From contig NZ_AP025943.1 in the NCBI RefSeq assembly GCF_026072915.1, positions 2,542,001 to 2,606,000 on the forward strand: a stretch of 64,000 bases of DNA. The letters run 5' to 3'. The position numbers and the translations under genes were made by a program. This document shows positions 1 through 64,000 of this stretch, one piece after another (positions within the stretch are counted from its first letter, which is position 1; the number at the start of each line of letters is the position of its first letter). The notes under the pieces are model-generated. The model made no database searches. It was not told the DNA's origin and was given only the letters and a program-made list of their open reading frames with translations. The DNA comes from Akkermansia biwaensis. Its GTDB lineage: Bacteria > Verrucomicrobiota > Verrucomicrobiia > Verrucomicrobiales > Akkermansiaceae.

Positions 1-327
1 ATGGCCCTGGAAGACGGCCGGGTGACCGCTGCCGGCAGGCAGTTCCGGGTGGAGGATATTGCCCGGCTGGACCTGCGCAGGTGGAAGATGAAGGGGCTGG
101 CCCATGCGGTGCTGAAGCCGGAGTGCGGTAAGGCGAGAGTAAGGCTGGACGGCCTGACTTACGGGGGCTTCCGCAAGGAGGATTCCCCCAACAATGCGGA
201 GGATTTCATGAAGGCCCTGCTGGCGCGCTACCAGGGAGAGGTGATTGATTATGAAGAAGCTCCGGAGGCGGCAGAAGTTTCCTTGCCAAAGAAGAGCGCT
301 GATGCCAATACGGATCATGATGTATGA
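1..327 (+). CDS. C-terminal part of an uncharacterised protein (5' end outside window)
   Basis: The frame is open from the first base and ends at TGA 325-327. The ATG at position 1 is probably an internal methionine, so only about 108 C-terminal residues are visible. The visible part looks like one small beta-rich domain (an EDGR...GRQFRVEDI pattern, then a basic stretch and RVRLDGLTYGGF), followed by an acidic and then polar tail. I do not recognise the family with confidence; a bacterial PH-like fold is possible. The next gene starts at 324 inside this gene's stop (ATGA overlap), so the two are translationally coupled and probably work together. Confidence 0.6.
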   Translation: MALEDGRVTAAGRQFRVEDIARLDLRRWKMKGLAHAVLKPECGKARVRLDGLTYGGFRKEDSPNNAEDFMKALLARYQGEVIDYEEAPEAAEVSLPKKSADANTDHDV

Positions 328-1538
328 GTAAGATTTCCCCCCAGGCAAAAAACGGGCGTGACCGGGCGTTTGGCGTGGCCTGCTGGACATTGGGCGGAAT
401 GGCCTTTGTGCTTCTGCTGATGGTAGGCGTTTCCTTCAGCCTGTCCGGCAGGACGGTAGTGGTTGAAAAAGTGGTGCAGGTTCCTGTTCCGCAGCCGGTT
501 GTCGTTGCGCCTCCTCCGGTCTCCGCCGGAACCGGGGATGACGCGGCCGAAGAAGGTCCTGCCGCGATTTCCGACCCTCCGAATTCTGTGGTAAGACCGC
601 GTTCCGTGGAGGAAATGCTCCGGGCAGCGGATCTGGCCGACCCGGAGGAAACTCCTTCTGCGGTTTCCGCTTCTCCTGCGGGCAATGCTGAGGCGGTTTC
701 CTCCCAGCCTGCGCTGCCGTCGGAGAACCCGGACGACGTGATGCCGGCCATGACCGAGGAGGTGGCGGCTCTCGTCAAGGCCGCCAGATATGCCCAGATA
801 GAGGGAGATCTGAAAGTGGCGGTGCTCAAGCTGGAACAGGCCATGAGGCTGGAGCCCGACAACCCGGTGGTGCTTTATTATTACGGCCTGACCTACGAAT
901 GGCTGCGGAATGCGGACAAGTCCCGGGAATTTTTCCTGAAAGTGTACACCCAGCGTGAGAAGGCGGGAAAGTATTTTTCCAGGGCGGCCAAGCATCTCCA
1001 GGCCGGCTTTTCCAGAGCCGCGGACATGCGCGGCGACATATCCTTCGGGACTATTCTGGAATACCGGGATCCGGAATGCAGGAGCGGGGAGCGCGTGAAG
1101 CTGACGGTCCCCATCCTCATGAAGGACGGATTGAACGTCAGGCCGGAAGACCTGCGCATCATTATCCAGTTTTTTGACGAGGTGAACGGGAAAAAGGTGG
1201 AAAAGACGCGTGCTCAGGAATTGCCCTACGCGTGGGTGACGGAACCCGTAGACTGGGCGGACGGGGAGGAAATCATGGAGATGACCTACTACATGCCCCC
1301 CCTGACGGAAGAGGAGACGATCGCTTTCGGGAGCCTCAAGTATTACGGTTATACCGCCAAATTGTACTACAAGGGCGAACCGATGGATTGCCAGGCCTCC
1401 CCTCCTGTGTTATTCTTGCTGGAACAAATGAAGCAGAGCGCCCCCTCCGGCATGCCCGAGCTTTACGACGGTGGCCTGCTTCCCCCTGTGGATGCCGCCC
1501 CGGTCTCCGATTCCTACGACTCCCTCCTGCCTCCCTGA
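324..1538 (+). CDS. Membrane-anchored TPR protein, function unknown
   Basis: This is a 404-residue protein. It has a short basic N-terminus, one membrane segment at about residues 16-40, a proline/valine-rich linker (about 48-62), and an acidic low-complexity spacer to about residue 145. A tetratricopeptide-like pair follows at about residues 150-215 (the A..AQIEGDL..AV..LEQA...EPDNP..LYYYGL pattern), then a beta-rich C-terminal domain of about 180 residues with no motif I recognise. The topology predicts that the TPR and C-terminal domains lie outside the inner membrane. The start overlaps the stop of the upstream gene by four bases, and the next gene begins 14 bases after its stop, so it is part of an operon with a pseudokinase-FGE fusion. 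A scaffolding role is inference only. Confidence 0.75.
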   Translation: MSKISPQAKNGRDRAFGVACWTLGGMAFVLLLMVGVSFSLSGRTVVVEKVVQVPVPQPVVVAPPPVSAGTGDDAAEEGPAAISDPPNSVVRPRSVEEMLRAADLADPEETPSAVSASPAGNAEAVSSQPALPSENPDDVMPAMTEEVAALVKAARYAQIEGDLKVAVLKLEQAMRLEPDNPVVLYYYGLTYEWLRNADKSREFFLKVYTQREKAGKYFSRAAKHLQAGFSRAADMRGDISFGTILEYRDPECRSGERVKLTVPILMKDGLNVRPEDLRIIIQFFDEVNGKKVEKTRAQELPYAWVTEPVDWADGEEIMEMTYYMPPLTEEETIAFGSLKYYGYTAKLYYKGEPMDCQASPPVLFLLEQMKQSAPSGMPELYDGGLLPPVDAAPVSDSYDSLLPP

Positions 1539-1552
1539 TACCCGACTGCTCC

Positions 1553-3073
1553 ATGTTCGATCTTCCCCACAACTTCGGCGACTACACGCTGGTGGCCCTT
1601 GTCGGCCGCACGCGGGGGGGCATTCTTTACCAGGCCATCCAGCAGGGCATGGACCGTTCCGTATTCATGGAATTGCTGGTGCCGGACAATCCGGAAGGAG
1701 TGACGGTGGAGGATTTCATCATGAAGGCCCGTACGCGCGCCGCCATCAACGTACCGGTGCTGGGGACGGTGTACGAGGCTTCCCAGGTCCAGGGCTACTG
1801 GTTCGTTACCAGCGAGCAGCTGGGAGGCTTTTCCCTCCAGGCCATGCTGGACCGCCGGGAAACCCTGTCCGTCAAGGATATGCTGAAAGTGATTGAAACG
1901 GCAGGGACCATTTGCGGCAAGTACGAGCGTTTGCAGACGGCGTTCAACCTGATGGAGCCGCGCCATATCTTTGTGGATGACAAGTCCTGCGTGCGGGTGA
2001 TGAACACGGCCATGCCCGGGAATTTTCATGAGGAGCAGTCCTGCGAACAGATGAAAAAGCTGGGAGAGTATCTTCTCCCCTTGGTGACGCCGGACGTTCC
2101 CGGCGCCACGCGCATGGCCACCCTGCTGGGCTGGATGCGCGACGGGCAGAACGGCAACCGGATACAGTGGGAACAGGTCATGGAGCTGATAGCCGCTGTC
2201 CGGGAGCAATTGGGGCTTTCTCCCCGCGCAACCACCCACCGCTATACCGTCCCGGCGGAACCGGCCAGAAAATTCCGTATGTGGATGATCTGGGCCGGAA
2301 TGGGAGTTCTGGCCGCCGGTGCGGGCACGGCCCTCCTTCTTTTCTCTGGTCCGGCCGCAGAAACGGCCCCGTCAGGACCGCCTCCGGCTCCGAAACATTA
2401 TCCGGATTTTTCCGCCAGCGACCATACGGAAGTTCCCGTCACTATTCCCGGTACGGGGGACCTCATCGTGGGAGCCCATGAGATCACGATGGAATCCTAC
2501 CGGTTGTTCCTGGACCAGTGGTCCCGGCTGACCCCGGAGCTGAAGGAAAAGTATTCCCATCCGGATCAGCCGGACAAGCAGAATGCCACCCATGTCCCCA
2601 GTGACTGGGAAGCCATGTGGAAGGCCGCCAGCACTCCGGGCGGCAAATGGAAGGGAAGAAGGATCACTCCCCGTTCCCCCGTCGTCAACGTCACTTTCTG
2701 GGATGCCTGGGCCTATGCGGCCTGGAAACCCGTGGAGCCCGGGGAACCGCGCTACCGCCTGCCTTCCCGCCAGGAATGGATGGCTCTGGGGGCCCTGATG
2801 GAAACGGGCGAAAAGGGGGATAAAACCCTGGTCATTGACAGGTACAGCAATGATTATGATCTGAAGACCGGCATATGCGGCATGGCCTCCGGCGTGATGG
2901 AATGGACCTCTTCCGTGGAAAAGGACCCCGCGCGCGTGAAGGAACCCCCGGGCCCAGTCGCCTGCGGCGGAGACTGGAGGTACCCGGGCATTACGGACAA
3001 GGTGGAATACCTGCGTTCGCGCGACGAATGCCGGGACAACCTGGGATTCAGAATCGTGCGGCCCGTACGGTGA
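1553..3073 (+). CDS. Pseudokinase - transmembrane - FGE/sulfatase-modifying-factor-like fusion protein
   Basis: The ATG at 1553 gives 506 residues; the frame is open further upstream but would run deep into the preceding gene. Residues 10-220 resemble a Ser/Thr kinase fold (YTLVALVGRTRGG glycine-loop-like start, an NLMEPRHIFVDD stretch where the catalytic loop should be). The VAIK lysine is replaced (VFMELL) and no HRD or DFG motif is visible, so it is probably a pseudokinase. A membrane helix lies at about 243-264. Residues 290-506 match the FGE-sulfatase fold: PVVNVTFWDAWAYAAW, YRLPSRQEW, VMEWTSS, CGGDWRYPG and LGFRIVRP. Members of this fold outside true formylglycine-generating enzymes often act as binding or lectin-like domains. 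It probably senses something outside and signals or scaffolds inside. Confidence 0.8.
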   Translation: MFDLPHNFGDYTLVALVGRTRGGILYQAIQQGMDRSVFMELLVPDNPEGVTVEDFIMKARTRAAINVPVLGTVYEASQVQGYWFVTSEQLGGFSLQAMLDRRETLSVKDMLKVIETAGTICGKYERLQTAFNLMEPRHIFVDDKSCVRVMNTAMPGNFHEEQSCEQMKKLGEYLLPLVTPDVPGATRMATLLGWMRDGQNGNRIQWEQVMELIAAVREQLGLSPRATTHRYTVPAEPARKFRMWMIWAGMGVLAAGAGTALLLFSGPAAETAPSGPPPAPKHYPDFSASDHTEVPVTIPGTGDLIVGAHEITMESYRLFLDQWSRLTPELKEKYSHPDQPDKQNATHVPSDWEAMWKAASTPGGKWKGRRITPRSPVVNVTFWDAWAYAAWKPVEPGEPRYRLPSRQEWMALGALMETGEKGDKTLVIDRYSNDYDLKTGICGMASGVMEWTSSVEKDPARVKEPPGPVACGGDWRYPGITDKVEYLRSRDECRDNLGFRIVRPVR

Positions 3074-3113
3074 TACATTTTCAACAGACAAACACTTATA
3101 CACTTCAATCACG

Positions 3114-3959
3114 ATGAAACATGTTCTCACATTCATGATGCTGGCCCTGCTGGGGGCTTCCGGCGCCCTGGCCCAGATAGCGGTCAAAATCGTTCCGGAA
3201 AAGAAGACCTTCCTCACCGGGGAGGCCAATTACATGAGGCTGACGGTGACCAACAATTCCGGCACGCCCGTTGAACTGAAAAGCCGCGAGTATTCCTCCT
3301 GGCTGGACATTCACGTGGAGCACACCACCGGGGGAGCCATGCTTCCGCAGTCCCGCTTTGCCGTCTTTCCTCCGCTCAACGTGCCTGCCGGCATGAGCGT
3401 CTCCCGCAAGATTGACCTCCGGCACTTCTACAATTTGTCCAGGGAGGGGAATTACCATGTGCAGGCCGTGGTGAAGATGCCCAATGAAAAGGACATGTTC
3501 GCCTCCCAAAAGGCTCTGTTTTCCATCCGTACGGGCACGCCCATGTGGTCCCAGACGGTCAGCATTCCGGGAAGTGTCAAAAAGTGCAAATTCTCCGTAT
3601 GCACCATTCCGGAGCGGGGCATCCAGAAGCTGTACATCCAGACCAGGGATCCGGAGACGGGTGTGGCGTATAATGCCGTATGCGTGGGGAGCTGGCTGGG
3701 CACCACCCGTCCGCAGTGCCTGATAGACGGGAAGGCCAATGTGCACGTCTTTTTCCCCACCACCCCCACACTCTGCGCCTATGCACGCATCAATTACCGG
3801 GGGATGATGGAAAAACTCCAGTATTTCAAGAAAGTTGTGGGTATGCCCAGCATGGTGTTCCTGCCGGACGGCAGTGTCCGTGTGACGGGCGCCGAGCATT
3901 ATGATCCTACGGTGCAGCCCAAGGCTGTTCCGGACGCATCCGTGGTGCCGGGGATGTAA
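3114..3959 (+). CDS. Secreted beta-rich protein of unknown function
   Basis: This is a 281-residue protein with a classical signal peptide (MKHVLTFMMLALLGASGALA, cleavage predicted after residue 20). The mature part is beta-rich and starts like an intracellular-proteinase-inhibitor or BsuPI-type immunoglobulin-like domain: KKTFLTGEANYMRLTVTNNSG, then ..VELKSREYSSWLDIHVEH. It carries about five cysteines (for example KKCKFSVC and PQCLIDG). I do not recognise the full-length family. It lies 40 bases after the pseudokinase fusion on the same strand, so it may belong to that operon and be the periplasmic partner of its exported domain. Confidence 0.65.
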   Translation: MKHVLTFMMLALLGASGALAQIAVKIVPEKKTFLTGEANYMRLTVTNNSGTPVELKSREYSSWLDIHVEHTTGGAMLPQSRFAVFPPLNVPAGMSVSRKIDLRHFYNLSREGNYHVQAVVKMPNEKDMFASQKALFSIRTGTPMWSQTVSIPGSVKKCKFSVCTIPERGIQKLYIQTRDPETGVAYNAVCVGSWLGTTRPQCLIDGKANVHVFFPTTPTLCAYARINYRGMMEKLQYFKKVVGMPSMVFLPDGSVRVTGAEHYDPTVQPKAVPDASVVPGM

Positions 3960-4100
3960 CGGAAAATACCCGGGCTGTGGATTCCGGAGGGGAAGGGGGA
4001 ACGTCCGCGGACGCCGCTGATCCGTGTGCATTCCGGGAGCGGCCCGCTGGGCGGACATGCCGCAAATGCTGGATTGCGCCGCCGGGGCAGGATGACTTCC

Positions 4101-4124
4101 TTCTTTCCTGCCTGTAGGAAAGAA
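4101..4124. terminator. Possible bidirectional terminator hairpin
   Basis: A 9-bp perfect inverted repeat, TTCTTTCCT (4101-4109) with AGGAAAGAA (4116-4124) and a 6-base loop, lies between convergent genes ending at 3959 (+) and 4162 (-). The stem is A/T-rich and there is no clear T-run on either side, so function is uncertain. Confidence 0.35.
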
Positions 4125-4161
4125 AGGGAAAAGAGGAAATCAACAGGGGAAAATCATTCCT

Positions 4162-5187
4162 TTATTTCTCCGGCCTAGGTTCCCGGGCGTTTTTCAGAAT
4201 GCGTTGCACGCTCTCCTGCACCACATCGATCGGCAGGGCGTAATTTTCCGCCCGGTTCACTCTGGCGATATTCATGCCGATCAATTCCCCCTTGAGGTTG
4301 AGGAGCGGTCCTCCCATCAGCGTAAACCGGGAGGGAGTGTCGTGCTGGAGAACCATCGGAAAATCGTCGCGCCGTTTGTTGAACCCGCCGCTGATTTCGT
4401 CGTTGGACGTTTCCGGAACCTGGTCCCCCAGCGCCTTGCGACGGGAACCCAGCGTGACGGTGTAGGAAATTTCCCTGTCCTCGCGCCTGACGCGCAGCTT
4501 GAGTTTTTCTCCGATGGCTTTTTTCGATAAAATGGGGGAAATGTCTTCCAGCGTGGAGACGGGGGTTCCGTCCAGGGCTACAATCCTGTCTCCGGCCAGG
4601 GCGCCCGCCTGGAAGGCCGGCCCGTCCTTGACCACTTCCTGAAAAGAGCAGGATTCTCCAAATACCACGCCCAGATAAACCGTATCCTTGTTCGGGATGG
4701 GGCGCCGGGCGGCGCTGATGGTGCCCAATTGGGGGCGTCGGGAAATTCTGGTGGTGGATCCGTTGCTGACTACGAGCGTTCCAAGGGGGACATCGCTGCT
4801 CACGGGGCCTGGCGCGGGAAGGCCGGCCGCATCCACCTTGACCAGAGCAATGTCCGTGGCCGGGTCCGTGCCGACTACCTGGAAGCTTTCATACTTGGAG
4901 GAACCTATGCGGATGAGCAGTCCTTTGTGGGATTCGAATTCGGACGCCTTCGTCGCGATGTAGCCGTCCGGAGTCAGGATCACGCCGTAGGCCACTACGT
5001 CGTGCCTGGCAAAAAAGACGGCGCTCAAATCCTGCAACCGTGCCCGGACGGGCTCAATGGTTTTCAGAACGACTTTGCCGTTGATGCGCTGTTCAAAGTC
5101 CAGGCTGCCATTACCTCCTTCAGCCGAGGCGCAGGGTGTCCATAGCGCCGCCAGAGGAAACAAACATGCATAAGAGAGAAATTTCAT
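4162..5187 (-). CDS. HtrA-like PDZ protein with lost catalytic residues (pseudoprotease)
   Basis: This is a 341-residue exported protein (signal peptide about 1-22). The trypsin/HtrA fold is recognisable: YGVILTPDGYIATKASEF aligns with the catalytic-His segment, TDIALVKV (Asp112) with the catalytic-Asp segment, and RFTLMGGPLLNLKGELIGMN with the nucleophile segment. The His position is Ser82, and the Ser of GDSGGP is Met291, so only the Asp remains and proteolysis is not expected. A PDZ-like domain (about 168-248; GPAFQAGALAGDRIVALDG) lies before the GGP loop rather than at the C-terminus, an unusual order. The gene follows an intact protease (5207-5947) by 19 bases on the same strand, suggesting a regulatory or adaptor partner of that enzyme. 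Confidence 0.82.
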   Translation of the reverse strand: MKFLSYACLFPLAALWTPCASAEGGNGSLDFEQRINGKVVLKTIEPVRARLQDLSAVFFARHDVVAYGVILTPDGYIATKASEFESHKGLLIRIGSSKYESFQVVGTDPATDIALVKVDAAGLPAPGPVSSDVPLGTLVVSNGSTTRISRRPQLGTISAARRPIPNKDTVYLGVVFGESCSFQEVVKDGPAFQAGALAGDRIVALDGTPVSTLEDISPILSKKAIGEKLKLRVRREDREISYTVTLGSRRKALGDQVPETSNDEISGGFNKRRDDFPMVLQHDTPSRFTLMGGPLLNLKGELIGMNIARVNRAENYALPIDVVQESVQRILKNAREPRPEK

Positions 5188-5206
5188 GGCAGGGAAATGA
5201 ATAGAA

Positions 5207-5947
5207 TTAACCGTTCCGGTCGGGAGACGCTTCCTTGACTTCCTCCGGAGGAGCCGTCAGGGCGTCAAATTCTTTCATGGGAACGTGCAGGTTGTCTTCC
5301 AGCCCGGAACCGACCCGGCTGTGAATACCGATCAATTCCCCGTTCAGGTTGAAAAGGGGGCCTCCGGAATCGCCTCGGATGAGTTTGCAGTCCGTCTGGA
5401 TGACGTCGTTTTTCAGGGAAACGATCCGTCCCAGGCGCACCATGGGGCCGCGTTCCCGGTCCAGTCCGCCGCCGTGGCCCAGGGAAAAGACCCAGTCGCC
5501 CACCTGCGGCTGGTTTTCAGCCTTCTCCACAATAGGAAGGTTTTTGTTCAGCCTGGTGGAGATTTTTGCAATGCCCGCATCCGAATCACTGTTCTCCGCC
5601 GTGGTTTTTCCCGGTATGCGGGTACCGTCCGGCAAGATGATTTTGAGGACGGTATCTTTTTTGCCGACTACGTGGGCGGCGGAGAAAATCAGTCCCTTTT
5701 CGGAAACCAGAATGCCGGTTCCGCTGCTGTTGTTTACCTGAATGCACACCAGCGCAGGGAGCACTTTGGGGAGCACGGCCTGAAGCTGGTGCTCAATTCT
5801 CTGCAAATCTTCCACGGATTGGGGCGTGGTACGCAGGATTCTGGATGATGCAGATTCAGACTGGGCCGCACCCTGCTGCATGGCAGCCAGCAGGGCCGTT
5901 CCGCATAACACGGTGGAAAGGCAGAATCTTCGCAAGGTCTTTTTCAT
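5207..5947 (-). CDS. Trypsin-like periplasmic serine protease (HtrA/DegP protease domain, no PDZ)
   Basis: This is a 246-residue protein with an N-terminal signal peptide (about 1-29). It has a complete S1C/HtrA catalytic triad: His92 (SAAHVVG), Asp123 (SDAGIAKI) and Ser194 (RGDSGGPL). An S1 domain starts at about residue 60 (LPALVCIQVNN, GTGILVSEKG). No PDZ domain follows, so it is about half the length of a typical DegP. It is the middle gene of a minus-strand set: a 42-residue membrane peptide starts 9 bases upstream of it, and a catalytically dead PDZ-containing relative follows 19 bases downstream. Protease and PDZ functions may have been divided between two polypeptides. Substrates cannot be told from the sequence. 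Confidence 0.87.
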   Translation of the reverse strand: MKKTLRRFCLSTVLCGTALLAAMQQGAAQSESASSRILRTTPQSVEDLQRIEHQLQAVLPKVLPALVCIQVNNSSGTGILVSEKGLIFSAAHVVGKKDTVLKIILPDGTRIPGKTTAENSDSDAGIAKISTRLNKNLPIVEKAENQPQVGDWVFSLGHGGGLDRERGPMVRLGRIVSLKNDVIQTDCKLIRGDSGGPLFNLNGELIGIHSRVGSGLEDNLHVPMKEFDALTAPPEEVKEASPDRNG

Positions 5948-5956
5948 GATACCGGA

Positions 5957-6085
5957 TTATTGTTCAGAAGCGGGAATTTCCTGCTTCCGGCCATCCGCCT
6001 GTCCGGTCCCCATGATGGAGTCGTAACAGGTAATTCCAATGGCCAGTCCCGCCAGCGTGATGAAGGTGATGAACAACTCTTTCAT
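5957..6085 (-). CDS. Small 42-residue single-pass membrane peptide
   Basis: ATG 6083-6085 to TAA 5957-5959 encodes 42 residues starting MKELFITFITLAGLAIG. A hydrophobic stretch at about residues 4-20 is long enough to cross the membrane, followed by a polar tail ending IPASEQ. It is separated by only 9 bases from the protease gene that follows on the same strand and is likely cotranscribed. The Shine-Dalgarno match is weak (AGAG about 8 bases upstream). It is shorter than most gene callers accept, so coding status rests on position, frame integrity and composition. Confidence 0.5.
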   Translation of the reverse strand: MKELFITFITLAGLAIGITCYDSIMGTGQADGRKQEIPASEQ

Positions 6086-6208
6086 ATTTTCTCTAACATA
6101 GAATTTGCCGCATCGTCTGACGAGAGAAATTCATTGATAAGGCACACTTTCTCATGACAGAACATTCGGAACGGAGAGAGGCGCAGTTGGAAAACAGGAA
6201 AATAAAGG

Positions 6209-6236
6209 TTGCTTTTTGCCGGTATTGGCGTATAAA
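6209..6236 (+). promoter_or_regulatory. Sigma-70-type promoter of tRNA-Gly
   Basis: TTGCTT (6209-6214), a 16-bp spacer, and TATAAA (6231-6236) lie 38 bases before the tRNA-Gly 5' end. Spacing and match are good for a housekeeping promoter. Confidence 0.6.
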
Positions 6237-6274
6237 CCGTTCAGCGACGCGGTCTGCGTCACTATCCATCCAAA

Positions 6275-6349
6275 GCGGATGTAGCTCAGGGGTAGAGCGC
6301 AACCTTGCCAAGGTTGATGTCGTGGGTTCGAATCCCATCATCCGCTCCA
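6275..6349 (+). tRNA. tRNA-Gly (anticodon GCC)
   Basis: This is a complete cloverleaf: acceptor GCGGATG paired with CATCCGC, D-arm GCTCAGGGGTAGAGC, anticodon stem CAACC/GGTTG with loop TTGCCAA giving anticodon GCC, and T-arm GTGGGTTCGAATCCCAT. Discriminator T is followed by an encoded CCA at 6347-6349. Confidence 0.97.
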
Positions 6350-6494
6350 TTTTTTACTGTGAGTCTGTCCTGGCGGCAGACTTTTTTGTTGCGCAGAAGG
6401 GCGAAGGGGGATGGGAGTTTGTTTTTAAGAGGGTGGAAAAGGAGGCGGCTGTAAAGTGCAGGTGAGAAAGGCTTTATGGGAGGAATAGGGAGAT

Positions 6495-6582
6495 GGACGG
6501 AATGGACCTAAGGGACTTAATGGACACAATGGAAAAGGGGAAACGCTACCCGTCCATTAAGTCCATTGTGTCCATTCCCGCC
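6495..6582. repeat. Two opposed clusters of 9-bp tandem units (GGACNNAAT)
   Basis: Four head-to-tail 9-mers on the plus strand (6495-6530: GGACGGAAT, GGACCTAAG, GGACTTAAT, GGACACAAT) face three units of the same family on the minus strand (6556-6582). The clusters are separated by about 25 bases. Two alternative perfect pairings of 13 and 15 bp exist between the clusters (for example 6519-6533 with 6562-6576). It lies between tRNA-Gly and the autotransporter terminator, outside any gene I can support. Confidence 0.75.
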
Positions 6583-6618
6583 CAACAACAAGGCCGCCCC
6601 GGTTCATCCCGGGCGGCC
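6583..6618 (-). terminator. Rho-independent terminator of the autotransporter gene
   Basis: GGCCGCCC (6592-6599) pairs with GGGCGGCC (6611-6618). Read on the minus strand, the stem is followed by TTGTTGTTGGG. It lies 58 bases beyond the autotransporter stop codon. Confidence 0.7.
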
Positions 6619-6675
6619 CTGTGGTTTTGCAGCAGAAGCGGCGTTTCCGCCGCTCCTCCGGCACCTTAACCTTCT

Positions 6676-9600
6676 TTAGAAGTCGTAGCGGTAGCCTATG
6701 CTTCCGTTCAGGGAGCTGGCTCCGTCTCGGATGTCCGCGTTGCCGTTCACAAAGATCGTCCCCTGCGTCCCTACCGGCACGCTCAGACCCGCTCCTATCT
6801 GCAACGCCGTCCTCCCTACTTTCGCTCCACGCACTTGCTGCGTGTAGCCGGGGTTGGCCAGGAAGCCCACTGCCGTTTCTCCACGGTCGTCTCCCAGGTC
6901 CTGGGCCGCGTTGACACGCAGTTCCGCCAGCGCTTCCCTTCCGAAGAGGTTGCTGCCTACAAGACCCATCCACCGGCCGCCCAGGGCAAGCGTGCCCGTC
7001 GTCCATTCCTGCTTGTCCACGCTCAGACCCGCGTTGCCCGCTCCCGTTTCACGGTAGCCGTCCATGCGCGTGGTCACCACCGAGGCGTTGAACAGGGGCT
7101 GCAGGATGCTGCTCCTGTCTTCGTTGAGGTAGATGTCGTAGGTGAGTTCATACATCGCTCCAAGGCCCCAGCCGTTGGTGCTGCCTTCCGTTCTGTAGCT
7201 GCCCGCTCCGTAGTCCACCGTCCGGTTGAGTTTGGCGTCGTTCCACCCGCCCGTCAGGATGAGCGTGTGGGCCCATCTCTTGCTCTGGTAGCGCCCGAAG
7301 AGGTTGGCGTAGTAGCTGTCCAGGTGGCCATCGGCCGTGTCCGCCGCGCTGGCCGTCAGGTCGCCGTAGTTGGCCGTGAAGGCCGCCCCCATCGTGAAGG
7401 AGTCGCTGAGGTCCACGTCCACCCCGAAGGTGCCTCCCCAGGTGGTGAGCTTGTAGCCGCTTTCATCACCTTTAGTGTCCAGCTGGGCGTAGGAGCCCGT
7501 GCCTTCCATCCACATGTGGAAGTAGGGAAGGTCTTCGTTGATGTAGGCGGGGTTGACGCCCATTTGGTTGGTGCGGTTGCGTATCCATCCCATTTGTTCG
7601 CGCAGGGCGTCGCGCTGGGCAGTGCCCAGCGCGTTGACTGTGGAGCCGGCCACGGCGGCCAGTTTGCGGGTGGCTGAGGCCATATTCCCGTTTTCCATGT
7701 CTCTCGCAATGGAGTCGGAAATCAGGTAGAGGTTGGAGGTCTGGTCTCCCGCAATGATCCATTTGCTTTCGTTCAGCAGGGCGCCTCCCGCGAGGGAGTT
7801 GTGCGTGGTGGAAGCGGCAAGATAGGGACTGTCCGTACGTTCGTCGCCCAGGAGGACGATGTTGCTGCCCTGGGCTTCCAGACGCAGATTGTAGAGCAGG
7901 GACAGGAAGCCGGCCGTGAGCTTGTGGCCGCTTCCCAGCGTGGCGGTCGTTCCGCCGTTCCCTTCCATCAGGACGAAGTCCAGTGTACGGTTTTCCGCAT
8001 TGAAGGAGGAAGACGCGTCGTTGTAAAGATTGATGGAAGCGTCTCCCACATGGACGGTGCCCGCGGAGGATACGGCTGCTCCCAGCTCGGAGGAGGAAGT
8101 AACATTCATGTGAATGTCCAGCGTGGAGCCGTCACCCATGAAGAAGTCTTTGGTGGTATGCAAATGGGGCACCCCGTTGTCGGAAACCAGGCTGAGCGTA
8201 CCGACGTTTCCGACGACTACATGGCCGTAAGTCACGCCGTTGCCCCGGAGAACCAGCGTTCCCTGAGTGATGCCGAGGTTGACGTCCGCAGAGCCGGGAC
8301 CGACCAGTGTCTGGGAACCCGTTCCGTTCATCTGAATGGTACCTGTATTCCGGAAGATACCGGAGAAGACGGCGGAAGCGTTGTGCAGCTCAAGCATTCC
8401 CCCGTCGAGATCAACGGTGCCGTCCCCTGCCAGGGCGCCCAGACTGAGCACGCCGTCCACCGTAGTGGACGCGCCGTCCCGGAGAGCCAGCGTGGTGTCA
8501 TTGCTGATGGAGCCGTCCTGCGTCAGGGAGAAGGTGTTTCCGGCGCCGCTCACGGTGAAGGTTCCGCTTCCCGTAACGGCCATACTCAGGGCGGTGGTGG
8601 AAAGGATGGTCAGTTCCGAGCCGCTGCCCAGGTTTATCATTCCTTTCTGGGGCGAGGAAGAGTATGCCATCAGGCTGTCCACGAAAGCGGTGGCGTTTTT
8701 ACCAAGAGTGAGTCTGCCACTTGTTATATTCAGTGCATCAATGCTGCTGCCCGTTCCGTTCAGAACCAGCTCGCCGTCTTCCATAACCGTGGCCTGCGCT
8801 GTTGTCAGCTTTCCGCCGATGGATAGCGTGCTTTCCACTACATCCAGGCTGCTTGTCCGCACATTGCCGCCGATGCTCATGGCATATTCGGCCCCTTCTT
8901 TGCGGATGGCCGCGTCTCCTTCAATGGAGCCTTGGTAGGTGGAATGGGTGATATCTCCGGCGTTGACCAAGATAAGGGTCAGCCCCTCATTGCCGCCCGT
9001 ATTGATCTGGGCGGAGGACGAGGCTCCTTCCAGATTTTTGAGCTGCATTTCCTCCGTTCCGGTTATATCGATATTGATAATTCCATTGTTGTGGATGCCC
9101 CCCATGGACTCCATTATTGTCTTGTTCGTATCGTTAAAAGTCAGGGGAGGATCATTTTCTTTCTGAATCAGCCAGTCGGAACCTCCCTCCTTGGGTTGCA
9201 ATACCAGGGAGCCTCCGTTGGAGGTGACGCTGGAATCGAAGAAGGAGCCGTAGATATTATAGGGAGTATCAAAGCTTATCGTGGTTCCGCCTCCCAGGGT
9301 CAATGTACCGTTGGTGATGTTGATGAGGGGAGAATTATTCGGATCTTTCAAAAGATACTCCGCAGCACTGTCCGTTAATTGGAGCAGCAGATTTCCGGAT
9401 AGGGTAACGCTGCCGTCTGCGGCAGTGGAGAAGGAAAATACCGCGCCGCTGCCGTCTCCCACCATGTCCGAGGAGATGCCCAGAGTGGAATTGGACAGGG
9501 AAATGTTCCCACTGCCAATGTTTGTGACGCTGGCGGCCTTGTCTTCCGTGCGGCTGGCTGATCCTTGGTAGGAGTTGAGCTTACTGCCGGACATGCCGCC

Positions 9601-12600
9601 CAGGGAAACGGAAGAGGGTTCCCTGTCGGGCGTGTCCTGCCGGATAGAGATGTTCCCCGTGGCGTTCTGCGCGTTTGCCAGGGAGCCGTAGCCCAGGGAG
9701 ATGTTTCCGGCCAGAGCCGCTCCGTTCATGTTCAGGGTGCCCCCGCTGACGGTTGTTTCTCCGGTGTAATTGCTGCCTGCACCGATGGGAAGCGTACCGT
9801 CTCCATCCTTGACCAGGGAGCCTTCGCCTCCCACATTTCCTGTGAAGGTGATGTCCGTTTTGTTGGTGTCAATGGTGTTCGTGGTACCGTCCGCCAGAGT
9901 AACGGTATTTGAACCCACGCTCTGCGCCCATTGTTCTGTGGCCCGGATGGTGACATTGTTGAGCTCCAGAACCGTATTGGCGTTCAAGTTCAGCCCTCCG
10001 GCGCCAAGTTCCGCTACGGTATTTTGGCTGTCTTCTCCTGTACCGCCGCCCAGAATGAGCGTGCCGGCCCGTGTGCTTCCGATTCCGCCCGCGGCTACGC
10101 TGGCTCCGGAAAGGACCAGTTTCCGGTCGGCATTGTTATTGGGGTTGAATGTGAGTACGTGGTCCCCGCCGATCAGGTTGCCGGAGATGGTGGAAGTTCC
10201 GGCAATATAGACAATGATGCTGGCGTCGGCGCTCAGGGTGAGATTTCCGGAAATGGTGGTGTTGTCCATGCGCAGAGCTCCCGCCTTGTCATTTCCCGTG
10301 CCCGTACCCGTTCCGGCGATCGTGAAATTCTGGTTCCACGGGGTGCCAGCCGAGCTTTCGTTATCCATGTAAAGGTGCGTGCCGGATTCCACCGTAATTG
10401 CCTGGATGGATGCCAGGCTGTCTCCGGTTTCACCATGGAATCTCAGGTTTCCACGCAAGACGAGTTCTCCTTCGAATCCTGCAAAAACGGCATTGTTGAT
10501 TTTGGTCTCATCCTGCCCCGTATTGTCGAGGATAATTGTTCCCGTACCTGTGACGTTGTTGGAGAAAAGGGAAGTGGTTTTCCCGCCGCTGGCATTGACG
10601 GCATAGAGCAGGGTGCTGTCCTGGCCCACCTCTATGCCTCCGGTTCCCAGTGCGGTTCTGGTTGCGTAGTCAAATGACAGGGTGCCGCCCGTGATTTGCG
10701 TTCCCCCCGTGTAGGTATTGGAAGCATTTCCAAGGACGAGCGTTCCATCGCCGGACTTGACAAGTTTTCCTGCGGAGTTTTCCGCCGTATCGGACAGAAG
10801 GCCGTTCAATGTGGCCGTTTTGTCTCCGGAAATGGTAAAGATGCCGTCTCCCGTCATGGAAATGCTGTTGGCAAGGGTAATGCCGTTGCCCAGCGTGAGG
10901 CCTGTTCCTGTGGCCATGGCAACGCTTCCCGAGCCGAAAGCCTGTGCATGGTTGACGGCTATGTTGCCTTTGAGCAGTTCCGTTCCTCCGGTGTAGGCGT
11001 TCGCCGTGTTGATCGTCAGGGTACCGTCCTCCGCGTCCATCGTCAGCTTGCCGCCGCCCGTGATGGAACCGCTGCCGCCGAATACGTAGCCGTCCGCAGT
11101 GACCGTGATGGAGCCGGGGCTGACGTTTCCGGAAATGGCGACGGAGCGTTTGTCCGCAGCCGCAGTTCCGTCAAATGTGACATGGTCTCCCGTGTAGAAT
11201 TTGTTGTCGCCGTTGCCGGTGATATCCCAGGGGGAATTTTCAGCGGTTCCTTCCGTTATCCAGATACCCTCTCCGCCGCCATTCCAGACCAGATTTCCGT
11301 GTTCACCCTTCTCCGTCACATTCAGGACAACGGATTTTCCGTCGTCCGACAGTGAAATGGTGGCGGCGGCCCCGCGGTTCAGGCCGAGGAAATGGAGCTC
11401 ACCATTGCTGGTGAAAGTTCCCGTAGTGGCGGTGAACAGCGTGTAGGCGTCTTCCGTGGAGGAGGCAAGGTCAATGTTGAAGGAAAGGCCGCCTACTTCC
11501 ACTGCTCCAGCTCCCGTATAGGTGAGCTGGTCGTTTTCCGCCCCCATGATGTCCATGAAGATGTTCACTCCCGTACCGAAGGCCGGTGAAGAGACACTTA
11601 CATGGGAAAGGGTGCCGGAGCCGCCAATGTTCAGGGAACCGCCCGCAATGTTGACATTGCCCGCGGTATAATCCCCGGCGGCGTTGCCGAGCTGCAGCGT
11701 TCCTTCCGAAGAGGTGATCCGGCCGTTGTTCGTTCCCGCGAAGATGAAGGTTCCGGCGCCGGACCTGACCAGGCTGACCGTATCGGCAATCGTCCCGGTG
11801 AAGGTGTTCAGACCATCTTTCTGGACGAGGTTCAGCGTATCGGGAGAATCGGCCGCTACTCCGGAACTTTCCCCCGCAATAATGCCTTTTCCGTTCAATC
11901 CGGCTATGTTGCCGGTTTTATCCGCATTGTTGATCTGCAGGTAGCCGTCTTCATTGAACAGGTTGACTGTGGCGTTGACCAACGCGTTCTGATGGGCCAG
12001 GACCAGGGCTCTTTTCTTTACGGGAGCGTCTCCGGTCCCATCAGGAGAGCCTACGTTCACCGTACCGGTAAAGTCCGTGTTTTCTCCGGTGATAAATAAT
12101 TTCCTATTTGCCAGGTCATCGGTCCCATTGTTTACGGAAAGATATTGAAGTGTGCCTTCACCGCTCAGTGTCCCTGTCAGTCCGATTGTTTTTGCATATT
12201 GGGTAGTGATATCTACGACGTCCGTGGCGGATTGTCCGATCCGGATATTGCCGGAGAGCGTGTACTGGTAGGAACCCTCGGTCGGACCGGAGGAGTTCCC
12301 GATATAGATTTCCGCACCGTTGAGCAGATCAATGTTGTTGGAGACGGAATGGAGATTGTTGCCGTTGCCGTTCAGCTTCAGGGTGGCGTCTCCCACCACG
12401 ATATCGGCCCCGGTGAATTCCAGCTTGCTTCCATTGGCGCTCCCCAGTTGGAGGGTTCCTGAAGAAACCTTCACGACACCCTGGTAGTCCGCCAGGGCAG
12501 AGCTGGTATTGATGATCAGCGCATTCGCGCCCATTTTTTCAAGCTGGCCGCCGTTGCCTTTGATGTTCGCGGTGAATGTAATTGCGCCGTTGGTGCTGTC

Positions 12601-13299
12601 AAATGCCAAGGTTCCCTGCTCAATGGTTAAATCCTTCTCAAAAGTGTTCGCTGAAGTTGGTTTGAGCGTCAGGGCTCCGTCACCGGTTTTGACGTAGGCA
12701 AATTTACTGCGCGTATATGCGGACCACACCACGTTGTTTCCATTGGTGTCAATCCGAATGGTATCCTTGCCAGCCGTTACAGCGTTCATGTTGTTGGATA
12801 TGTCTGTGGTGACGCCTTCTCCGTATTTGACCGTACCTCCTCCCCAGACGATTTTTCCCGTTCCCAGCACGCCATCGGCGCCCAGCTCCAGAACGCCTCC
12901 ATCCAGATTGATGGTGCCGGAGAAGTTGGTGTTGGATGTTTCAAGGCGCAGGGTGGAAGTCCCGGATTTGCTGAGGGTTCCGCCTCCTGCCATGGCTCCG
13001 GTCCCTTTCAGCGTGTAGCTGGTGGTGTCGGAGTTAAAAGTAAGTCCCGCAGGCGTTACCGTGCTGGAAATGAGGGCTTCAACAAGTGTCTGTCCCTCCA
13101 GGGTTCCGAATATGACGGTATCCTCATCCGTGTAAACGGCGTTCCCGTTCCAGGGGGAACTGTCCGGGGTGCCGTTCAGAGTCCACACGTTATTGCCTTC
13201 CGCCCCTGTCCAGGTCAGTTCGGCGGCGGTGGCGGCATGGGGGGTGGAAAGACATGCGAGGAGAGCTGCCAAAAGCGTCATAGGTAAGTGCAATTTCAT
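6676..13299 (-). CDS. Giant autotransporter (type Va) with passenger-associated repeats
   Basis: This is a 2207-residue outer-membrane/secreted protein with a signal peptide (about 1-26, ending HAATAA). A very long parallel beta-helix passenger contains many passenger-associated transport / autotransporter-associated beta-strand repeats (for example SKSGTSTLRLETSN, KSGDGTLVLGNASNTYTGGT and KDGDGTLPIGAGSNYTGET). The C-terminal autotransporter barrel spans about residues 1930-2207 (from YFHMWMEGTGSYAQL) and ends GSIGYRYDF, with the aromatic final residue needed by the BAM machinery. Passenger composition is rich in G, N, S, T and L with almost no Cys, as usual for beta-helices. No protease or chaperone gene lies beside it. 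The passenger's ligand cannot be told; adhesion to mucus or other cells is the usual role. Its promoter region carries repeated sites (see 13348-13394). Confidence 0.93.
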   Translation of the reverse strand: MKLHLPMTLLAALLACLSTPHAATAAELTWTGAEGNNVWTLNGTPDSSPWNGNAVYTDEDTVIFGTLEGQTLVEALISSTVTPAGLTFNSDTTSYTLKGTGAMAGGGTLSKSGTSTLRLETSNTNFSGTINLDGGVLELGADGVLGTGKIVWGGGTVKYGEGVTTDISNNMNAVTAGKDTIRIDTNGNNVVWSAYTRSKFAYVKTGDGALTLKPTSANTFEKDLTIEQGTLAFDSTNGAITFTANIKGNGGQLEKMGANALIINTSSALADYQGVVKVSSGTLQLGSANGSKLEFTGADIVVGDATLKLNGNGNNLHSVSNNIDLLNGAEIYIGNSSGPTEGSYQYTLSGNIRIGQSATDVVDITTQYAKTIGLTGTLSGEGTLQYLSVNNGTDDLANRKLFITGENTDFTGTVNVGSPDGTGDAPVKKRALVLAHQNALVNATVNLFNEDGYLQINNADKTGNIAGLNGKGIIAGESSGVAADSPDTLNLVQKDGLNTFTGTIADTVSLVRSGAGTFIFAGTNNGRITSSEGTLQLGNAAGDYTAGNVNIAGGSLNIGGSGTLSHVSVSSPAFGTGVNIFMDIMGAENDQLTYTGAGAVEVGGLSFNIDLASSTEDAYTLFTATTGTFTSNGELHFLGLNRGAAATISLSDDGKSVVLNVTEKGEHGNLVWNGGGEGIWITEGTAENSPWDITGNGDNKFYTGDHVTFDGTAAADKRSVAISGNVSPGSITVTADGYVFGGSGSITGGGKLTMDAEDGTLTINTANAYTGGTELLKGNIAVNHAQAFGSGSVAMATGTGLTLGNGITLANSISMTGDGIFTISGDKTATLNGLLSDTAENSAGKLVKSGDGTLVLGNASNTYTGGTQITGGTLSFDYATRTALGTGGIEVGQDSTLLYAVNASGGKTTSLFSNNVTGTGTIILDNTGQDETKINNAVFAGFEGELVLRGNLRFHGETGDSLASIQAITVESGTHLYMDNESSAGTPWNQNFTIAGTGTGTGNDKAGALRMDNTTISGNLTLSADASIIVYIAGTSTISGNLIGGDHVLTFNPNNNADRKLVLSGASVAAGGIGSTRAGTLILGGGTGEDSQNTVAELGAGGLNLNANTVLELNNVTIRATEQWAQSVGSNTVTLADGTTNTIDTNKTDITFTGNVGGEGSLVKDGDGTLPIGAGSNYTGETTVSGGTLNMNGAALAGNISLGYGSLANAQNATGNISIRQDTPDREPSSVSLGGMSGSKLNSYQGSASRTEDKAASVTNIGSGNISLSNSTLGISSDMVGDGSGAVFSFSTAADGSVTLSGNLLLQLTDSAAEYLLKDPNNSPLINITNGTLTLGGGTTISFDTPYNIYGSFFDSSVTSNGGSLVLQPKEGGSDWLIQKENDPPLTFNDTNKTIMESMGGIHNNGIINIDITGTEEMQLKNLEGASSSAQINTGGNEGLTLILVNAGDITHSTYQGSIEGDAAIRKEGAEYAMSIGGNVRTSSLDVVESTLSIGGKLTTAQATVMEDGELVLNGTGSSIDALNITSGRLTLGKNATAFVDSLMAYSSSPQKGMINLGSGSELTILSTTALSMAVTGSGTFTVSGAGNTFSLTQDGSISNDTTLALRDGASTTVDGVLSLGALAGDGTVDLDGGMLELHNASAVFSGIFRNTGTIQMNGTGSQTLVGPGSADVNLGITQGTLVLRGNGVTYGHVVVGNVGTLSLVSDNGVPHLHTTKDFFMGDGSTLDIHMNVTSSSELGAAVSSAGTVHVGDASINLYNDASSSFNAENRTLDFVLMEGNGGTTATLGSGHKLTAGFLSLLYNLRLEAQGSNIVLLGDERTDSPYLAASTTHNSLAGGALLNESKWIIAGDQTSNLYLISDSIARDMENGNMASATRKLAAVAGSTVNALGTAQRDALREQMGWIRNRTNQMGVNPAYINEDLPYFHMWMEGTGSYAQLDTKGDESGYKLTTWGGTFGVDVDLSDSFTMGAAFTANYGDLTASAADTADGHLDSYYANLFGRYQSKRWAHTLILTGGWNDAKLNRTVDYGAGSYRTEGSTNGWGLGAMYELTYDIYLNEDRSSILQPLFNASVVTTRMDGYRETGAGNAGLSVDKQEWTTGTLALGGRWMGLVGSNLFGREALAELRVNAAQDLGDDRGETAVGFLANPGYTQQVRGAKVGRTALQIGAGLSVPVGTQGTIFVNGNADIRDGASSLNGSIGYRYDF

Positions 13300-13347
13300 G
13301 ACAGAAAATGTTGGTGTATTGCGTTTAATTATTTTTATATATAGCTG

Positions 13348-13394
13348 GTAATAAAAGACTAGAGGTAGATCTGGTCTTTTGTAATAAAAGACTA
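13348..13394. repeat. Operator-like 14-bp direct repeats with hairpin at the autotransporter promoter
   Basis: GTAATAAAAGACTA occurs twice (13348-13361 and 13381-13394), 33 bases start to start. The second copy is also half of a hairpin: GTCTTTT (13374-13380) with AAAAGAC (13386-13392). The second copy covers the presumed -10 of the autotransporter promoter and the first lies in its leader, so a regulator binding here could block transcription. Confidence 0.55.
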
Positions 13395-13417
13395 TAAAAA
13401 TAGAAAGCAGGTGTCAA
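13391..13417 (-). promoter_or_regulatory. Probable promoter of the autotransporter gene
   Basis: On the minus strand a perfect TTGACA (13412-13417) is followed after 15 bp by TATAGT (13391-13396), or after 17 bp by TAGTCT. The start codon is about 90 bases downstream. Confidence 0.5.
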
Positions 13418-13810
13418 CCTAATTATTGATGTTAAGTGGATACGGGACTTATTATTTAGAGACAATATTGTACTTTGAATGAGAAGAAGTTGTTTGAATC
13501 AATCCAACATTTTCCTGCCGGGGGATGGAAGCCTGCCGCCTGCCCGGGATGCCTGGTTTCTACGAAGAAAAAAGCGTTTTGTTTTCAATAAAATAGATGT
13601 AAAGGCCAGTAGTACGGCTTATCTGTGTGAATAGAAAATTTAACCGGGCGGGCCGGGGAAGAGAAGAGGCTGCCCGGCAAGGAAGCCGATTGGCTTCCTG
13701 TTAACTTTAAACGGCAGGAAAAATCCGGAATATGTTATTCGGGAAATACGGTTGCCGGGCATGGCCGGACACGCTGCGGGGAAATGGGGAAAATGTATGT
13801 TCACCTCCGG

Positions 13811-14251
13811 TCATTGTTCCTCCCGGGGTTTTTCCCAGGGGCACATTTCCCCCGGTTCCACCCGAAAGAGGGGGTGGGGGAGGATGAATGGAGCTGTGAG
13901 CAGGGAGGCGTAACGGAGGAGATCCCTTTTCCGTAGCTTGTTCAGGAGATGGCGGAATTCGTATTCCAGTTGCTTGTCCGGCAGGAGAAGAAGGGGGAGC
14001 GGTTCCATGGGTGTGATTTTCTGAGGGTCGAAATGGTAGCCCCTGCGGAGGGATTCGTCATAAACGGCTTTCAGGTAGGCGTCCAGCGTTTGAAGAGGAT
14101 GGGGAGTTTCCCGGAAACGGTGGAGCTGGGGATGATGGATGTAGCCTTTGGTCTGGCCGGAGAGCACTTTCCGGGCCAGCAGACCTTCCCGCCACAGGGC
14201 GACCAGTCCGGCGGAATCCAGATATGACGGGTGAAGGGACCAGAGCCTCAT
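13811..14251 (-). CDS. Pyrimidine-dimer-glycosylase-like (Pyr_excise-type) protein
   Basis: The ATG at 14251 gives 146 residues starting MRLWSLHPSYLDSAGLVALW. An in-frame ATG 8 codons upstream exists, but the MRLW start is what I recall as typical for this family. Conserved-looking blocks are the N-terminal RLWSLHP.YLD, WREGLLARKVL, GQTKGYIHHPQLHRF and a KLRKRD motif near residue 125. I recall this pattern in proteins annotated as pyrimidine dimer DNA glycosylase/endonuclease V; the biochemical role of this branch is less certain than the family name. A DNA-repair function is therefore tentative. No Shine-Dalgarno sequence is visible. It lies 64 bases downstream of the YczE-kinase fusion on the same strand, so it may be cotranscribed. 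Confidence 0.6.
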   Translation of the reverse strand: MRLWSLHPSYLDSAGLVALWREGLLARKVLSGQTKGYIHHPQLHRFRETPHPLQTLDAYLKAVYDESLRRGYHFDPQKITPMEPLPLLLLPDKQLEYEFRHLLNKLRKRDLLRYASLLTAPFILPHPLFRVEPGEMCPWEKPREEQ

Positions 14252-14315
14252 GATTTTTTGGACAGCAAGGGGCATCCGGGCGTTGAAGGGGAATAGGGGG
14301 AATATTCCGGATGTT

Positions 14316-15737
14316 TCAGGCCAGGGCGATTTCTCCCTGAAGGTTTTCCGCGTTCGCGGGGGAGGGCGTTTGTTCCGCCGCGGGCACGGGTTCCGGGGCG
14401 GAAGTTTCCTGCGTCCGGGTTTTGACGGCTTCCAGGATGAGTTCCGCGGTGCGTTCCAGGCCGTAGTCCGATGTGTTGATGCACAAGTCGTAAAGGCGCG
14501 CGTTGCCGAGTTCCTGGCCGGTGTAGTGCAGGCAGTGGTTGCGGCGGCGAGAGTCCATCGTGTCCATTGTCCGGGCTACGCTGCGGGGAGAGACGCCGTA
14601 GTTTTCCACGACGCGCTGCATGCGCGTAGCGGGGTCGGCATGGAGGAAGACGCTGAACAGGTTGGGACGGCCTTTCAGGATGAAGTTGGCGCAGCGGCCC
14701 ACGATGACGCAGGCGTGTTTGGCGGCGATGTCCCGGATGACTTTGCTCTGGGCCAGGAAGGTTGCGTCTTCCGGCGGCTGTTCTTCCGCCGTGTAGGCGT
14801 AGTTCTGGGCGTAGAGCTCGTAAAGGAAGCGGCTGGCGAGCTGTTGTTCATGCCTGCGGATGTAGTCCGGCGTGAGGCCGCTTTGCGCCGCAGTGAGGTA
14901 CACCAGTTCCGAGTCGTAGAATTGGATGCCGAGCCGTTCCGCGATCATGGCGCCGATGGCGTGGCCGCCGGAGCCGTATTCCCGGTCAATAGAGATGACC
15001 AGAGGCGCATCCGGAGCGTAGGCCGCCGTTTCCGCGGAAGGCAGGGGTTCCCGCATGGCGCCGGGCCGTGCGGCGCGTTCCAGCAGCCTGTCCAGCCAGA
15101 ATACGTGTTTGTTGAAGAACCGGACGATCATGCCCACCAGAATGGCGGCCACGACGGTTCCTTCCCGGATGCCGGAGAGGCCGTGCAGCAGGAAAAACGA
15201 ACAGGCGAGGCCGATGCAGACGAGCGTGCAGTCCATGCCGGTTTTCACGGCTCCGAATTCCCATTTGAAGAGTTTGACGAACGCCAGGTTCATGCCTTCC
15301 GCCGCCAGCAGGACGGCGTCCGCCTTGACCTGCATGAAGACTCCGAAGCCCAGAATGACGCAGCTCAGCAGGCAGATTACTGCGGACCAGGCGTACCCCG
15401 CCGGTTCCAGCGGAGATACCAGCCACATGGAGAAGTCCGTCAGCATGCCGAAGACGAAGACCACGGGGATCTGGAGCAGGTGGACGGGCCGGAACTGCCT
15501 TTTGAGCAGGGCTGCTTGCACGGCGACAAAGCTCAGGTGCATGAGGATGGTGATGGTCCCCATGCTCAGCGGGAGGGCCAGGCTGAGGACATAGGGCGTG
15601 CAGGAGATGGGGGAAACCCCCAGGCTGGCCTTGGCGGACAGGGCGATGCCCAGGGACATGATGAAGAGGGCCGCCACCAGGACGAAGCTGCGCAGGATGT
15701 GTTCTCCAATGCTTCTCCGTACGTGATAGTCTGCCAT
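14316..15737 (-). CDS. YczE/YitT-like membrane protein fused to a cytidylate-kinase-like domain
   Basis: This is a 473-residue, two-domain protein. Residues 1-215 carry about six membrane helices of the YczE/YyaS/YitT type (early motif LGIALSAKASLGVSPISC, later a MQVKADAVLLAAEGMN-like loop). Residues 240-440 match the cytidylate-kinase-like family (Cytidylate_kin2): VISIDREYGSGGHAIG as the nucleotide loop, then FYDSELVYL, a CVIVGRCANFIL block and DPATRMQRV. A Glu/Pro/Ala-rich tail ends the protein. The kinase-like domain would face the cytoplasm. Both families are commonly found in gut anaerobes; neither substrate is known. The gene stands about 275 bases from sucB with no gene between them. 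Confidence 0.82.
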   Translation of the reverse strand: MADYHVRRSIGEHILRSFVLVAALFIMSLGIALSAKASLGVSPISCTPYVLSLALPLSMGTITILMHLSFVAVQAALLKRQFRPVHLLQIPVVFVFGMLTDFSMWLVSPLEPAGYAWSAVICLLSCVILGFGVFMQVKADAVLLAAEGMNLAFVKLFKWEFGAVKTGMDCTLVCIGLACSFFLLHGLSGIREGTVVAAILVGMIVRFFNKHVFWLDRLLERAARPGAMREPLPSAETAAYAPDAPLVISIDREYGSGGHAIGAMIAERLGIQFYDSELVYLTAAQSGLTPDYIRRHEQQLASRFLYELYAQNYAYTAEEQPPEDATFLAQSKVIRDIAAKHACVIVGRCANFILKGRPNLFSVFLHADPATRMQRVVENYGVSPRSVARTMDTMDSRRRNHCLHYTGQELGNARLYDLCINTSDYGLERTAELILEAVKTRTQETSAPEPVPAAEQTPSPANAENLQGEIALA

Positions 15738-16012
15738 GGTACCGGATGTTAGTCCTTATGTCAGCATCAAGTCAAGGGTTCAAAAGCCGGAATTCCGGTG
15801 GCCGCTTTTTTTCATTTGCTTTCACATGGATGCTTCAGGCATGAAGGATGGCGGACGCCTGTGATTCCGCCCGGAAACCCTGACCGGGAATAGACATGGG
15901 AAACGGCTGGAGAAGCGAAGCCGCGCATGAAGGAGGGTGCGGGGGAAGAGGCCGTTTTGCCTGTTTCCGTTCGTACCGGGATTTTGGATCCGGGGTGGGG
16001 CGGGAGGTTTTC

Positions 16013-17107
16013 CTACAGCTCGAATACCGGGTTTTCCACGGCGTTTTTCACGGCGATGAGGAATTGCACGGCCTGTTTTCCGTCCACCAGGCGGTGGTCG
16101 TAGGAGAGGGCCAGGTACATCATGGGTCGAATGGTGATTTGGCCGTCTCGGACGACGGGGCGTTCCTGGATGGCGTGCATGCCCAGAATGCCGCTCTGGG
16201 GCGGGTTCAGGATGGGGGTGGAGAGCAGGGAACCGTACGTGCCCCCGTTGGATATGGTGAAGCACCCTCCCTGCAGGTCCTGCATGGAAAGGGCGCCCTT
16301 TCGTGCTTTTTCCGCCAGCGCGGCGAGTTCCAGTTCCAGTTCCGGGAGCGTTTTCCGGTCGCAGTCCCTCAAGACGGGCACCATGAGGCCCTTGTCCGTG
16401 CCGATGGCGACGGAGATGTCGTAGTACAGGTTTTCCACGATGTCCGTGCCGTCTATTTTGGCGTTGACCTGCGGCACTTCCTTGAGCGCCTTGACGGCGG
16501 CCTTGATGAAGAAACCCATGAGGCCGAGCTTGGTGCCGTACCTTTCCCGGAAGGAGGCGTTGAATTGCCTGCGCAGTTCCATGACGGCGCTCATGTCGCA
16601 TTCATTGAAGGTGGTGAGGATGGCCGCCTGGTGCTGGACTTGTGCCAGCCGGGCCGCGATGGTGCGGCGCAGGGGGCTCATGGGTTTCCTGATGAAGCGG
16701 GGTGCGGCCTGTTCCGGCCCGGCGGATTGCTTTTCCCGTAGCGTTTCCGACGGTTCGTGCGCCTGTTCCGGGAGTTCCTCCGGAGGAGATGCCGCCTTTT
16801 TTACGTCCGGCTGCGGGGTGTTTTCCGGTTCCGGAAGCACGGTGGCCTCTTCCTTTTCCGGAACGGAAGTTCCGGCGGACGGGGCAATGCGGCCCAGAAC
16901 GGCTCCGATGGGGGCTTCAGCTCCTTCCGGTACGAGGATTTCCAGCATGCCGTCCTCATCCGCTTCCAGATCCGTGGAGACTTTGTCCGTTTCCAGCGTG
17001 ACCAGGGTGTCTCCTCTGGCTACTGCGTCTCCGGAGCCCTTGTGCCATGCGGCTACGGTGGCGGCGGTGATGGATTCTCCGAAACTGGGGATCAGGATGT
17101 CGCTCAT
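16013..17107 (-). CDS. sucB: Dihydrolipoamide succinyltransferase, E2 of 2-oxoglutarate dehydrogenase
   Basis: The ATG at 17107 gives 364 residues ([20 protein letters not shown]). A lipoyl domain at 1-76 has the lipoylated Lys42 ([13 protein letters not shown]). A Glu/Pro/Ala-rich linker runs from about 77 to 137, and the catalytic acyltransferase domain spans about 138-364 with active-site YDHRLVDGK. The linker does not show the usual peripheral subunit-binding domain pattern (PSARKLA.E......GTG..GR), so attachment of E1 and E3 is unclear. It transfers succinyl from E1-bound intermediate to CoA in the TCA cycle. The gene starts 13 bases after the E1 stop codon, forming an operon. No lpd (E3) gene is in the window. 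Confidence 0.93.
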
Positions 17108-17120
17108 GGGATGGTGATGG

Positions 17121-19877
17121 TCAGGATTGGGCGCGCGGGCCGAAGGCCGTGGCGATGAGTCGTTTTTGCGCGGCGGCGTGCAGGGCCTTGGCCCCTTCCG
17201 CCGGGCAGGCCATGGGGGGGCGTCCCGCATAGCGGAACGAGGTGGCGAAGAGGCGGCCCAGCCGGTTGCGCAGATGGCCCCACGCCCCCATGTTGGAGGG
17301 TTCCTCCTGGCACCACACGAAGTCGCGCACTTTCTGGTAGGGGGCGAGCAGGTAGGTAAGCTGTTCCTGCGCCAGCGGGTAGATTTGCTCCACGCGGATG
17401 ATGACGGTGTCCGCGATGCCGTGTTCCTTTCGGTAGGCGTCCAGGTCGTAGTAGATTTTTCCCGTGCAGAAGACGGCGCGCGTGATTTTGTCCGGAGCCG
17501 GGCTTTCCGGATCAGCCAGTACTTCGTGGAACCGGGACGGAGCCAGGAATTCACGGCGGGCGGAGGCGGCTTCCGGCCGGGAGAGCAGGCTTTTTGGCGT
17601 GAAGACGATGAGGGGCTTGTGTACGTTCTGGTGTATCTGGCGGCGCAGGGCGTGAAAGTATTGGGCAGGTGTGGTCGGGTTGATGACCTGCATGTTGTCG
17701 TCCGCGCAGAGCTGGAGATAGCGTTCCATGCGGGCGCTGGAGTGCTCGGACCCAGCCCCTTCGTAACCGTGGGGCAGGAGCAGCACGATGCGGCATTTCT
17801 GGTGCCATTTGGCTTCCGCGGCCGCAATGAACTGGTCCACGATGACCTGGGCTCCGTTGGCAAAGTCGCCGAACTGGGCTTCCCACATGACCAGGGCGTC
17901 CTGGCTTTCCAGGGCATAACCGTATTCGAAGCCCAGCACGGAGGCTTCCGACAGGGAAGAGTTGTAGATGCGGAAGGCGGTGGTGCCGTGGTTCAGTTTT
18001 TCCAGCGGCGTGTACACGGAGCCGTTGTTGAAGTCATGCAGGACGGCATGCCGCTGGGAGAAGGTGCCGCGCTGGCAGTCCTGTCCGGAGAGGCGAACGG
18101 TGTGGTTTTCCGTGAGCAGGGATCCCCATGCCAGGGATTCCGCCATTGCCCAGTCCAGCGGGCCGTCTTCCCGGAAGGCTTCACGGCGGCGGGAGAGGAA
18201 GCGTTTTTCCAGGGTAGGGTGGGGCGTGAAGTTTTCCGGCAGTTCCGTCAGGATGTCTCCGATGCGCCGGAAGAGGTCCGGGCTGATGCCCGTGCGCACG
18301 CTGAGGCGGGGAATGGGGGATTCATCCGCATCCGGCGCGCTGACCGGGAGGATGTAGTCCGCCGGGTGCTCCTTCATCTGGTCGTATGCCTGCTGCATGC
18401 CGTTCCAGATGCGTTCCCTGATGCCATGTTCCTCCTGTTCCGTCAGTTCCCCCCGTTCCCGGAGCAGGGTTCCGTACAGGGCCGCCGCCGTGGGGCGCGC
18501 CTCTATTTTTTTGGTCTGCATGGGGGCTGTGAAGGCGGCCTGGTCCGTTTCATTGTGTCCCAGGCGGCGGTAGCAGTACATGTCCAGAATGATGTCGCGG
18601 CCGAATTTCTGGCGGAACTGGAGCGCGAATTCCGCGGCCCAGATCAGGTTTTCCGGGCTTTCCCCGTTGATGTGCAGAATGGGCGCTTCCAGCATCTGGG
18701 CCACGTCCGTGGCGTAATGGGAGGAGCGGGCTTCATCCGGGCTGGTGGTGAAGCCGATCTGGTTGTTGATGATCAGGTGGATGGAACCGCCGGTCCGGTA
18801 GCCTTTCAGCTGGGAGAGGTTGAGCACTTCCGCCACCAGCCCCTGTCCGGCGAAGGCGGCGTCCCCGTGGAGAATGAGCGGGAGCACATGTTTTCTTTCC
18901 ATGTCATCCAGGCTGTGCTGCCTGGCCCTGGCGCGGCCTTCCACTACGGGGTAGACGGCTTCCAGGTGGCTGGGATTGGAGGAGAGGTTGATGTGCAGGG
19001 GTACGCCGTCCACGTGGCGCGTGGCGGCATAGCCCAGGTGGTATTTCACGTCGCTGCGGCCGATGGGGGATTCCGGAAGGTAGTCCGGCGTGAATTCGTA
19101 AAAGATGGTTTTCAGCGGCTTGTGGAGGATGTTTGCCAGCACGTTGAGCCTGCCCCGGTGGGCCATGCCCATTTCCACGTGGGAGATGGCTGCCGCAGGA
19201 CAGCGTTTGACCAGGGCGTCCAGCAGGACAATGGCGCCTTCCCCCCCTTCCAGGGAGAAGCGTTTTTCCCCGATAAAGCGCTTGCCCAGGAATTCCTCGA
19301 ACAGTTCCGCCTTGCAGAGGTGGATGAAGGCGTCCCGGCGGGTTTCCGGGCCGTAGTCCACGCCGTCCGCCCGGCGGTCTATTTTTTCCTCAATCCAGGA
19401 GCGGATTTCCAGGTTGTCAATGTGCTGGTATTCAAATCCGATGGCCCCGCAATAGGTGTTCCGGAGGTGGGCGATGATTTCCCGGAGGGTGAAGATGCGC
19501 CCTTTCTGGAAGGTGCCGATGTTGATGGGCTGGTCCATGTCTTCCGGGCGGAAGCCCAGTTCTTCCGGACGTACGGGAACGGTCGCTTCCTCCGGAGAGT
19601 CCAGCGGGTTGAAGCGGGCGCATTTGTGCCCCATGACCCGGTATGCCCGGATGAGCTGGTTGACGCGCCCGCGGCCTTCCGCGCTTTCCGGCGGAACCGT
19701 GTACGGGGAGGCGTCCGCAGCGTTTTCCTCTTCCCGCGGAGCGCCGCCGCTGCCCAGTTCGTATCCCTCAAAGTAGGCCGCCCAAAGGGGATCTACGGAC
19801 AGCGGATCGTTTTTCCATGTTTCATGGAGCGCCGTGATTTCCTCAGGCGTGAGTCTGGAGAAGATGGAGGCGTTCAT
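17121..19877 (-). CDS. sucA: 2-oxoglutarate dehydrogenase E1 component
   Basis: This is a 918-residue thiamine-diphosphate enzyme that decarboxylates 2-oxoglutarate and succinylates E2 lipoate. The N-terminus has the family pattern ([15 protein letters not shown]) and the substrate/TPP regions are clear: [60 protein letters not shown], then the transketolase-like C-terminal half with HEPGYEGAG-like [18 protein letters not shown] and a C-terminal [12 protein letters not shown] block. Length is normal for OdhA/SucA. It lies upstream of sucB in a two-gene operon. With cytochrome bd beside it, this suggests that a TCA branch and low-oxygen respiration are used by the same organism. Confidence 0.97.
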
Positions 19878-19957
19878 GCGGGAAGGATGGACGGAATGGG
19901 GAACAGTGGTTTATTCGCTGGTTGTCGTCCGCTTTCTGAAGGCGGAATTTCCAACCA

Positions 19958-20995
19958 TTAATAGCTGTGCTCGTTGAGCTGCACCTTGCCGCGGAAGACC
20001 CAGTAGATGGCCGCGGAGTAGGCGAGGACGATCGGAACGCCGATGAGGGCGATGTAAGTCATCACCATCAGGCTTTCCCGGGTGGAGGAACCGTTGACGA
20101 GGGTAAGGGAGTGCTCCGGATTGGGCATGGAGTAGAGCAGGTTGGGGAACATGGAGGCCCCGAACATGGCCATCATGCACCCCATCGTGGAGCAGGAGGC
20201 GATGAAGGCCCAGCCCGACCGGTTTTTGCTCATGAATATCCAGATGGCCGCAATGGAAACAGCAGCCAGTGCGGCGATGCCGTAGATCCAGGGAGAGTGT
20301 TCCAATGCCGCCGCCACGTGCGGCACATACAGGAGCGTGGCCGCGCCGTGAATGATGATCAGGATGGTGAAGATGATGATGCAGGGCTTGAGGAGCCTTT
20401 TGATTTGCTGCTGGAGGTTGCCCTGCGTTTTCATCATCAGGAAGATGCCGCCGTGCATGGCGAAGAGGGCCACCGTCGTGAGGCCCAGCAGGACGGCGTA
20501 GGGGTTCAGCAGGCTCAGGAAAGTTCCTGTGAAGTTGCCCTGCCCGTCCAGCGGGATGCCCCTGGTGACGTTGCCCATGGCCACCCCGATGAGCAGGGCC
20601 GCCAGGAGGCTGCTGACGGAGAAGGTGATGTCCCAGCCCTTGCGCCACCACTGCATGGGCTGCTTGCTCCGGAATTCGATGGAGACGGCCCGGAAGATGA
20701 GGGTGAGCAGCAGGAGCATGAAGGCCAGGTAAAATCCGGAGAAGACGGAGGCGTACACGTACGGGAAGGCGGCGAAGAGGGCGCCCCCGCCCGTGATGAG
20801 CCAGACTTCATTACCGTCCCATACAGGGCCTACGGCATTGAGCATCAGTCTTCTGTTTTCATCTCCCTTGATAAAGAACTGGAGGGTGCCGGTTCCCAGG
20901 TCAAAGCCGTCCAGAACGGCGTAGCCGGAGAAGAGTACGCCGACGAGGATGAACCAGATGATTTGCAGGTCTGCGAGAGTGAGGTTGTCCAACAT
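19958..20995 (-). CDS. cydB: Cytochrome bd quinol oxidase subunit II
   Basis: This is a 345-residue, multi-spanning membrane protein with the CydB hallmark N-terminus (IIWFILVGVLFSGYAVLDGFDLGTG) and the WDGNEVWLITGGGALFAAFP loop. It partners CydA to form the bd oxidase, which reduces oxygen with quinol electrons at high affinity and protects anaerobes from oxygen. It starts 24 bases after the cydA stop codon. No CydX-like small ORF is seen in the 80 bases that follow. Length and motifs are normal. Confidence 0.95.
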   Translation of the reverse strand: MLDNLTLADLQIIWFILVGVLFSGYAVLDGFDLGTGTLQFFIKGDENRRLMLNAVGPVWDGNEVWLITGGGALFAAFPYVYASVFSGFYLAFMLLLLTLIFRAVSIEFRSKQPMQWWRKGWDITFSVSSLLAALLIGVAMGNVTRGIPLDGQGNFTGTFLSLLNPYAVLLGLTTVALFAMHGGIFLMMKTQGNLQQQIKRLLKPCIIIFTILIIIHGAATLLYVPHVAAALEHSPWIYGIAALAAVSIAAIWIFMSKNRSGWAFIASCSTMGCMMAMFGASMFPNLLYSMPNPEHSLTLVNGSSTRESLMVMTYIALIGVPIVLAYSAAIYWVFRGKVQLNEHSY

Positions 20996-21019
20996 GGTTT
21001 TAAGTGGGGGGGATGGGGA

Positions 21020-22399
21020 TTAGTCTTTGACAAAGGGTACCTGAAGCTTGCCTTCACCCGTGCCGTCGTCTTCCTTCGCTTCCTGGTCGGGGCCCTTGTG
21101 GATTTTATGGGTGATTTGGTAGAGGAAGAGGGCCAGGAGCAGGGTATAGATGACGAAGAACATGCCCAGCGAGGAGAGTGCCTCCGCCGCGGTGAGGGTG
21201 GGGGAGACGGCGTGCTCCGTCCTCAGGATGCCGTACACGATCCAGGGCTGGCGGCCCATTTCCGCCACGGCCCAGCCTACCTGGTTGGCAATCTGCGGCC
21301 CCAATACGGAGAAGACGAAGCACCAGAGCAGCCATCGTTTTTCAAAGAGCCAGCCGCGTTTCCACGCCCAGAGGCCCAGCAGGAACAGGGCGCCCAGCGC
21401 ACAGCCGATGAGGATCATGAGGTGGAAGGAGTAGAAGACGGGCAGGATGGGGGGACGTTCGTCCTGCGGAATGGCGTTCATGCCGGTGATGGGGGTATCC
21501 AGGTCATGATGAGTCAGGAAAGTGAGCATGTACGGGATGGAGATGCCCGTCACTTCATGGGTGGACGGGTTCATCCAGCCGACGAGGTGGAGCGACTGCG
21601 GAGCCCCCGATTCCATCACGCCTTCCATGGCGGCGAATTTGGCGGGCTGGTGGACGGAGACTTCACGTGCGCTGGAGTCGCCCGTGATGCCCATGCCGAC
21701 CACGCCTATCAGGCCGATGACCAGCGCCACCTTGAAGCTTTTCTTGGCGCCGCCCGTAAAGCGTTTTTTCAGGATGTACCAGGCGGAGACGCTGAGCACC
21801 AGCGTGGCTCCCGCCAGCCAGCACCCCGCCAGGGCGTGCGTCAGGCGGTCCACCGTGGACGGGTTGAAGACCACGTCATAGAAGCTGGTGATGTGCGCCT
21901 GGATTTTTCCGTTTACTTCCACCAGTTTGTAGCCGGCGGGCGTCTGCATCCAGGAGTTCGCCACAATGATCCAGATGGCGCTGAAATGGGCGCCCAGGGC
22001 CACCATGCAGGCGGAGAAGAAGTGCATTTTGGGCCCCACCTTGTCCCAGCCGAAGAGCAGGATGGCCAGGAAGCCGGATTCCAGGAAGAAGGCGAAGATG
22101 CCTTCCGCCGCCAGGGGGCTGCCGAAGATGTCGCCTACGCAACGGGAGTAGTCCGCCCAGTTGGTGCCGAACTGGAATTCCATCACGATGCCGGAGGCCA
22201 CGCCCAGCGCGAAGATGATGCCGAATATCTTGGTCCAGAATTTGGCCTGCTTGTGGTAGAGCTCGTTTTTTGTTTTCAGCCAGAGGCCTTCCAGTGCCAC
22301 CAGTACCACCCCCAGGCCGATGGTCATCGGCGGGAAGATGTAGTGGAACATGATGGTGACGGCAAACTGAAGACGGGATAATAAGACCGGATCGTCCAT
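21020..22399 (-). CDS. cydA: Cytochrome bd quinol oxidase subunit I
   Basis: This is a 459-residue membrane protein carrying the b-type and d-type hemes. His19 is at the canonical position ([13 protein letters not shown]), and the [21 protein letters not shown] block and the GRQPW signature ([12 protein letters not shown]) are intact. The periplasmic Q-loop is short, as in the short-loop class of bd oxidases. It is the first gene of cydAB, preceded by a good promoter at 22468-22497. It acts in the inner membrane; organisms of this type use bd oxidase in oxygen-limited mucus. Confidence 0.96.
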
Positions 22400-22467
22400 G
22401 ATTGATTGGGGATGAGTGGTTGTTTATGGAACAAGATGCCGGCAGCCAAATTCCGGAACCTTTATGT

Positions 22468-22497
22468 TTTATACATCCCGGAGAGGGCTTTGTTCAA
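22468..22497 (-). promoter_or_regulatory. Promoter of cydAB
   Basis: On the minus strand TTGAAC (22492-22497) and TATAAA (22468-22473) are separated by 18 bp, with the cydA start codon about 70 bases downstream. Confidence 0.6.
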
Positions 22498-22521
22498 TTA
22501 TTTTCCTTCCGCTCTCACAAC

Positions 22522-22544
22522 TTTTTTAGATTTTCTCTAAAAAA
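22522..22544. terminator. A/T-rich palindrome, possible terminator of the envelope operon
   Basis: TTTTTTAGA (22522-22530) pairs with TCTAAAAAA (22536-22544) across a 5-base loop, 8 bases beyond the L,D-transpeptidase stop. The outer T/A tract would give the U-run. It could instead be a binding site upstream of cydA. Confidence 0.4.
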
Positions 22545-22551
22545 CAAGGGC

Positions 22552-23025
22552 TTAAAGGCGGATGAACGCTTCCGTGCCTTCTTCCGTCAAGTCAAAAAGG
22601 GTCAGCATGTCCTGCGGGGAAAGGCGAATGCAGCCGTGGGAGTCCGGTGTTCCGAGGCTGTCCGTCCGGTTGGTGCCGTGGATATAGATGTAGCGCTCCT
22701 GCGTATTGGCGTTTCCGGGGTCCAGGCCGTCCAGCCACAGGATGCGCGTCAGGATGAAGTCAGAATGTTCATTCATTCCCTCCGGGATGGCGGCCGGGTA
22801 GCAGCCAACCGGGAGCCGAGAGACGAAGATGGTGTCCTCAGGCAGTCCCGCTCCGATTTTTTTGCAGATGCGGAAGCGGCCCAGGGGCGTTTTTCCTGAT
22901 CCCTGCTGACTGCCCGTGCCGGCTTTCCCGCTGGAAACAGGGCAGGAAAACAGGATTGTTCCGGCGGATTCCAGGGTCAGCTTCTGCCGGGAAAGATTAA
23001 TGTGCAGCACTGCGGGAGGAGACAT
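22552..23025 (-). CDS. L,D-transpeptidase (YkuD family)
   Basis: The ATG at 23025 gives 157 residues. The YkuD catalytic motif is intact: IHGT at about 115-118, then SHGCIRLS with His130 and the nucleophile Cys132. The early KTPLG.F block is also family-typical. These enzymes form 3-3 crosslinks or attach proteins to peptidoglycan. No signal peptide is visible from this start; longer in-frame starts would overlap the upstream phosphatase gene and are unlikely. It is the last gene of an envelope-flavoured operon (sugar kinase, CHASE2-like membrane protein, phosphatase). Export would have to rely on an unrecognised route, or the protein may act in the cytoplasm. Confidence 0.88.
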   Translation of the reverse strand: MSPPAVLHINLSRQKLTLESAGTILFSCPVSSGKAGTGSQQGSGKTPLGRFRICKKIGAGLPEDTIFVSRLPVGCYPAAIPEGMNEHSDFILTRILWLDGLDPGNANTQERYIYIHGTNRTDSLGTPDSHGCIRLSPQDMLTLFDLTEEGTEAFIRL

Positions 23026-23072
23026 GCCGGGAAAAGAAAAAAGAGAAAAGGAGAACGGGAATGGGAATGGGA

Positions 23073-23528
23073 TTAGGCTTCCTGCTCCATGCGGGCGATG
23101 ATGGCGCGAATGGCGTCCGTGAGCTGCCGCGCCACGTTGTTGTAGGCGGCCTGCCCGCATCCGATGGGGTCACTGATGTTCCTGTTGTCCGTGTAGCAGG
23201 TGACCAGCCTGATCTTGTCCGCGTGTTCGGGAAAGTTGGCCAGCATGGCGGCCAGATGGCTTTCCGTCATCGTGTAGATGTCCGTGGCTTCTTCCACCAG
23301 TTCCAGCGTGACGGCGCGGCTTGCATGGCCGGAGAGGTCCACTTCGTGGTCGTTCAGGACATGGAGCGTTTCCGGGCTTGCTCCCTGTCCGTTCCAGGCG
23401 GCGGTGCCTGCGGACCCCGCCAGCCATTCCGGATGGCCGGCGGAAAGCTTCAGGAAGAGGCCTTCGGCCATGGGACTGCGGCACGTGTTTCCGGTGCAGA
23501 CGAAGAGGATTTTTTTACGCTGGTTCAT
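23073..23528 (-). CDS. Low-molecular-weight protein phosphatase, YwlE (protein-arginine phosphatase) type
   Basis: This is a 151-residue protein with the LMW-PTP P-loop CTGNTCRSP at residues 11-19 (nucleophile Cys11, Arg17) and the general-acid Asp in ISDPIG. Thr15 in the P-loop is the residue that distinguishes YwlE-type phosphoarginine phosphatases from tyrosine phosphatases, which carry Ile or Leu there. This makes phosphoarginine the first substrate to consider. No McsB-like arginine kinase is visible in the window. The start overlaps the upstream membrane-protein gene by four bases (ATGA), so the two are coupled. Confidence 0.87.
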   Translation of the reverse strand: MNQRKKILFVCTGNTCRSPMAEGLFLKLSAGHPEWLAGSAGTAAWNGQGASPETLHVLNDHEVDLSGHASRAVTLELVEEATDIYTMTESHLAAMLANFPEHADKIRLVTCYTDNRNISDPIGCGQAAYNNVARQLTDAIRAIIARMEQEA

Positions 23529-24997
23529 GAATCAGACTGTTTTTTGGGGTGGTGCGGGATGGGAACCTCATTGGGTTCCTGATACAGGTTGTCCGGGGGA
23601 AGGACGCTGCCGGCTCCGTTTCCGTTTTCCGGAAGGGCGGAGGGAGGCGGGTCTTCCCCGTCATCTTCTTCCGCTTCATGTGAAGGAGGGGAAAACCAGG
23701 GAATCAGGCTGCCGGCCAGGGCCACGCACAACACGCCGGTGACGGGAGTCATGACGGGGAACCAGACTCCGTGTACGGAGAAAAGGTACCAGGCGAGGAC
23801 GGGAGCGGACAGGATGCAGAAGGCCCACAGGAGCCAGCGACCCCGTTTCCGGAAGCGGAGGGCCCACGTAGCCAGCAGCAGTACGTCCAGCACAATGACC
23901 CATTGCACCCAGGCGGGAGCCACCGGAATCAGCATGGCCGGGGCCGGGGCCAGGGCTCCCATGATGCTGCGGATGGTTTTCGCCGTCAGGAGCGCCTGGG
24001 CGTCGGGAGCCTCGGAAGGCGTGAAGGGTTCGGAAACGATGACGGCGTCCGCGGAGGAGAGGAGTTTTCTGACGGCGCTCATATCCGGGGGACGGAGGCC
24101 GGACATAACGGGAACGATGACTTCCTGCGTGTCCAGCAGCGTGGGACCGCTGTTTTCCGCCAGCGGGATGCGGCCATATTCATCCAGCGGAATGGAACGG
24201 CTGTTGCCGAGGAGGAGGGTATCGCCGGGGATGAGCCTGACGTCTTCCGGGTCCAGGTCCAGCGCATTCAGCGCGGCGACGAGGGGAAGGGTGGGGATGA
24301 TGTCTTCTCCCCAGCGGACAAAGAGAGGGAACGATTTGCCGCTTTCCTGGCTTGCGGAGAACAGGTCGCTGTTTTCCACGACCGTTCCCAGCGTGCCGGC
24401 TTCCGTGGTTATCTGGGGTTCTTCCCCCACCAGCCTGTCCGCACGGGGGAATTGGTCCGTTTTTCCGATGATGTTACCGGGAGGGATGGCCAAATGCTTC
24501 CAGCCGGACGGCAGGGACGCCCTGCGGGATGATTCGCTCATCTGACGCCCCAGCGCCTTGTGGCGGAAGCGGTCCAGTTCATATCCCACGGCGGATTTGA
24601 CGATGTTGTCGGGTTCCTCTTCCCAGGCCATGGGGGCAATGGCGTAAACGTTTCTGGCGCCCTGTTCGTACAGGTGGCGGAACAGAACCGTATAGTCCAT
24701 CGGGTTGGGCGGATAGGTGGGGAAACTGTTCAGGGCGGATTCCCGATGCAGGGAGACGACGGGGAGAGGGGCCGTCTGTCCCTTGTTGAAAAACTCGTAA
24801 GGCTGGAGAACAATGTCGCTTTCGGAATTCAGCCCCTCCGTCCTTACGGTGTGGTATTCCTTTTGCAGGGCGCGGACGGCGGCCTGTTCATAAAAAAAGA
24901 CGGTGGGGGGAATGAGCAGGTAGCCGAATATCCAGCCCAGCCCCAGCGAGAGCTGGAAGAGGGACAGAATAAGCAGGAATTTGGGTTTAAGAGTCAT
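23525..24997 (-). CDS. CHASE2-like sensory membrane protein without an output domain
   Basis: The ATG at 24997 gives 490 residues; a TTG four codons upstream is an alternative start. One N-terminal helix (about 9-33) is followed by a large extracytoplasmic domain with CHASE2-like features: MDYTVLFRHLYEQGARNVYAIAPM, then LPLVAALNALDLDPEDVRL and LLLGNSRSIPLDEYGRIPL. Three or so C-terminal membrane helices follow (about 360-450), then an acidic/proline-rich cytoplasmic tail. CHASE2 normally precedes a kinase or cyclase; none is present here. The gene sits 16 bases after the sugar-kinase gene and overlaps the phosphatase start, so an envelope-sensing role is plausible but unproven. Confidence 0.65.
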   Translation of the reverse strand: MTLKPKFLLILSLFQLSLGLGWIFGYLLIPPTVFFYEQAAVRALQKEYHTVRTEGLNSESDIVLQPYEFFNKGQTAPLPVVSLHRESALNSFPTYPPNPMDYTVLFRHLYEQGARNVYAIAPMAWEEEPDNIVKSAVGYELDRFRHKALGRQMSESSRRASLPSGWKHLAIPPGNIIGKTDQFPRADRLVGEEPQITTEAGTLGTVVENSDLFSASQESGKSFPLFVRWGEDIIPTLPLVAALNALDLDPEDVRLIPGDTLLLGNSRSIPLDEYGRIPLAENSGPTLLDTQEVIVPVMSGLRPPDMSAVRKLLSSADAVIVSEPFTPSEAPDAQALLTAKTIRSIMGALAPAPAMLIPVAPAWVQWVIVLDVLLLATWALRFRKRGRWLLWAFCILSAPVLAWYLFSVHGVWFPVMTPVTGVLCVALAGSLIPWFSPPSHEAEEDDGEDPPPSALPENGNGAGSVLPPDNLYQEPNEVPIPHHPKKQSDS

Positions 24998-25013
24998 CAG
25001 GGCGGCCAAATAG

Positions 25014-25952
25014 TTATTCTAGCATGCCTGCCAGCGGCTCGGCAAGCATGGAACCGGGGAGAAGACGGCGCAGATGCGCCAGTCCCGCAGGGATTTGTTT
25101 CAGATACCAGGTTTTCCCTTTGTTGTGGCCGATGTTGGCGTACGCGCCCAGCATCTGCATGAGCCGCTGCAGGGCGCACGCGCAGAAGATGTCGCGGTCC
25201 AGGGCGCGCCCGGTGAGGTGCTCCCATTCCCGGAGGAGTTCGTCCGTCTGCTCCGCTTCCAGATGCGCGTAGCCGTCAAATACCAGGGAAGCCAGGTCAT
25301 ACTCCGGGCGGCCGCCGCGCATGCCCTGGAAGTCGATCAGCCAGGTTTTTCCCGCATGGATGTGCACGTTCTGGGACTGGCTGTCCCGGTGAACGGGGCA
25401 GAGCGGCAGCCCGGCCAGGAATTGCGCCATTTTCCGCAGCGCGGGATGGTTCAGGAAGCCGTCCGCGGACAGGCCCAGGTGCGTGCCCAGCAGATGTTCC
25501 GCAAAGTATTCCTGCTCCCAGCGGTACAGGGATTCGTCAAAGGAGGGCTGAAAGGAGAAGTTTTCCGGAAACGGGCATTCGTGTAGCAGGCGGAGCTGTT
25601 CCATGGCCCGGATGTAGCGGGAACGGAGTTTTTCCCAGGATTCGCTTCTGAAAGACAGGAGGTTGTCGTTCCCCAAGTCTTCCGCCAGGGCCGCTCCGCA
25701 GCCGGGAGCGAGGGGTTCGTAGTCATAGACCTCCGGCACATTGACGCCGTTGGCGCGCAAATGGCGGTCCGTGGGGATGAAGGAGTCGTTGTCCGCGCGG
25801 TCGTCGCCCCAGAGGATGCCGATGCAGGTCCGGTCCCCAAGACCGATGCGCACGATGGTGCGGCCGGATGCGCCGAGGGCAATCGTCCGGAAGTCCTCTT
25901 CCCGGGGCGTGACGTGAAAGGTCCGTTGAACCAGGCGGGAGAGTTCTTTCAT
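25014..25952 (-). CDS. APH-fold sugar kinase, AmgK-like (MurNAc/GlcNAc 1-kinase candidate)
   Basis: This is a 312-residue member of the aminoglycoside-phosphotransferase fold. It has Brenner's catalytic motif HRDSQSQNV (about residue 188) and the metal-binding IDFQGMR with the following PEYDLASLV. This combination, DFQ plus YDLASL, is typical of AmgK, which phosphorylates cell-wall sugars at C1 in peptidoglycan recycling. The nucleotidyltransferase MurU that usually accompanies AmgK is not adjacent. It begins a four-gene operon with a CHASE2-like protein, a phosphatase and an L,D-transpeptidase, consistent with a cell-wall theme. Choline or another small alcohol as substrate cannot be excluded. 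Confidence 0.75.
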   Translation of the reverse strand: MKELSRLVQRTFHVTPREEDFRTIALGASGRTIVRIGLGDRTCIGILWGDDRADNDSFIPTDRHLRANGVNVPEVYDYEPLAPGCGAALAEDLGNDNLLSFRSESWEKLRSRYIRAMEQLRLLHECPFPENFSFQPSFDESLYRWEQEYFAEHLLGTHLGLSADGFLNHPALRKMAQFLAGLPLCPVHRDSQSQNVHIHAGKTWLIDFQGMRGGRPEYDLASLVFDGYAHLEAEQTDELLREWEHLTGRALDRDIFCACALQRLMQMLGAYANIGHNKGKTWYLKQIPAGLAHLRRLLPGSMLAEPLAGMLE

Positions 25953-25982
25953 GGGGGGGAATGCAGGAAGCCGCTAAAAGCG

Positions 25983-26032
25983 CGGCGGATGGCATGGAGC
26001 GGGAGCCGGGTTCCATCCGCCGTGCAGGCGGG
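25983..26032 (-). terminator. Possible trpB terminator hairpin
   Basis: A 10-bp perfect stem, CGGCGGATGG (25983-25992) with CCATCCGCCG (26023-26032), lies just beyond the trpB stop. There is no strong T-run and the loop is long (30 bases), so it is tentative. Confidence 0.35.
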
Positions 26033-26043
26033 AAGTGGCGGGG

Positions 26044-27279
26044 TCAGGCGGGGAACTGGTGGTTTTCTCCGTAGCCGTAGTTTTCCACGACGTAGTCCAC
26101 GTCCTTGTCTCCGCGGCCGGAACAGTTGACCAGAATGGCTCTTCCTGGGTTTTCCTGAGCCCATTTCATGGCATACGCAATGGCATGGGAGCTTTCCAGG
26201 GCCGGGATGATTCCCTCATAACGGGAAAGCTTGAAGAAGGCGTCCACGGCTTCCTCGTCCGTAGCGGTTACGTAATTCACGCGGCCGATGTCGTGCAGGT
26301 AGGCGTGTTCCGGCCCCACGGAGGGGTAGTCCAGCCCGCTGGCCACGGAATGGACCGGGCCGGGGTTGCCGTCTTCATCCTGGAGCATGATGCTCTCGAA
26401 ACCGTGCAGGACGCCCTTGGTTCCATAGGTGATGGAGGCGGAATGGTCTCCGAGCCTGGGGCCCTTGCCGAGCGGCTCCACGCCGTAAATGTCCAGCGGG
26501 TCGCCCAGGAAGGCAGTGAACATGCCCATGGAATTGCTGCCGCCGCCCACACAGGCGCACACGGCGTCCGGAAGCAGTCCGGTCATTTCCAGGAATTGTT
26601 CCCGGGCTTCCACGCCGATGCACATCTGGAAGTCGCGCACCATTTGGGGGAAGGGGTGGGGGCCTACCACGGACCCGATGCAGTAAATGGAGTCCTTGTA
26701 GCTGTTCAGGTAGGAATCAAAGGCGGAGTCCACGGCTTCCTTCAGGCTCTGGAGCCCGTGGGTGACGGGGACGACCTTGGCGCCCAGAATTTTCATGCGC
26801 GTGACGTTGGGCGCCTGCTTGGCGATGTCCACCGCCCCCATATGAATCTCGCATTCCAGGCCGAAGAAGGCGGCCGCTGTCGCCAGCGCCACGCCGTGCT
26901 GGCCCGCGCCGGTTTCCGCAATGATGCGTTTCTTGCCCATGTATTTGGCGAGAAGGCCTTCCCCCATGCAATGGTTGAGCTTGTGCGCGCCCGTGTGGTT
27001 CAGATCTTCCCGCTTCAGGTAAATCTGGGAGGTGCCCAGGTGGCGGGACAGGCGTTCGCAGTGGTAAACGGGGGTGGGACGCCCCTGGAACTGCTTGCGG
27101 ATGCGGCGCAGTTCGTTGATAAACTGGGCGGAATGGGCGATGGTCTGGTAAGCCTCCGTGATTTCTTCAAAGGCGGGGACGAGTTCGTCCGGTAGATATA
27201 CGCCGCCGTATTCGCCGAAGCGACCCCGGGCATCCGGAAAATTGCGCAGATAAGTATGGAGATCCATGGTGTGTTTCAT
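26044..27279 (-). CDS. trpB: Tryptophan synthase beta subunit
   Basis: The ATG at 27279 gives 411 residues ([11 protein letters not shown]); an ATG four codons later is equally possible and no Shine-Dalgarno sequence decides. PLP-binding Lys lies in [11 protein letters not shown] and the phosphate loop is [10 protein letters not shown]. Other TrpB1 blocks are [43 protein letters not shown] and [12 protein letters not shown]. The enzyme condenses indole with serine. It stands alone here, without trpA or other trp genes, so either trpA is elsewhere or the enzyme scavenges indole. A MarR-family regulator lies 199 bases upstream on the same strand. Confidence 0.94.
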
Positions 27280-27477
27280 TCGTGACTGCCAGTATTTAGC
27301 ACGATGACCCGGCCCAGGCAAAAACAATCTCCACCGGAAGCCCGATTTAAGATCCGGAAAGCGGTCGTGAAAAGCGTTCCGGCAGGCAGGAACGGGCGCG
27401 AGGAAGAAACTCCTCCTTCAACGTCCTCCCCGCATGGCTGGCAGGGAGGGGGAAAGAAAACGGGCCTGCGCCGGTTT

Positions 27478-27912
27478 TCAGCCCAGGCGGCGTCTTTTGA
27501 TGGACTTGCCGGTGTCCGCGATGGCTTGGCGCGCCTCATGGTCCGTACCGGCCATCAGGGCGGCCAGGTCCCGGACGATGTTCTGGCGCATGCGGTCCAC
27601 CAGTTCCCGCCCTTCCTGAGTGATGGCGACCATGATCTTGCGTCTGTCCTTGGCCGCGCTCATGCGGGTCAGGTAGCCCATTTCCTGGAGTTTGTCCACC
27701 ATGCCGGTCGCCGCCGCCGTGGAATGGCCCATCTTCTGCGCGATGCTGGACATGCTCAGGAAGTCCTCGCTGGCCAGATAGGTCAGCAGGAAAAACTGAG
27801 GGTAGGAAACCTTGCCTTCATTCAGTTCCGGAGAAAGGTTGAGAATGCAGGAACGCTGGGTGAGCAGGACGAAGTCCGCCAGCTTGTTTGCTTCTTCAGA
27901 AATGGAGTTCAT
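27478..27912 (-). CDS. MarR-family transcriptional regulator
   Basis: This is a 144-residue winged-helix protein. The helix-turn-helix region is SMSSIAQKMGHSTAAATGMVDKL (about 53-75), followed by the wing with the family's DRR motif (MSAAKDRRKIMVAITQEG). N- and C-terminal helices would form the dimer interface; the C-terminus is basic (KSIKRRRLG). The ligand cannot be deduced. Likely targets are its own promoter in the A/T-rich region 27913-28200, and perhaps trpB downstream. Confidence 0.9.
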   Translation of the reverse strand: MNSISEEANKLADFVLLTQRSCILNLSPELNEGKVSYPQFFLLTYLASEDFLSMSSIAQKMGHSTAAATGMVDKLQEMGYLTRMSAAKDRRKIMVAITQEGRELVDRMRQNIVRDLAALMAGTDHEARQAIADTGKSIKRRRLG

Positions 27913-28205
27913 CGACGTTGTGAATGTTTGGGGTAAGTTTGGTGCTGTGTTCGCGTCCGGAAGCTGTCCGGCGGTTCGGCAAACCTACCTCCCGCATCTT
28001 TCCGGAGCAAGTCAAAAAGATAAATTTTTATTAAAATTTTACATTTGCGGATAGTACGCTTTTTGGTGGTAACTTTTATACAATATGTTGAATGTGAATA
28101 GAATGATATTATTTTGATGATACAATGTGAATAACATGTAAAAAAGCTACGTAACCTGCTGAGAAAATAAATCATTTCCGTGTCCGGCATTTATAGCTGT
28201 CAAAA

Positions 28206-28415
28206 ATGCCGGAAAAAGATGGATGCAGGATGACAAGGCCCTGCCGGATGAGGATGGCGGAAACGGGAAAAAGGCTGGAATTTGCCACTTCAAACGGAAA
28301 GTTTTATGCCGGAGCGGAGGCGCTTCAAGGGGATGGAAAACGGTGGATTTGCGGTGCCCGGCCCGTTCCGGAAGAGTTGGAATGCCTTCTCCGTGGAGGA
28401 GGCTTTTTTCTTTAA
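28206..28415 (+). other. Candidate small RNA or 69-codon gene ended by a strong terminator
   Basis: An open frame of 69 codons (ATG 28206) runs into the terminator hairpin at 28384-28409, so its last codons would lie in the stem. This is unusual for a gene and more typical of a non-coding RNA or a decayed gene. The peptide (containing ETGKRLEFATSNGKFYAG) resembles no family I know. What is firm is only that a plus-strand transcript appears to end here, with no other gene upstream for it to serve. Confidence 0.3.
28384..28409 (+). terminator. Rho-independent terminator with no clear gene upstream
   Basis: GCCTTCTCC (28384-28392) pairs with GGAGGAGGC (28395-28403) with one G-U pair, followed by six T residues (28404-28409). 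Confidence 0.8.
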
Positions 28416-28660
28416 AACATCCTTATGGAAAATGCCGCTAAAGTGCTGTCTGCCAGGAAATGGCTCCGCCGGTGCGGAGTTTCCGCGCAGGAGGGGTAAA
28501 CGGGGGTTGAAGCCTGTGGAAAGGCGTCAGTTCAGTGTCATGTCCGGAGACGGTACAGGCGAGGGGCTGGGTGGGCAGGCCCACGTGCAGAGAGGCATTT
28601 TTCTCCGGGTTTTTCCTTCAATTCAGGGATATCCGGGCGGACGGGGAGCTTTCCTTCCTG

Positions 28661-29164
28661 TTACTGCCTTCTGGTGGCAAATGCTTCTCCGCCGACCAGC
28701 CAGTTCTTTCCATCCGGGGTATGGATGTTTTTCCAATGGAACGTATGATCCGTGATGTCGGAAAAAATCCATTTCATGTTCTTTTGCGTGATTTCGGTCA
28801 GGACGATCTGGCCGTTCTCCTTTTTAGCTTCAAGTTGTACGGTTTCCCCGGCGGTTCCGTAAAAGATGTCCCACGCGCGTTTTCCGGGGTGGTAAATCCT
28901 GATGGTTGTTCCGTAGGCCGCATCCGGCCACGTTTTCGTCTTCCTGGCCTGGCGGGAAGGGCAGATAAAGATGTCCTGAATGGCCGTGCCTTCCAGAACC
29001 CAGGAGAAAATCCATTCCCCCGGAACATGGCGTTCCTGTTCCGTGCCATGGCCGTCAATCCATTCCATGTCCCAGGTTCCCACCAACGGACCGAACCAGT
29101 TGTCTTCCTCCGGAATGGAGGGGTGTTTGCCCTGGCTCGTCAATGCTTTTTCAAATTCTTTCAT
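28661..29164 (-). CDS. Calycin-like (DUF1579-type) small cytoplasmic protein
   Basis: This is a 167-residue protein without a signal peptide or membrane segment. The GTWDMEWIDGHG motif near residue 29 and the alternating beta pattern (GEWIFSWVLEGTAIQDIFICPS, TTIRIYHPGKRAWDIFYG, MKWIFSDITDHTFHW) suggest a lipocalin/calycin-type barrel of the DUF1579 sort. Ligand and role are unknown. It has no close neighbour on its strand: 348 bases separate it from ferritin downstream. Confidence 0.65.
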   Translation of the reverse strand: MKEFEKALTSQGKHPSIPEEDNWFGPLVGTWDMEWIDGHGTEQERHVPGEWIFSWVLEGTAIQDIFICPSRQARKTKTWPDAAYGTTIRIYHPGKRAWDIFYGTAGETVQLEAKKENGQIVLTEITQKNMKWIFSDITDHTFHWKNIHTPDGKNWLVGGEAFATRRQ

Positions 29165-29512
29165 GTGTTTGTGGAGAGAGGGAGTGTATTTTGCCTTCCC
29201 GTGGAGAAGAAACGGAGACGGGGACGTTGATTAGCCGGGCAATTCCGGGGAAAGGCGTTCTACCCGTACCGCCGCAGGAGGCGATTGATGATTGAGCCGG
29301 AAGTCCGGAATCCGGGAACAAATCTCGGTCCATGAAAAACGGGAATGCTGGCAGTAGGGAATATCGTGGGTAGTAAAACGGCTTTTTTCAAACGGGCTGT
29401 ACCGGGGAAGGAGAGTCTATCCCTCCGGCGGGGAGAGAGGAAGGCCCTTCTCCGGGACACGGTTTTTCATGAAACAGGGCCGGAGAATGGCCGGAAAGCC
29501 GCTTGTTATGCG
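29165..29512. other. Intergenic region between ferritin and the calycin-like gene
   Basis: About 350 bases in which I recognise no gene, RNA or convincing hairpin. Short frames on both strands lack family resemblance. Confidence 0.5.
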
Positions 29513-30022
29513 TTAATTGGCGGGGGGAGGGGTAAAGACGCGGGAACCCAGGTCCTTGTCCAGGAGGAGCATTCCCTGGCCTTCTCCCTTGATCAGGCGG
29601 AGCTTGCTGATGATGTCCTTGACGGTTTCCTCTTCCTCCACCTGCTCGCTGACGAACCAATGCAGGAAAATGTCCGTGGCGAAGTCCTTTTCCTCCTTGG
29701 CCAGGCGCACCAGCTCATTGATGCGGCGGGTAACTTCCTGCTCATGCGCAAGCGTGGCTTCGAACACTTCCAGTACATTGGCCCATTCTGCCGCGGGAGC
29801 GTCAATGGGAAGCATGACTACCTGGCCGCCACGGGCTAGCAGAAAATCATAAAGCTTCAGGGCGTGGGCGGTTTCCTCCTGGTACTGGATGCGCATCCAG
29901 TGGGCGAACCCCGTGAGTCCGGCGTCCTGCATGTAGGCGGACATGCCGAGGTAAAGGTTGGCGGAATACATTTCCCATTTGATTTGCTCATTCAGAGCGG
30001 TTGCCATTGTTGTACTGATCAT
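29513..30022 (-). CDS. ftnA: Bacterial non-heme ferritin
   Basis: This is a 169-residue four-helix iron-storage protein. Ferroxidase ligands Glu17, Glu50 and His53 fall at the same numbering as E. coli FtnA (KWEMYSANLYL; YQEETAHA), with the next Glu in EATLAHEQEV and further ligands in SEQVEEEE. The start at 30022 is supported by AGGA nine bases upstream; a second ATG five codons later lacks this. It oxidises and stores iron as a 24-mer in the cytoplasm. The promoter must lie in the short gap downstream of the terminator at 30056-30094, or read-through supplies it. Confidence 0.94.
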   Translation of the reverse strand: MISTTMATALNEQIKWEMYSANLYLGMSAYMQDAGLTGFAHWMRIQYQEETAHALKLYDFLLARGGQVVMLPIDAPAAEWANVLEVFEATLAHEQEVTRRINELVRLAKEEKDFATDIFLHWFVSEQVEEEETVKDIISKLRLIKGEGQGMLLLDKDLGSRVFTPPPAN

Positions 30023-30055
30023 AGTAAAAATCCTGTTGATTTCCTTTTCCTTCTA

Positions 30056-30094
30056 CAAAACAAAGCCCGCAGGATCAAGATAATCCTGCGGGCT
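30056..30094 (-). terminator. Strong rho-independent terminator
   Basis: A 12-bp perfect stem, AGCCCGCAGGAT (30064-30075) with ATCCTGCGGGCT (30083-30094), is followed on the minus strand by TTTGTTTTG. It ends the Arg/Asp-rich gene (30128-31786) just before ferritin. Confidence 0.9.
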
Positions 30095-30127
30095 GTATGA
30101 CGGGAAATTCGGGAAAAATCCGCTAAA

Positions 30128-31786
30128 TCAGGCTTCTACGGGAACGGCTTCCGGAGTTTTTTCCGCGGGGGCTTCTTCCGTTTCCAGGGATATGGTTACA
30201 GCTTCCTCCGCCTTTGCGGCAGATGCGTCCGCTGCGGATTCCTGCCCGGAGGCCGGAGTATCGGAGGGCTGTACGGCTTCTTCTTCCTGCGGAGAGGGCT
30301 GTGAAGCACCTTCCTTGACGGCAGCGGCCGCCTTGTTCCTGCCTTTGGCGGGTTTCGCTTCCTTTTTAGGCTGGGACTGGGCCGGTGCGGGAGCCGTTTT
30401 CGGCTGGCTTACGGTGTTGTTGGAGAAAACCAGGATATAGCCTTGTTCGCAAAGCCATAGCAGGTCGCGGACCAGAAGCTGCTGCTTTTCCTTGGCCCGG
30501 GCGGTTTCCTCTTCCGTCACTCCTTCATGGTCCGGAATGGGAGAAAGCTCCCTGAGCATGACGTCCACTCCCTTGCCGGGATGTTCCTTTGCCCAGTTTA
30601 CGATGGACATCAGGGAGTCGGAAAGAATAGTGTTTTCCGTCATGGCCTTGGGACGTGCCGGTCCCGTATAGTGGTTGCCCTGCCATTTGAAGATAGGCAT
30701 GTGATGGCGGGCCAGCCCGTGGCAGAGGTTCGGAATCAGCATGCTGGGATGGCGCCGGGTGGTACTGGAAAGTTGGATCAGATGCGCCCACAGGCCGGGG
30801 GAAAGATGGGTCTTTTTCACCGCGCCGTTTACGAACACCTTGTCCGTAACGTCGTAGCATTCTTCAAAATGGTTGGCGTCAAAATCCTGTTCCACGGAGG
30901 CCGGAGTTTCCAGAAGGGTTTCCGGAGCTCCTTCCCGGAGGGGTTTCCAGGCCGTGCGTTTGGAAACGGAGGCCTGCCAGGCTTCCACGGTTTCTTCATT
31001 CTTGTCCGTGACGATCTTGGAACGGAAAACCTCGAAAGGCATGTCCGAAAACTTGGTGCGGTGTAGATTCATCAGGGCGGACTGGTAGCCGTGCCAGTTC
31101 ACCGGGCCTATCAGTTCATTGTTCAGGGAACACTTGGCAATCGCCTTGAAATCTCCCTTGGGGGCTTCCACTTCCTGTTCCACGGACTCGTAATACCGGG
31201 GCAGCCATTCGGCGTTCCAAAGATGCTTGACGGCTTCCTGGCGGGAAATAAAGCAGGCTCCGTCGCCATGCTTGCAGTGGTACAGGTCCGGACCGTTCTC
31301 CTGCTTCATGAACACCAGGTCATAACGGTCGAACGCGCCCATGACCACCTTGGCCAGGTCCATCAGGGAAATGGTGCGGCGGTGCTTCTGCACCTCCTGG
31401 GAAAGCGCGGCCAGGCCGGAGTCCACGGGGCGCAGCTCCACGCGCAGCCCTTCCGCCGGTTCCGCCTGCGGCGCCCGCGCGGGACGTTCATAGCGGTCTC
31501 CATCGCGGTGCCCGCGGAAAGGCCCGCGGCTGCGGTCGTCCCGGTTAAACCTTTTTTCTCCCTGTCCGTCAAAACGGCGCTCCCCTCTGGGGCGGCGGTC
31601 GTCACGGTTGTCGCGGCGCGGCCGGCGGTCACCCTGACGATCCCTGTCACGGTAGGCCGGCGAGGAACCGGAGTATTCCTTCCGGGCTCCGGCTCTTGCC
31701 CATGCCGGACCAAATTGGAAGTCGGCCAGGCCGGAAAGATCCGGCAGTTGCTGCTTGGAGTCTGTGGAGGGAGTTTCTTCGGTCAT
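30128..31786 (-). CDS. Uncharacterised protein with Arg/Asp-rich disordered N-terminus
   Basis: This is a 552-residue soluble protein in three parts. Residues 40-105 are a low-complexity Arg/Asp/Gly tract (repeated RDRDRQGDRRPRRDNRDDRR-like elements) typical of RNA-binding or condensate-forming proteins. Residues 110-430 are a folded region of no family I recognise (blocks ISLMDLAKVVMGAFDRYDLVF, HRTKFSDMPFEVFRSKIVTD, GLWAHLIQLSSTTRRHPSMLI). Residues 450-552 are an Ala/Glu/Pro/Lys-rich disordered tail. The composition suggests RNA association, but no known RNA-binding fold is visible. The gene stands alone, divergent from ridA, with its own terminator. Confidence 0.75.
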   Translation of the reverse strand: MTEETPSTDSKQQLPDLSGLADFQFGPAWARAGARKEYSGSSPAYRDRDRQGDRRPRRDNRDDRRPRGERRFDGQGEKRFNRDDRSRGPFRGHRDGDRYERPARAPQAEPAEGLRVELRPVDSGLAALSQEVQKHRRTISLMDLAKVVMGAFDRYDLVFMKQENGPDLYHCKHGDGACFISRQEAVKHLWNAEWLPRYYESVEQEVEAPKGDFKAIAKCSLNNELIGPVNWHGYQSALMNLHRTKFSDMPFEVFRSKIVTDKNEETVEAWQASVSKRTAWKPLREGAPETLLETPASVEQDFDANHFEECYDVTDKVFVNGAVKKTHLSPGLWAHLIQLSSTTRRHPSMLIPNLCHGLARHHMPIFKWQGNHYTGPARPKAMTENTILSDSLMSIVNWAKEHPGKGVDVMLRELSPIPDHEGVTEEETARAKEKQQLLVRDLLWLCEQGYILVFSNNTVSQPKTAPAPAQSQPKKEAKPAKGRNKAAAAVKEGASQPSPQEEEAVQPSDTPASGQESAADASAAKAEEAVTISLETEEAPAEKTPEAVPVEA

Positions 31787-31874
31787 GATGTACGGGTTGT
31801 TTCAATAGCAACTAAATGAGGTATATGGCAATCATTTTACGTGCAAACGGCCTTAAAAACGTTCAAAATGTCAT

Positions 31875-31912
31875 GAAATGCGGCGGGAAATGCTCGTCAT
31901 CCGCCGCATTTC
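31875..31912 (+). promoter_or_regulatory. 12-bp hairpin in the ridA leader
   Basis: GAAATGCGGCGG (31875-31886) pairs perfectly with CCGCCGCATTTC (31901-31912) across a 14-base loop, ending 32 bases before the ridA start codon. No T-run follows, so it is not a simple terminator. It may act on RNA stability or translation. Confidence 0.5.
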
Positions 31913-31944
31913 CTCATCCAACCTTCGTTAAAAAATTCTATTTT

Positions 31945-32406
31945 ATGGATAAAATACGTCAACGACTTTCCGAACTCGGCTACTCCGTTTATGATGCTCC
32001 GGCCCCGGTAGGCTCCTACGTCCAATGCGTGCGCACGGGCAATCTGCTTCATCTTTCCGGCGGCATCTCCGTGAATGGAGAGGACAAATATTTTGGCAAG
32101 GTGGGGCAGGACCTCACGGTGGAGGAAGGGCAGGCCGCGGCGCGGGCAGCCATCCTCAACCGCCTGGCCGTCATCGTACAGGCGGTGGGTTCCCTGGAAA
32201 AGGTTTCCCGCATCGTGGCTGTCAACGGCTTTGTCAATGCAGGGCCGGAATTCTATGATCATCCCAAGGTGCTCAATGGCGCCTCCGACCTGCTGGTGGA
32301 AGCCTTCGGGGAAATCGGCCGCCACAGCCGAACCGCCGTCGGCGTGTCCGCCCTGCCGCTCAACGTAGCGGTGGAAATCAGCATGGTTGTGGAAGTCCGC
32401 GACTAG
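31945..32406 (+). CDS. RidA/YjgF family imine deaminase-like protein
   Basis: The ATG at 31945 gives 153 residues; the frame extends upstream but would absorb the leader hairpin. The YjgF/RidA fold is shown by GSYVQCVRTGNLLHLSGGI, the GQDLTVEEGQAAAR segment, the RIVAVNGFVNA strand and the C-terminal GRHSRTAVGVSALPLNVAVEI block, where the family Arg that holds the substrate carboxylate is present (HSRTAVG). RidA proteins clear reactive 2-aminoacrylate and similar imines; this is a longer subfamily than E. coli RidA (128 residues) and its substrate is uncertain. It lies directly upstream of tRNA-Leu. Confidence 0.85.
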   Translation: MDKIRQRLSELGYSVYDAPAPVGSYVQCVRTGNLLHLSGGISVNGEDKYFGKVGQDLTVEEGQAAARAAILNRLAVIVQAVGSLEKVSRIVAVNGFVNAGPEFYDHPKVLNGASDLLVEAFGEIGRHSRTAVGVSALPLNVAVEISMVVEVRD

Positions 32407-32477
32407 GCCATTGACGGGCCTGAAGGGATTCGGACTTGAATCCCCACGGCATTCCTGTAAAGTGCCGTCCGGTCAAT

Positions 32478-32560
32478 GCCCTCGTGGCGGAATGGTAGAC
32501 GCTGCAGACTTAAAATCTGTTGATCGCAAGATCGTACCGGTTCGAGTCCGGTCGGGGGTA
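32478..32560 (+). tRNA. tRNA-Leu (anticodon TAA)
   Basis: This is a class II tRNA: acceptor GCCCTCG with CGGGGGT, D-arm TGGCGGAATGGTAGACGC, anticodon loop CTTAAAA giving TAA, a variable arm TGATCGCAAGATCGT, T-arm CCGGTTCGAGTCCGG and discriminator A73. CCA is not encoded. Confidence 0.95.
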
Positions 32561-32594
32561 CTTCGCTAAACAGCAATAAATTACATAGATAAAA

Positions 32595-32618
32595 GGCTCG
32601 CTTCTGGCGGGCCTTTTT
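32595..32618 (+). terminator. Terminator after tRNA-Leu
   Basis: GGCTCGC (32595-32601) pairs with GCGGGCC (32607-32613) with one G-U pair, followed by five T. A near-identical copy follows the next gene at 33333-33358. Confidence 0.85.
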
Positions 32619-32787
32619 CGTCTCTCAGAATGCAGGTGGCACTGGTTTTTTGATAATTTGGTACAAGGAAGGCTGCTATCAAATGAGCGGCCTGTGGAAT
32701 GGTGAGGGGCTGATACCTTGTTTCCGGGCAATCTCTTGTTCACATAATGCTTGTCTGTTGCCATTCTTCACATTATATCACTACTTT

Positions 32788-33282
32788 ATGAAGTGGCTGC
32801 CGTTTTTTTTTCTGGGTTCCTGTATTGCTTTTGGTGAAGAGATCAGGGGAGTTGTGATTAATGTTATTGACGGTGATACCATTGTTGTTTTGGAGAAAAC
32901 GCCGGAAGAAAAGATTGTTCATAAAGTTCGTCTTGAAGGAATCGACGCGCCGGAGAGGGGGCAGGACGGTTATGATGGAGCGAAACACTATTTGGAAAAG
33001 CTGATCTGGGGGGAGACTGTTACCGTGCGGTATATCGGGCGTGACAGGTATGGCCGCATTTTGGGATTGGTGGTGTATGGGACTGCTTCCGTGGATGAGG
33101 AAATGGTGCGGGAAGGATGGGCCTGGCGTTACAAGCATTCAACCAGCCGGAAACTTGCCTCCCATGAATCGGAAGCCAGAGCCGGCAAAAAAGGGTTGTG
33201 GTCGGAACCGAGTCCGATTCCGCCCTGGGAATGGAAAGCTGAGAAGAGAAAAGAGGATGGTACTAAAAAGAGAGATAAGTAA
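32788..33282 (+). CDS. Secreted thermonuclease-like (SNase) endonuclease
   Basis: The ATG at 32788 gives 164 residues with a short signal peptide (MKWLPFFFLGSCIAFG). The staphylococcal-nuclease fold is complete: VIDGDTIVV and VRLEGIDAPERGQ carry the metal-binding Asp residues and the catalytic Arg/Glu, and RDRYGRILGLV carries the second catalytic Arg. The C-terminal part has the typical RAGKKGLW block, then a Lys-rich tail (EKRKEDGTKKRDK). It cuts DNA or RNA outside the cytoplasm, probably for nutrient or phosphate use. The gene is A/T-richer than most neighbours and lies between two near-identical terminators, a possible sign of insertion. Confidence 0.88.
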   Translation: MKWLPFFFLGSCIAFGEEIRGVVINVIDGDTIVVLEKTPEEKIVHKVRLEGIDAPERGQDGYDGAKHYLEKLIWGETVTVRYIGRDRYGRILGLVVYGTASVDEEMVREGWAWRYKHSTSRKLASHESEARAGKKGLWSEPSPIPPWEWKAEKRKEDGTKKRDK

Positions 33283-33332
33283 GATTTACTGCTGAATCGG
33301 CCAGACGAGAGAAATAAGAAGCCCCGGATAAA

Positions 33333-33358
33333 GGCTCGCTTTTGGCGGGCCTATTTTC
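33333..33358 (+). terminator. Terminator after the SNase gene (duplicate of 32595-32618)
   Basis: GGCTCGC (33333-33339) pairs with GCGGGCC (33345-33351), followed by TATTTTC. With flanks (GATAAA before, CCT after) it matches the tRNA-Leu terminator at nearly every position. Confidence 0.75.
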
Positions 33359-33974
33359 ATTTTCAGGAGTGAGGAATTGTTGGTCGTGCCTCTATTTTGG
33401 GGAAGCAAGGTTTTCCGAACCAATGGTGCAAGGCGCCCGTTTCAGTCAAGCGCAGGAATGCTTCATAAAAGACTGGCAGGTTGAGTGAGGGTGGTTTTCT
33501 CCCTCTGGAGATGATGGCGGAATTAGAGGTGTGCTTGAGGTGGTGTTCTGGAAGGTATTGATTCAAAAACGCCTGCTGGATAGCTTTTATAAATGAATTA
33601 GAAAAGAATATTTTTCCATATTTTTGAGAGAAGGAATAGTTACTGCGACTTTCAGCAGAAGCTTTCTGTTCTCAACGTGGCAGGCGGGATGATATTTCTC
33701 CTGATCACGTACAGATTTGGGAAGAAGTGGTATCGATTATTGCCGTTTTTACCCAGCGCATAAAGAATTATTGTCTTGGGCCGGGAAAAACGGGTAATGG
33801 CGGATACCTTTGCTTCGGAAGAGAAAACTTCCATAGGGAACCGCTTCGTCAGTTGTCTTGGACGCCGAGTCAACCGAGCATAGTTGGATATTTTCGACTG
33901 CCGGCTGTCCGGAGCCCCCCATTAAAACTGAAAATGAAAGCGTTTTACAACGCTTGCAACCAACAAAAATAATC
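33359..33974. other. Intergenic region before the first fibre-like gene
   Basis: About 615 bases. Short frames on both strands (for example 33363-33566 minus) match nothing I know. A small hairpin AAGCG/CGCTT (33938-33942 with 33951-33955) lies about 20 bases before the next start codon. The region could be decayed coding DNA, but I cannot identify its source. Confidence 0.45.
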
Positions 33975-35489
33975 ATGGATAAAATTACCACTATTAACGG
34001 AATTCTCATGGCTACGCAGAATGATTTCAATGAGCATGTTGAGGATGCAACCGTTCACGTAACGGAAGAAGAACGTACGGCATGGAATGCCAAGGCGGAC
34101 GCTTCCGCTTTAGCTTCTCATGAAGAGAATGCGGCCATTCATGTTTCCCGGGAGGAAAACGACACGCGTTACGGGCAGCTGAACGCGGAAAATACATGGA
34201 CGCAGCCCCAGACTTGCAATGCAGTGGTTAATGCAAAGGGAGGCATATGTGTTCCGGTGCCTTCCAGCGCTCAAGAGGCTTTGAACTATGATAGCTGGTT
34301 ATTCTTCAGGGCTGCGAATGAGTGGCCTTTGGTATGTAATAGCGGTATAGCAGCCATACCCGCATGGTGCGAAATCATTCATCGGTGGCAGGCCGGCAAT
34401 ATAGGCTGCCGCACGGCCAATGCGTCCCTCCAGTACGGAGCTATTATCTCAGATAACTGGCACCATCTGGTCTTTACTTTCACGCCGGCGCCAGGCCTTT
34501 CATTACTTCTTGGAAAGACCCATGCGTGGCAATTTTCTGGATTTATTGGAGATTATGGCTCTATGGAAGAATGGGCTGGCGCCGTATCCTGGTACTTGAG
34601 CAATGCTGATCGCGTTTCCCTGATGCTTGGTTCAACTTCTCATGGATATGGTTCGGAAAATAATTCAAATTCAGAATGTTATAATCATTCTATACACTGG
34701 GCTACCAGTAATATGACTTCTTACAGATATCCGTACACGAATTCCATTAACAAGAATAATGCGAGAGACTCATTGCCTGCATACCAGATAACCACCTATG
34801 GGAAGGAATATCTGGGATCTTCCTCTTCATGTCTGGTACGGGGCACGCACTATGGAGCGCCTGTTGATCAAATTGAGTATGTATGGGCACTGGTACCGTC
34901 CCTAAGCCGGATCGCCGTAGCGATGGCTCCTCGCAGCAGCCAGGATTACAGGGATACCATGAACAGGTGGGAGTTGTGGATTAACGGCAATTATGTAATG
35001 CCCATGACGGCGGAATTTTACGGTCTTGGACACACCTGTGCGATTAGCACGGCTGTCAAGGCTCACGAGGTAACGGCTACCCGGCAACTCGGACTCAGGA
35101 TGTCCGGCATGCGGGTGGATAACCGCAATAAACTGGGAGGGAAATCGGCCATTGAAATTTTAAGCCAAGTGGTCATGTCCGGAGTGACTCCCAAGCCGAT
35201 TCCTGTAGTGGAAGCCAGTACGCTGGATGTACCTGCTGCCGGAGGGGATGTGATATTGACCGTCTCTTCTGTTCTTGCAGAAGATATCTATATTCTTAAT
35301 GACACCATGTGCGGACATGATCCTGCCGCTGTATGGTGCCGTCAATCCACGGAACAGGTGCCGGGAGGGAGTGGGGAGGTGACGTTGACGCTCGCAGCCA
35401 ATGCGACCGGGGAAGGCCGGGAAGTATGGGCCTTCATCAGCCATCATTATGGGCAGGCTTCCGTCGTCAAGATCAACCAGACAGCTTGA
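33975..35489 (+). CDS. Tail-fibre-like modular protein A with C-terminal BACON-like domain
   Basis: The ATG at 33975 gives 504 residues beginning MDKITTINGILMATQNDF. There is no signal peptide. Residues 18-60 contain two spaced repeats of the pattern H(V)..A.(V/I)HV..EE (HVEDATVHVTEEER; SHEENAAIHVSREEN), typical of tail-fibre shafts. The centre (about 90-420) is rich in Trp, Tyr, Ser and Asn and resembles no family I know. The last about 85 residues (from PIPVVEASTLDVPAAGGDV to the C-terminal VKINQTA) look like a BACON-type Ig-like carbohydrate-associated domain. A strong terminator follows. A paralogue at 38783-40204 shares the head and tail plan but not the centre. No phage structural gene is nearby. 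Confidence 0.75.
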   Translation: MDKITTINGILMATQNDFNEHVEDATVHVTEEERTAWNAKADASALASHEENAAIHVSREENDTRYGQLNAENTWTQPQTCNAVVNAKGGICVPVPSSAQEALNYDSWLFFRAANEWPLVCNSGIAAIPAWCEIIHRWQAGNIGCRTANASLQYGAIISDNWHHLVFTFTPAPGLSLLLGKTHAWQFSGFIGDYGSMEEWAGAVSWYLSNADRVSLMLGSTSHGYGSENNSNSECYNHSIHWATSNMTSYRYPYTNSINKNNARDSLPAYQITTYGKEYLGSSSSCLVRGTHYGAPVDQIEYVWALVPSLSRIAVAMAPRSSQDYRDTMNRWELWINGNYVMPMTAEFYGLGHTCAISTAVKAHEVTATRQLGLRMSGMRVDNRNKLGGKSAIEILSQVVMSGVTPKPIPVVEASTLDVPAAGGDVILTVSSVLAEDIYILNDTMCGHDPAAVWCRQSTEQVPGGSGEVTLTLAANATGEGREVWAFISHHYGQASVVKINQTA

Positions 35490-35590
35490 GGGGACTGACC
35501 AAATCAGAAACAACGTTCTCCAGATCAATTCCCGGTAGAAGAAAAATTTCCGGCACCCTTTTGTTTTCCGTCCGTTGAAAGTTGTTTCCC

Positions 35591-35634
35591 CGGCCTCGCA
35601 TGGCTTCCGTTGTGATCCATGCGGGGCCGTTTTT
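35591..35634 (+). terminator. Strong terminator after fibre-like gene A
   Basis: CGGCCTCGCATGG (35591-35603) pairs with CCATGCGGGGCCG (35617-35629) with one G-U pair, followed by five T. Confidence 0.88.
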
Positions 35635-35739
35635 ATGGAATTGACCCCGTCAGCATGTTGCCCTACGATTGTCTGCAATTCAGGGGAGCCTTGGAAATGT
35701 CGTTTCCGGGCTTCCCCGGATTTCCAACACCAATCCTCT

Positions 35740-36654
35740 ATGATCAAAAAGAATATTTTCCCTGCATGGGGAATCGCCTGCCTCGTGCTGTCGGCATTCT
35801 CTCCCCTGATGGCGCGCGCCCTTGACTCCTATGATGCCGCTTTGGACAAGGTAAAGGCCATGCAAGCCAAAGCCGATCCGGTCAAACAGAAGAACCGGAC
35901 AAAAAATCTTGTGAATCTGAAGCTGCGGCTGGAAGCCCTGAAAAAAGGGCAGGATGTCAATGCCGGAGACGATATGACCTGGTCCGCCCTCGCCTGGGCA
36001 GCTTATGTAGGCGACAAGGAGATTTTCGACTACCTGCTTTCCAAGGGGGCGAATCCCAGAAGGACGGACCAGTACGGCATATCCGTGTTCATGAGGGCGG
36101 CGGAAGGAGGCAATATGGACATCGTCAAGTACCTGGTGGAGGAATGCAAATGCGACCCAAATGAGAAGGACCGGGAATACGGAATTACCGCCCTGATGCG
36201 TGCAACTACCTGCAGGCGTCATGGAGTTGTCAATTATCTGCTTGAGAAAAAGGCCAGTGTCCGGTTCAGAGACAAGGGCGGCCGGAATGTGCTGGCCTAT
36301 GCCGCCGAGGGCAGGAATATGGATGATATGGAAATGCTGGTGGCCAGGGGCGCGGATTTGAATGTTACGGATAAGGAAGGCCGCACCCTGCTGATGCAGG
36401 CTTCGGAAAAAGGAAATCTGGAGATGGTGCGGTACCTGGTCGGGAAAGGGGCAAAGGTGAAAGCCAGGACAAAGTACGGAAAGACGGCGCTCATTTTTGC
36501 CGCGGAAGGCGGTTATCTGGATGTCGTGGGTTATCTGGTGGATCAGGGAGCGGATATCAAGGCCAGGAATAAATGGGGAGACTCCGTCCTGGATATCAAG
36601 ACGGTGGATCCGGCGGTCAAAACTTATCTGCGTTCCAGGCTGAAAGCAAAATAG
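35740..36654 (+). CDS. Secreted ankyrin-repeat protein
   Basis: The ATG at 35740 gives 304 residues with a signal peptide (about 1-26, ...SPLMARA). An N-terminal helical region (about 27-80) precedes about seven ankyrin repeats (about 82-295): TWSALAWAAYVGDKEIFDYL, YGISVFMRAAEGGNMDIVKY, YGITALMRATTCRRHGVVNY, GGRNVLAYAAEGRNMDDMEM, EGRTLLMQASEKGNLEMVRY and YGKTALIFAAEGGYLDVVGY. Ankyrin stacks bind proteins; exported ones may act in the periplasm or on partner cells. The SanA-like gene starts 18 bases later, so the two form an operon. Confidence 0.9.
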   Translation: MIKKNIFPAWGIACLVLSAFSPLMARALDSYDAALDKVKAMQAKADPVKQKNRTKNLVNLKLRLEALKKGQDVNAGDDMTWSALAWAAYVGDKEIFDYLLSKGANPRRTDQYGISVFMRAAEGGNMDIVKYLVEECKCDPNEKDREYGITALMRATTCRRHGVVNYLLEKKASVRFRDKGGRNVLAYAAEGRNMDDMEMLVARGADLNVTDKEGRTLLMQASEKGNLEMVRYLVGKGAKVKARTKYGKTALIFAAEGGYLDVVGYLVDQGADIKARNKWGDSVLDIKTVDPAVKTYLRSRLKAK

Positions 36655-36672
36655 AAATTACTGTCTGTAAAG

Positions 36673-37404
36673 ATGATCAACAGATTGGAAAAACTGGGCA
36701 GGGGGCTGTGGAAGAGGAAGAGAAAAATCCTGATTTTGATGCTGAAGACTGGATTGGCGGCGGTGGTTGCCGTGGGTGTGCTGGTAGCCGTCTCCGAATG
36801 GTATGCGGATTCCGCTTCCCGGGGCCGTCTGTTCGACCATCCCCGTGATGTCCCCGTCAGGGCCGCAGCCCTGGTGCTGGGGTGTTCACCTACGTTCATG
36901 GGCGGTCCCAACGGCTATTTTGACAACAGGATGGACACAGCGGCGGAACTTTGGAAGGAGGGGAAGGTGACTGCATTTGTCGTATCCGGAGACAATTCCT
37001 CCCATGACTATAATGAACCGGAAGCAATGAAGCAGGCCCTGGTGGAACGGGGCGTTCCGGAAGACCGGATTGTCTGCGATTTTGCCGGATTGAGGACGCT
37101 GGATTCCGTGGTACGGATGAAGGAGGTGTTTGGCGCCTCTCAAATGATCGTCGTTTCCCAGACCTTTCATAACAGGCGCGCCCTGGCGATTGCCCGGTAC
37201 AATGGGATGGATGCCTATGCCGTGAATGCTCCGGACGTGCCCAACCGCCGTTCCCGGGTTAAAAGCTGGATCAGGGAACGCGGCGCCCGCATGTGGATGA
37301 TGATGGATTTGTGGCTGTGGGGCAGGGAGCCTCGTTTTCTGGGAGATCCGGTCGCACTGCCGGAAGAGGATGGGGGAACTGTCCAAACGCCTCATAACTC
37401 TTGA
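36673..37404 (+). CDS. SanA/YdcF-family (DUF218) envelope protein
   Basis: This is a 243-residue protein with a basic N-terminus, a membrane anchor (about 20-42) and a DUF218 domain. Family motifs are AAALVLGCSP, RMDTAAELWKEGKVTAFVVSGDN, EPEAMKQALVERGVPEDRI, LRTLDSVVRMKEVF and VVSQTFHNRRALAIARYNGMDA. In E. coli the relative SanA affects envelope permeability to vancomycin; the biochemical activity is unknown. It follows the ankyrin gene by 18 bases. Its stop codon lies in the loop of the terminator hairpin at 37387-37424. Confidence 0.9.
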   Translation: MINRLEKLGRGLWKRKRKILILMLKTGLAAVVAVGVLVAVSEWYADSASRGRLFDHPRDVPVRAAALVLGCSPTFMGGPNGYFDNRMDTAAELWKEGKVTAFVVSGDNSSHDYNEPEAMKQALVERGVPEDRIVCDFAGLRTLDSVVRMKEVFGASQMIVVSQTFHNRRALAIARYNGMDAYAVNAPDVPNRRSRVKSWIRERGARMWMMMDLWLWGREPRFLGDPVALPEEDGGTVQTPHNS

Positions 37405-37424
37405 AATGTCATGAGGCGTTTTTT
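37387..37424 (+). terminator. Terminator overlapping the end of the SanA-like gene
   Basis: ACGCCTCAT (37387-37395) pairs with ATGAGGCGT (37411-37419), then TTTTTT. The stop codon at 37402-37404 is in the loop, so a ribosome finishing translation would cover the 5' arm. Confidence 0.88.
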
Positions 37425-37623
37425 GGGCAGTCCGTCAGACCGGCAGGAATGAACGGACCTTCTTTCAGCAGGAGTGATGTTTAATCAATAATCTCGGTTA
37501 CGCGGGCCAGTCTGCCGCGGCCGCATGGAACGGTCCAGCGTTCCTGTGTGAACAATCCGTCATGTGCATGGAAAAGGAATATAAAGATTGGCAGCATCTG
37601 CGGGGAATGCTACCGTGCGCCCT

Positions 37624-38274
37624 ATGAAGGAGGAAGATGATCTGGTTCGTGTAGCGCTGCCTCCGCGCTGGCTGGAGTGGGCCGTGGAAATCCAGTTTCT
37701 GGCCCAGGCGGGAATCACCTACACCAAAGACTCTTATGATCTGGAACGCTTCGAGCGACTGAGGGATATTGCTGCTGAAATCATGAGTGCCAGGTCCGGG
37801 CTGGATATGGATACGGTCCGCGGCCTGTTTTGCAATGAAACGGGATTTCAAACGCCCAAGATGGATACGCGGGCTGCCATTTTCAGGGACGGCAACATTC
37901 TTCTGGTCAGGGAAACGGAGTCCGGCCTGTGGTCCCTGCCGGGCGGCTGGGTGGATGTGAACCGGTCCGTGCGGGAAAATACGGCTAAGGAAGTGTGGGA
38001 GGAAGCGGGCCTGGAAGTGGAACCCGTCCGGCTGATAGCGCTTCATGACCGCAACAGGCATAATCCTCCCCCCTATGCCTACGGAGTCTGCAAAATCTTC
38101 GTTCTCTGTGAAGAACGGGGTGGAAGCTTCCGCTCCAATGTGGAAACGTCTGAAAGCCGCTGGTTCGGCAGGGAGGAACTGCCTCCCATGGCTCTGGAGA
38201 AAAATACGCCTGAACAGGTGCGGCTGTGCTTTGACGCCGCGGCGGATCCGCTCTGGAATCCTGTTTTTGATTAA
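37624..38274 (+). CDS. Nudix hydrolase with Nudix_N-type N-terminal domain
   Basis: The ATG at 37624 gives 216 residues; an in-frame TTG at 37588 is an alternative start. Residues 14-60 (WLEWAVEIQFLAQAGITYTK...YDLERFERLRDIAAEI) match the N-terminal domain found in the YjhB-like subgroup. The Nudix box at about 106-131 reads GGWVDVNRSVRENTAKEVWE then EAGL. The EV.EE core that binds metal is present; the first box Glu is Arg and the box Arg is Lys, both usual in this subgroup. It probably hydrolyses a nucleoside diphosphate linked to X (for example ADP-ribose). It stands alone between two terminated units. Confidence 0.88.
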   Translation: MKEEDDLVRVALPPRWLEWAVEIQFLAQAGITYTKDSYDLERFERLRDIAAEIMSARSGLDMDTVRGLFCNETGFQTPKMDTRAAIFRDGNILLVRETESGLWSLPGGWVDVNRSVRENTAKEVWEEAGLEVEPVRLIALHDRNRHNPPPYAYGVCKIFVLCEERGGSFRSNVETSESRWFGREELPPMALEKNTPEQVRLCFDAAADPLWNPVFD

Positions 38275-38782
38275 AAGGGAAACGGCGGATTAGTACCGAA
38301 CGGAAAATCCCGCTCAGGCCGTGGAGTGTGAACCTGCCTTGCTTTTTTCGGTATGGAACGCTGGGGCACCTGTGTTTGCGTGCAGGGGGCAATGTCGCCA
38401 TTGGCGTTTCCTCTTGGGGAAAAGTTTGGAGACGGCAGGCTTCCGCGGCATGAATTCCAGTGTTCTCCCTCGAAGCCTTTCTGTGCCGTTTTACAACAGA
38501 TGAGGATCAGTTTTTCCTTTCATGCGGAAGGAGGGGGGAATGGTATGGATGGTGAGAGAATGGTGGGGCCGATGTTTTTTTCACGTTCGGAGCCACAGTC
38601 CCGCTTCATCGGAACGCAGAAGAATTCCTCTTGAACGTGACACATTGGATGTAATTGTTGCGGAAAAGTATCAAAATCATGATAAAGCGTTCATTTCCAT
38701 TGTTTTTATCGTTCAAATTGAAAGGTACTCAGTTAGGGACAAGGATGGATCGGAACCTTTTCATAGATAAACGGAGATAAAT
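38275..38782. other. Intergenic region before the second fibre-like gene
   Basis: About 510 bases with no supported gene. GGAG (38773-38776) shortly before the start codon at 38783 is a usable ribosome binding site for the fibre-like gene. I see no shared long element with the region upstream of fibre-like gene A. Confidence 0.5.
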
Positions 38783-40204
38783 ATGGATAAAATTACTACC
38801 ATCAACGGAGTTCTCATGGCGACTCAGAATGATTTTACCGAGCACGTCGAGAATGCGAATATTCATATCATGGAAGAAGAGCGGACGGCATGGAATGCTA
38901 AAGCTGACGCCCATGAATTGGGCTCTAAACTGGATACCGATGTCTTCACTGCCCATGAATCCAATGCGGTGAAGCATGTTTCAACAGAAGAGAGAGAAAA
39001 ATGGAACAGGGCGCCGGAAACCGACGCAGCCGGGAATATGGCTCTTGCCGGGAATCTGACCGCTGCGGGAGGTTCGTTTACGGAATCCGTCCATGCCGGC
39101 GCAGGAATAAACATTCCTGTCAGTCCTGTAGCCGATACGGATGCGGCCCGCAAACTGGATTTGTCCCGTCCCCTGTTTTTGCCGGATGGCAATAATAAGG
39201 ATACCCTGGGCTGGAACCTGTTTGTCCGGAACGGACGCCCGACCACCTATTTCGGGCATTTGGTGAATTTGGATGACCCTGTGCTGATTCTACAGAACTG
39301 TGTTCAACAGGGAGACAATTTTGCGGGACACCTTCGGGGAGAGTATACCTACACCCTGGATTTGTGCGGTTACAGGATTGACCATCCCGACGGCTCCAGC
39401 CGCAATACGAGACCCGAGGGGGTGCATTGCCAGTGGGGAAGACTGTATAACGCGAATCCCGTGTCTGCCACAGCCAGGCCGGCCAACAGGTACGATACCG
39501 CTCTTGCGATAGCTGACAGCTGGAGGGATTACACAGGGGGAAGCCCGATGGTGTGGCCGATTTCCACCGGCGGGGACGGCAAGCAGAGGTTCGGGTTCGT
39601 GGCCGGATTCCGGAATAACCTGCTCAACGGGCGCAACCTTGATTATTTGTTCGCTGTTCTGCCCTCAGACTGGGTGAGGCTTATCCTGTATTCTCCCGGT
39701 TATGTAGATAATCAGGGTGATCTGGCTAACAAGCAGTGGCATAATAATATCTATTTATTTGCCCAGGACTGCCGGGGTGAGAGTTATTATATTGGCTATG
39801 CCATTGATGCCGGCTGGTCGGATTACGCACTTGCCATGAGCAACCACGGGAGGGACGGCGTGTTGAAAATGACGATATACTCCGGAGACGTTTACGGATT
39901 GAGGAACCGGTCCGTCTGCATCCATGAGGGATCAAATATCAGGACGACGGGACGTTATCCCATCAGCCAGAGTCTGTTCAAGCCGGATCGTACGGCACAA
40001 GTACTGTCCATATCCATTTCTTTGGAAGATACTTCCTATGAAGTAGTGGACAAGCCGGAGTGGATTGCCGTGTCTGCCGCGGATGGCGGTACTTTGGAAT
40101 TGACCTTGACGGCTAATGAGACGGGAGCGGAACGCCTTGGCCTGACTGATCTCAGGATGAGCAATGGAGTAACCTATTCCATTGTGATTTACCAACAGGC
40201 CTGA
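38783..40204 (+). CDS. Tail-fibre-like modular protein B with C-terminal BACON-like domain
   Basis: This is a 473-residue protein starting MDKITTINGVLMATQNDF, nearly identical to fibre-like protein A for about 45 residues. It then carries its own shaft repeats (HVENANIHIMEEERTAWNAK; HESNAVKHVSTEEREKWN) and a segment DTDAARKLDLSRPLFLPDG of the kind seen in tail fibres. The centre (about 140-395; DYLFAVLPSDWVRLILYSPG, YDTALAIADSWRDYTGG) is unlike protein A except for scattered short echoes such as the YLFAVLPS/YVWALVPS stretch. The last about 70 residues (LSISISLEDTSYEVVDKPEW to the C-terminal YSIVIYQQA) again look BACON-like. No signal peptide is seen. A ribosome binding site (GGAG) and a strong terminator frame it, so it is a single-gene unit. 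Confidence 0.75.
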   Translation: MDKITTINGVLMATQNDFTEHVENANIHIMEEERTAWNAKADAHELGSKLDTDVFTAHESNAVKHVSTEEREKWNRAPETDAAGNMALAGNLTAAGGSFTESVHAGAGINIPVSPVADTDAARKLDLSRPLFLPDGNNKDTLGWNLFVRNGRPTTYFGHLVNLDDPVLILQNCVQQGDNFAGHLRGEYTYTLDLCGYRIDHPDGSSRNTRPEGVHCQWGRLYNANPVSATARPANRYDTALAIADSWRDYTGGSPMVWPISTGGDGKQRFGFVAGFRNNLLNGRNLDYLFAVLPSDWVRLILYSPGYVDNQGDLANKQWHNNIYLFAQDCRGESYYIGYAIDAGWSDYALAMSNHGRDGVLKMTIYSGDVYGLRNRSVCIHEGSNIRTTGRYPISQSLFKPDRTAQVLSISISLEDTSYEVVDKPEWIAVSAADGGTLELTLTANETGAERLGLTDLRMSNGVTYSIVIYQQA

Positions 40205-40283
40205 CAGATGAGGTCGCCATACGGATGGGATATTTCCGTATTCATGATTAAGGGGGCATTGATCACAGATGCCATGATATCGC

Positions 40284-40330
40284 AGCCCATCCCGGACGTA
40301 GGAAATGCGTCCGGGATGGGCTCCCCTTTT
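40284..40330 (+). terminator. Strong terminator after fibre-like gene B
   Basis: A 15-bp perfect stem, AGCCCATCCCGGACG (40284-40298) with CGTCCGGGATGGGCT (40308-40322), is followed by CCCCTTTTC. Confidence 0.92.
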
Positions 40331-41123
40331 CTGGAATGAAGGAATGGTAGGTCGGGATGTTCCATTTGAGATGATTGTGAAGAAGATTTGAAAGCTTGTG
40401 ATGAAGTGTCATGAGAGCTGCCGCTTCATCCGGTAATTCCAATAATATGTGGCCGTCTCAGATCATGGAGGGCTTATCTGCCCATGCCGGGGTGCTTCTC
40501 TGTCCATGAAAAACCAGGTTCCGTTTTCCTGTTTTTCAGTTTTTACAGTAGTTGCCTTTTTCAAGCGGCTGAAAGCGGATATTCCGGAGGGAATATGGAA
40601 TTGTGCCAAGGTTGGACGGTTTCCGCTTCTTCGGATTTTGTTTCTTTCCTACGTGAAGAAATATTTGTTATATATAGATATAACTATTTTTAAATAAATA
40701 TATTATATTTATTTCTAATGGATTTTTCTCTTTTCCGGATATGCATGCCGTTCTCTGCGCCTTTTCAATTCTTTTTCCCTTTTCTTTATTTGAAACTGTA
40801 AGTTTTACGAAAACGCGGAATTTGATTTTGTAAGTATATAGTAATTTGAGTATTAACGTATTGTTTAAATAATTGATTTATTCTGTTAATCATGTTTTTT
40901 GATTAACGGGATTTTTCACAGACAGCACGGCAACCAAATGTCAGAAGAAAGTTTCTGAAATTCCGTAAACTTCAGTTTTCTTATTCTACAGAAGGAAAAT
41001 AAAGAAAATGGCTCCTGCGGAATGGAGATTGTTCATGCAAAGCATTTTTCTGTAAATAGATTGTAAAATTTGCGCGGATTTCAAATTCGCAGTCAATGCA
41101 AATTATATAATTTTTATTACGGT

Positions 41124-41141
41124 TCAGATACTTGTACCTGA
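41124..41141. promoter_or_regulatory. Imperfect 18-bp palindrome, possible operator
   Basis: TCAGATACT/TGTACCTGA has 7 of 9 paired positions and lies about 65 bases before the -10 element of the polysaccharide operon. Confidence 0.3.
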
Positions 41142-41182
41142 TATAGAAAAATTTAGATGTGTAAAATTTACAGGAGGCAGAA

Positions 41183-41211
41183 TGGTGGTGAAGTTGTAAT
41201 GTTTTTATAAT
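41183..41211 (+). promoter_or_regulatory. Probable promoter of the polysaccharide operon
   Basis: A consensus TATAAT at 41206-41211 has only a weak -35 (TGGTGG, 41183-41188) at 17-bp spacing, suggesting dependence on an activator. Confidence 0.4.
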
Positions 41212-41233
41212 GAACTATTTTTGTTCGTTTTCC

Positions 41234-41255
41234 ATTCGTCCTGTAAAGGACGAAT
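41234..41255 (+). promoter_or_regulatory. Leader hairpin containing a Shine-Dalgarno-like AGGA
   Basis: ATTCGTCCT (41234-41242) pairs perfectly with AGGACGAAT (41247-41255) over loop GTAA. The 3' arm contains AGGA, which would serve an in-frame TTG start at 41256. Folding would hide it. Confidence 0.6.
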
Positions 41256-41294
41256 TTGAAATCCGGTAATCTGGGCCCAGGAATTAGTTTGCCT

Positions 41295-41957
41295 ATGTAT
41301 AAATTTCTTGGAAAACGCGTCTTGGATATCGTTATTTCCTTATGTGCATTGATCTTTATCTCGCCCATTCTGGCGATTATTTCCATAACGCTCCTGATTC
41401 ATACAGGAAGGTCTCCGTTTTTTTTACAGGTGCGTGTAGGATACCGCGGAAAATTATTCAGGATTGTTAAATTCAAAACAATGACAGATGCCCGCGATTC
41501 GGAGGGGTACCTGCTTCCGGATAACCGGAGGTCTTTTCCGCTGGGAACTTTTTTACGCCACTATTCCCTGGATGAACTTCCCCAGTTGTTCAATATCGTC
41601 AAGGGGGACATGTCTCTTGTAGGTCCACGGCCATGGATTCCGGAGCAGTTGGCTGTTTTTCCCGAACGCTACCGCACGGAACGCTGCTCCGTCCGCCCCG
41701 GATTGACCGGAATGGCCCAGGTGTATGGGAGAAACGGTATTCCGTTCTACAGGCGGTTGTGTTGCGACCTTGTTTATACCCGGAATGTATTTCTGTTCAC
41801 GGATATCAGGATCGTTTTCCAAACCATTGTCCGGATTATAACCCGCAAGGATGTCCAGCAGTGCAGGGACGCTTTCCGGAATACCACGGGCAGTATCCTG
41901 ATCAAGAACGATCTTTCCGTGCCTGTGGTGTGTCCGTCAGGACGGGAGGAATCCTGA
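41295..41957 (+). CDS. Undecaprenyl-phosphate sugar phosphotransferase (initiating transferase)
   Basis: The ATG at 41295 gives 220 residues (MYKFLGKRVLDIV); an in-frame TTG at 41256, with AGGA in a hairpin before it, would add 13 residues. It has one N-terminal membrane helix (about 9-33) and the bacterial sugar transferase domain: GYRGKLFRIVKFKTMTDAR, FLRHYSLDELPQLFNIVKGD, MSLVGPRPWIPEQ, RPGLTGMAQVYGRN. It lacks the extra helices of WbaP and is the short PglC/EpsL type. It moves a sugar-1-phosphate from a nucleotide sugar to the lipid carrier, starting each repeat unit. It is the first gene of the operon, 54 bases before wza. Confidence 0.93.
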   Translation: MYKFLGKRVLDIVISLCALIFISPILAIISITLLIHTGRSPFFLQVRVGYRGKLFRIVKFKTMTDARDSEGYLLPDNRRSFPLGTFLRHYSLDELPQLFNIVKGDMSLVGPRPWIPEQLAVFPERYRTERCSVRPGLTGMAQVYGRNGIPFYRRLCCDLVYTRNVFLFTDIRIVFQTIVRIITRKDVQQCRDAFRNTTGSILIKNDLSVPVVCPSGREES

Positions 41958-42011
41958 CTTGCCCCTATCCAGTTGTATAAAACCACACATCATCATACCT
42001 GCCTAATGACC

Positions 42012-42803
42012 ATGAATATTCGTACCCTTTTTTCCTCCGGAATTTTTCGGCTGGCTTCCCTGTCGGTTTGTTCCCTGTTGCTGGCTTCCTGCGTCAATCC
42101 CAAAGAGGTTCTCTATATCCAGGATATTACGGATGAGACCCACCAAAATATAGTCACCAAATATCAGACGACTATTCAGAAAGACGATCAGCTTTATATT
42201 TCCGTCAGCAGCAAGCAACCGGAATTGACCGCTCCTTTCATCATGGCGGAAATGGGCAATTCCATTTCCAACAGCAGCAATAATTCGCGGCCCAAGGGGT
42301 ACCTGGTTGACGATGAAGGATACATCGTGCTGCCGGTCATCGGCAGGATGAAGGCGGCCCGGAAGACCTGCTCCCAGCTTGCCAATGATATTTCAGCGAA
42401 ACTCCGCAGCAGCGATTATATCAAGGACGCTTCCGTCAATGTCCAGATCATGAATTTCAAGTTTTCCGTTCTGGGGGAGGTTAATAATCCCGGCTCTTAC
42501 CAAGTGGACGGTCAGCGCGTTACCATTTTTGATGCCATTAGCCGGGCGGGAGATTTGAATATTGACGGCAACCGGGACATCGTGCTGATCCGGGAGATGG
42601 AACATGACCGGAAGATCGTCAAGCTGGACCTGCGCAGCAAGTCCATTTTTTCCTCTCCTTACTATTACATCCGGCAGAACGACATTATCTATGTCACTCC
42701 CTCTGACCGCAAGGTGAACATGAGGAGCGAAAGCGCCCAGTATTATGCATGGGGCCTTTCCGGCCTGTCCCTGATTATTGCCGTCATTGCCATCAGCTTG
42801 TAA
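42012..42803 (+). CDS. wza: Wza-like polysaccharide export lipoprotein
   Basis: The ATG at 42012 (another at 42006) gives 263 residues with a lipoprotein signal: LLLASC places the lipidated Cys at about 26. The polysaccharide-export domain lies at about 44-140 (IQKDDQLYISVSSKQPE, GYLVDDEGYIVLPVIGRMKA) and SLBB-like domains follow (FSVLGEVNNPGSYQVDG, TIFDAISRAGDLNIDG). A C-terminal hydrophobic helix (about 243-262) would form the outer-membrane barrel as in Wza. It exports the polymer across the outer membrane together with Wzc, encoded 23 bases downstream. Confidence 0.94.
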   Translation: MNIRTLFSSGIFRLASLSVCSLLLASCVNPKEVLYIQDITDETHQNIVTKYQTTIQKDDQLYISVSSKQPELTAPFIMAEMGNSISNSSNNSRPKGYLVDDEGYIVLPVIGRMKAARKTCSQLANDISAKLRSSDYIKDASVNVQIMNFKFSVLGEVNNPGSYQVDGQRVTIFDAISRAGDLNIDGNRDIVLIREMEHDRKIVKLDLRSKSIFSSPYYYIRQNDIIYVTPSDRKVNMRSESAQYYAWGLSGLSLIIAVIAISL

Positions 42804-42826
42804 CCAGTTGCATTCGATTTTTCTTC

Positions 42827-45169
42827 ATGTCCATTCCCGTTATACAGCCTGAGGACAACGATATTTTTTCCTTCCGGTTCATTTTTTCCACGGCCAGAAG
42901 GTATTGGCTCTGGATTCTGGCGGCCGCTTTGCTGGGCGGAACCGGGTCTTATTTTATTTTCGCGCGGCAGGGATATTTGTATGAGAAAACCGCCCGCATC
43001 ATGCTGAGGGACGACAAGCAGAAAAATTCCCAGGTTTCGGAAATCATTCTTTCCGATTTGGGCGTCAGGGCGGAGGAAGCCAATCTTGCGAATGAGAGCT
43101 ATGTGGTCCAGTCCTCGGAGGTGATGGGGCGCGTTGTGAAGGGATTGGAGCTCGGCGTTTCTTATTGGGAAGAGCGGAATATCCGGAAAGTAGAACTTTA
43201 CCATACGACTCCCTTGAAGGTGGAATTTGGGGAAGAAGTGGATTTCCAGCCTTGTTCCCTGGCGGTTACTCCTTTGAATGGCCGCGAATTTTCCCTGTCC
43301 TACCGGGAAAAGGGGGGAAAGGAAACCGCCCTTCCTGGAAAATTCGGCATCCCTTTGGAGCTTCCCTTCGCCACGGTAACCGTGCGGACTACGTCCCATT
43401 TTTCTTCCGGCAGCATAGGCAGGCCCATTTTCGTGGAACGCCTCTCCGTCAAGGAGACCTGCGCCCAAATGCTGGGCCGCCTGAGCGTAACGCGGCCCGA
43501 TTCCAAGGAAAGCAGCCTGCTGGAGTTGACGCTGAGGCTTTCCCATCCGCAGAAGGCGGAAGATGTCCTGAATTATCTTATTGAAGTTTACAATGACCAT
43601 TCCAGGCGGGAGAAACAAATCGCATCCACACGGGCGGAGGATTTCATCGTCAAACGCATTGAAAAGCTCGGCGGCCAGCTGGGCGGCGTGGACAAGCAGG
43701 TGATTGATTACAAGCGCCACAGCCGCATCGTCAAGGACATGAGCACGACGCTGGAGGCCACCTTCAGCAAGCTGCAGGAAATAGGGACGGAACTTTTTTC
43801 CACCAGAACGGAATTGAGTCAGGTGAAGGTGCTTGCCGGGTTGCTTGCGGAGGGGGGCCGGGAACGGGACATGATTCCCGCCAATATAGGAATCCAGGAT
43901 GCGGGAGTTGCCAAGCAGATTGAACTTTTCAATGACAATTTCCTCCAATACAAAAAGTTGAGCGCCAGCGCAGGGAAGCAGAATCCCATGGTTTCATCCC
44001 TGGCGGAGAATATGAAGGAGATGCGCGAGTCCATCGTCCGTTCCATCTCCAATTACTGCGATGTCCTGCGCGTGAGGATGGGCGAACTGGAAAGGGTGCG
44101 GGATGAACTCAACCGGGGATTGTCGGACATGGCTTCCAAGGATGAAGGCCTGGTTCCCCTTCTCCGGGAGCAGAAGGTGATGGAAGAGCTTTACCTGATG
44201 TTGTTGAAGAAGAGAGAGGAAAACGCCCTGGCTCTGGCTACCACGGAGCCAAGTGCTCGTATTCTGGAGCCTGCGTTTGGTTCCAATTCTCCGGTAGCGC
44301 CCAAACTCCCCCTGATGACGCTGGGCGGCATGGCCGGCGGCGCTTTTCTGTGCCTTCTATCTCTGATGGTTTCGAACTCTTTGAATACCAAGGTGAAAGA
44401 TAAGAATGACCTTGTCGGTTTGGTGAGCCTGCCGCTTGCAGGGGAACTTCCTCTGCTTTCCGGGAAGGAGCGCAAGAAGTTGCCGCTCGTCGTCATAAAC
44501 AGCCGTTCCTTCATGGAAGAATGTTTTCATATTCTCCGCAATAATACGGAACTTCTGCTGCTGCCCAATCCGGAGAAGGCTTCCCGAGTCGTGTTCCTGA
44601 CCTCGACAAGGACGGGCGAGGGGAAGACGTTTACAGCTTTGAATCTGGCTGCCGCTTATGCGCAGACGGGGAAAAAGGTCCTCCTGATTGACGGAGACCT
44701 GCGCAAGGCCAGCCTTTCCGCCTTTTGCGGAGGGAAGAATTCCAGAGGTCTGGCGCATCTGCTGATGAATCCGCTGGCGTCTCCGGATTCCGTCCTGCAA
44801 TCCGGAGAGAATTTTCCGGGATTCGACATAGTGCCGGCAGGTCCTGTTCCTCCCAATCCGGCCGCCTTGCTGACTCAGGGACGGTTTGAAGACCTGATCC
44901 GGTACTGGCGCACCCGGTATGACCGCATTATTGTGGATGGCTGCCCGTATGAAGCCGTGGCGGATGCCTCCCTGATGGCCCGGCATGCGGACCTGGTCCT
45001 TTATCTCATCAGATGCGGCATGATAGAGAAGCAGTACGTTCCTTCCATTCAGGAATTGGCGGCCAGGGGGGAATTCCAGTCCGTCGCTCTCATCCTCAAT
45101 GCCGAGAATTTCAAGAATTCCCGTTTTCATTATTACAGTGAATATTCCGGTTCAAAAACTGCCGGATAA
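42827..45169 (+). CDS. wzc: Wzc-like chain-length determinant and BY-kinase
   Basis: The ATG at 42827 gives 780 residues. An N-terminal membrane helix (about 27-46) and a second near 500-520 frame the Wzz periplasmic region, which is coiled-coil-rich (for example KLGGQLGGVDKQVIDYKR...). The cytoplasmic bacterial tyrosine kinase has Walker A TSTRTGEGKTFTALN (about 590-605), Walker A' VLLIDGDLRK and Walker B RIIVDG. The C-terminal tyrosine cluster is short (HYYSEY), fewer than in E. coli Wzc. Cycles of autophosphorylation control polymer length and export through Wza. Confidence 0.95.
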   Translation: MSIPVIQPEDNDIFSFRFIFSTARRYWLWILAAALLGGTGSYFIFARQGYLYEKTARIMLRDDKQKNSQVSEIILSDLGVRAEEANLANESYVVQSSEVMGRVVKGLELGVSYWEERNIRKVELYHTTPLKVEFGEEVDFQPCSLAVTPLNGREFSLSYREKGGKETALPGKFGIPLELPFATVTVRTTSHFSSGSIGRPIFVERLSVKETCAQMLGRLSVTRPDSKESSLLELTLRLSHPQKAEDVLNYLIEVYNDHSRREKQIASTRAEDFIVKRIEKLGGQLGGVDKQVIDYKRHSRIVKDMSTTLEATFSKLQEIGTELFSTRTELSQVKVLAGLLAEGGRERDMIPANIGIQDAGVAKQIELFNDNFLQYKKLSASAGKQNPMVSSLAENMKEMRESIVRSISNYCDVLRVRMGELERVRDELNRGLSDMASKDEGLVPLLREQKVMEELYLMLLKKREENALALATTEPSARILEPAFGSNSPVAPKLPLMTLGGMAGGAFLCLLSLMVSNSLNTKVKDKNDLVGLVSLPLAGELPLLSGKERKKLPLVVINSRSFMEECFHILRNNTELLLLPNPEKASRVVFLTSTRTGEGKTFTALNLAAAYAQTGKKVLLIDGDLRKASLSAFCGGKNSRGLAHLLMNPLASPDSVLQSGENFPGFDIVPAGPVPPNPAALLTQGRFEDLIRYWRTRYDRIIVDGCPYEAVADASLMARHADLVLYLIRCGMIEKQYVPSIQELAARGEFQSVALILNAENFKNSRFHYYSEYSGSKTAG

Positions 45170-45259
45170 TGCGGCTGAACTTATTTTCCCGTTTGGAAAA
45201 CCTCTTTCCTCAAAATCTGTTCCCCAGCATTCCCCCAGGATTTTTTCTTACGCCGTTCC

Positions 45260-46801
45260 ATGAATACCGTCTCCAGAGTAATCAGAAATACAGGTTTTCT
45301 GTATATGAAAATGGGCATTACGATGTTCGTTTCCCTGTACACGACGCGCTTGGTCCTGAATGCCCTGGGGGTGGACGACTTCGGCATTTTCGGCATGGTG
45401 GCCGGCGTGATTGCCATGCTGGCTTTTCTCAATGCCAGCATGGCGGCGGCTACCCAGCGCTTCATGAGTTACGCCGAAGGGGAGGGGAACCGCGAGAAAC
45501 AGAGGATCATCTTTAATATCAGCGTAGTCCTCCATCTTGCCATTGCGGTTGTAGTCGCAATCCTGCTGTATGCGGCCGCTCCCTTCCTGTTCGGGCATTT
45601 TCTCAATATTCCGGAAGGCCGGATTTTTGCCGCCCGGTGCGTTTACTGGGCCATGATCGCCAGCACGGTGTTCAGTATGTTGGGCGTTCCTTATGAAGCC
45701 ATGCTGAACGCTCACGAGAATATGCTGTATTTCGCCGTGATAGGCGTGCTGGAGTCTTTTCTGAAACTGGGGGCCGCCCTGCTTGTCGTTCACGTGCTGG
45801 CGGACAAGCTGATCCTGTACGGGGTTCTGATGGCCGGGATTTCCATCCTCGCCATGACGGCCATGCTTGTTTATTGCCATAGGAATTATGCGGAGTGCGT
45901 GATTGCTCCGCTGCGTTACTGGAAGAAGGGCGTTTTTCGGGAAATGGGCAGCTTCGCGTGCTGGAATTTTACGGTTTCCGCAAGCAGCATGCTCTCGGAA
46001 TACGGCGTCGGCATCGTCCTGAACCACTTTTTCGGGGTTGCCCTCAATGCGGCGCAGGCTGTCGCCCAGCAGATCAACGGACAAACCATGGCTTTTTCCG
46101 GAACCATGCTGAAAGCCCTGAATCCAGTCATTTCAAAAAGCGAGGGTGCGGGCAACCGCCGTCTCATGCTCCGGGCCTCCCTGTCCGGGTGCAAGTTCGC
46201 GTATCTGCTCATGGCTGTTTTCGCCATTCCCCTGATTCTGGAAGCTCCGGGGCTCCTCGGCCTGTGGCTTCATTCCGTGCCCGCCTGGGCGGTTCTGTTT
46301 TGCAGGCTCCAGCTTGCCCGGACCTTGATGGAACAGCTTTTCCTCAGCCTGGGGTCCGCCATTTATGCGGAAGGAAATATTCGCCTGTACACGCTGGTGA
46401 AAACGGGCTCCGGAATTCTTTTCCTGGGCGCCACTTACGGATTCTACAGCCTGGGGTGGCCTCCCTTCATGATGTATGTGGCCGCCATTCTTTTTGTCAC
46501 GGTGCCCGGAGGCTTGCTGGCCCTTTCCATCTGCGTGCGCCGTCTGGGCCTGAGCCTGCGGGATTTTTCTTTCCAGGTGCTGGTGCCGTGCCTCGTTCCC
46601 AGCGGGGCTACGCTTGCCGCGGGCGTGGCCCTGGCCCGGATTTGTCCGCAGCTTTCACCTGTTCCGGTATTGTTCCGCACCTGTTTGCTGCTGGGTGCCT
46701 TCCTTCTTTTCCTCTGGTTTTTTTCCCTGAACGCCAGGGAACGCGGCACCCTTGTTTTTCTTCTGAAAAGCGTGTGCGGTAAAATTCAGTTTTCCAAATG
46801 A
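45260..46801 (+). CDS. Wzx-type polysaccharide flippase
   Basis: This is a 513-residue protein of the MATE/MOP superfamily with about 12-14 predicted membrane helices spread over its length. Typical features are an N-terminal FLYMKMGITMFVSLYTTRLVLNALGVDDFG, then MVAGVIAMLAFLNASMAAATQRFMSY and the SMLSEYGVGIVLNHFFGVALNAAQAVAQQ repeat-like block in the second half. It flips undecaprenyl-linked repeat units to the periplasm. It lies 90 bases after wzc, with the first glycan-specific gene only 4 bases downstream. Confidence 0.93.
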   Translation: MNTVSRVIRNTGFLYMKMGITMFVSLYTTRLVLNALGVDDFGIFGMVAGVIAMLAFLNASMAAATQRFMSYAEGEGNREKQRIIFNISVVLHLAIAVVVAILLYAAAPFLFGHFLNIPEGRIFAARCVYWAMIASTVFSMLGVPYEAMLNAHENMLYFAVIGVLESFLKLGAALLVVHVLADKLILYGVLMAGISILAMTAMLVYCHRNYAECVIAPLRYWKKGVFREMGSFACWNFTVSASSMLSEYGVGIVLNHFFGVALNAAQAVAQQINGQTMAFSGTMLKALNPVISKSEGAGNRRLMLRASLSGCKFAYLLMAVFAIPLILEAPGLLGLWLHSVPAWAVLFCRLQLARTLMEQLFLSLGSAIYAEGNIRLYTLVKTGSGILFLGATYGFYSLGWPPFMMYVAAILFVTVPGGLLALSICVRRLGLSLRDFSFQVLVPCLVPSGATLAAGVALARICPQLSPVPVLFRTCLLLGAFLLFLWFFSLNARERGTLVFLLKSVCGKIQFSK

Positions 46802-46805
46802 TTTC

Positions 46806-47666
46806 ATGAATTCCTATTCCATTCTCATCAATACTTGTGATGCCTTTGAAGACTGCTGGGAGCCTTTTTTCAGGCTCTGGTCCCTTTACTGGCCTGGTTG
46901 CCCCGCTCCGGTTTACCTGAATACGGAATACAAGACCTACTCCGGTCCGGAAAAGGGCGTCGTTTCCCTGAAGAGCTGTGCCGGGCGGAATATTCCGGTC
47001 CGCAGAAGAGCCACATGGAGCCAATGCCTGAAGTGGGCCCTGGAGGCCCTGGAAACGGATACGGTGCTGTACATGCAGGAAGATTATTTCCTGACGGGAC
47101 CGGTGGATGGTGAGGCGGTGGAACGGTATGCGGCGCTGATGCGCGCTCATCCGGAGATTCCCTGTATCCAGCTGACGCCCGAAGGAATTCCCGCCCGCGA
47201 GCCTTCGCGGTATGAAGGCCTTTTCACCAGTGACCCGGATTATCCCTGGTATGCGTGCTGCCAGGGCGCCCTGTGGAACAGGAAAGCGCTCCTTTCCCTG
47301 TTGAGGGAGGCGGAGTCCGCCTGGAAGTTTGAATACTTCGGCAGCCGGAGGGCCAAGTATTCCCGCATGGAGTTTTTGACGGTGGATCCCGCCCTGTTTT
47401 CACGGGGGGGATACCAGATTATTCCCTACATTTTCACGGGTATCGTACATGGCAAATGGTACGGACCTGTGGCGGACCTGTTTGAGCGGCACGGCATTTT
47501 CATGGATTTCTCCAGGAGGGGTTTTTTTGATCCCGGGGAAAAACGCTCCTGCGCCCAGAGAATCAGGAATGCCGCCAGAAACTGGAAGACGTGGCGCAGC
47601 CGGCTGGAACTCCGGGCCATGAGGCGCCGGTACCTTGGGGCGGGTAATACCCGCGACGGAAATTGA
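46806..47666 (+). CDS. Putative GT-A-type glycosyltransferase
   Basis: This is a 286-residue soluble protein starting MNSYSILINTCDAFEDCWEP. The pattern (N-terminal ILINTCD, then VYLNTEYKTYS, and VLYMQEDYFL at about residue 85 as the acidic metal-binding candidate) fits a GT-A glycosyltransferase fold. I do not recognise a named family. The conserved-looking YACCQGALWNRKALL block resembles the acceptor-side region of such enzymes. A basic C-terminus (RSRLELRAMRRRYLG) may touch the membrane. Its operon position after wzx supports a role in building the repeat unit; donor and acceptor are unknown. Confidence 0.65.
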   Translation: MNSYSILINTCDAFEDCWEPFFRLWSLYWPGCPAPVYLNTEYKTYSGPEKGVVSLKSCAGRNIPVRRRATWSQCLKWALEALETDTVLYMQEDYFLTGPVDGEAVERYAALMRAHPEIPCIQLTPEGIPAREPSRYEGLFTSDPDYPWYACCQGALWNRKALLSLLREAESAWKFEYFGSRRAKYSRMEFLTVDPALFSRGGYQIIPYIFTGIVHGKWYGPVADLFERHGIFMDFSRRGFFDPGEKRSCAQRIRNAARNWKTWRSRLELRAMRRRYLGAGNTRDGN

Positions 47667-47679
47667 ACAGATACCTGCC

Positions 47680-48666
47680 ATGATTTCACTGATGTATCCG
47701 GGTTTGTATTTGCTGCGCCGCCTGTTTGGCCGCTGTTCCGGCAGGGAGGCCCTGCAGCCGCCCCCCTGTGAACTGGATGCGGATGCAGCCTCCGCAATGA
47801 TCGAGAATCTTCTGCGCTCCGGCCGACCTGCCATGGTGGGGAGGTTTGGCTGCACGGAAATGTCCTGCCTGCATAATTATTTGGAAATTAAAAAACCGGG
47901 CCGGAACCCTCTGCATTACGTCACAGGCAGGAGAGACCAATGGTGGTGGAATAAAAATATCATGAGGCAGATGAGGGAATGGTCCGGTTTTTTCCCCGCT
48001 GCGCCGGAGTATCTGGCCCGTTTCTGCGAGCTGATGCTCCGCGACATGGAGGAACTGGACATCCTGGGAAGCTGGCTGCCGTACGAATGGGAAGTGATGC
48101 CCATGATTCACGGCGTTCCGCGCGTCCGCCTGCTGAATCTGGAGCCTTACTGGTCTTCGCGTCCATGGAGCAGGGCCCTGGAAGGGAAAAAAGTGCTGGT
48201 GGTCCATCCTTTTGCGGAAAGCATCATGCGGCAGTATGAGAGGAACAGGACCAGGATTTTTGAAAATCCGGAGGTTCTGCCTCCTTTTTCCCTGGAGACG
48301 CTGGCCGCCGTCCAGAGCATGGGTACGGGGACGGACCGTTTTTCCGACTGGTTTGAAGCCCTTGCGTGGATGAAGGATGAGATAGACCGCCGGGTTTACG
48401 ATGTCTGCCTCATTGGATGCGGGGCTTACGGTTTTCATCTGGCTGCCCATGTCAAGAGGAGGGGAGGGCAGGCCGTGCATCTGGGAGGGGCGCTTCAACT
48501 GCTTTTCGGCCTGCGGGGCAGGCGCTGGGAGGATCCGGCCTATGGAGCGGATCCCGGCGCTCCCAAATACGATTATTTCCGGCTTTTCAACGACGCCTGG
48601 ATGAGGCCGGAAAGGGCGGAGACGGTAAGCCACGCCAGCCGTGTGGAAGGGGGGTGCTACTGGTGA
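47680..48666 (+). CDS. GT-D-fold-like putative glycosyltransferase
   Basis: The ATG at 47680 gives 328 residues. RPAMVGRFGCTEMSCLHNYL (about 49-68) resembles the R-F-G-x-x-E motif of GT-D (DUF1792-type) transferases. KKVLVVHPFAESIMRQYERN and YDVCLIGCGAYGFHLAAHVK form a second nucleotide-fold half, and VHLGGALQLLFGLRGRRW closes the domain. The assignment is by pattern only. It starts 13 bases after the previous gene; its stop overlaps the GTG start of the next, so translation is coupled. Confidence 0.7.
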   Translation: MISLMYPGLYLLRRLFGRCSGREALQPPPCELDADAASAMIENLLRSGRPAMVGRFGCTEMSCLHNYLEIKKPGRNPLHYVTGRRDQWWWNKNIMRQMREWSGFFPAAPEYLARFCELMLRDMEELDILGSWLPYEWEVMPMIHGVPRVRLLNLEPYWSSRPWSRALEGKKVLVVHPFAESIMRQYERNRTRIFENPEVLPPFSLETLAAVQSMGTGTDRFSDWFEALAWMKDEIDRRVYDVCLIGCGAYGFHLAAHVKRRGGQAVHLGGALQLLFGLRGRRWEDPAYGADPGAPKYDYFRLFNDAWMRPERAETVSHASRVEGGCYW

Positions 48667-50003
48667 AGAAGATGAATGCCGGAAAAGACGGGATGAAGGT
48701 GCTCTGGCTGACCAATATCCTGTTTCCGGAGCCGTGCCGGATGCTTGGACTGCCGGAGCCGGTTCTGGGAGGCTGGATGTATGCGGGCGCGCAGGAACTT
48801 ATGAAGGCCGTTCCGGATTTAAAGCTGGCCGCGGCCATGTTTTATCCGGGGAACGGGCTGAGGCGTCTGGACGGAGAGTCCATGACCTACTATCTGATTC
48901 CCGCCCCTGCCGACATGAACGCCTACAGAAAGGAGCTGGAGCCCTTCTTCCGAGAAGCCCGGTACGCATTCGGTCCCGATGTGGTCCATATTCACGGTTC
49001 CGAATATCCGCACTCCCTGGCCTGGGTGAATGCCTGCGGTGCGGGGAATACCGCCGTTTCCATCCAGGGGCTGTCTTCCGTCTGCGCCGGGTTTTATCTG
49101 GGCGGCATTTCTCGCCGGGAACTCGTGAAATTTGTCACTCTGCGCGACCTGATGCGCCGCGATACCCTTTTTGCCCAGCAGCGGAGGATGAAGGCGCGCG
49201 GAAGGTACGAACGGGAACTTTTCAGCAAGGTGGGCCACGTGATCGGACGCACCGCCTGGGACCGGGCGCACGCGTGGGCCATGAATCCGGAGGCCCGGTA
49301 CCATTTTCTTCATCCTACGCTCAGGGAGCCTTTTTACAGGAGTGAATGGGATGCCGGAGCGTGCGAAAAGCATACGATTTTTCTCAGCCAGTCCCATTAC
49401 CCCCTGAAAGGGCTGCACATGGTGGCGGAGGCGCTGCCCCTGGTTTTGCGGCATTATCCGGATGCCAGGGTGCATGTGGCAGGGCCGGACATCCTGTCCG
49501 TTCCCGCGTGGCGCAGGAATGGGTACGCCCATTATCTGGGAAAACTGATGGAGCGGCTGGGGGTCCGGGACCGTTTCCGCTGGCTGGGACGCTTGAGCGC
49601 GGAACAAATGTGCAGCCAGTTCAGGAAGGCCCATATTTTTGTTTGTCCTTCCATGATTGAGAATGAGTCCAATTCCCTGGGGGAGGCGCAGATGGTGGGC
49701 ACACCCTGCATTGCGGCCTATGCCGGAGGCATGATGGATTCCGTCTCCCATGGGGAAACGGGTTTCCTGTACCGGTTTGAAGATGCGGAATTGCTGGCCA
49801 TGCAGGTGTGCCGGCTGTTCGGGGACATGGATTTGTGCAGGCATGTTTCATCCCGCGGCAGGCGGGCCGCCCTGGCGCGCCATGACCGTTCCGCGAACGC
49901 GGAACAATTGAGACGCATTTACAGGGACATTGCCGGAGATACCGCGAACGGGACGGATGGACGTGAAGGAGGAAGAAAGGAGGACTCTCCATGCAGTTGC
50001 TGA
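48663..50003 (+). CDS. Family GT4 glycosyltransferase
   Basis: The GTG at 48663 overlaps the upstream TGA (GTGA) and has GGAAGGGGGG about ten bases before it; ATG 48672 is the alternative. The protein has 446 residues. It starts with the Rossmann segment MKVLWLTNILFPEP, has DVVHIHGSEYPHS, and its C-terminal half has the GT4 donor-binding motifs HTIFLSQSHYPLKGLHMVAEAL, RFRWLGRLSAEQMC and VCPSMIENESNSLGEAQMVGTPCIA (E-x7-E type). GT4 enzymes retain anomeric configuration. Its end overlaps the following acetyltransferase gene by 13 bases. Confidence 0.92.
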   Translation: MKKMNAGKDGMKVLWLTNILFPEPCRMLGLPEPVLGGWMYAGAQELMKAVPDLKLAAAMFYPGNGLRRLDGESMTYYLIPAPADMNAYRKELEPFFREARYAFGPDVVHIHGSEYPHSLAWVNACGAGNTAVSIQGLSSVCAGFYLGGISRRELVKFVTLRDLMRRDTLFAQQRRMKARGRYERELFSKVGHVIGRTAWDRAHAWAMNPEARYHFLHPTLREPFYRSEWDAGACEKHTIFLSQSHYPLKGLHMVAEALPLVLRHYPDARVHVAGPDILSVPAWRRNGYAHYLGKLMERLGVRDRFRWLGRLSAEQMCSQFRKAHIFVCPSMIENESNSLGEAQMVGTPCIAAYAGGMMDSVSHGETGFLYRFEDAELLAMQVCRLFGDMDLCRHVSSRGRRAALARHDRSANAEQLRRIYRDIAGDTANGTDGREGGRKEDSPCSC

Positions 50004-50656
50004 TTTATCTTGCCAAAAAGGCCGTGCTCCGTTGCTGGGGCATTTGCGTGCATCCCCTGCACAACATGTATGCCCGGTGGCTCCTGTATTCCAGCAACGC
50101 GGTTCACGGTCCCGGACTCTGTTCGTTCGGAATTCCGGACGTCAGGATATCCAGGGGGAGGAGTCATTCCGTGCGGTGCCGCATAGGAAGGGAGTTTACC
50201 ATGAGAAACGGTTCCTATGGCGTTTCCCGTTCTTCCCCGCGCTGCCTGATTTTCGTGGACCGGGACGGTGTGCTGCGTATCGGGGACCGGGTGGGCATCA
50301 GCAATGCCGTGATTATCTGCACGCAGTCGGTCACTATCGGGAACGATGTCAAGGCCGGATTTGGCGTCCACATCATGGACTCGGATTTTCATGCATTGGA
50401 CCCGGAAGCGAGACGGGGTCCGGATGACTTGCTTCAGCGCCGGTCCGCTCCGGTCAGGATTGGAGAAAACGTTTTCATTGGGGCCGGGACTTTTATTTTG
50501 AAAGGAGTTGCCATCGGGGACAATGCCATCATAGGCGCCTGTTCCGTGGTGACGCGTTCCATCCCCGCCGGTGAGATATGGGCGGGGAATCCGGCCCGCC
50601 GCATCCGGGGGGGGGAGGAAGTTTCCCCGGTTATGGAAAGGGGACTTCATGCATAA
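49991..50656 (+). CDS. Hexapeptide-repeat acyltransferase (WbbJ/maa type)
   Basis: This is a 221-residue protein with a strong ribosome binding site (AAAGGAGG, 8 bases before the ATG). A short hydrophobic N-terminus is followed by a left-handed beta-helix made of hexapeptide repeats: LRIGDRVGISNAVIICTQSV, TIGNDVKAGFGVHIMD, VRIGENVFIGAGTFILKGV and AIGDNAIIGACSVVTRSI, ending AGNPARRIRG. The HxxD-type catalytic region is around DSDFHALD. It likely O-acetylates a sugar of the repeat unit. It overlaps genes on both sides. Confidence 0.9.
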   Translation: MQLLIYLAKKAVLRCWGICVHPLHNMYARWLLYSSNAVHGPGLCSFGIPDVRISRGRSHSVRCRIGREFTMRNGSYGVSRSSPRCLIFVDRDGVLRIGDRVGISNAVIICTQSVTIGNDVKAGFGVHIMDSDFHALDPEARRGPDDLLQRRSAPVRIGENVFIGAGTFILKGVAIGDNAIIGACSVVTRSIPAGEIWAGNPARRIRGGEEVSPVMERGLHA

Positions 50657-51977
50657 TATGGACATTTCATACCAGGCAGGCGGAGGATGGTCTCTTGATG
50701 GAAAATCCCGGCTTCCTTCAAGCATGCGGGTCGTGCTCCCCTTTGCCGTCATGGTGAAGGCCATGATCATGCTGTCCATGTATTCCTCTGCGGCCATCCT
50801 TCACCCGATCTGTACGGAACAGGCCATTTCCCTTTCCTCCGCCCTCCTGCTGGCCGTGTCCTTTGTGATCATGCGGAAATATTTCCGGCAGGACGCGGCT
50901 CCCACCTATCCTCTCTTTTCCATTTATTTCCTGTGGGTATTCATTTGCTGCCTGCGGGGCGTTTTCGCCGTGGACGGCTACTGGTCCGCGAGGGCGCTTG
51001 CAACGAACGCCCCCACGCTTTTCATTCCCGTGCTGGTTTACGTGTTCAGCCTGCCGGAAGTCACGCGGCAGGTGCTGTCCGTCTGGTTCCGGATATTCAT
51101 TCCCGTTTTTTTCCTGTTCATACTAACTCTTAATCCGGATTTTTACGCTTCCCTGCTGAATCCCCTGCTGATGCTGGTGCCGTGGCTGCCCCTGCTGCCC
51201 CGGCGGTGGAAGCTGGTGGTGCTGGTCATGGCATGCCTGATGGTATGCATCAGCATGGGGGCCAGGAGCCAGATTTTAAAGGCGCTGGTAGCCTTGTCCC
51301 TGCTGGCTTTCTATTGCGGCAGAACTTTGCTCAAGGATTGTTTTTACAGGATGATGCGCCATGTCCTGTTCCTGCTTCCCACCCTGTTTCTCGTCCTTGG
51401 TCTGGGCGGTGTCTTCAACGTACTGGACGTCGGTTCCTACACCGGAGTGCCGGGAAGTTCCATGGAAGACGACCTGCTGGCGGATTCCCGGAGCATCGTC
51501 TTTGAAGAGGTAGCCACTTCTTCCATGAAGGACGGCTGCATTTTGCTGGGGCGCACTCCGGCCCAGGGATATGAAACGAATTTCCAGATGTCCCAGGATG
51601 AGCGCCAGTCCTACCAGGACCAGAAGCGCCGCGCCTGGTGCGAGCCCGTCCTGCTCAACATTTTCGCCTGGACGGGAGTGGCGGGGCTGGTTCTCTACAC
51701 GGGATTTTACTGGCAGGCCTCCTATCTGGCCATTTACCGTTCCAACAACCGCTGGATGAAGCTGCTGGGGGTGTTTGTGGCTTTCCGGTGGCTGTGGGGA
51801 TGGCTGGAGGATACCAATTTCAATCTGGATATCATGAACGTCTCCCTGTGGATGATGATCGCCATGTGCTATTCCAGCCGTTTCCGGGCCATGACGGATC
51901 GTGAACTTCATGAATGGGTGGGAAGCATCTTCCGCCGTTCTTCCTCCAACCGTGTTTCTTCCGTACATATTCCATGA
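50649..51977 (+). CDS. Wzy-like polysaccharide polymerase
   Basis: The ATG at 50649 gives 442 residues with about 10-11 predicted membrane helices. The long loop after the middle helices (about 290-360, ...SRSIVFEEVATSSMKDGCIL, LGRTPAQGYETNF, MSQDERQSYQDQKRRAWCEP) is the kind of large periplasmic loop found in O-antigen ligase/polymerase proteins. Sequence identity among Wzy proteins is poor, so the call rests on topology and on its place in the cluster, where no other polymerase candidate exists. It overlaps the upstream acetyltransferase by 8 bases and the downstream transferase by 4. Confidence 0.75.
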   Translation: MHNMDISYQAGGGWSLDGKSRLPSSMRVVLPFAVMVKAMIMLSMYSSAAILHPICTEQAISLSSALLLAVSFVIMRKYFRQDAAPTYPLFSIYFLWVFICCLRGVFAVDGYWSARALATNAPTLFIPVLVYVFSLPEVTRQVLSVWFRIFIPVFFLFILTLNPDFYASLLNPLLMLVPWLPLLPRRWKLVVLVMACLMVCISMGARSQILKALVALSLLAFYCGRTLLKDCFYRMMRHVLFLLPTLFLVLGLGGVFNVLDVGSYTGVPGSSMEDDLLADSRSIVFEEVATSSMKDGCILLGRTPAQGYETNFQMSQDERQSYQDQKRRAWCEPVLLNIFAWTGVAGLVLYTGFYWQASYLAIYRSNNRWMKLLGVFVAFRWLWGWLEDTNFNLDIMNVSLWMMIAMCYSSRFRAMTDRELHEWVGSIFRRSSSNRVSSVHIP

Positions 51978-52822
51978 AAACCGACGATACATTCGGAAAA
52001 AAACTCGCGGTCCTGATGACGTGCCACAACCGCAGGGAAAAGACGCTCCGCTGTTTGACCTCCCTGTTTTCCTGCCGGCCGGAAGCCGGACTGGAGCTTT
52101 CCGTGTATCTGGTGGATGACGGTTCTTCCGACGGTACCGGAGACGCCGTGCGGCAGGCCTACCCCTCCGTATCCGTGATCAGGGGGGACGGTACCCTCTT
52201 CTGGAACCGGGGAATGCGGAAAGCGTGGGAGGACGCCCTGAAGAAGAACGCGGATTTCTACCTCTGGCTGAATGACGATACCGTGCTGTATCCGTCGGCC
52301 CTTGTCCATTTGCTGGAAGCTTCCCGGCAGATGGAGCACCTGGCCGTCATCTGCGGCTCCACGTGCGGTCCAGGTACGGATGAATGGACTTATGGCGGCA
52401 TGTCCGGAGGGAAGCCCGTTATTCCGGACGGAACCTTGCAGGAGTGCGCCTTATGCCACGGGAACATTCTGTGGGTGCCGCGTCATGTGGTGGACCGCAT
52501 CGGCATTCTGGACGGATTCTATCTGCACGCCCTGGGGGATTACGATTATTCCCGGACGGCGCATTCCTGCGGAATACCGTTGCGGGTTGCCCCATCTTTC
52601 CTCGGAACCTGTGCATGGCATGACAAGGCCGTTCCCTGGACGGACCGGGAGGTTCCCCTGATCCGCAGGCTCCGCAATTTGTATTCCCCGCTGGGCAATG
52701 CCCAGCCCAGGTATTACTTCCATTATGTCCGGAAACACGAAGGCTTGCCGGCCGCGTGCCGGGCCATGGTGTGCATGCATGTACGAGTTTTTTTCCCCGC
52801 CTTATGGACAAAAACGAAATAG
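51974..52822 (+). CDS. Family GT2 glycosyltransferase (rhamnosyltransferase-like)
   Basis: The ATG at 51974 overlaps the previous stop (ATGA). It has 282 residues. GT-A/GT2 features: KLAVLMTCHNRREKTLRCLT, VYLVDDGSSDGTGDAV, GDGTLFWNRGMRKAW, FYLWLNDDTVLYPSAL (the DxD-like motif is NDD) and GNILWVPRHVVDRIGILDG followed by LGDYDYS. The arrangement, with WN..MR.AW and LNDDT, is typical of rhamnosyltransferase-like GT2 enzymes. It adds one sugar to the lipid-linked unit at the inner face of the membrane. Confidence 0.92.
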   Translation: MKTDDTFGKKLAVLMTCHNRREKTLRCLTSLFSCRPEAGLELSVYLVDDGSSDGTGDAVRQAYPSVSVIRGDGTLFWNRGMRKAWEDALKKNADFYLWLNDDTVLYPSALVHLLEASRQMEHLAVICGSTCGPGTDEWTYGGMSGGKPVIPDGTLQECALCHGNILWVPRHVVDRIGILDGFYLHALGDYDYSRTAHSCGIPLRVAPSFLGTCAWHDKAVPWTDREVPLIRRLRNLYSPLGNAQPRYYFHYVRKHEGLPAACRAMVCMHVRVFFPALWTKTK

Positions 52823-53664
52823 ACTGGATTTTCCAGATAGATGATGAAGAGGTGCTGGAAACGTACAGGACCCGTGACAATTATCTCATTGAACATTCTC
52901 CGGAGGGGGATGGCTCGCGGTGCGCCGTTTATTTCAGCAGCAATGATCTGTATTTTCCCAATAACCGCGCCCGGTTTCATGAACGGGTGACCCGGAGGAA
53001 TACGTTTGAATGGTTCGGAACCAGGATTCCGGGCTGCGGCAGGCACATTTTCATCCGCGACGTCTTCAAGCAGTGGTACCTGGGCGGCATTAATGCCCGT
53101 CTGAATTCCCCTGAGAAGGTGCTGGAATGGCTGAAAGAGGAGACAAGAGGCTGCCGCGTTACGATGATGGGCAGTTCCGCGGGAGGATACGCGGCGGTTC
53201 TTTTCGGCTCCCTGCTGCATGCGGAGCGCGTTTTTTCCTTCAACGGCTATTTTGATCTTGCTCCGGAAACGGACATGGAGAATGCCGCCGTGGTCAATCC
53301 CCTGCTGGTCCGCTACAGGAATGACGTGCAGCGGGCTCCTTTCTACAGGCTGGCGCCGTTTCTGCGTGAGCGGACTCCCGTTTACTATTTTCATTCCCTG
53401 TTTTCCCCCATTGACCGGCGGCAGAGGGAGCTTCTGGGAAATCATCAGGGAGTGCACGTCATTCCCTTCCGCTCCTCCCGCCACGGAATTCCCTTCCTCA
53501 AATGCTGTCTGAACCGCATTTTCCAATACTCCGATGAGAAATTGCTGGCGCTGTGCGGCACGGAGCACCATCCCGTGCGGTTTTCCCTTCGTTGTGCGGG
53601 CGTTTGGGAAACGGCTGCCGGATTTTCCAGACAGGTGTGGCAGCATTACAGGAAAAGGCACTGA
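52804..53664 (+). CDS. Alpha/beta-hydrolase-fold protein of polysaccharide clusters
   Basis: The ATG at 52804 (18 bases inside the previous gene) gives 286 residues. The nucleophile elbow VTMMGSSAGGYAAVLFGSLL places a Ser in G-S-S-A-G-G. A downstream acidic residue is in FHSLFSPIDRRQR and His candidates follow (VIPFRSSRHGIPFL), in the order of a hydrolase triad. The N-terminal part (FFSSNDLYFPNNRARFHE-like VYFSSNDLYFPNN) is of a type seen beside glycan genes. It might be an O-acyl esterase or transferase acting on the glycan. Substrate unknown. Confidence 0.7.
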   Translation: MDKNEIDWIFQIDDEEVLETYRTRDNYLIEHSPEGDGSRCAVYFSSNDLYFPNNRARFHERVTRRNTFEWFGTRIPGCGRHIFIRDVFKQWYLGGINARLNSPEKVLEWLKEETRGCRVTMMGSSAGGYAAVLFGSLLHAERVFSFNGYFDLAPETDMENAAVVNPLLVRYRNDVQRAPFYRLAPFLRERTPVYYFHSLFSPIDRRQRELLGNHQGVHVIPFRSSRHGIPFLKCCLNRIFQYSDEKLLALCGTEHHPVRFSLRCAGVWETAAGFSRQVWQHYRKRH

Positions 53665-53667
53665 ACC

Positions 53668-54777
53668 ATGAATGGCATGAAACGGAAACTGATGGTTTTT
53701 CATCAATATTTGGCGCCCTACCGCATTGATTTTTTCAATGCGCTGGCCCGGCGTGGCGACATGGAAGCGTTCTTTGAATATGAAGATTCCCCGGATCACC
53801 ACTACAACAGAAGGGAAATGGAATCCCGGTGCGTTTTCCGGCCCCGGTACCTGAACCATGTTCCGGTTGCCGGGCGGCGCATTCCCTCCGGACTTGCGTG
53901 CATTTTGAGGGAAGGGAGGCCGGATTTGGTTCTTGTTCCGGAATTTTCCATTCTGGCCCTGGAAGTATGCCTGCTGCGTGCGGTTTTCCGTTGGAAGTTC
54001 CAAATCATCAGCATTTGCGATGACAGCATGGACATGATACGGGGGAACGAACTATCCCGCCTCCACGCCCTGGCGCGGAAGATGGCCATGCCGATGATCG
54101 ACGATGTGATTTTACCGGATTCGGAGGCATGCCGCTGGTACCGGGAACACTATGGAAAGGGCATTTTTTTCCCCATTGTCAGGGATGAACAGGCTTTCAG
54201 GATGCAGTGCCGCGAGGCGCTTCCCGTCAGCCTTTCCTTGCAGGAAGAATACGCACTGCGCGGCAAAAAGGTGGTCCTGTATGTGGGGCGTCTGGCTCCG
54301 GAGAAGAATTTGGAATGCCTGGTCAGAGCGGCCGCGAGTCTGCCGGAGGATACCGTTCTTGTGATTGTGGGATCGGGCAGTCTGAAAGAGGAGCTGCAGC
54401 ATTTGGCCGGCCGTATGCAGGTCAGCGCCATTTTTCCCGGCTGGCTGGAAGGTGTACGCCTGGCGGCCTGGTACAATCTGGCCGATATTTTTGTTCTTCC
54501 CAGCCTGGTAGAACCGTTTGGGGCGGTTGTCAATGATGCGCTGGCTGCCGGCTGTTTTTGCCTGGTTTCCGGGCGCTGCGGTTCCTCCTGCCTGATCCGC
54601 CAGGGATGGAACGGGGAATTGTTTGATCCGGAAGACGAAGAGCGGCTGGCCTCTCTTCTCCGGGAAGCCTGCCGGAACCGGGGAGTAAGGCCGTCCTTTC
54701 CGCACTTGAAGGAATGCCTGATGCCTGCCGGATTCCGGGAATACGTCAACCACCTCATGGAACATATGGGTTTATGA
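53668..54777 (+). CDS. Family GT4 glycosyltransferase
   Basis: This is a 369-residue protein starting [20 protein letters not shown], an N-terminal pattern typical of GT4 enzymes (YRxDFFNAL). It has [68 protein letters not shown] and [20 protein letters not shown]; the [11 protein letters not shown] stretch is the donor-binding E-x7-E region in a variant form. It starts three bases after the hydrolase gene and its stop overlaps the next start. Confidence 0.93.
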
Positions 54778-55343
54778 ATACTCGTGCCAATACCGCCCCG
54801 GGCCGGTCCCGGCTGATCCTGTTTCTGCGTTCCCTGGCCAACGGCGTGCGCAGTTTCATCCGGTTCCGCGTCTTTCAGCGCTGGATCACCGTGGGGGGAA
54901 TGACCAGGATCGGAAGGCACGTGCATCTCAATGCCCCGCACAGGAAAATCATTTTCGGGAACCGGGTGCAATTGGGGCCGCATTGCCATGTTTCATGCGA
55001 TATACGTTTTGGGAACAGCGTCCTGTGCGCGGCCCGCGTCTCGTTCATTGGAAGGAGGGAGCATTCCTTCAGCCTGCCTGGATGCACCATCTGGGATTCT
55101 CCCCGGAATTGGGAAGACGGAATGACGGTCATCGGCAATGATGTATGGATAGGTCATGGGGCTGTTATTCTGGGGGGTGTTTCCGTCGGGGACGGAGCGA
55201 TTGTCGCGGCTGGGGCCGTAGTGACCGGAGACGTGCCGCCCATGACCATTGCAGGGGGCAATCCGGCCAGGGTCATCCGCCGCCGCTTTGCCACTTCCGC
55301 AGAGGAGGAAAGGCACCGGAACTACCTTGATTCACTGAAATGA
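54774..55343 (+). CDS. Hexapeptide-repeat acetyltransferase (WcaF-like)
   Basis: The ATG at 54774 overlaps the upstream stop (ATGA). It has 189 residues with left-handed beta-helix repeats: [70 protein letters not shown], then [12 protein letters not shown]. His candidates for catalysis are in IGRREHSF and IGHGAVIL. It probably acetylates a sugar of the repeat unit, a second such activity in this operon. Confidence 0.92.
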
Positions 55344-55350
55344 ACAAATC

Positions 55351-56598
55351 ATGATGCAAGTCCTGATCAACGCTTACGCCGTCAACCCGGACTGGGGCAG
55401 CGAACCCGGCATGGGGTGGAACTGGGTCATTCATCTGGCCCAGCACTGCAGGGTGCACGTCATTACGGAGGGGGAATGGCAGGAGAACATCGAAAGGGAA
55501 CTCGTCCGTCTGCCGCAGGCCGGCAACATCGTGTTCCATTATCTTCCCGTGCCGGAGAAGGTGCGCCGGATGTGCTGGAACCAGGGGGACTGGCGCTTTT
55601 ACCATCATTACAGGCGGTGGCAGGAACGGGCGCTTGTTCTGGCGCGGAAAATCATGGAGGAAAACCGTATCGATCTCATTCACCAGTTAAACATGATCGG
55701 CTTTCGGGAGCCGGGAATGTTGTGGAAAATCAAGGGAGTTCCCTATGTATGGGGACCGGTGGGCGGCATGGAGAATGCTCCGGTGGCCTATTTGTGGGAA
55801 AGCGGCTGGAAGCGGGCGGTACAGGCGGCATTGAAAAACGTGATCAATGCCGCTCAGGCCAGATTCCAGCCCAGGGTGCGGAAAGCTGTGAAGAGGGCTG
55901 ATGCCGTCCTGGCTTCCGTCCAGGGGGTGAGGGAGATCATGGAACGTTGCCACCGCAGGAAGGTGTTCTTAATGAGTGAAACCGGCTGTTTTGCCCGGCC
56001 GGATGCCGTCCGTCCGGAAAAGAACGGCAGGGAATTCAGGTTGTTGTGGGCGGGACGCATGATCCCAACCAAACAACTGGCCCTGGCATTAAAAACCCTC
56101 AGCTATCTCCGAGACTTGCCGGATTTGAAGCTGCATGTCTGCGGAGGAGGGGAGAAAGAGCGGGACTGCCGGAATCTGGCGGAACGGCTGGGAGTGGAGG
56201 GGAAGTGCGTGTGGCATGGAATGGTCTCTAATGAGGAAGTCCAGGGATTCATGCGCGGAAGCGATCTGTTTTTTTTCCCGAGTATCATGGAGGCTACCTC
56301 CACCGTGCTTGTAGAAGCCTTGATGAACAGGCTGCCCGTGCTCTGTTTTGATACCTGCGGCATGGGGACCATTGTTGACGAAACCGTGGGATGCAAGATA
56401 CCCCTGTCCCGTCCCGGACAGTCCGCCCGGGACTTTGCGGAACGCATCCGTTTCTTTTTCCACAACAGGAAAATATTGCAGGAGATGGATGGAGCGTTCC
56501 GCGCCAAGCAGAGGGAACTGGACTGGAACCGCAAGGCGGAAAGAATGGCCGGAATTTACCATGAAATTCTGGAAGGCCACCGCATTGCCCATGAATGA
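55351..56598 (+). CDS. Family GT4 glycosyltransferase
   Basis: This is a 415-residue protein. The N-terminus, INAYAVNPDWGSEPGMGWNW, is a known GT4 subgroup opening (NAYACNP..GSEPG.GW). The middle has YVWGPVGGMENAP and the C-terminal half has REFRLLWAGRMIPTKQLALA, KLHVCGGGEKERD, CVWHGMVSNEEVQGFMRG and FFFPSIMEATSTVLVEALMN with the E-x7-E motif. It lies 7 bases after the acetyltransferase and overlaps the start of the WecG fusion. Confidence 0.94.
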   Translation: MMQVLINAYAVNPDWGSEPGMGWNWVIHLAQHCRVHVITEGEWQENIERELVRLPQAGNIVFHYLPVPEKVRRMCWNQGDWRFYHHYRRWQERALVLARKIMEENRIDLIHQLNMIGFREPGMLWKIKGVPYVWGPVGGMENAPVAYLWESGWKRAVQAALKNVINAAQARFQPRVRKAVKRADAVLASVQGVREIMERCHRRKVFLMSETGCFARPDAVRPEKNGREFRLLWAGRMIPTKQLALALKTLSYLRDLPDLKLHVCGGGEKERDCRNLAERLGVEGKCVWHGMVSNEEVQGFMRGSDLFFFPSIMEATSTVLVEALMNRLPVLCFDTCGMGTIVDETVGCKIPLSRPGQSARDFAERIRFFFHNRKILQEMDGAFRAKQRELDWNRKAERMAGIYHEILEGHRIAHE

Positions 56599-57742
56599 AA
56601 ACCGTATGGAGACCTATTTCAGCATAAGATACGAATTTGACAGGGAACGCGTTTTCCAGCGCATGGACGGGGTGCTCCGTTCCGGAGGGAAGGGATACAT
56701 CTGCGTGGCGGACGGCCACGTACTTTCCGAGGTGCAGCGCAACCGGGAATACCGGAAGGTGCTGGGCGGAGCCCTACTGACCATTTGCGACAGCGGCTGG
56801 GTACCCGTTTATCTGAAATGGCTGCTGCATGCGGACAGGCCCCAGTATTGCGGCGCCCAGATTTTCCACGATGTCATCGCTATGAAAAAATACAGAATGA
56901 TGTTTCTGGGGGGAACTCGCGACACGCTGGACGCCCTGCGCCGGACCCTGGTGCGGGAGGATCCCCGCGTGGGATACATGCCTTTTGAGGAATTGCCTTT
57001 CTGCGCTGCGGATGAGTTTGATTACGGCGCCATTGCGGCGCGGATCAATGAATACCTGCCGGACATTATCTGGATTTCACTGGGCGCCCCCAAGCAGGAG
57101 GTATTCATGAACAGGCTGTGCCCCCATCTTCAGCGGGGAATTATGGTAGCCGTGGGCGCCGTTTTTCACTTTGCCGCCGGCGGCCGCATCAGGAGGGCTC
57201 CGGACTGGATGGTGGCCTGCAAACTCGAATTTCTCTACCGCATTTTCAATGAACCGCGAAAGCAAATGAAACGCTGCTGGAAAATCATCTCCGTATTGCC
57301 CTGGATTTTTATCCGGGAAAAACAACGGCAAAAAGCCGCCAGACCGGGGGACTCATCCGGATGGGGAGGAGAGACTCCCCGTTTGCCCTGCACCCTGGTT
57401 TCGTGTTTTGGGCAGGTTCCCGGCCATATGGGAGAACTGCTGGAATCATGGGGCAGGGAAAAGGACCGGAAATTCATCATTATCAGTGACGATGCGGGAT
57501 TCTGGAATCTGCCCCCCAACGCCAGGCTTGTTCCGATGGCTTTTTGCGAACTCCAGCGCCTGGTCAGGATAAAACTGGGAAGGCGGCATAACGTGAAGGC
57601 TCCGGAGGATCTTCCGCCGCTTTTGCCGGAATACCCGGTTCTTTTTGAGGACTATGTGGGAGCAAACCGGGAATTGGAGGCCATGGCTCTGGAAGCGGGA
57701 CCCGGCTCCTCTGAACCAGCAGTTTCGTCCTTCCATCGTTAA
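56591..57742 (+). CDS. WecG/TagA/CpsF (GT26) transferase fused to a truncated DUF6625-like domain
   Basis: The ATG at 56591 overlaps the previous gene by 8 bases and gives 383 residues. Residues 1-250 are a GT26 transferase: YICVADGHVLSEVQRN, then RMMFLGGTRDTLDAL, DIIWISLGAPKQEVFMNRL, GIMVAVGAVFHFAAGG and RRAPDWM. GT26 enzymes add, for example, ManNAcA or ManNAc. Residues about 266-357 (CTLVSCFGQVPGHMGELLES, KFIIISDDAGFWNLPPNARL, VLFEDYVG) resemble the first third of DUF6625 transferases, but the part with the DxD-like motif is absent and the frame ends in a polar tail. It is thus an accretion or a decayed second transferase. GT26 function should be intact. Confidence 0.85.
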   Translation: MNENRMETYFSIRYEFDRERVFQRMDGVLRSGGKGYICVADGHVLSEVQRNREYRKVLGGALLTICDSGWVPVYLKWLLHADRPQYCGAQIFHDVIAMKKYRMMFLGGTRDTLDALRRTLVREDPRVGYMPFEELPFCAADEFDYGAIAARINEYLPDIIWISLGAPKQEVFMNRLCPHLQRGIMVAVGAVFHFAAGGRIRRAPDWMVACKLEFLYRIFNEPRKQMKRCWKIISVLPWIFIREKQRQKAARPGDSSGWGGETPRLPCTLVSCFGQVPGHMGELLESWGREKDRKFIIISDDAGFWNLPPNARLVPMAFCELQRLVRIKLGRRHNVKAPEDLPPLLPEYPVLFEDYVGANRELEAMALEAGPGSSEPAVSSFHR

Positions 57743-57791
57743 CATTTCCCGATTCTTCAGGCTTCCGCCGCTACATTTATATATTTAAACC

Positions 57792-58883
57792 ATGATTACT
57801 AAAATTTTTGTTTCCGGCTTTTACGATATCATCCATGCAGGGCATATTCAGTTTTTCCGTGAAGCCCGGTCATTGGGGGATTACCTCATCGTTTCCTTTG
57901 CATCGGAACAGGTACTCTGGGAAAGCAGGCGCAGAAAACCGTCCATTCCCGATGACCATAAAAAAGTGATTCTGGAAAGCCTGTGCATGGTGGACAAGGT
58001 GGTATGCGGAGAAAGCCTGACACCGGGAATGGACTTTGAACACGTTTTTCTCAAAGAGCGGCCCGATATTTTGGCCGTTACGGAAGATGACTGTTACGGC
58101 GATCTTAAAAAGGAATTATGTGCACGGACCGGAGCTCGGTATGTGGTGCTTCCCAAAACGCCTCCCTGCCCGGAACCAATTTCCACCACCCAGCTTGTGA
58201 ACAGAATCAAGGCTCCGGCCAGTGTTCCGCTGCGCGTGGATTTTGCAGGAGGCTGGCTGGACGTTCCCCGCTATGCGCGGCCCGGGGCGTATATTGTCAA
58301 CTGTGCGATCAGTCCGTTTGTTTCCCTGGATCACTGGCCTTATGAACTCCGTGCCGGACTGGGGGGCAGCGGTGCCTGGGCCATGCTGCAGGGCAGGGAC
58401 CCCGTCCAGTCGGAGCTTGACCTGGGAGTAGGCTGGCAGGACCCCGCCGTGATTGCGGAAACGGGCTTGTGCGTCTGGAGGTCCGGCGCCTCTCCCGTGC
58501 TGGATATCAAGAGTACCGGTGATTTTCTGGCAGGCAGGATGGCGATTTTTCACACCGGGTATGCGCATGATACGCCGGGAATGGCTGACGGCTGCAGAAA
58601 TTATGACCGCATAGCCCAGTCTTCCCTGATCGCCCGCGCCGGCGTGATGGAGCGCAATATTCATGAACTGGCTGCCGGCGTGGCACTGTACCACAGCGTG
58701 CAGCTCCAGGAAGGCATGGCTCCCCTCCCGGTCGTAGGAGAAGAGCTCGCCAAAAAATATCTGGGAGGCGGATTCGGCGGATATGCCCTGTATCTGTTCG
58801 CTTCCCGGGAGGACAGGGATGCCGCGGTTTGCCTCCATGGCGGCATGAGAGCCGTGGAACCGTTTTGTAAAAGTCCGTTCTGA
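57792..58883 (+). CDS. Nucleotidyltransferase - GHMP-kinase-like fusion (sugar activation)
   Basis: This is a 363-residue protein. Residues 1-140 are a cytidylyltransferase-type domain (TagD/HldE-C class) with HAGH at 15-18 in place of HxGH and ISTTQLVNRI at 130-139. Residues 141-363 resemble a GHMP kinase: PLRVDFAGGWLDVPRY (148-160), GLGGSGAWAML (189-199, ATP loop), and the GGGFGGYALYLF strand (325-336). Motifs 1 and 2 are only about 40 residues apart, so the kinase half is compact compared with HddA-like enzymes. The order is the reverse of HldE (kinase then transferase). A sugar is presumably phosphorylated and then activated with CTP or ATP to feed this operon. The product is unknown. Confidence 0.8.
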   Translation: MITKIFVSGFYDIIHAGHIQFFREARSLGDYLIVSFASEQVLWESRRRKPSIPDDHKKVILESLCMVDKVVCGESLTPGMDFEHVFLKERPDILAVTEDDCYGDLKKELCARTGARYVVLPKTPPCPEPISTTQLVNRIKAPASVPLRVDFAGGWLDVPRYARPGAYIVNCAISPFVSLDHWPYELRAGLGGSGAWAMLQGRDPVQSELDLGVGWQDPAVIAETGLCVWRSGASPVLDIKSTGDFLAGRMAIFHTGYAHDTPGMADGCRNYDRIAQSSLIARAGVMERNIHELAAGVALYHSVQLQEGMAPLPVVGEELAKKYLGGGFGGYALYLFASREDRDAAVCLHGGMRAVEPFCKSPF

Positions 58884-58895
58884 TTATTTTCCGGA

Positions 58896-60050
58896 ATGAA
58901 AAGGTGCATGATTAGCGAATGCGGGGCAGAGCGGGAACCGGAAAAGGAACCGGGTTCTTCCGTGGCCGCTGTGCTTGAACCGGTTTCCGGAAGAACCCCG
59001 CGGGAATGCTGGCTTGACCTGGGCAGGGTGCTGGGGTTGTTCTTCATCATTCTATTCCATGCTTCGGGAAACGGCATGGAATTCCCGCTGTTCTTCCAGA
59101 GAGTGCCTTTTCTGTTCATGGCAGCGGCCTACTTTGTGGGACGCAGGAAAACGTTCGACTGGCGGCATTCCCCGTGCAGATATATTCTCTTTTATCTGGC
59201 GTGGAACGCCGCAGCTTGCCTGGAAGCGTTCTTCAGGCATTTGATTTATTTGAACCTGGGTTATTCAAGTACATGGGACTGGAGCATGCTGCCGTGGAAG
59301 CTGACGGGAGTCGGTACTACCTTTCCCTACGACGGCCCCCTGTGGTTCCTGAAATACGTGATGGCGCTGAGCATGCTCTCTTCGTTTTTATTCGTCCTCG
59401 GAAAAAGAAGGCTGCTGATTCCCGCAACGGTTGCCGTTCTCTTCTCTGTGACGTTGTTTCCGGAGATCAACGCGCTGTTTTCCGACCCTCCCCAGGTTCC
59501 TTGGGCGGATTCTCTGGCCTTTTTTATGATGGGGTTCTGCCTTTCCTCTCTGACGCTGGGCGAAATTAAGCTGTTCCTGAAAAAAACAAGTTGCCTTTCC
59601 CTCCCCGCGTGGGTGGCAATAGCGTGGATGAACCATTGCGGCGTCCTTTCCACGGAAACTCTGCACACCATACCTTGCTGGATTCCGGGGATTCTGGGTA
59701 TGGGCTCCCTGTGCGTTCTTCTGGCGGAAAAGAAGTTCTTTCGTAACGTGGCGCGGGCATGCGCTCCCCTCTTCTTCTTCATTTATGCCGTCCATTGCCT
59801 GATCCTTCCCTACTTGATGCCGCTCCTCTCAAGACTCCTTCCAGAGGTACTTCCTTCTCCCGTGATTGCGGCGGTCCTGGTATTTGCGGGAGCATTCTTT
59901 CTTCATCGTCAGGTGGTCCGGCATTACCCCGGTTGGGAATATCTGATCTTTGCCCAAAAGCGGAGAAAGCCGGTGACTGACGGACAGGAAGAGAAGATAT
60001 TTGCCGCCGCCTTTCCCCGGTCCGCTTCCCTCAATGAGCCCCCTCTTTAG
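58896..60050 (+). CDS. Acyltransferase-3 family integral membrane protein
   Basis: This is a 384-residue protein with about 10 membrane helices. The N-terminal motif WLDLGRVLGLFFIILFHASG carries the family's His in the first helix (R-x10-H pattern). PFLFMAAAYFVGRRK and GPLWFLKYVMALSMLSSFL follow. The family adds O-acyl groups to extracellular glycans (OafA, YrhL). A short N-terminal extension (about 35 residues) is unrelated to the family. It is the last gene of the operon, 12 bases after the nucleotidyltransferase fusion. Confidence 0.88.
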   Translation: MKRCMISECGAEREPEKEPGSSVAAVLEPVSGRTPRECWLDLGRVLGLFFIILFHASGNGMEFPLFFQRVPFLFMAAAYFVGRRKTFDWRHSPCRYILFYLAWNAAACLEAFFRHLIYLNLGYSSTWDWSMLPWKLTGVGTTFPYDGPLWFLKYVMALSMLSSFLFVLGKRRLLIPATVAVLFSVTLFPEINALFSDPPQVPWADSLAFFMMGFCLSSLTLGEIKLFLKKTSCLSLPAWVAIAWMNHCGVLSTETLHTIPCWIPGILGMGSLCVLLAEKKFFRNVARACAPLFFFIYAVHCLILPYLMPLLSRLLPEVLPSPVIAAVLVFAGAFFLHRQVVRHYPGWEYLIFAQKRRKPVTDGQEEKIFAAAFPRSASLNEPPL

Positions 60051-60495
60051 AGGTCCTCCGATTTTTCTGAGGCTTATCTGGAAAAACGGGTCCTCCATGC
60101 TTGAGCCGCTATCATCTTTTCAAATGAATCTCTGTTGGCAACCCTTTTCCCATTTCTCCTTTGCCGTGCTCAATATCCCTTCTTCCACGGACAAACCTTT
60201 TCTGGCGCCCCGCTTCACAACTTCATTCAACATGGAGATTTTCATTCGAACGGCACTTTGAGATTCCAGTTCCGAAGGATATCCGGCATTCATTAAATGA
60301 CGTAAGGAGGCCTGCACGTTCCCTGGGATTCTTGAAGGGCAAACCCGTGCGGAACCGCTGCCGTCCGGAAGCCAGCAGCCCCGGCCATTTCAGCCCAACT
60401 GATGGGATGGCCTGGAAGGAAATGAAAGAATATTGTTGCTAACAGATTATTATTAATATACAAATAAAAGAAGAAAACTTATTGATTTAAAAAAG
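60051..60495. other. Intergenic region between the polysaccharide operon and the fucosidase gene
   Basis: About 445 bases. An open minus-strand frame of 65 codons (60120-60317; contains MQASLRHLMNAGYPSELESQ) has protein-like composition but no neighbour or family; I leave it uncalled. The last 60 bases are A/T-rich and suit a fucosidase promoter. Confidence 0.5.
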
Positions 60496-62460
60496 ATGAC
60501 TGCCTTTATTCAGCTTCGCGTCCTGTTGCTCTGTGGTTTGCTGAGTTATCCGGCTGTTACGTGTGGAAAGGGAAAGGAAGGTATATCCGTCATGGTTCCG
60601 GAACAGGCTTCGCGGGAAAAGCTGGTGGATATGGCGGTCAAGGTAAGGCCTTCCAGTCGTCAACTGGATTACCAACAGCGGGAAATGCTGGGCTTCATCC
60701 ATTTCGGCATGAATACGTTTACCGGTGTGGAATGGGGAACCGGAAAGGAGGCACCTGAAATTTTCAATCCTTCCCGGCTGGATGCCCGTTCCTGGGTAAA
60801 AACGTTTAAGGATGCCGGCGTAACGGGAGTTATCTTTGTAGCGAAGCACCATGACGGATTCTGCATGTGGCCCACCAAATGGACGGATCACAATATTTCC
60901 CGTTCTCCCTACAAGGGAGGAAAGGGAGACCTAGTCAGGGAAGTCTCTACGGCCTGCCGGGAACTGGGCATGAAATTCTGCATCTACCTTTCTCCGTGGG
61001 ACATGCATGAAAAAAGCTTTGGGACGGAAAAGTACAATGATTTCTACGTCAACCAACTGGAAGAACTGCTGACCAATTACGGCCCGGTTTATCTTTTATG
61101 GTTTGACGGCGCCGGGGTGGACAGCAAAGTCAACGGGAAACGGACTCCCTTCGACTGGGAGAGGATCTTTAAAAAGGCCAGGGAATTGCAGCCGGACGTT
61201 CTTCTTTCCGGGGCGGCTCCCGATGTTCGGTGGGGCGGGAATGAGATGGGACGAGGTCGGGAAACGGAATGGTGCGTCCAGGGAGTTACGGCTTCGTCAC
61301 GCCTGTTTGGCGGAAATAATGTGGGGATTCGGGCTAAAGACAGGAATCTGGGTTCCATTGACAGTCTTGTGGGGAAAAAGCAGCTCGTCTGGTACCCTTC
61401 ACGTGCAGGCCTCCCCATCCGCAGAGGCTGGTTTTACCATGAGCGCGACGACAAATCCACCAAATCCCTTGATTATCTGGTGGACTGTTATTTTTCAACG
61501 GTCGGACAAAACTCCAATGTTCTTCCCAATCTCTCTCCCAATAAGGAAGGAATCATTCCGGAGGCGGACGCCAGGAGGATAATTCAATTCGGACGGGTGA
61601 TTGAAAAGATGAAAAAAAACGACTTGGCCAAGGGCGCGCGGGCAAAAGCCCTTTCCGGGTGGACCGGAAATCCGGACTCCGGGCTTTTGTTTGACAACAA
61701 TCCTTTTACAGGCTGGGCCACTGCCGATGGTACAACCCAGGCGCAGGTTGAAGTCCAATTGCCCGGAGAAAAAGAGTTCAATGTAATCAAGCTTCAGGAA
61801 AATGTCCGTGACTACGGTCAGCGTGTGGAGCGCTTTGCCGTGGATGCGTGGCTGGACGGCCAATGGAAACCCTTGGCTGAAAGTACTACCATCGGATTCC
61901 GTAAAATGATCAGGCTACCGGAGGCGGTGAAGTCTGATAAATTGAAGATACGCTTTCTGGATTCCCGCAAATCCATTTCATTCAGCAATTTGTCTTTATA
62001 TTATCTGGCCCCGTTCTCAACGGAGGAAAACGTGGAATCCGTTCGGAAGCTGGACAGGAAGGAATGGAAAATAACCGTTGCCGAAAAAAAACTTCCCGCG
62101 GCCCAGTTGGAGCGGCTGAAAGACGGGAAAACGGATACTTATGTGGAAGTGGGCCTGCCTCCCAAAGGCTGTGACATTATTATTGATACGGGAAAAGTGC
62201 AGAAAATTGCCGGGTTGATTTATACGCCTGTGATGGAGGGAGGCCCGGGCCATATTGAAATGTATGATATCCGTCTCAGCAGCGACGGAAAAACGTGGGG
62301 AAATTCAGTGGCTTCAGGTCGTTTCGGCAATATCGTCAACAATCCGGTGGAGCAGGAGGTCAATTTTGCTCCCGTTGAAGCCAGATTCGTCAAATTCAGC
62401 GCTAAAAAGGGCGCCGGGGGAGCACGCAAAGCGGCTGTTGCCGAACTGGATTTGCTTTAA
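60496..62460 (+). CDS. GH29 alpha-L-fucosidase with discoidin-like C-terminal domains
   Basis: This is a 654-residue exported enzyme (signal peptide about 1-23). The GH29 barrel spans about 60-375: LGFIHFGMNTFTGVEWGTG, GVIFVAKHHDGFCMWPTKWT (His118, His119), and the nucleophile Asp204 in PVYLLWFDGAG. Then comes SGAAPDVRWGGNEMG, which carries an acid/base-region pattern of the 1,3/1,4-specific (GH29-B) branch. Residues about 400-520 and 560-654 look like F5/8 C (discoidin) domains. It removes fucose from mucin or Lewis-type glycans outside the cytoplasm. It stands apart from the operon by 445 bases. Confidence 0.93.
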   Translation: MTAFIQLRVLLLCGLLSYPAVTCGKGKEGISVMVPEQASREKLVDMAVKVRPSSRQLDYQQREMLGFIHFGMNTFTGVEWGTGKEAPEIFNPSRLDARSWVKTFKDAGVTGVIFVAKHHDGFCMWPTKWTDHNISRSPYKGGKGDLVREVSTACRELGMKFCIYLSPWDMHEKSFGTEKYNDFYVNQLEELLTNYGPVYLLWFDGAGVDSKVNGKRTPFDWERIFKKARELQPDVLLSGAAPDVRWGGNEMGRGRETEWCVQGVTASSRLFGGNNVGIRAKDRNLGSIDSLVGKKQLVWYPSRAGLPIRRGWFYHERDDKSTKSLDYLVDCYFSTVGQNSNVLPNLSPNKEGIIPEADARRIIQFGRVIEKMKKNDLAKGARAKALSGWTGNPDSGLLFDNNPFTGWATADGTTQAQVEVQLPGEKEFNVIKLQENVRDYGQRVERFAVDAWLDGQWKPLAESTTIGFRKMIRLPEAVKSDKLKIRFLDSRKSISFSNLSLYYLAPFSTEENVESVRKLDRKEWKITVAEKKLPAAQLERLKDGKTDTYVEVGLPPKGCDIIIDTGKVQKIAGLIYTPVMEGGPGHIEMYDIRLSSDGKTWGNSVASGRFGNIVNNPVEQEVNFAPVEARFVKFSAKKGAGGARKAAVAELDLL

Positions 62461-63035
62461 CATGGCCTATAAGGGTCTTTCCATGAGGGAAAAGAGGGCA
62501 AGGAAACCAGGCAAATGGAAATTTGGGTCTTGCTCCGGTGTACTTCAACAGGAAGGACTGCCAGGCAGCAATGCGGCGGCTGATAAGAAGAAGGATGCTT
62601 GTTCCTTAATGAGTAATTAAGACATCTTATGTAAAAAGAAAGCGGCCCAAATGTTTTTCCGCTTACCATGCTTGCATTAACGGCTACATATCCGTTTGCT
62701 CTGCAATCGTGGCGCGTTGGAGGCGGGGATAGGGATACTTCAAATTTATATAGAAACATTATCCTGACGGCCGTATTTCCGGATAGGAACGGCTTTGTTT
62801 GGGCCCGACGTTTTTCACAGGATGATATTTCCCAGGAACAGGCGGAAACTTTCCATGAAGTGGTAGTACGCGTTGCCAACTCGAACAGCACGCCAGAAAA
62901 TGAAGGGTACCTTTACCTTCTCGTTATCGACACTTCGGGGAAGAAGCAATAATACCGTCGCGAATCACGACGAAAAGATGTCTATCACTGCAAGACAATG
63001 TCTTTAAAAACCCCGTTTTTATGTTTTGCAGTTTC
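62461..63035. other. Intergenic region between the fucosidase and tmRNA genes
   Basis: Apart from the uncertain 94-codon frame at 62668-62952, I see no gene, RNA or clear terminator in this 575-base stretch. Confidence 0.5.
62668..62952 (+). CDS. Orphan 94-residue protein of unknown function
   Basis: An open frame of 94 residues has protein-like composition (contains RNIILTAVFPDRNGFVWARR and GYLYLLVIDTSGKKQ) and a beta-rich C-terminus. There is no signal peptide, no Shine-Dalgarno sequence and no family match I recall. It lies between the fucosidase gene and tmRNA in DNA of lower G+C. It may be the end of a decayed gene. Confidence 0.35.
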   Translation: MLALTATYPFALQSWRVGGGDRDTSNLYRNIILTAVFPDRNGFVWARRFSQDDISQEQAETFHEVVVRVANSNSTPENEGYLYLLVIDTSGKKQ

Positions 63036-63084
63036 AAGAAAACAACAACCGAAAGCATTCTATTTCAAACGCTTGCGGTTGTTG
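63036..63084 (-). terminator. tmRNA terminator
   Basis: CAACAACCG (63043-63051) pairs with CGGTTGTTG (63076-63084), with inner pairing AAGC/GCTT. On the minus strand it is followed by TTTTCTT. It lies directly after the tmRNA 3' end. Confidence 0.8.
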
Positions 63085-63089
63085 TGAAA

Positions 63090-63450
63090 TGGTGGAGGCG
63101 ACGGGAGTCGAACCCGTGTCCTGAAGGCCGTTGATACCGGCATCTCCATGTTCAGACGCATGTTGCTGCGTTTCGCGGCCGCTTCGTCATGCGCCAACTA
63201 AGCAGGCTCGCTAGTTGCCTGTGGAAGTCTCGTGCGTTGCGCGGCAACCCCGCATTGCACCAGCCTGCTAAGCTTTCATCATCCCCTCTAGCAGGCGTTG
63301 AGGTTCTGACGCGGCTGAACTAATTAGGCAGCCAGAGCAAGGTCGTTAGACTCTGCATTTATTTTTTTAATCGGCTTTTTAGAAGGCCAGCCGATTAACC
63401 TTCACATGCAGCCAGCACCGCAGACTTCCAGTCGAAACCATGGCGCCCCC
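63090..63450 (-). ncRNA. ssrA: Transfer-messenger RNA (tmRNA)
   Basis: The 5' end (63450) reads GGGGGCGCCATGGTTTCGAC and the 3' end carries the T-arm GGGTTCGACTCCC and GCCTCCACCA, giving an alanine-tRNA-like acceptor (GGGGGCG with CGCCTCC, one G-U). The tag reading frame at 63324-63356 encodes AESNDLALAA followed by TAA; its C-terminal LALAA is the usual ClpXP degradation signal. tmRNA with SmpB rescues stalled ribosomes. It is one-piece, not permuted, with its own terminator. Confidence 0.95.
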
Positions 63451-63471
63451 ATATGTATTGCCGGTATAGAC

Positions 63472-63501
63472 AAAAAATCCTGCCGTCGTGTTCAGGCAGG
63501 A
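63472..63501 (-). terminator. Terminator between tRNA-Arg and tmRNA
   Basis: TCCTGCC (63478-63484) pairs with GGCAGGA (63495-63501). On the minus strand it is followed by six T (63472-63477). It ends the tRNA-Arg transcript just before the tmRNA 5' end. Confidence 0.88.
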
Positions 63502-63528
63502 ATGATGTTTTACCGGATGTGATGCAAG

Positions 63529-63605
<77 letters not shown>

Positions 63606-63817
63606 TTTGACTTGCGTCGTTACCGCATAAGCGGTGAGAGAAATATAGATTTTTCTCCGGGAAAGTCAAGATGTTTGTGATGTAATTTGATAAAATAATC
63701 GGCATTTTCTTTTTCCCCAGGGACGGAATTTTCCCATGCCGGCCGGCTGGCATTCCCTTCTGCTCATGGGGAAAGGCGTTGCGCGATGGCGTGTCCTGTG
63801 GCACACTGTGTGTGAAG

Positions 63818-64000
63818 ATGAGTGGGTTCAAGCTGATCAGATCTCCCATGGAGGCATTGAAGGAACACTTCGGGTTTTCCGGGCTGAGGGAGGGGCAGGA
63901 CCGTGTGGTGGCTGCCATCATGGAGGGGCGCAACGTTCTGGTGGTGATGCCTACCGGGGGCGGCAAGTCCCTGTGCTACCAGCTTCCCGCCCTGTGCCGG
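63818..64000 (+). CDS. recQ: RecQ-family DNA helicase, N-terminal part (3' end outside window)
   Basis: Only 61 codons are visible, starting at ATG 63818 (MSGFKLIRSP). The segment HFGFSGLREGQDRVVAAIME matches the RecQ motif 0 region (F.....R..Q...I) and MPTGGGKSLCYQLPAL is the RecQ form of Walker A (motif I). The gene runs off the window, so the RQC and HRDC domains cannot be checked. RecQ helicases unwind recombination intermediates in repair. Confidence 0.92.
   Translation, partial: MSGFKLIRSPMEALKEHFGFSGLREGQDRVVAAIMEGRNVLVVMPTGGGKSLCYQLPALCR

Follow-up and report, generated by a model that had tools for sequence, protein, structure and literature searches.

Orphan tail-fibre genes of probable phage origin at tRNA and tmRNA sites of Akkermansia

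Analysis of the window, a 64,000-nucleotide stretch of the Akkermansia biwaensis chromosome (contig NZ_AP025943.1, positions 2,542,001 to 2,606,000), indicated that proteins A and B are very likely encoded by receptor-binding tail-fibre genes of phage origin, left by decayed prophages (Table 1). They belong to a stranded family with a common N-terminal cap, here called the head, and a shaft; as judged from alignments, the centre and tip of many members fall within the pool of phage fibres. The best explanation is that prophages, since lost, stranded the fibre genes at their attachment sites, where these were apparently retained as useful, which we consider probable. Prophages would have integrated at the 3′ ends of tRNA or tmRNA genes and then decayed, leaving the fibre gene, sometimes together with lysis scraps and a small partner gene. 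Prophage genes are often retained, but a single-fibre family with one head, spread over 11 kinds of tRNA/tmRNA and constrained where this is testable, is unusual.

Table 1. Features of the window around proteins A and B and the tmRNA gene
Feature	Coordinates	Strand	Basis or remarks
tRNA-Leu(taa), A on its 3′ side, 1.4 kb off	32478..32561	+	ARAGORN
Possible decayed partner-gene copy, directly 5′ of A	33670..33759	+	Profile, E 0.067 for the whole window, weak
Protein A (504 aa), encoded by an orphan tail-fibre gene	33975..35489	+	ATG at 33975, stop at 35489
N-terminal part of A, residues 1-78: head (MDKITTING..) with shaft repeats (H..T.EE..WN)	33975..34208	+	Alignment, head model
A variable centre	34209..35201	+	Common to L027, L026, L028, L129
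BACON-like beta domain at the C-terminus of A, residues 410-504	35202..35486	+	AlphaFold2 and Foldseek
Hairpin, terminator-like, 3′ of A	35588..35640	+	With T run; folding energy -27 kcal/mol (z -4.15)
Protein B (473 aa), encoded by an orphan tail-fibre gene	38783..40204	+	ATG at 38783, stop at 40204
N-terminal part of B, residues 1-77: head with shaft repeats	38783..39013	+	Alignment, head model
B C-terminal BACON-like domain, residues 400-473	39980..40201	+	Pfam, ortholog
Strong terminator, stem-loop and T run, 3′ of B	40284..40322	+	Terminator scan; fold of 40275-40335, -37.6 kcal/mol, z -6.1
Decayed partner-gene copy, 3′ side of tmRNA	62752..62877	+	Profile E 1.2e-12; tblastn E 3e-8
tmRNA gene	63090..63450	-	ARAGORN

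The original prediction described A and B as sharing a nearly identical 45-residue head. The likeness is strong (36 of 45 residues identical) but falls short of near-identity. That the centres are unrelated was borne out, as a sequence search with A against its own genome aligned B over residues 1-80 only. Both proteins fell into the PHROGs minor tail protein family phrog_3285, A by its head (E 1.6e-6) and B with E 2.6e-9. The stem-loop and T run after each gene agree with the claim that each has its own terminator; a simple terminator scan detected that of B and missed that of A, which was seen by folding. An invertible promoter at either gene was considered and rejected, A having only an 11-nt hairpin and a distant pair of 12-nt inverted repeats separated by 561 nt, and B none.

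The predicted BACON-like C-termini were also upheld. Pfam BACON matched A (E 0.036) and B (E 0.0015) below threshold, as did BACON_2 in B (E 0.016), and the ortholog of B in genome G012 scored above the Pfam BACON cut-off (26 bits vs 25). In single-chain prediction, the AlphaFold2 model of A was confident in the last ~95 residues only, and that of B had no confident region. The Foldseek search, which covered A, gave six matches at E up to 0.001. The top PDB match was 3zmr, a Bacteroides ovatus GH5 xyloglucanase (97 columns, E 7.5e-5); two 3zmr chains were kept, and 7sqc, 9n3u, 9ijj and 7p4l were discarded as long, poor alignments. Judging from the number of columns, the matching part is presumably the C-terminal domain of A, and we take the 3zmr enzyme to carry a BACON domain. 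Nothing linked the centres to a known enzyme: their models were of low confidence, and sequence searches with A and B found no enzyme or solved-structure relatives.

A search for further heads, as had been proposed, found 51 genes in nine of 76 Akkermansia genomes, and the head occurred in one of the 50 genera sampled. This genome has six beyond A and B; in L033, one of the six, the head is degenerate. Most of the genes (47 of 51) were open for at least 150 aa; the other four, which include the copy of A in G046, were cut to <110 aa. Head genes lay within 1.5 kb of a tRNA or tmRNA gene, on its 3′ side, in 39 of 51 cases, and 3′ of their nearest tRNA/tmRNA in 49 of 51 by hand count. The exceptions were L112, on the 5′ side, and L095, with no tRNA/tmRNA in 20 kb; at L078 a false 'tmRNA*' was discarded for the true tmRNA. 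Of the 23 head genes in three complete genomes, 15 were ≤1.5 kb away on the 3′ side, compared with 1.95-2.1% of random genes, the tRNA list in this comparison being a few short of 52 per genome and the G009 tmRNA left out. The sample was seeded by the head search, and relics keeping other phage genes instead fall outside it.

Within the window, A has a tRNA-Leu gene and a weak partner-gene match nearby, and B has neither close by, the nearest tRNA being 6.2 kb off. At the tmRNA site, head-bearing fibres are present in G003, G010 and G012. A tblastn search with the proteins of 10 prophage or phage-bearing loci and four L090 relic proteins detected neither capsid nor lysis nor integrase genes in the neighbourhood of A and B, in agreement with the original prediction; away from them it detected only the partner-gene scrap near the tmRNA and a match at 63626-63904 adjoining tRNA-Arg. 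About 75 kb from A and B lies a prophage-like tail module with a long tape-measure-like ORF, a partner gene and a 753-aa fibre that is similar at its N-terminus to fibres of phage contigs L152, L161 and L177. This module, the scrap-bearing tRNA sites and the phage-like centres described below speak against the claim of no phage. The tRNA-Leu gene 5′ of A, the six additional head genes and the phage scraps had been overlooked.

Across the family, phage scraps were found by tblastn around 19 of 41 loci and none were counted at 22, a count that omits the matches at L108 and L101 and those recurring at the same host position across genomes, the latter taken as host ORFs. L090 is a relic of 5.04 kb, flanked by direct repeats of 104 nt (88%) that correspond to the tRNA-Pro 3′ end. 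It contains an endolysin (PHROG E 1.6e-12), the partner gene and the fibre; searches found no integrase in it, and a scrap of one was suspected by eye. A PICI-like satellite would have an integrase along with regulatory and packaging-interference genes between its att sites; L090 has fibre, partner and lysis genes, and integrase fragments were found at tRNA-Glu only. There, in L086 and L092, a fragment 45-48% identical to a protein of phage contig L166 lies between the tRNA and the fibre. A 14-nt exact-match search found att direct repeats at L090 and at no other site, those of A and B included. In G009 a prophage with an open Phage_integrase gene sits between tRNA-Gly and the orphan fibre, and 16 nt of the tRNA end are repeated 356 bp from the orphan; in the sister species G008, this orphan begins at a distance of 355 bp from tRNA-Gly.

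The 45 head-bearing proteins fell into 17 centre groups, in keeping with the predicted modular family of constant head and varying, receptor-binding-type centres. Of these proteins, 26 had centres matching phage or prophage fibres over at least 126 columns, nine of them tRNA-Pro collar members; Collar and Collagen domains were found in the tRNA-Pro member L030 10798-11577. Counting any phage match (E up to 1e-5) raised the number to 31; the additional five (B, L082, the second gene of L102, L103 and L111) matched over 43-45 residues beside the shaft only, and the centre of B itself had no phage match beyond these. Over 427 columns, the centre of A had 50% identity with a fibre of a prophage (L129 10291-12897), and it was shared by L027, which has the same head, and by L026 and prophage fibre L028, which have other N-termini.

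The head itself was found in no phage. No fibre with an MDKITTING-type N-terminus occurred in the examined stretches of 62 phage contigs carrying the partner gene. The IMG/VR scan with the head gave ten loci: at nine of them an ORF matched in the shaft, and L074 had no ORF hit. With B, IMG/VR gave none. Known phage records gave no tblastn match to A or B, and blastn of 33600-40400 gave one ~126-base match to an unannotated fecal phage. Wherever seen, head genes lay outside intact prophages, as predicted. Because no phage with this head was found, we infer the parent phages. Derivation of the family from phages is nevertheless indicated by the tRNA/tmRNA sites, the phage scraps, the L090 relic, the G009 prophage and the centre matches to phage fibres.

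Seven syntenic pairs, B included, gave dN/dS values of 0.13-0.31 (0.134 for B and its G012 ortholog). In total, 157 nonsynonymous and 227 synonymous differences were counted (P 1.3e-48 against an assumed neutral share of 0.76), the tRNA-Gly pair contributing only 4 and 7. These substitution counts indicate that the seven pairs, B among them, are under purifying selection; the only syntenic relative of A, in G046, is truncated, and the result covers B, not A. Several other pairs stood outside the test, mostly as their divergence exceeded that of their neighbours or orthology was unclear: L082/L077 (0.49, dS 1.34), L091/L085 (0.27), the pair of partner genes (0.44), every tRNA-Pro pair (0.10-0.35 for those with a finite dS) and the L088/L094 second fibre (0.135). 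The rows of the G008 tRNA-Pro sequence, which was out of frame, were left out of the dN/dS results. For the L088/L094 second fibre dS was 1.36, against mostly 0.01-0.07 around it, and for several tRNA-Pro pairs it was 0.5-0.7, against mostly 0.1-0.2. Such elevated values indicate that alleles were replaced at some sites.

Host protection is, tentatively, the most likely use of these genes. A host-made fibre would either bind the surface receptor of an incoming phage or replace the phage's own fibre in its tail, in both cases lowering adsorption or infectivity; the swapped centres would track circulating receptors. Against this, no obvious signal sequence by which a cytoplasmic fibre might get to the surface was seen by eye in A or B, and the anti-phage defence models of padloc matched neither A, B nor the partner protein. 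If the host uses the head genes, they would constitute a receptor-level class of phage defence in a major gut bacterium.

The next most likely use, possible though on the unlikely side, is as a fibre store unused by the host. Phages integrating at the same tRNA sites would swap centres with it by homologous recombination, and phage selection would keep the frames open, the chromosome thus holding a store of host-range parts. The centres common to phage fibres, the prophage integrated beside the G009 orphan and the in-place allele replacement at tRNA-Pro and tRNA-Val are all compatible with this, and it is established in E. coli that phages recombine with defective prophages (PMC3945230). However, several pairs have diverged at silent sites roughly as far as their neighbours, or no more than about twofold, yet remain constrained, which suggests use during residence in the host chromosome. 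Moreover, none of the 62 contigs showed the head near the partner gene, and hence the head at least is not shared there. A further idea is speculative and rather unlikely: one Akkermansia clade would keep a fibre bank at phage-used tRNA sites, under a host-adapted head lost from phages, as a distributed, exchangeable defence. Expressed fibres copying the centres of current phages would then occupy receptors or spoil phage tails.

It is improbable that resident prophages or a tailocin mount the orphan fibres in trans to widen the range of their particles. The genome does have a prophage-like tail module, and the centres and partner-gene family are those of prophage fibres, but the head is unlike the fibre N-termini found upstream of the partner gene among the phage contigs listed. 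A search for PF04984 (Phage_sheath_1) gave no match in this genome, and matches in two of the 76 genomes of the genus. This counts against a contractile tailocin only; on the same search alone, the suggestion of a contractile-injection fibre was rejected for this genome. Improbable to a slightly greater degree is that the fibres are plain relics, surviving by chance at the edges of decayed prophages and of no present use. Phage scraps, att repeats, integrase fragments and the four truncated heads, that of G046 included, would be expected of relics, but the constraint on the seven pairs would not, and the open frames of 47 of 51 genes stand against eight partner-gene matches with an internal stop among those listed. 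For B, this reading was already disfavoured. A role without any link to phages, as a surface adhesin or mucin binder of the host, is very improbable: BACON-like domains are proposed carbohydrate or mucin binders and Akkermansia is mucin-dwelling, but neither signal sequence nor anchor was seen by eye, and the phage-fibre homology and tRNA sites point elsewhere.

Stranding of phage fibres and their retention by the host, the reading we prefer, has partial parallels. The literature searched, which includes PMC13343947, PMC12529663 and PMC3945230 and covers subscription journals in small part only, has no apparent description of the family. Akkermansia prophage and IMG/VR partner-gene fibres (L028, L036, L129 and others) have similar centres, tips and the small partner gene, but differ in their N-termini and are mostly 390-875 aa; in the loci read, prophage fibres adjoin other tail genes, unlike the orphans. 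The E. coli e14 element with StfE2 is likewise a chromosomal phage remnant with a surviving fibre gene, and provides a precedent for adsorption block: StfE2, a fibre chimera of a cryptic prophage, is reported to block adsorption of T2 (PMC12529663). Here, by contrast, single fibre genes or pairs occupy 11 kinds of tRNA/tmRNA site in one genus, under one common head unseen in the phages examined, and close inverted repeats are absent at B, with only the distant 12-nt pair at A. As in the defective prophages that act as recombination donors for temperate phages (PMC3945230), mosaic exchange between remnants and active phages is apparent. In contrast to those donors, exchange here is centred on a single class of gene, and copies passed on vertically are constrained too.

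The two genes of the original prediction, A and B, are real and lie where described: both are open, their products share 36 of 45 head residues and have unrelated centres, and each is followed by its own terminator. Structure prediction was informative for the BACON-like end of A only. The reading frame directly 3' of A, judged by eye, encodes an ankyrin-repeat-like protein with a signal-like start. In a search of 76 genomes of the genus, a profile built from nine heads (alignment A1) gave matches at E up to 0.001 in 14. Within up to 20 kb around each match, 51 genes encode the head or a variant at their N-terminus, spread over nine genomes (G000, 8, including L033 with a degenerate head; G003, 4; G007, 5; G008, 8; G009, 7; G010, 4; G012, 8; G046, 6; G044, 1), and four of them are shorter than 110 aa. 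Matches in the remaining five genomes were confined to inner model positions, which correspond to the shaft. In an even sample of 288 genomes of the order, one of 50 genera matched at E up to 1e-6.

Coordinates of the features discussed (window, positions 2542001-2606000 of the 3,175,525-base G000 contig)
Feature	Location	Strand
Protein A gene	window 33975-35489	+
Ankyrin-repeat-like protein	window 35740-36654	
Protein B gene	window 38783-40204	+
15-bp inverted repeats	window 41075-41089 / 41251-41265	
tmRNA gene (with a decayed partner gene on its 3' side)	window 63090-63450	
tRNA-Pro fibre with Collar and Collagen (Pfam)	L030 10798-11577	
Fibre with MKVNTIPG-kind head (G000)	L034 8378-9941	
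CRISPR-like array	L036 1695-2203 (G000 ~2494.2-2494.7 kb)	

tRNA and tmRNA genes were called with ARAGORN on the examined loci, and their distances to the head genes were computed. By hand count, 39 of the 51 head genes are no more than 1.5 kb from a tRNA or tmRNA and on its 3' side, the genes concerned being tRNA-Pro(ggg), Thr(tgt), Glu(ttc), Leu(caa), Leu(taa), Val(tac), Gly(gcc), Gln(ctg), Gln(ttg), Arg(cct) and the tmRNA; tRNA-Leu is 1.4 kb from A. In the three complete genomes this applied to 15 of 23 head genes, compared with 1.95-2.1% of random 1.3-kb genes. Six of the 12 exceptions are further genes of rows (L030, L031, L088, L094, L104, L105), and two lie beyond a prophage (L095) or the L090 relic. 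The others are B (6.2 kb), its G012 ortholog (3.4 kb), the L084 gene (4.1 kb) and the L112 gene, the only case in which the nearest tRNA is on the opposite side. The tmRNA of the window is accompanied on its 3' side by a decayed partner gene, and its site carries a head-bearing fibre in G003, G010 and G012. At the tRNA-Pro(ggg) sites of nine genomes (nine species), the head-bearing fibres have parts resembling collagen and tail collars; Pfam confirmed these parts for the L030 copy only.

Phage traces were found at many of these sites. The relic at tRNA-Pro of G008 (L090) is a 5.04-kb stretch flanked by 104-nt direct repeats, 88% alike, made up of the tRNA 3' end and the sequence that follows it. 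Besides an endolysin, it contains a head-bearing fibre, two copies of the partner gene, one broken and one open, and a fibre fragment that shares 78% identity with a prophage fibre over 156 residues. Also in G008, 355 bp separate tRNA-Gly from the start of an orphan fibre, that is, one outside an intact prophage. In G009, tRNA-Gly and the same orphan are separated by a ~42-kb prophage, whose Phage_integrase gene adjoins the tRNA and several of whose proteins resemble ones from phage contig L067; the tRNA end recurs as a 16-nt copy 356 bp before the orphan. Integrase fragments lie between tRNA-Glu and the fibre in both genomes. Overall, 19 of 41 loci were counted as carrying phage scraps, partner-gene copies included; one scrap is an L104 fragment with 85% identity over 89 residues to a prophage protein (L114). 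None was counted at the other 22.

Many of the centres are shared with phage fibres. Matches to fibres of phage contigs or prophages (E up to 1e-5) were found for 31 of 45 orphan centres, 26 of them over at least 126 columns. Over 427 columns, the centre of A has 50% identity to a prophage fibre of G003; the locus of that prophage also encodes a protein that weakly matches a tape measure (E 0.0039). For B, the phage-fibre match is limited to 45 residues next to the shaft; its centre is common to three other orphans and had no phage match in the sets searched. Derivation of the family from prophages at tRNA sites is well supported, and for B the basis is membership of the family rather than its own surroundings.

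The partner gene (alignment A3) marks phage fibre loci. In 62 IMG/VR contigs, no fibre with the head as N-terminus occurred within up to ~18 kb around it; the shaft repeat was present at inner positions in L166, L191 and, besides, in L067. Fibre N-termini likewise differ from the head at the nine prophage loci read in five genomes (L036, L124-L129, L132, L135), which are some of the places matched by the partner gene. Orphan sites L088, L094 and L098 hold two-fibre rows with an open partner gene between the fibres, and the first fibre of L098 has a different head.

A second orphan type, with a MKVNTIPG-kind head, was seen at L034, L098, L130, L133, L134, L136 and L026, at most of them together with the partner gene; L133 is truncated, and the arrangement was seen only in part at L134 and L026. 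A head of this kind also occurs in viral contig L176. Some of these loci adjoin glycosyltransferase-like genes, as judged by eye. The L034 centre and the fibre of the same genome's prophage-like tail module (L036) share 86% identity over 300 residues. Near the end of that module is a CRISPR-like array of 8 repeats of ~31 nt, ending GTGCGTGGATTGAAAC and spaced 64-66 nt. Perfect inverted repeats, 161 nt apart, were also noted just upstream of the polysaccharide cluster of the window; their pattern is as expected of an invertible promoter, for which phase-variable cps1 offers a comparison (PMC13343947).

Seven syntenic pairs were compared. dN/dS was 0.134 for B (G000/G012) and 0.245, 0.18, 0.22, 0.215, 0.31 and 0.141 for the others; pooled, the nonsynonymous differences numbered 157 and the synonymous ones 227, for which P is 1.3e-48 if the neutral nonsynonymous share is assumed to be 0.76. 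Among the tRNA-Pro(ggg) fibres, the pairs for which dS was finite gave 0.10-0.35; G008 was excluded. Most flanking ORFs had values of 0.02-0.3; outliers reached 2.16, and some of these may not be genes. Constraint on the fibres is therefore no stronger than on their neighbours, and often weaker. At silent sites B has diverged more (0.35) than its two neighbours (0.15, 0.23). For several tRNA-Pro pairs and the second tRNA-Val fibre, divergence at silent sites was far above the flanks, so alleles undergo replacement in place. These data support retention by selection for several members, B included. This does not extend to A, for which there was no intact syntenic copy, the G046 copy being cut after ~79 residues.

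As to function, the fibres may interfere with phage adsorption, in which they would act like StfE2 of the cryptic prophage e14 (PMC12529663). A fibre store (PMC3945230) is the second reading in order of likelihood.
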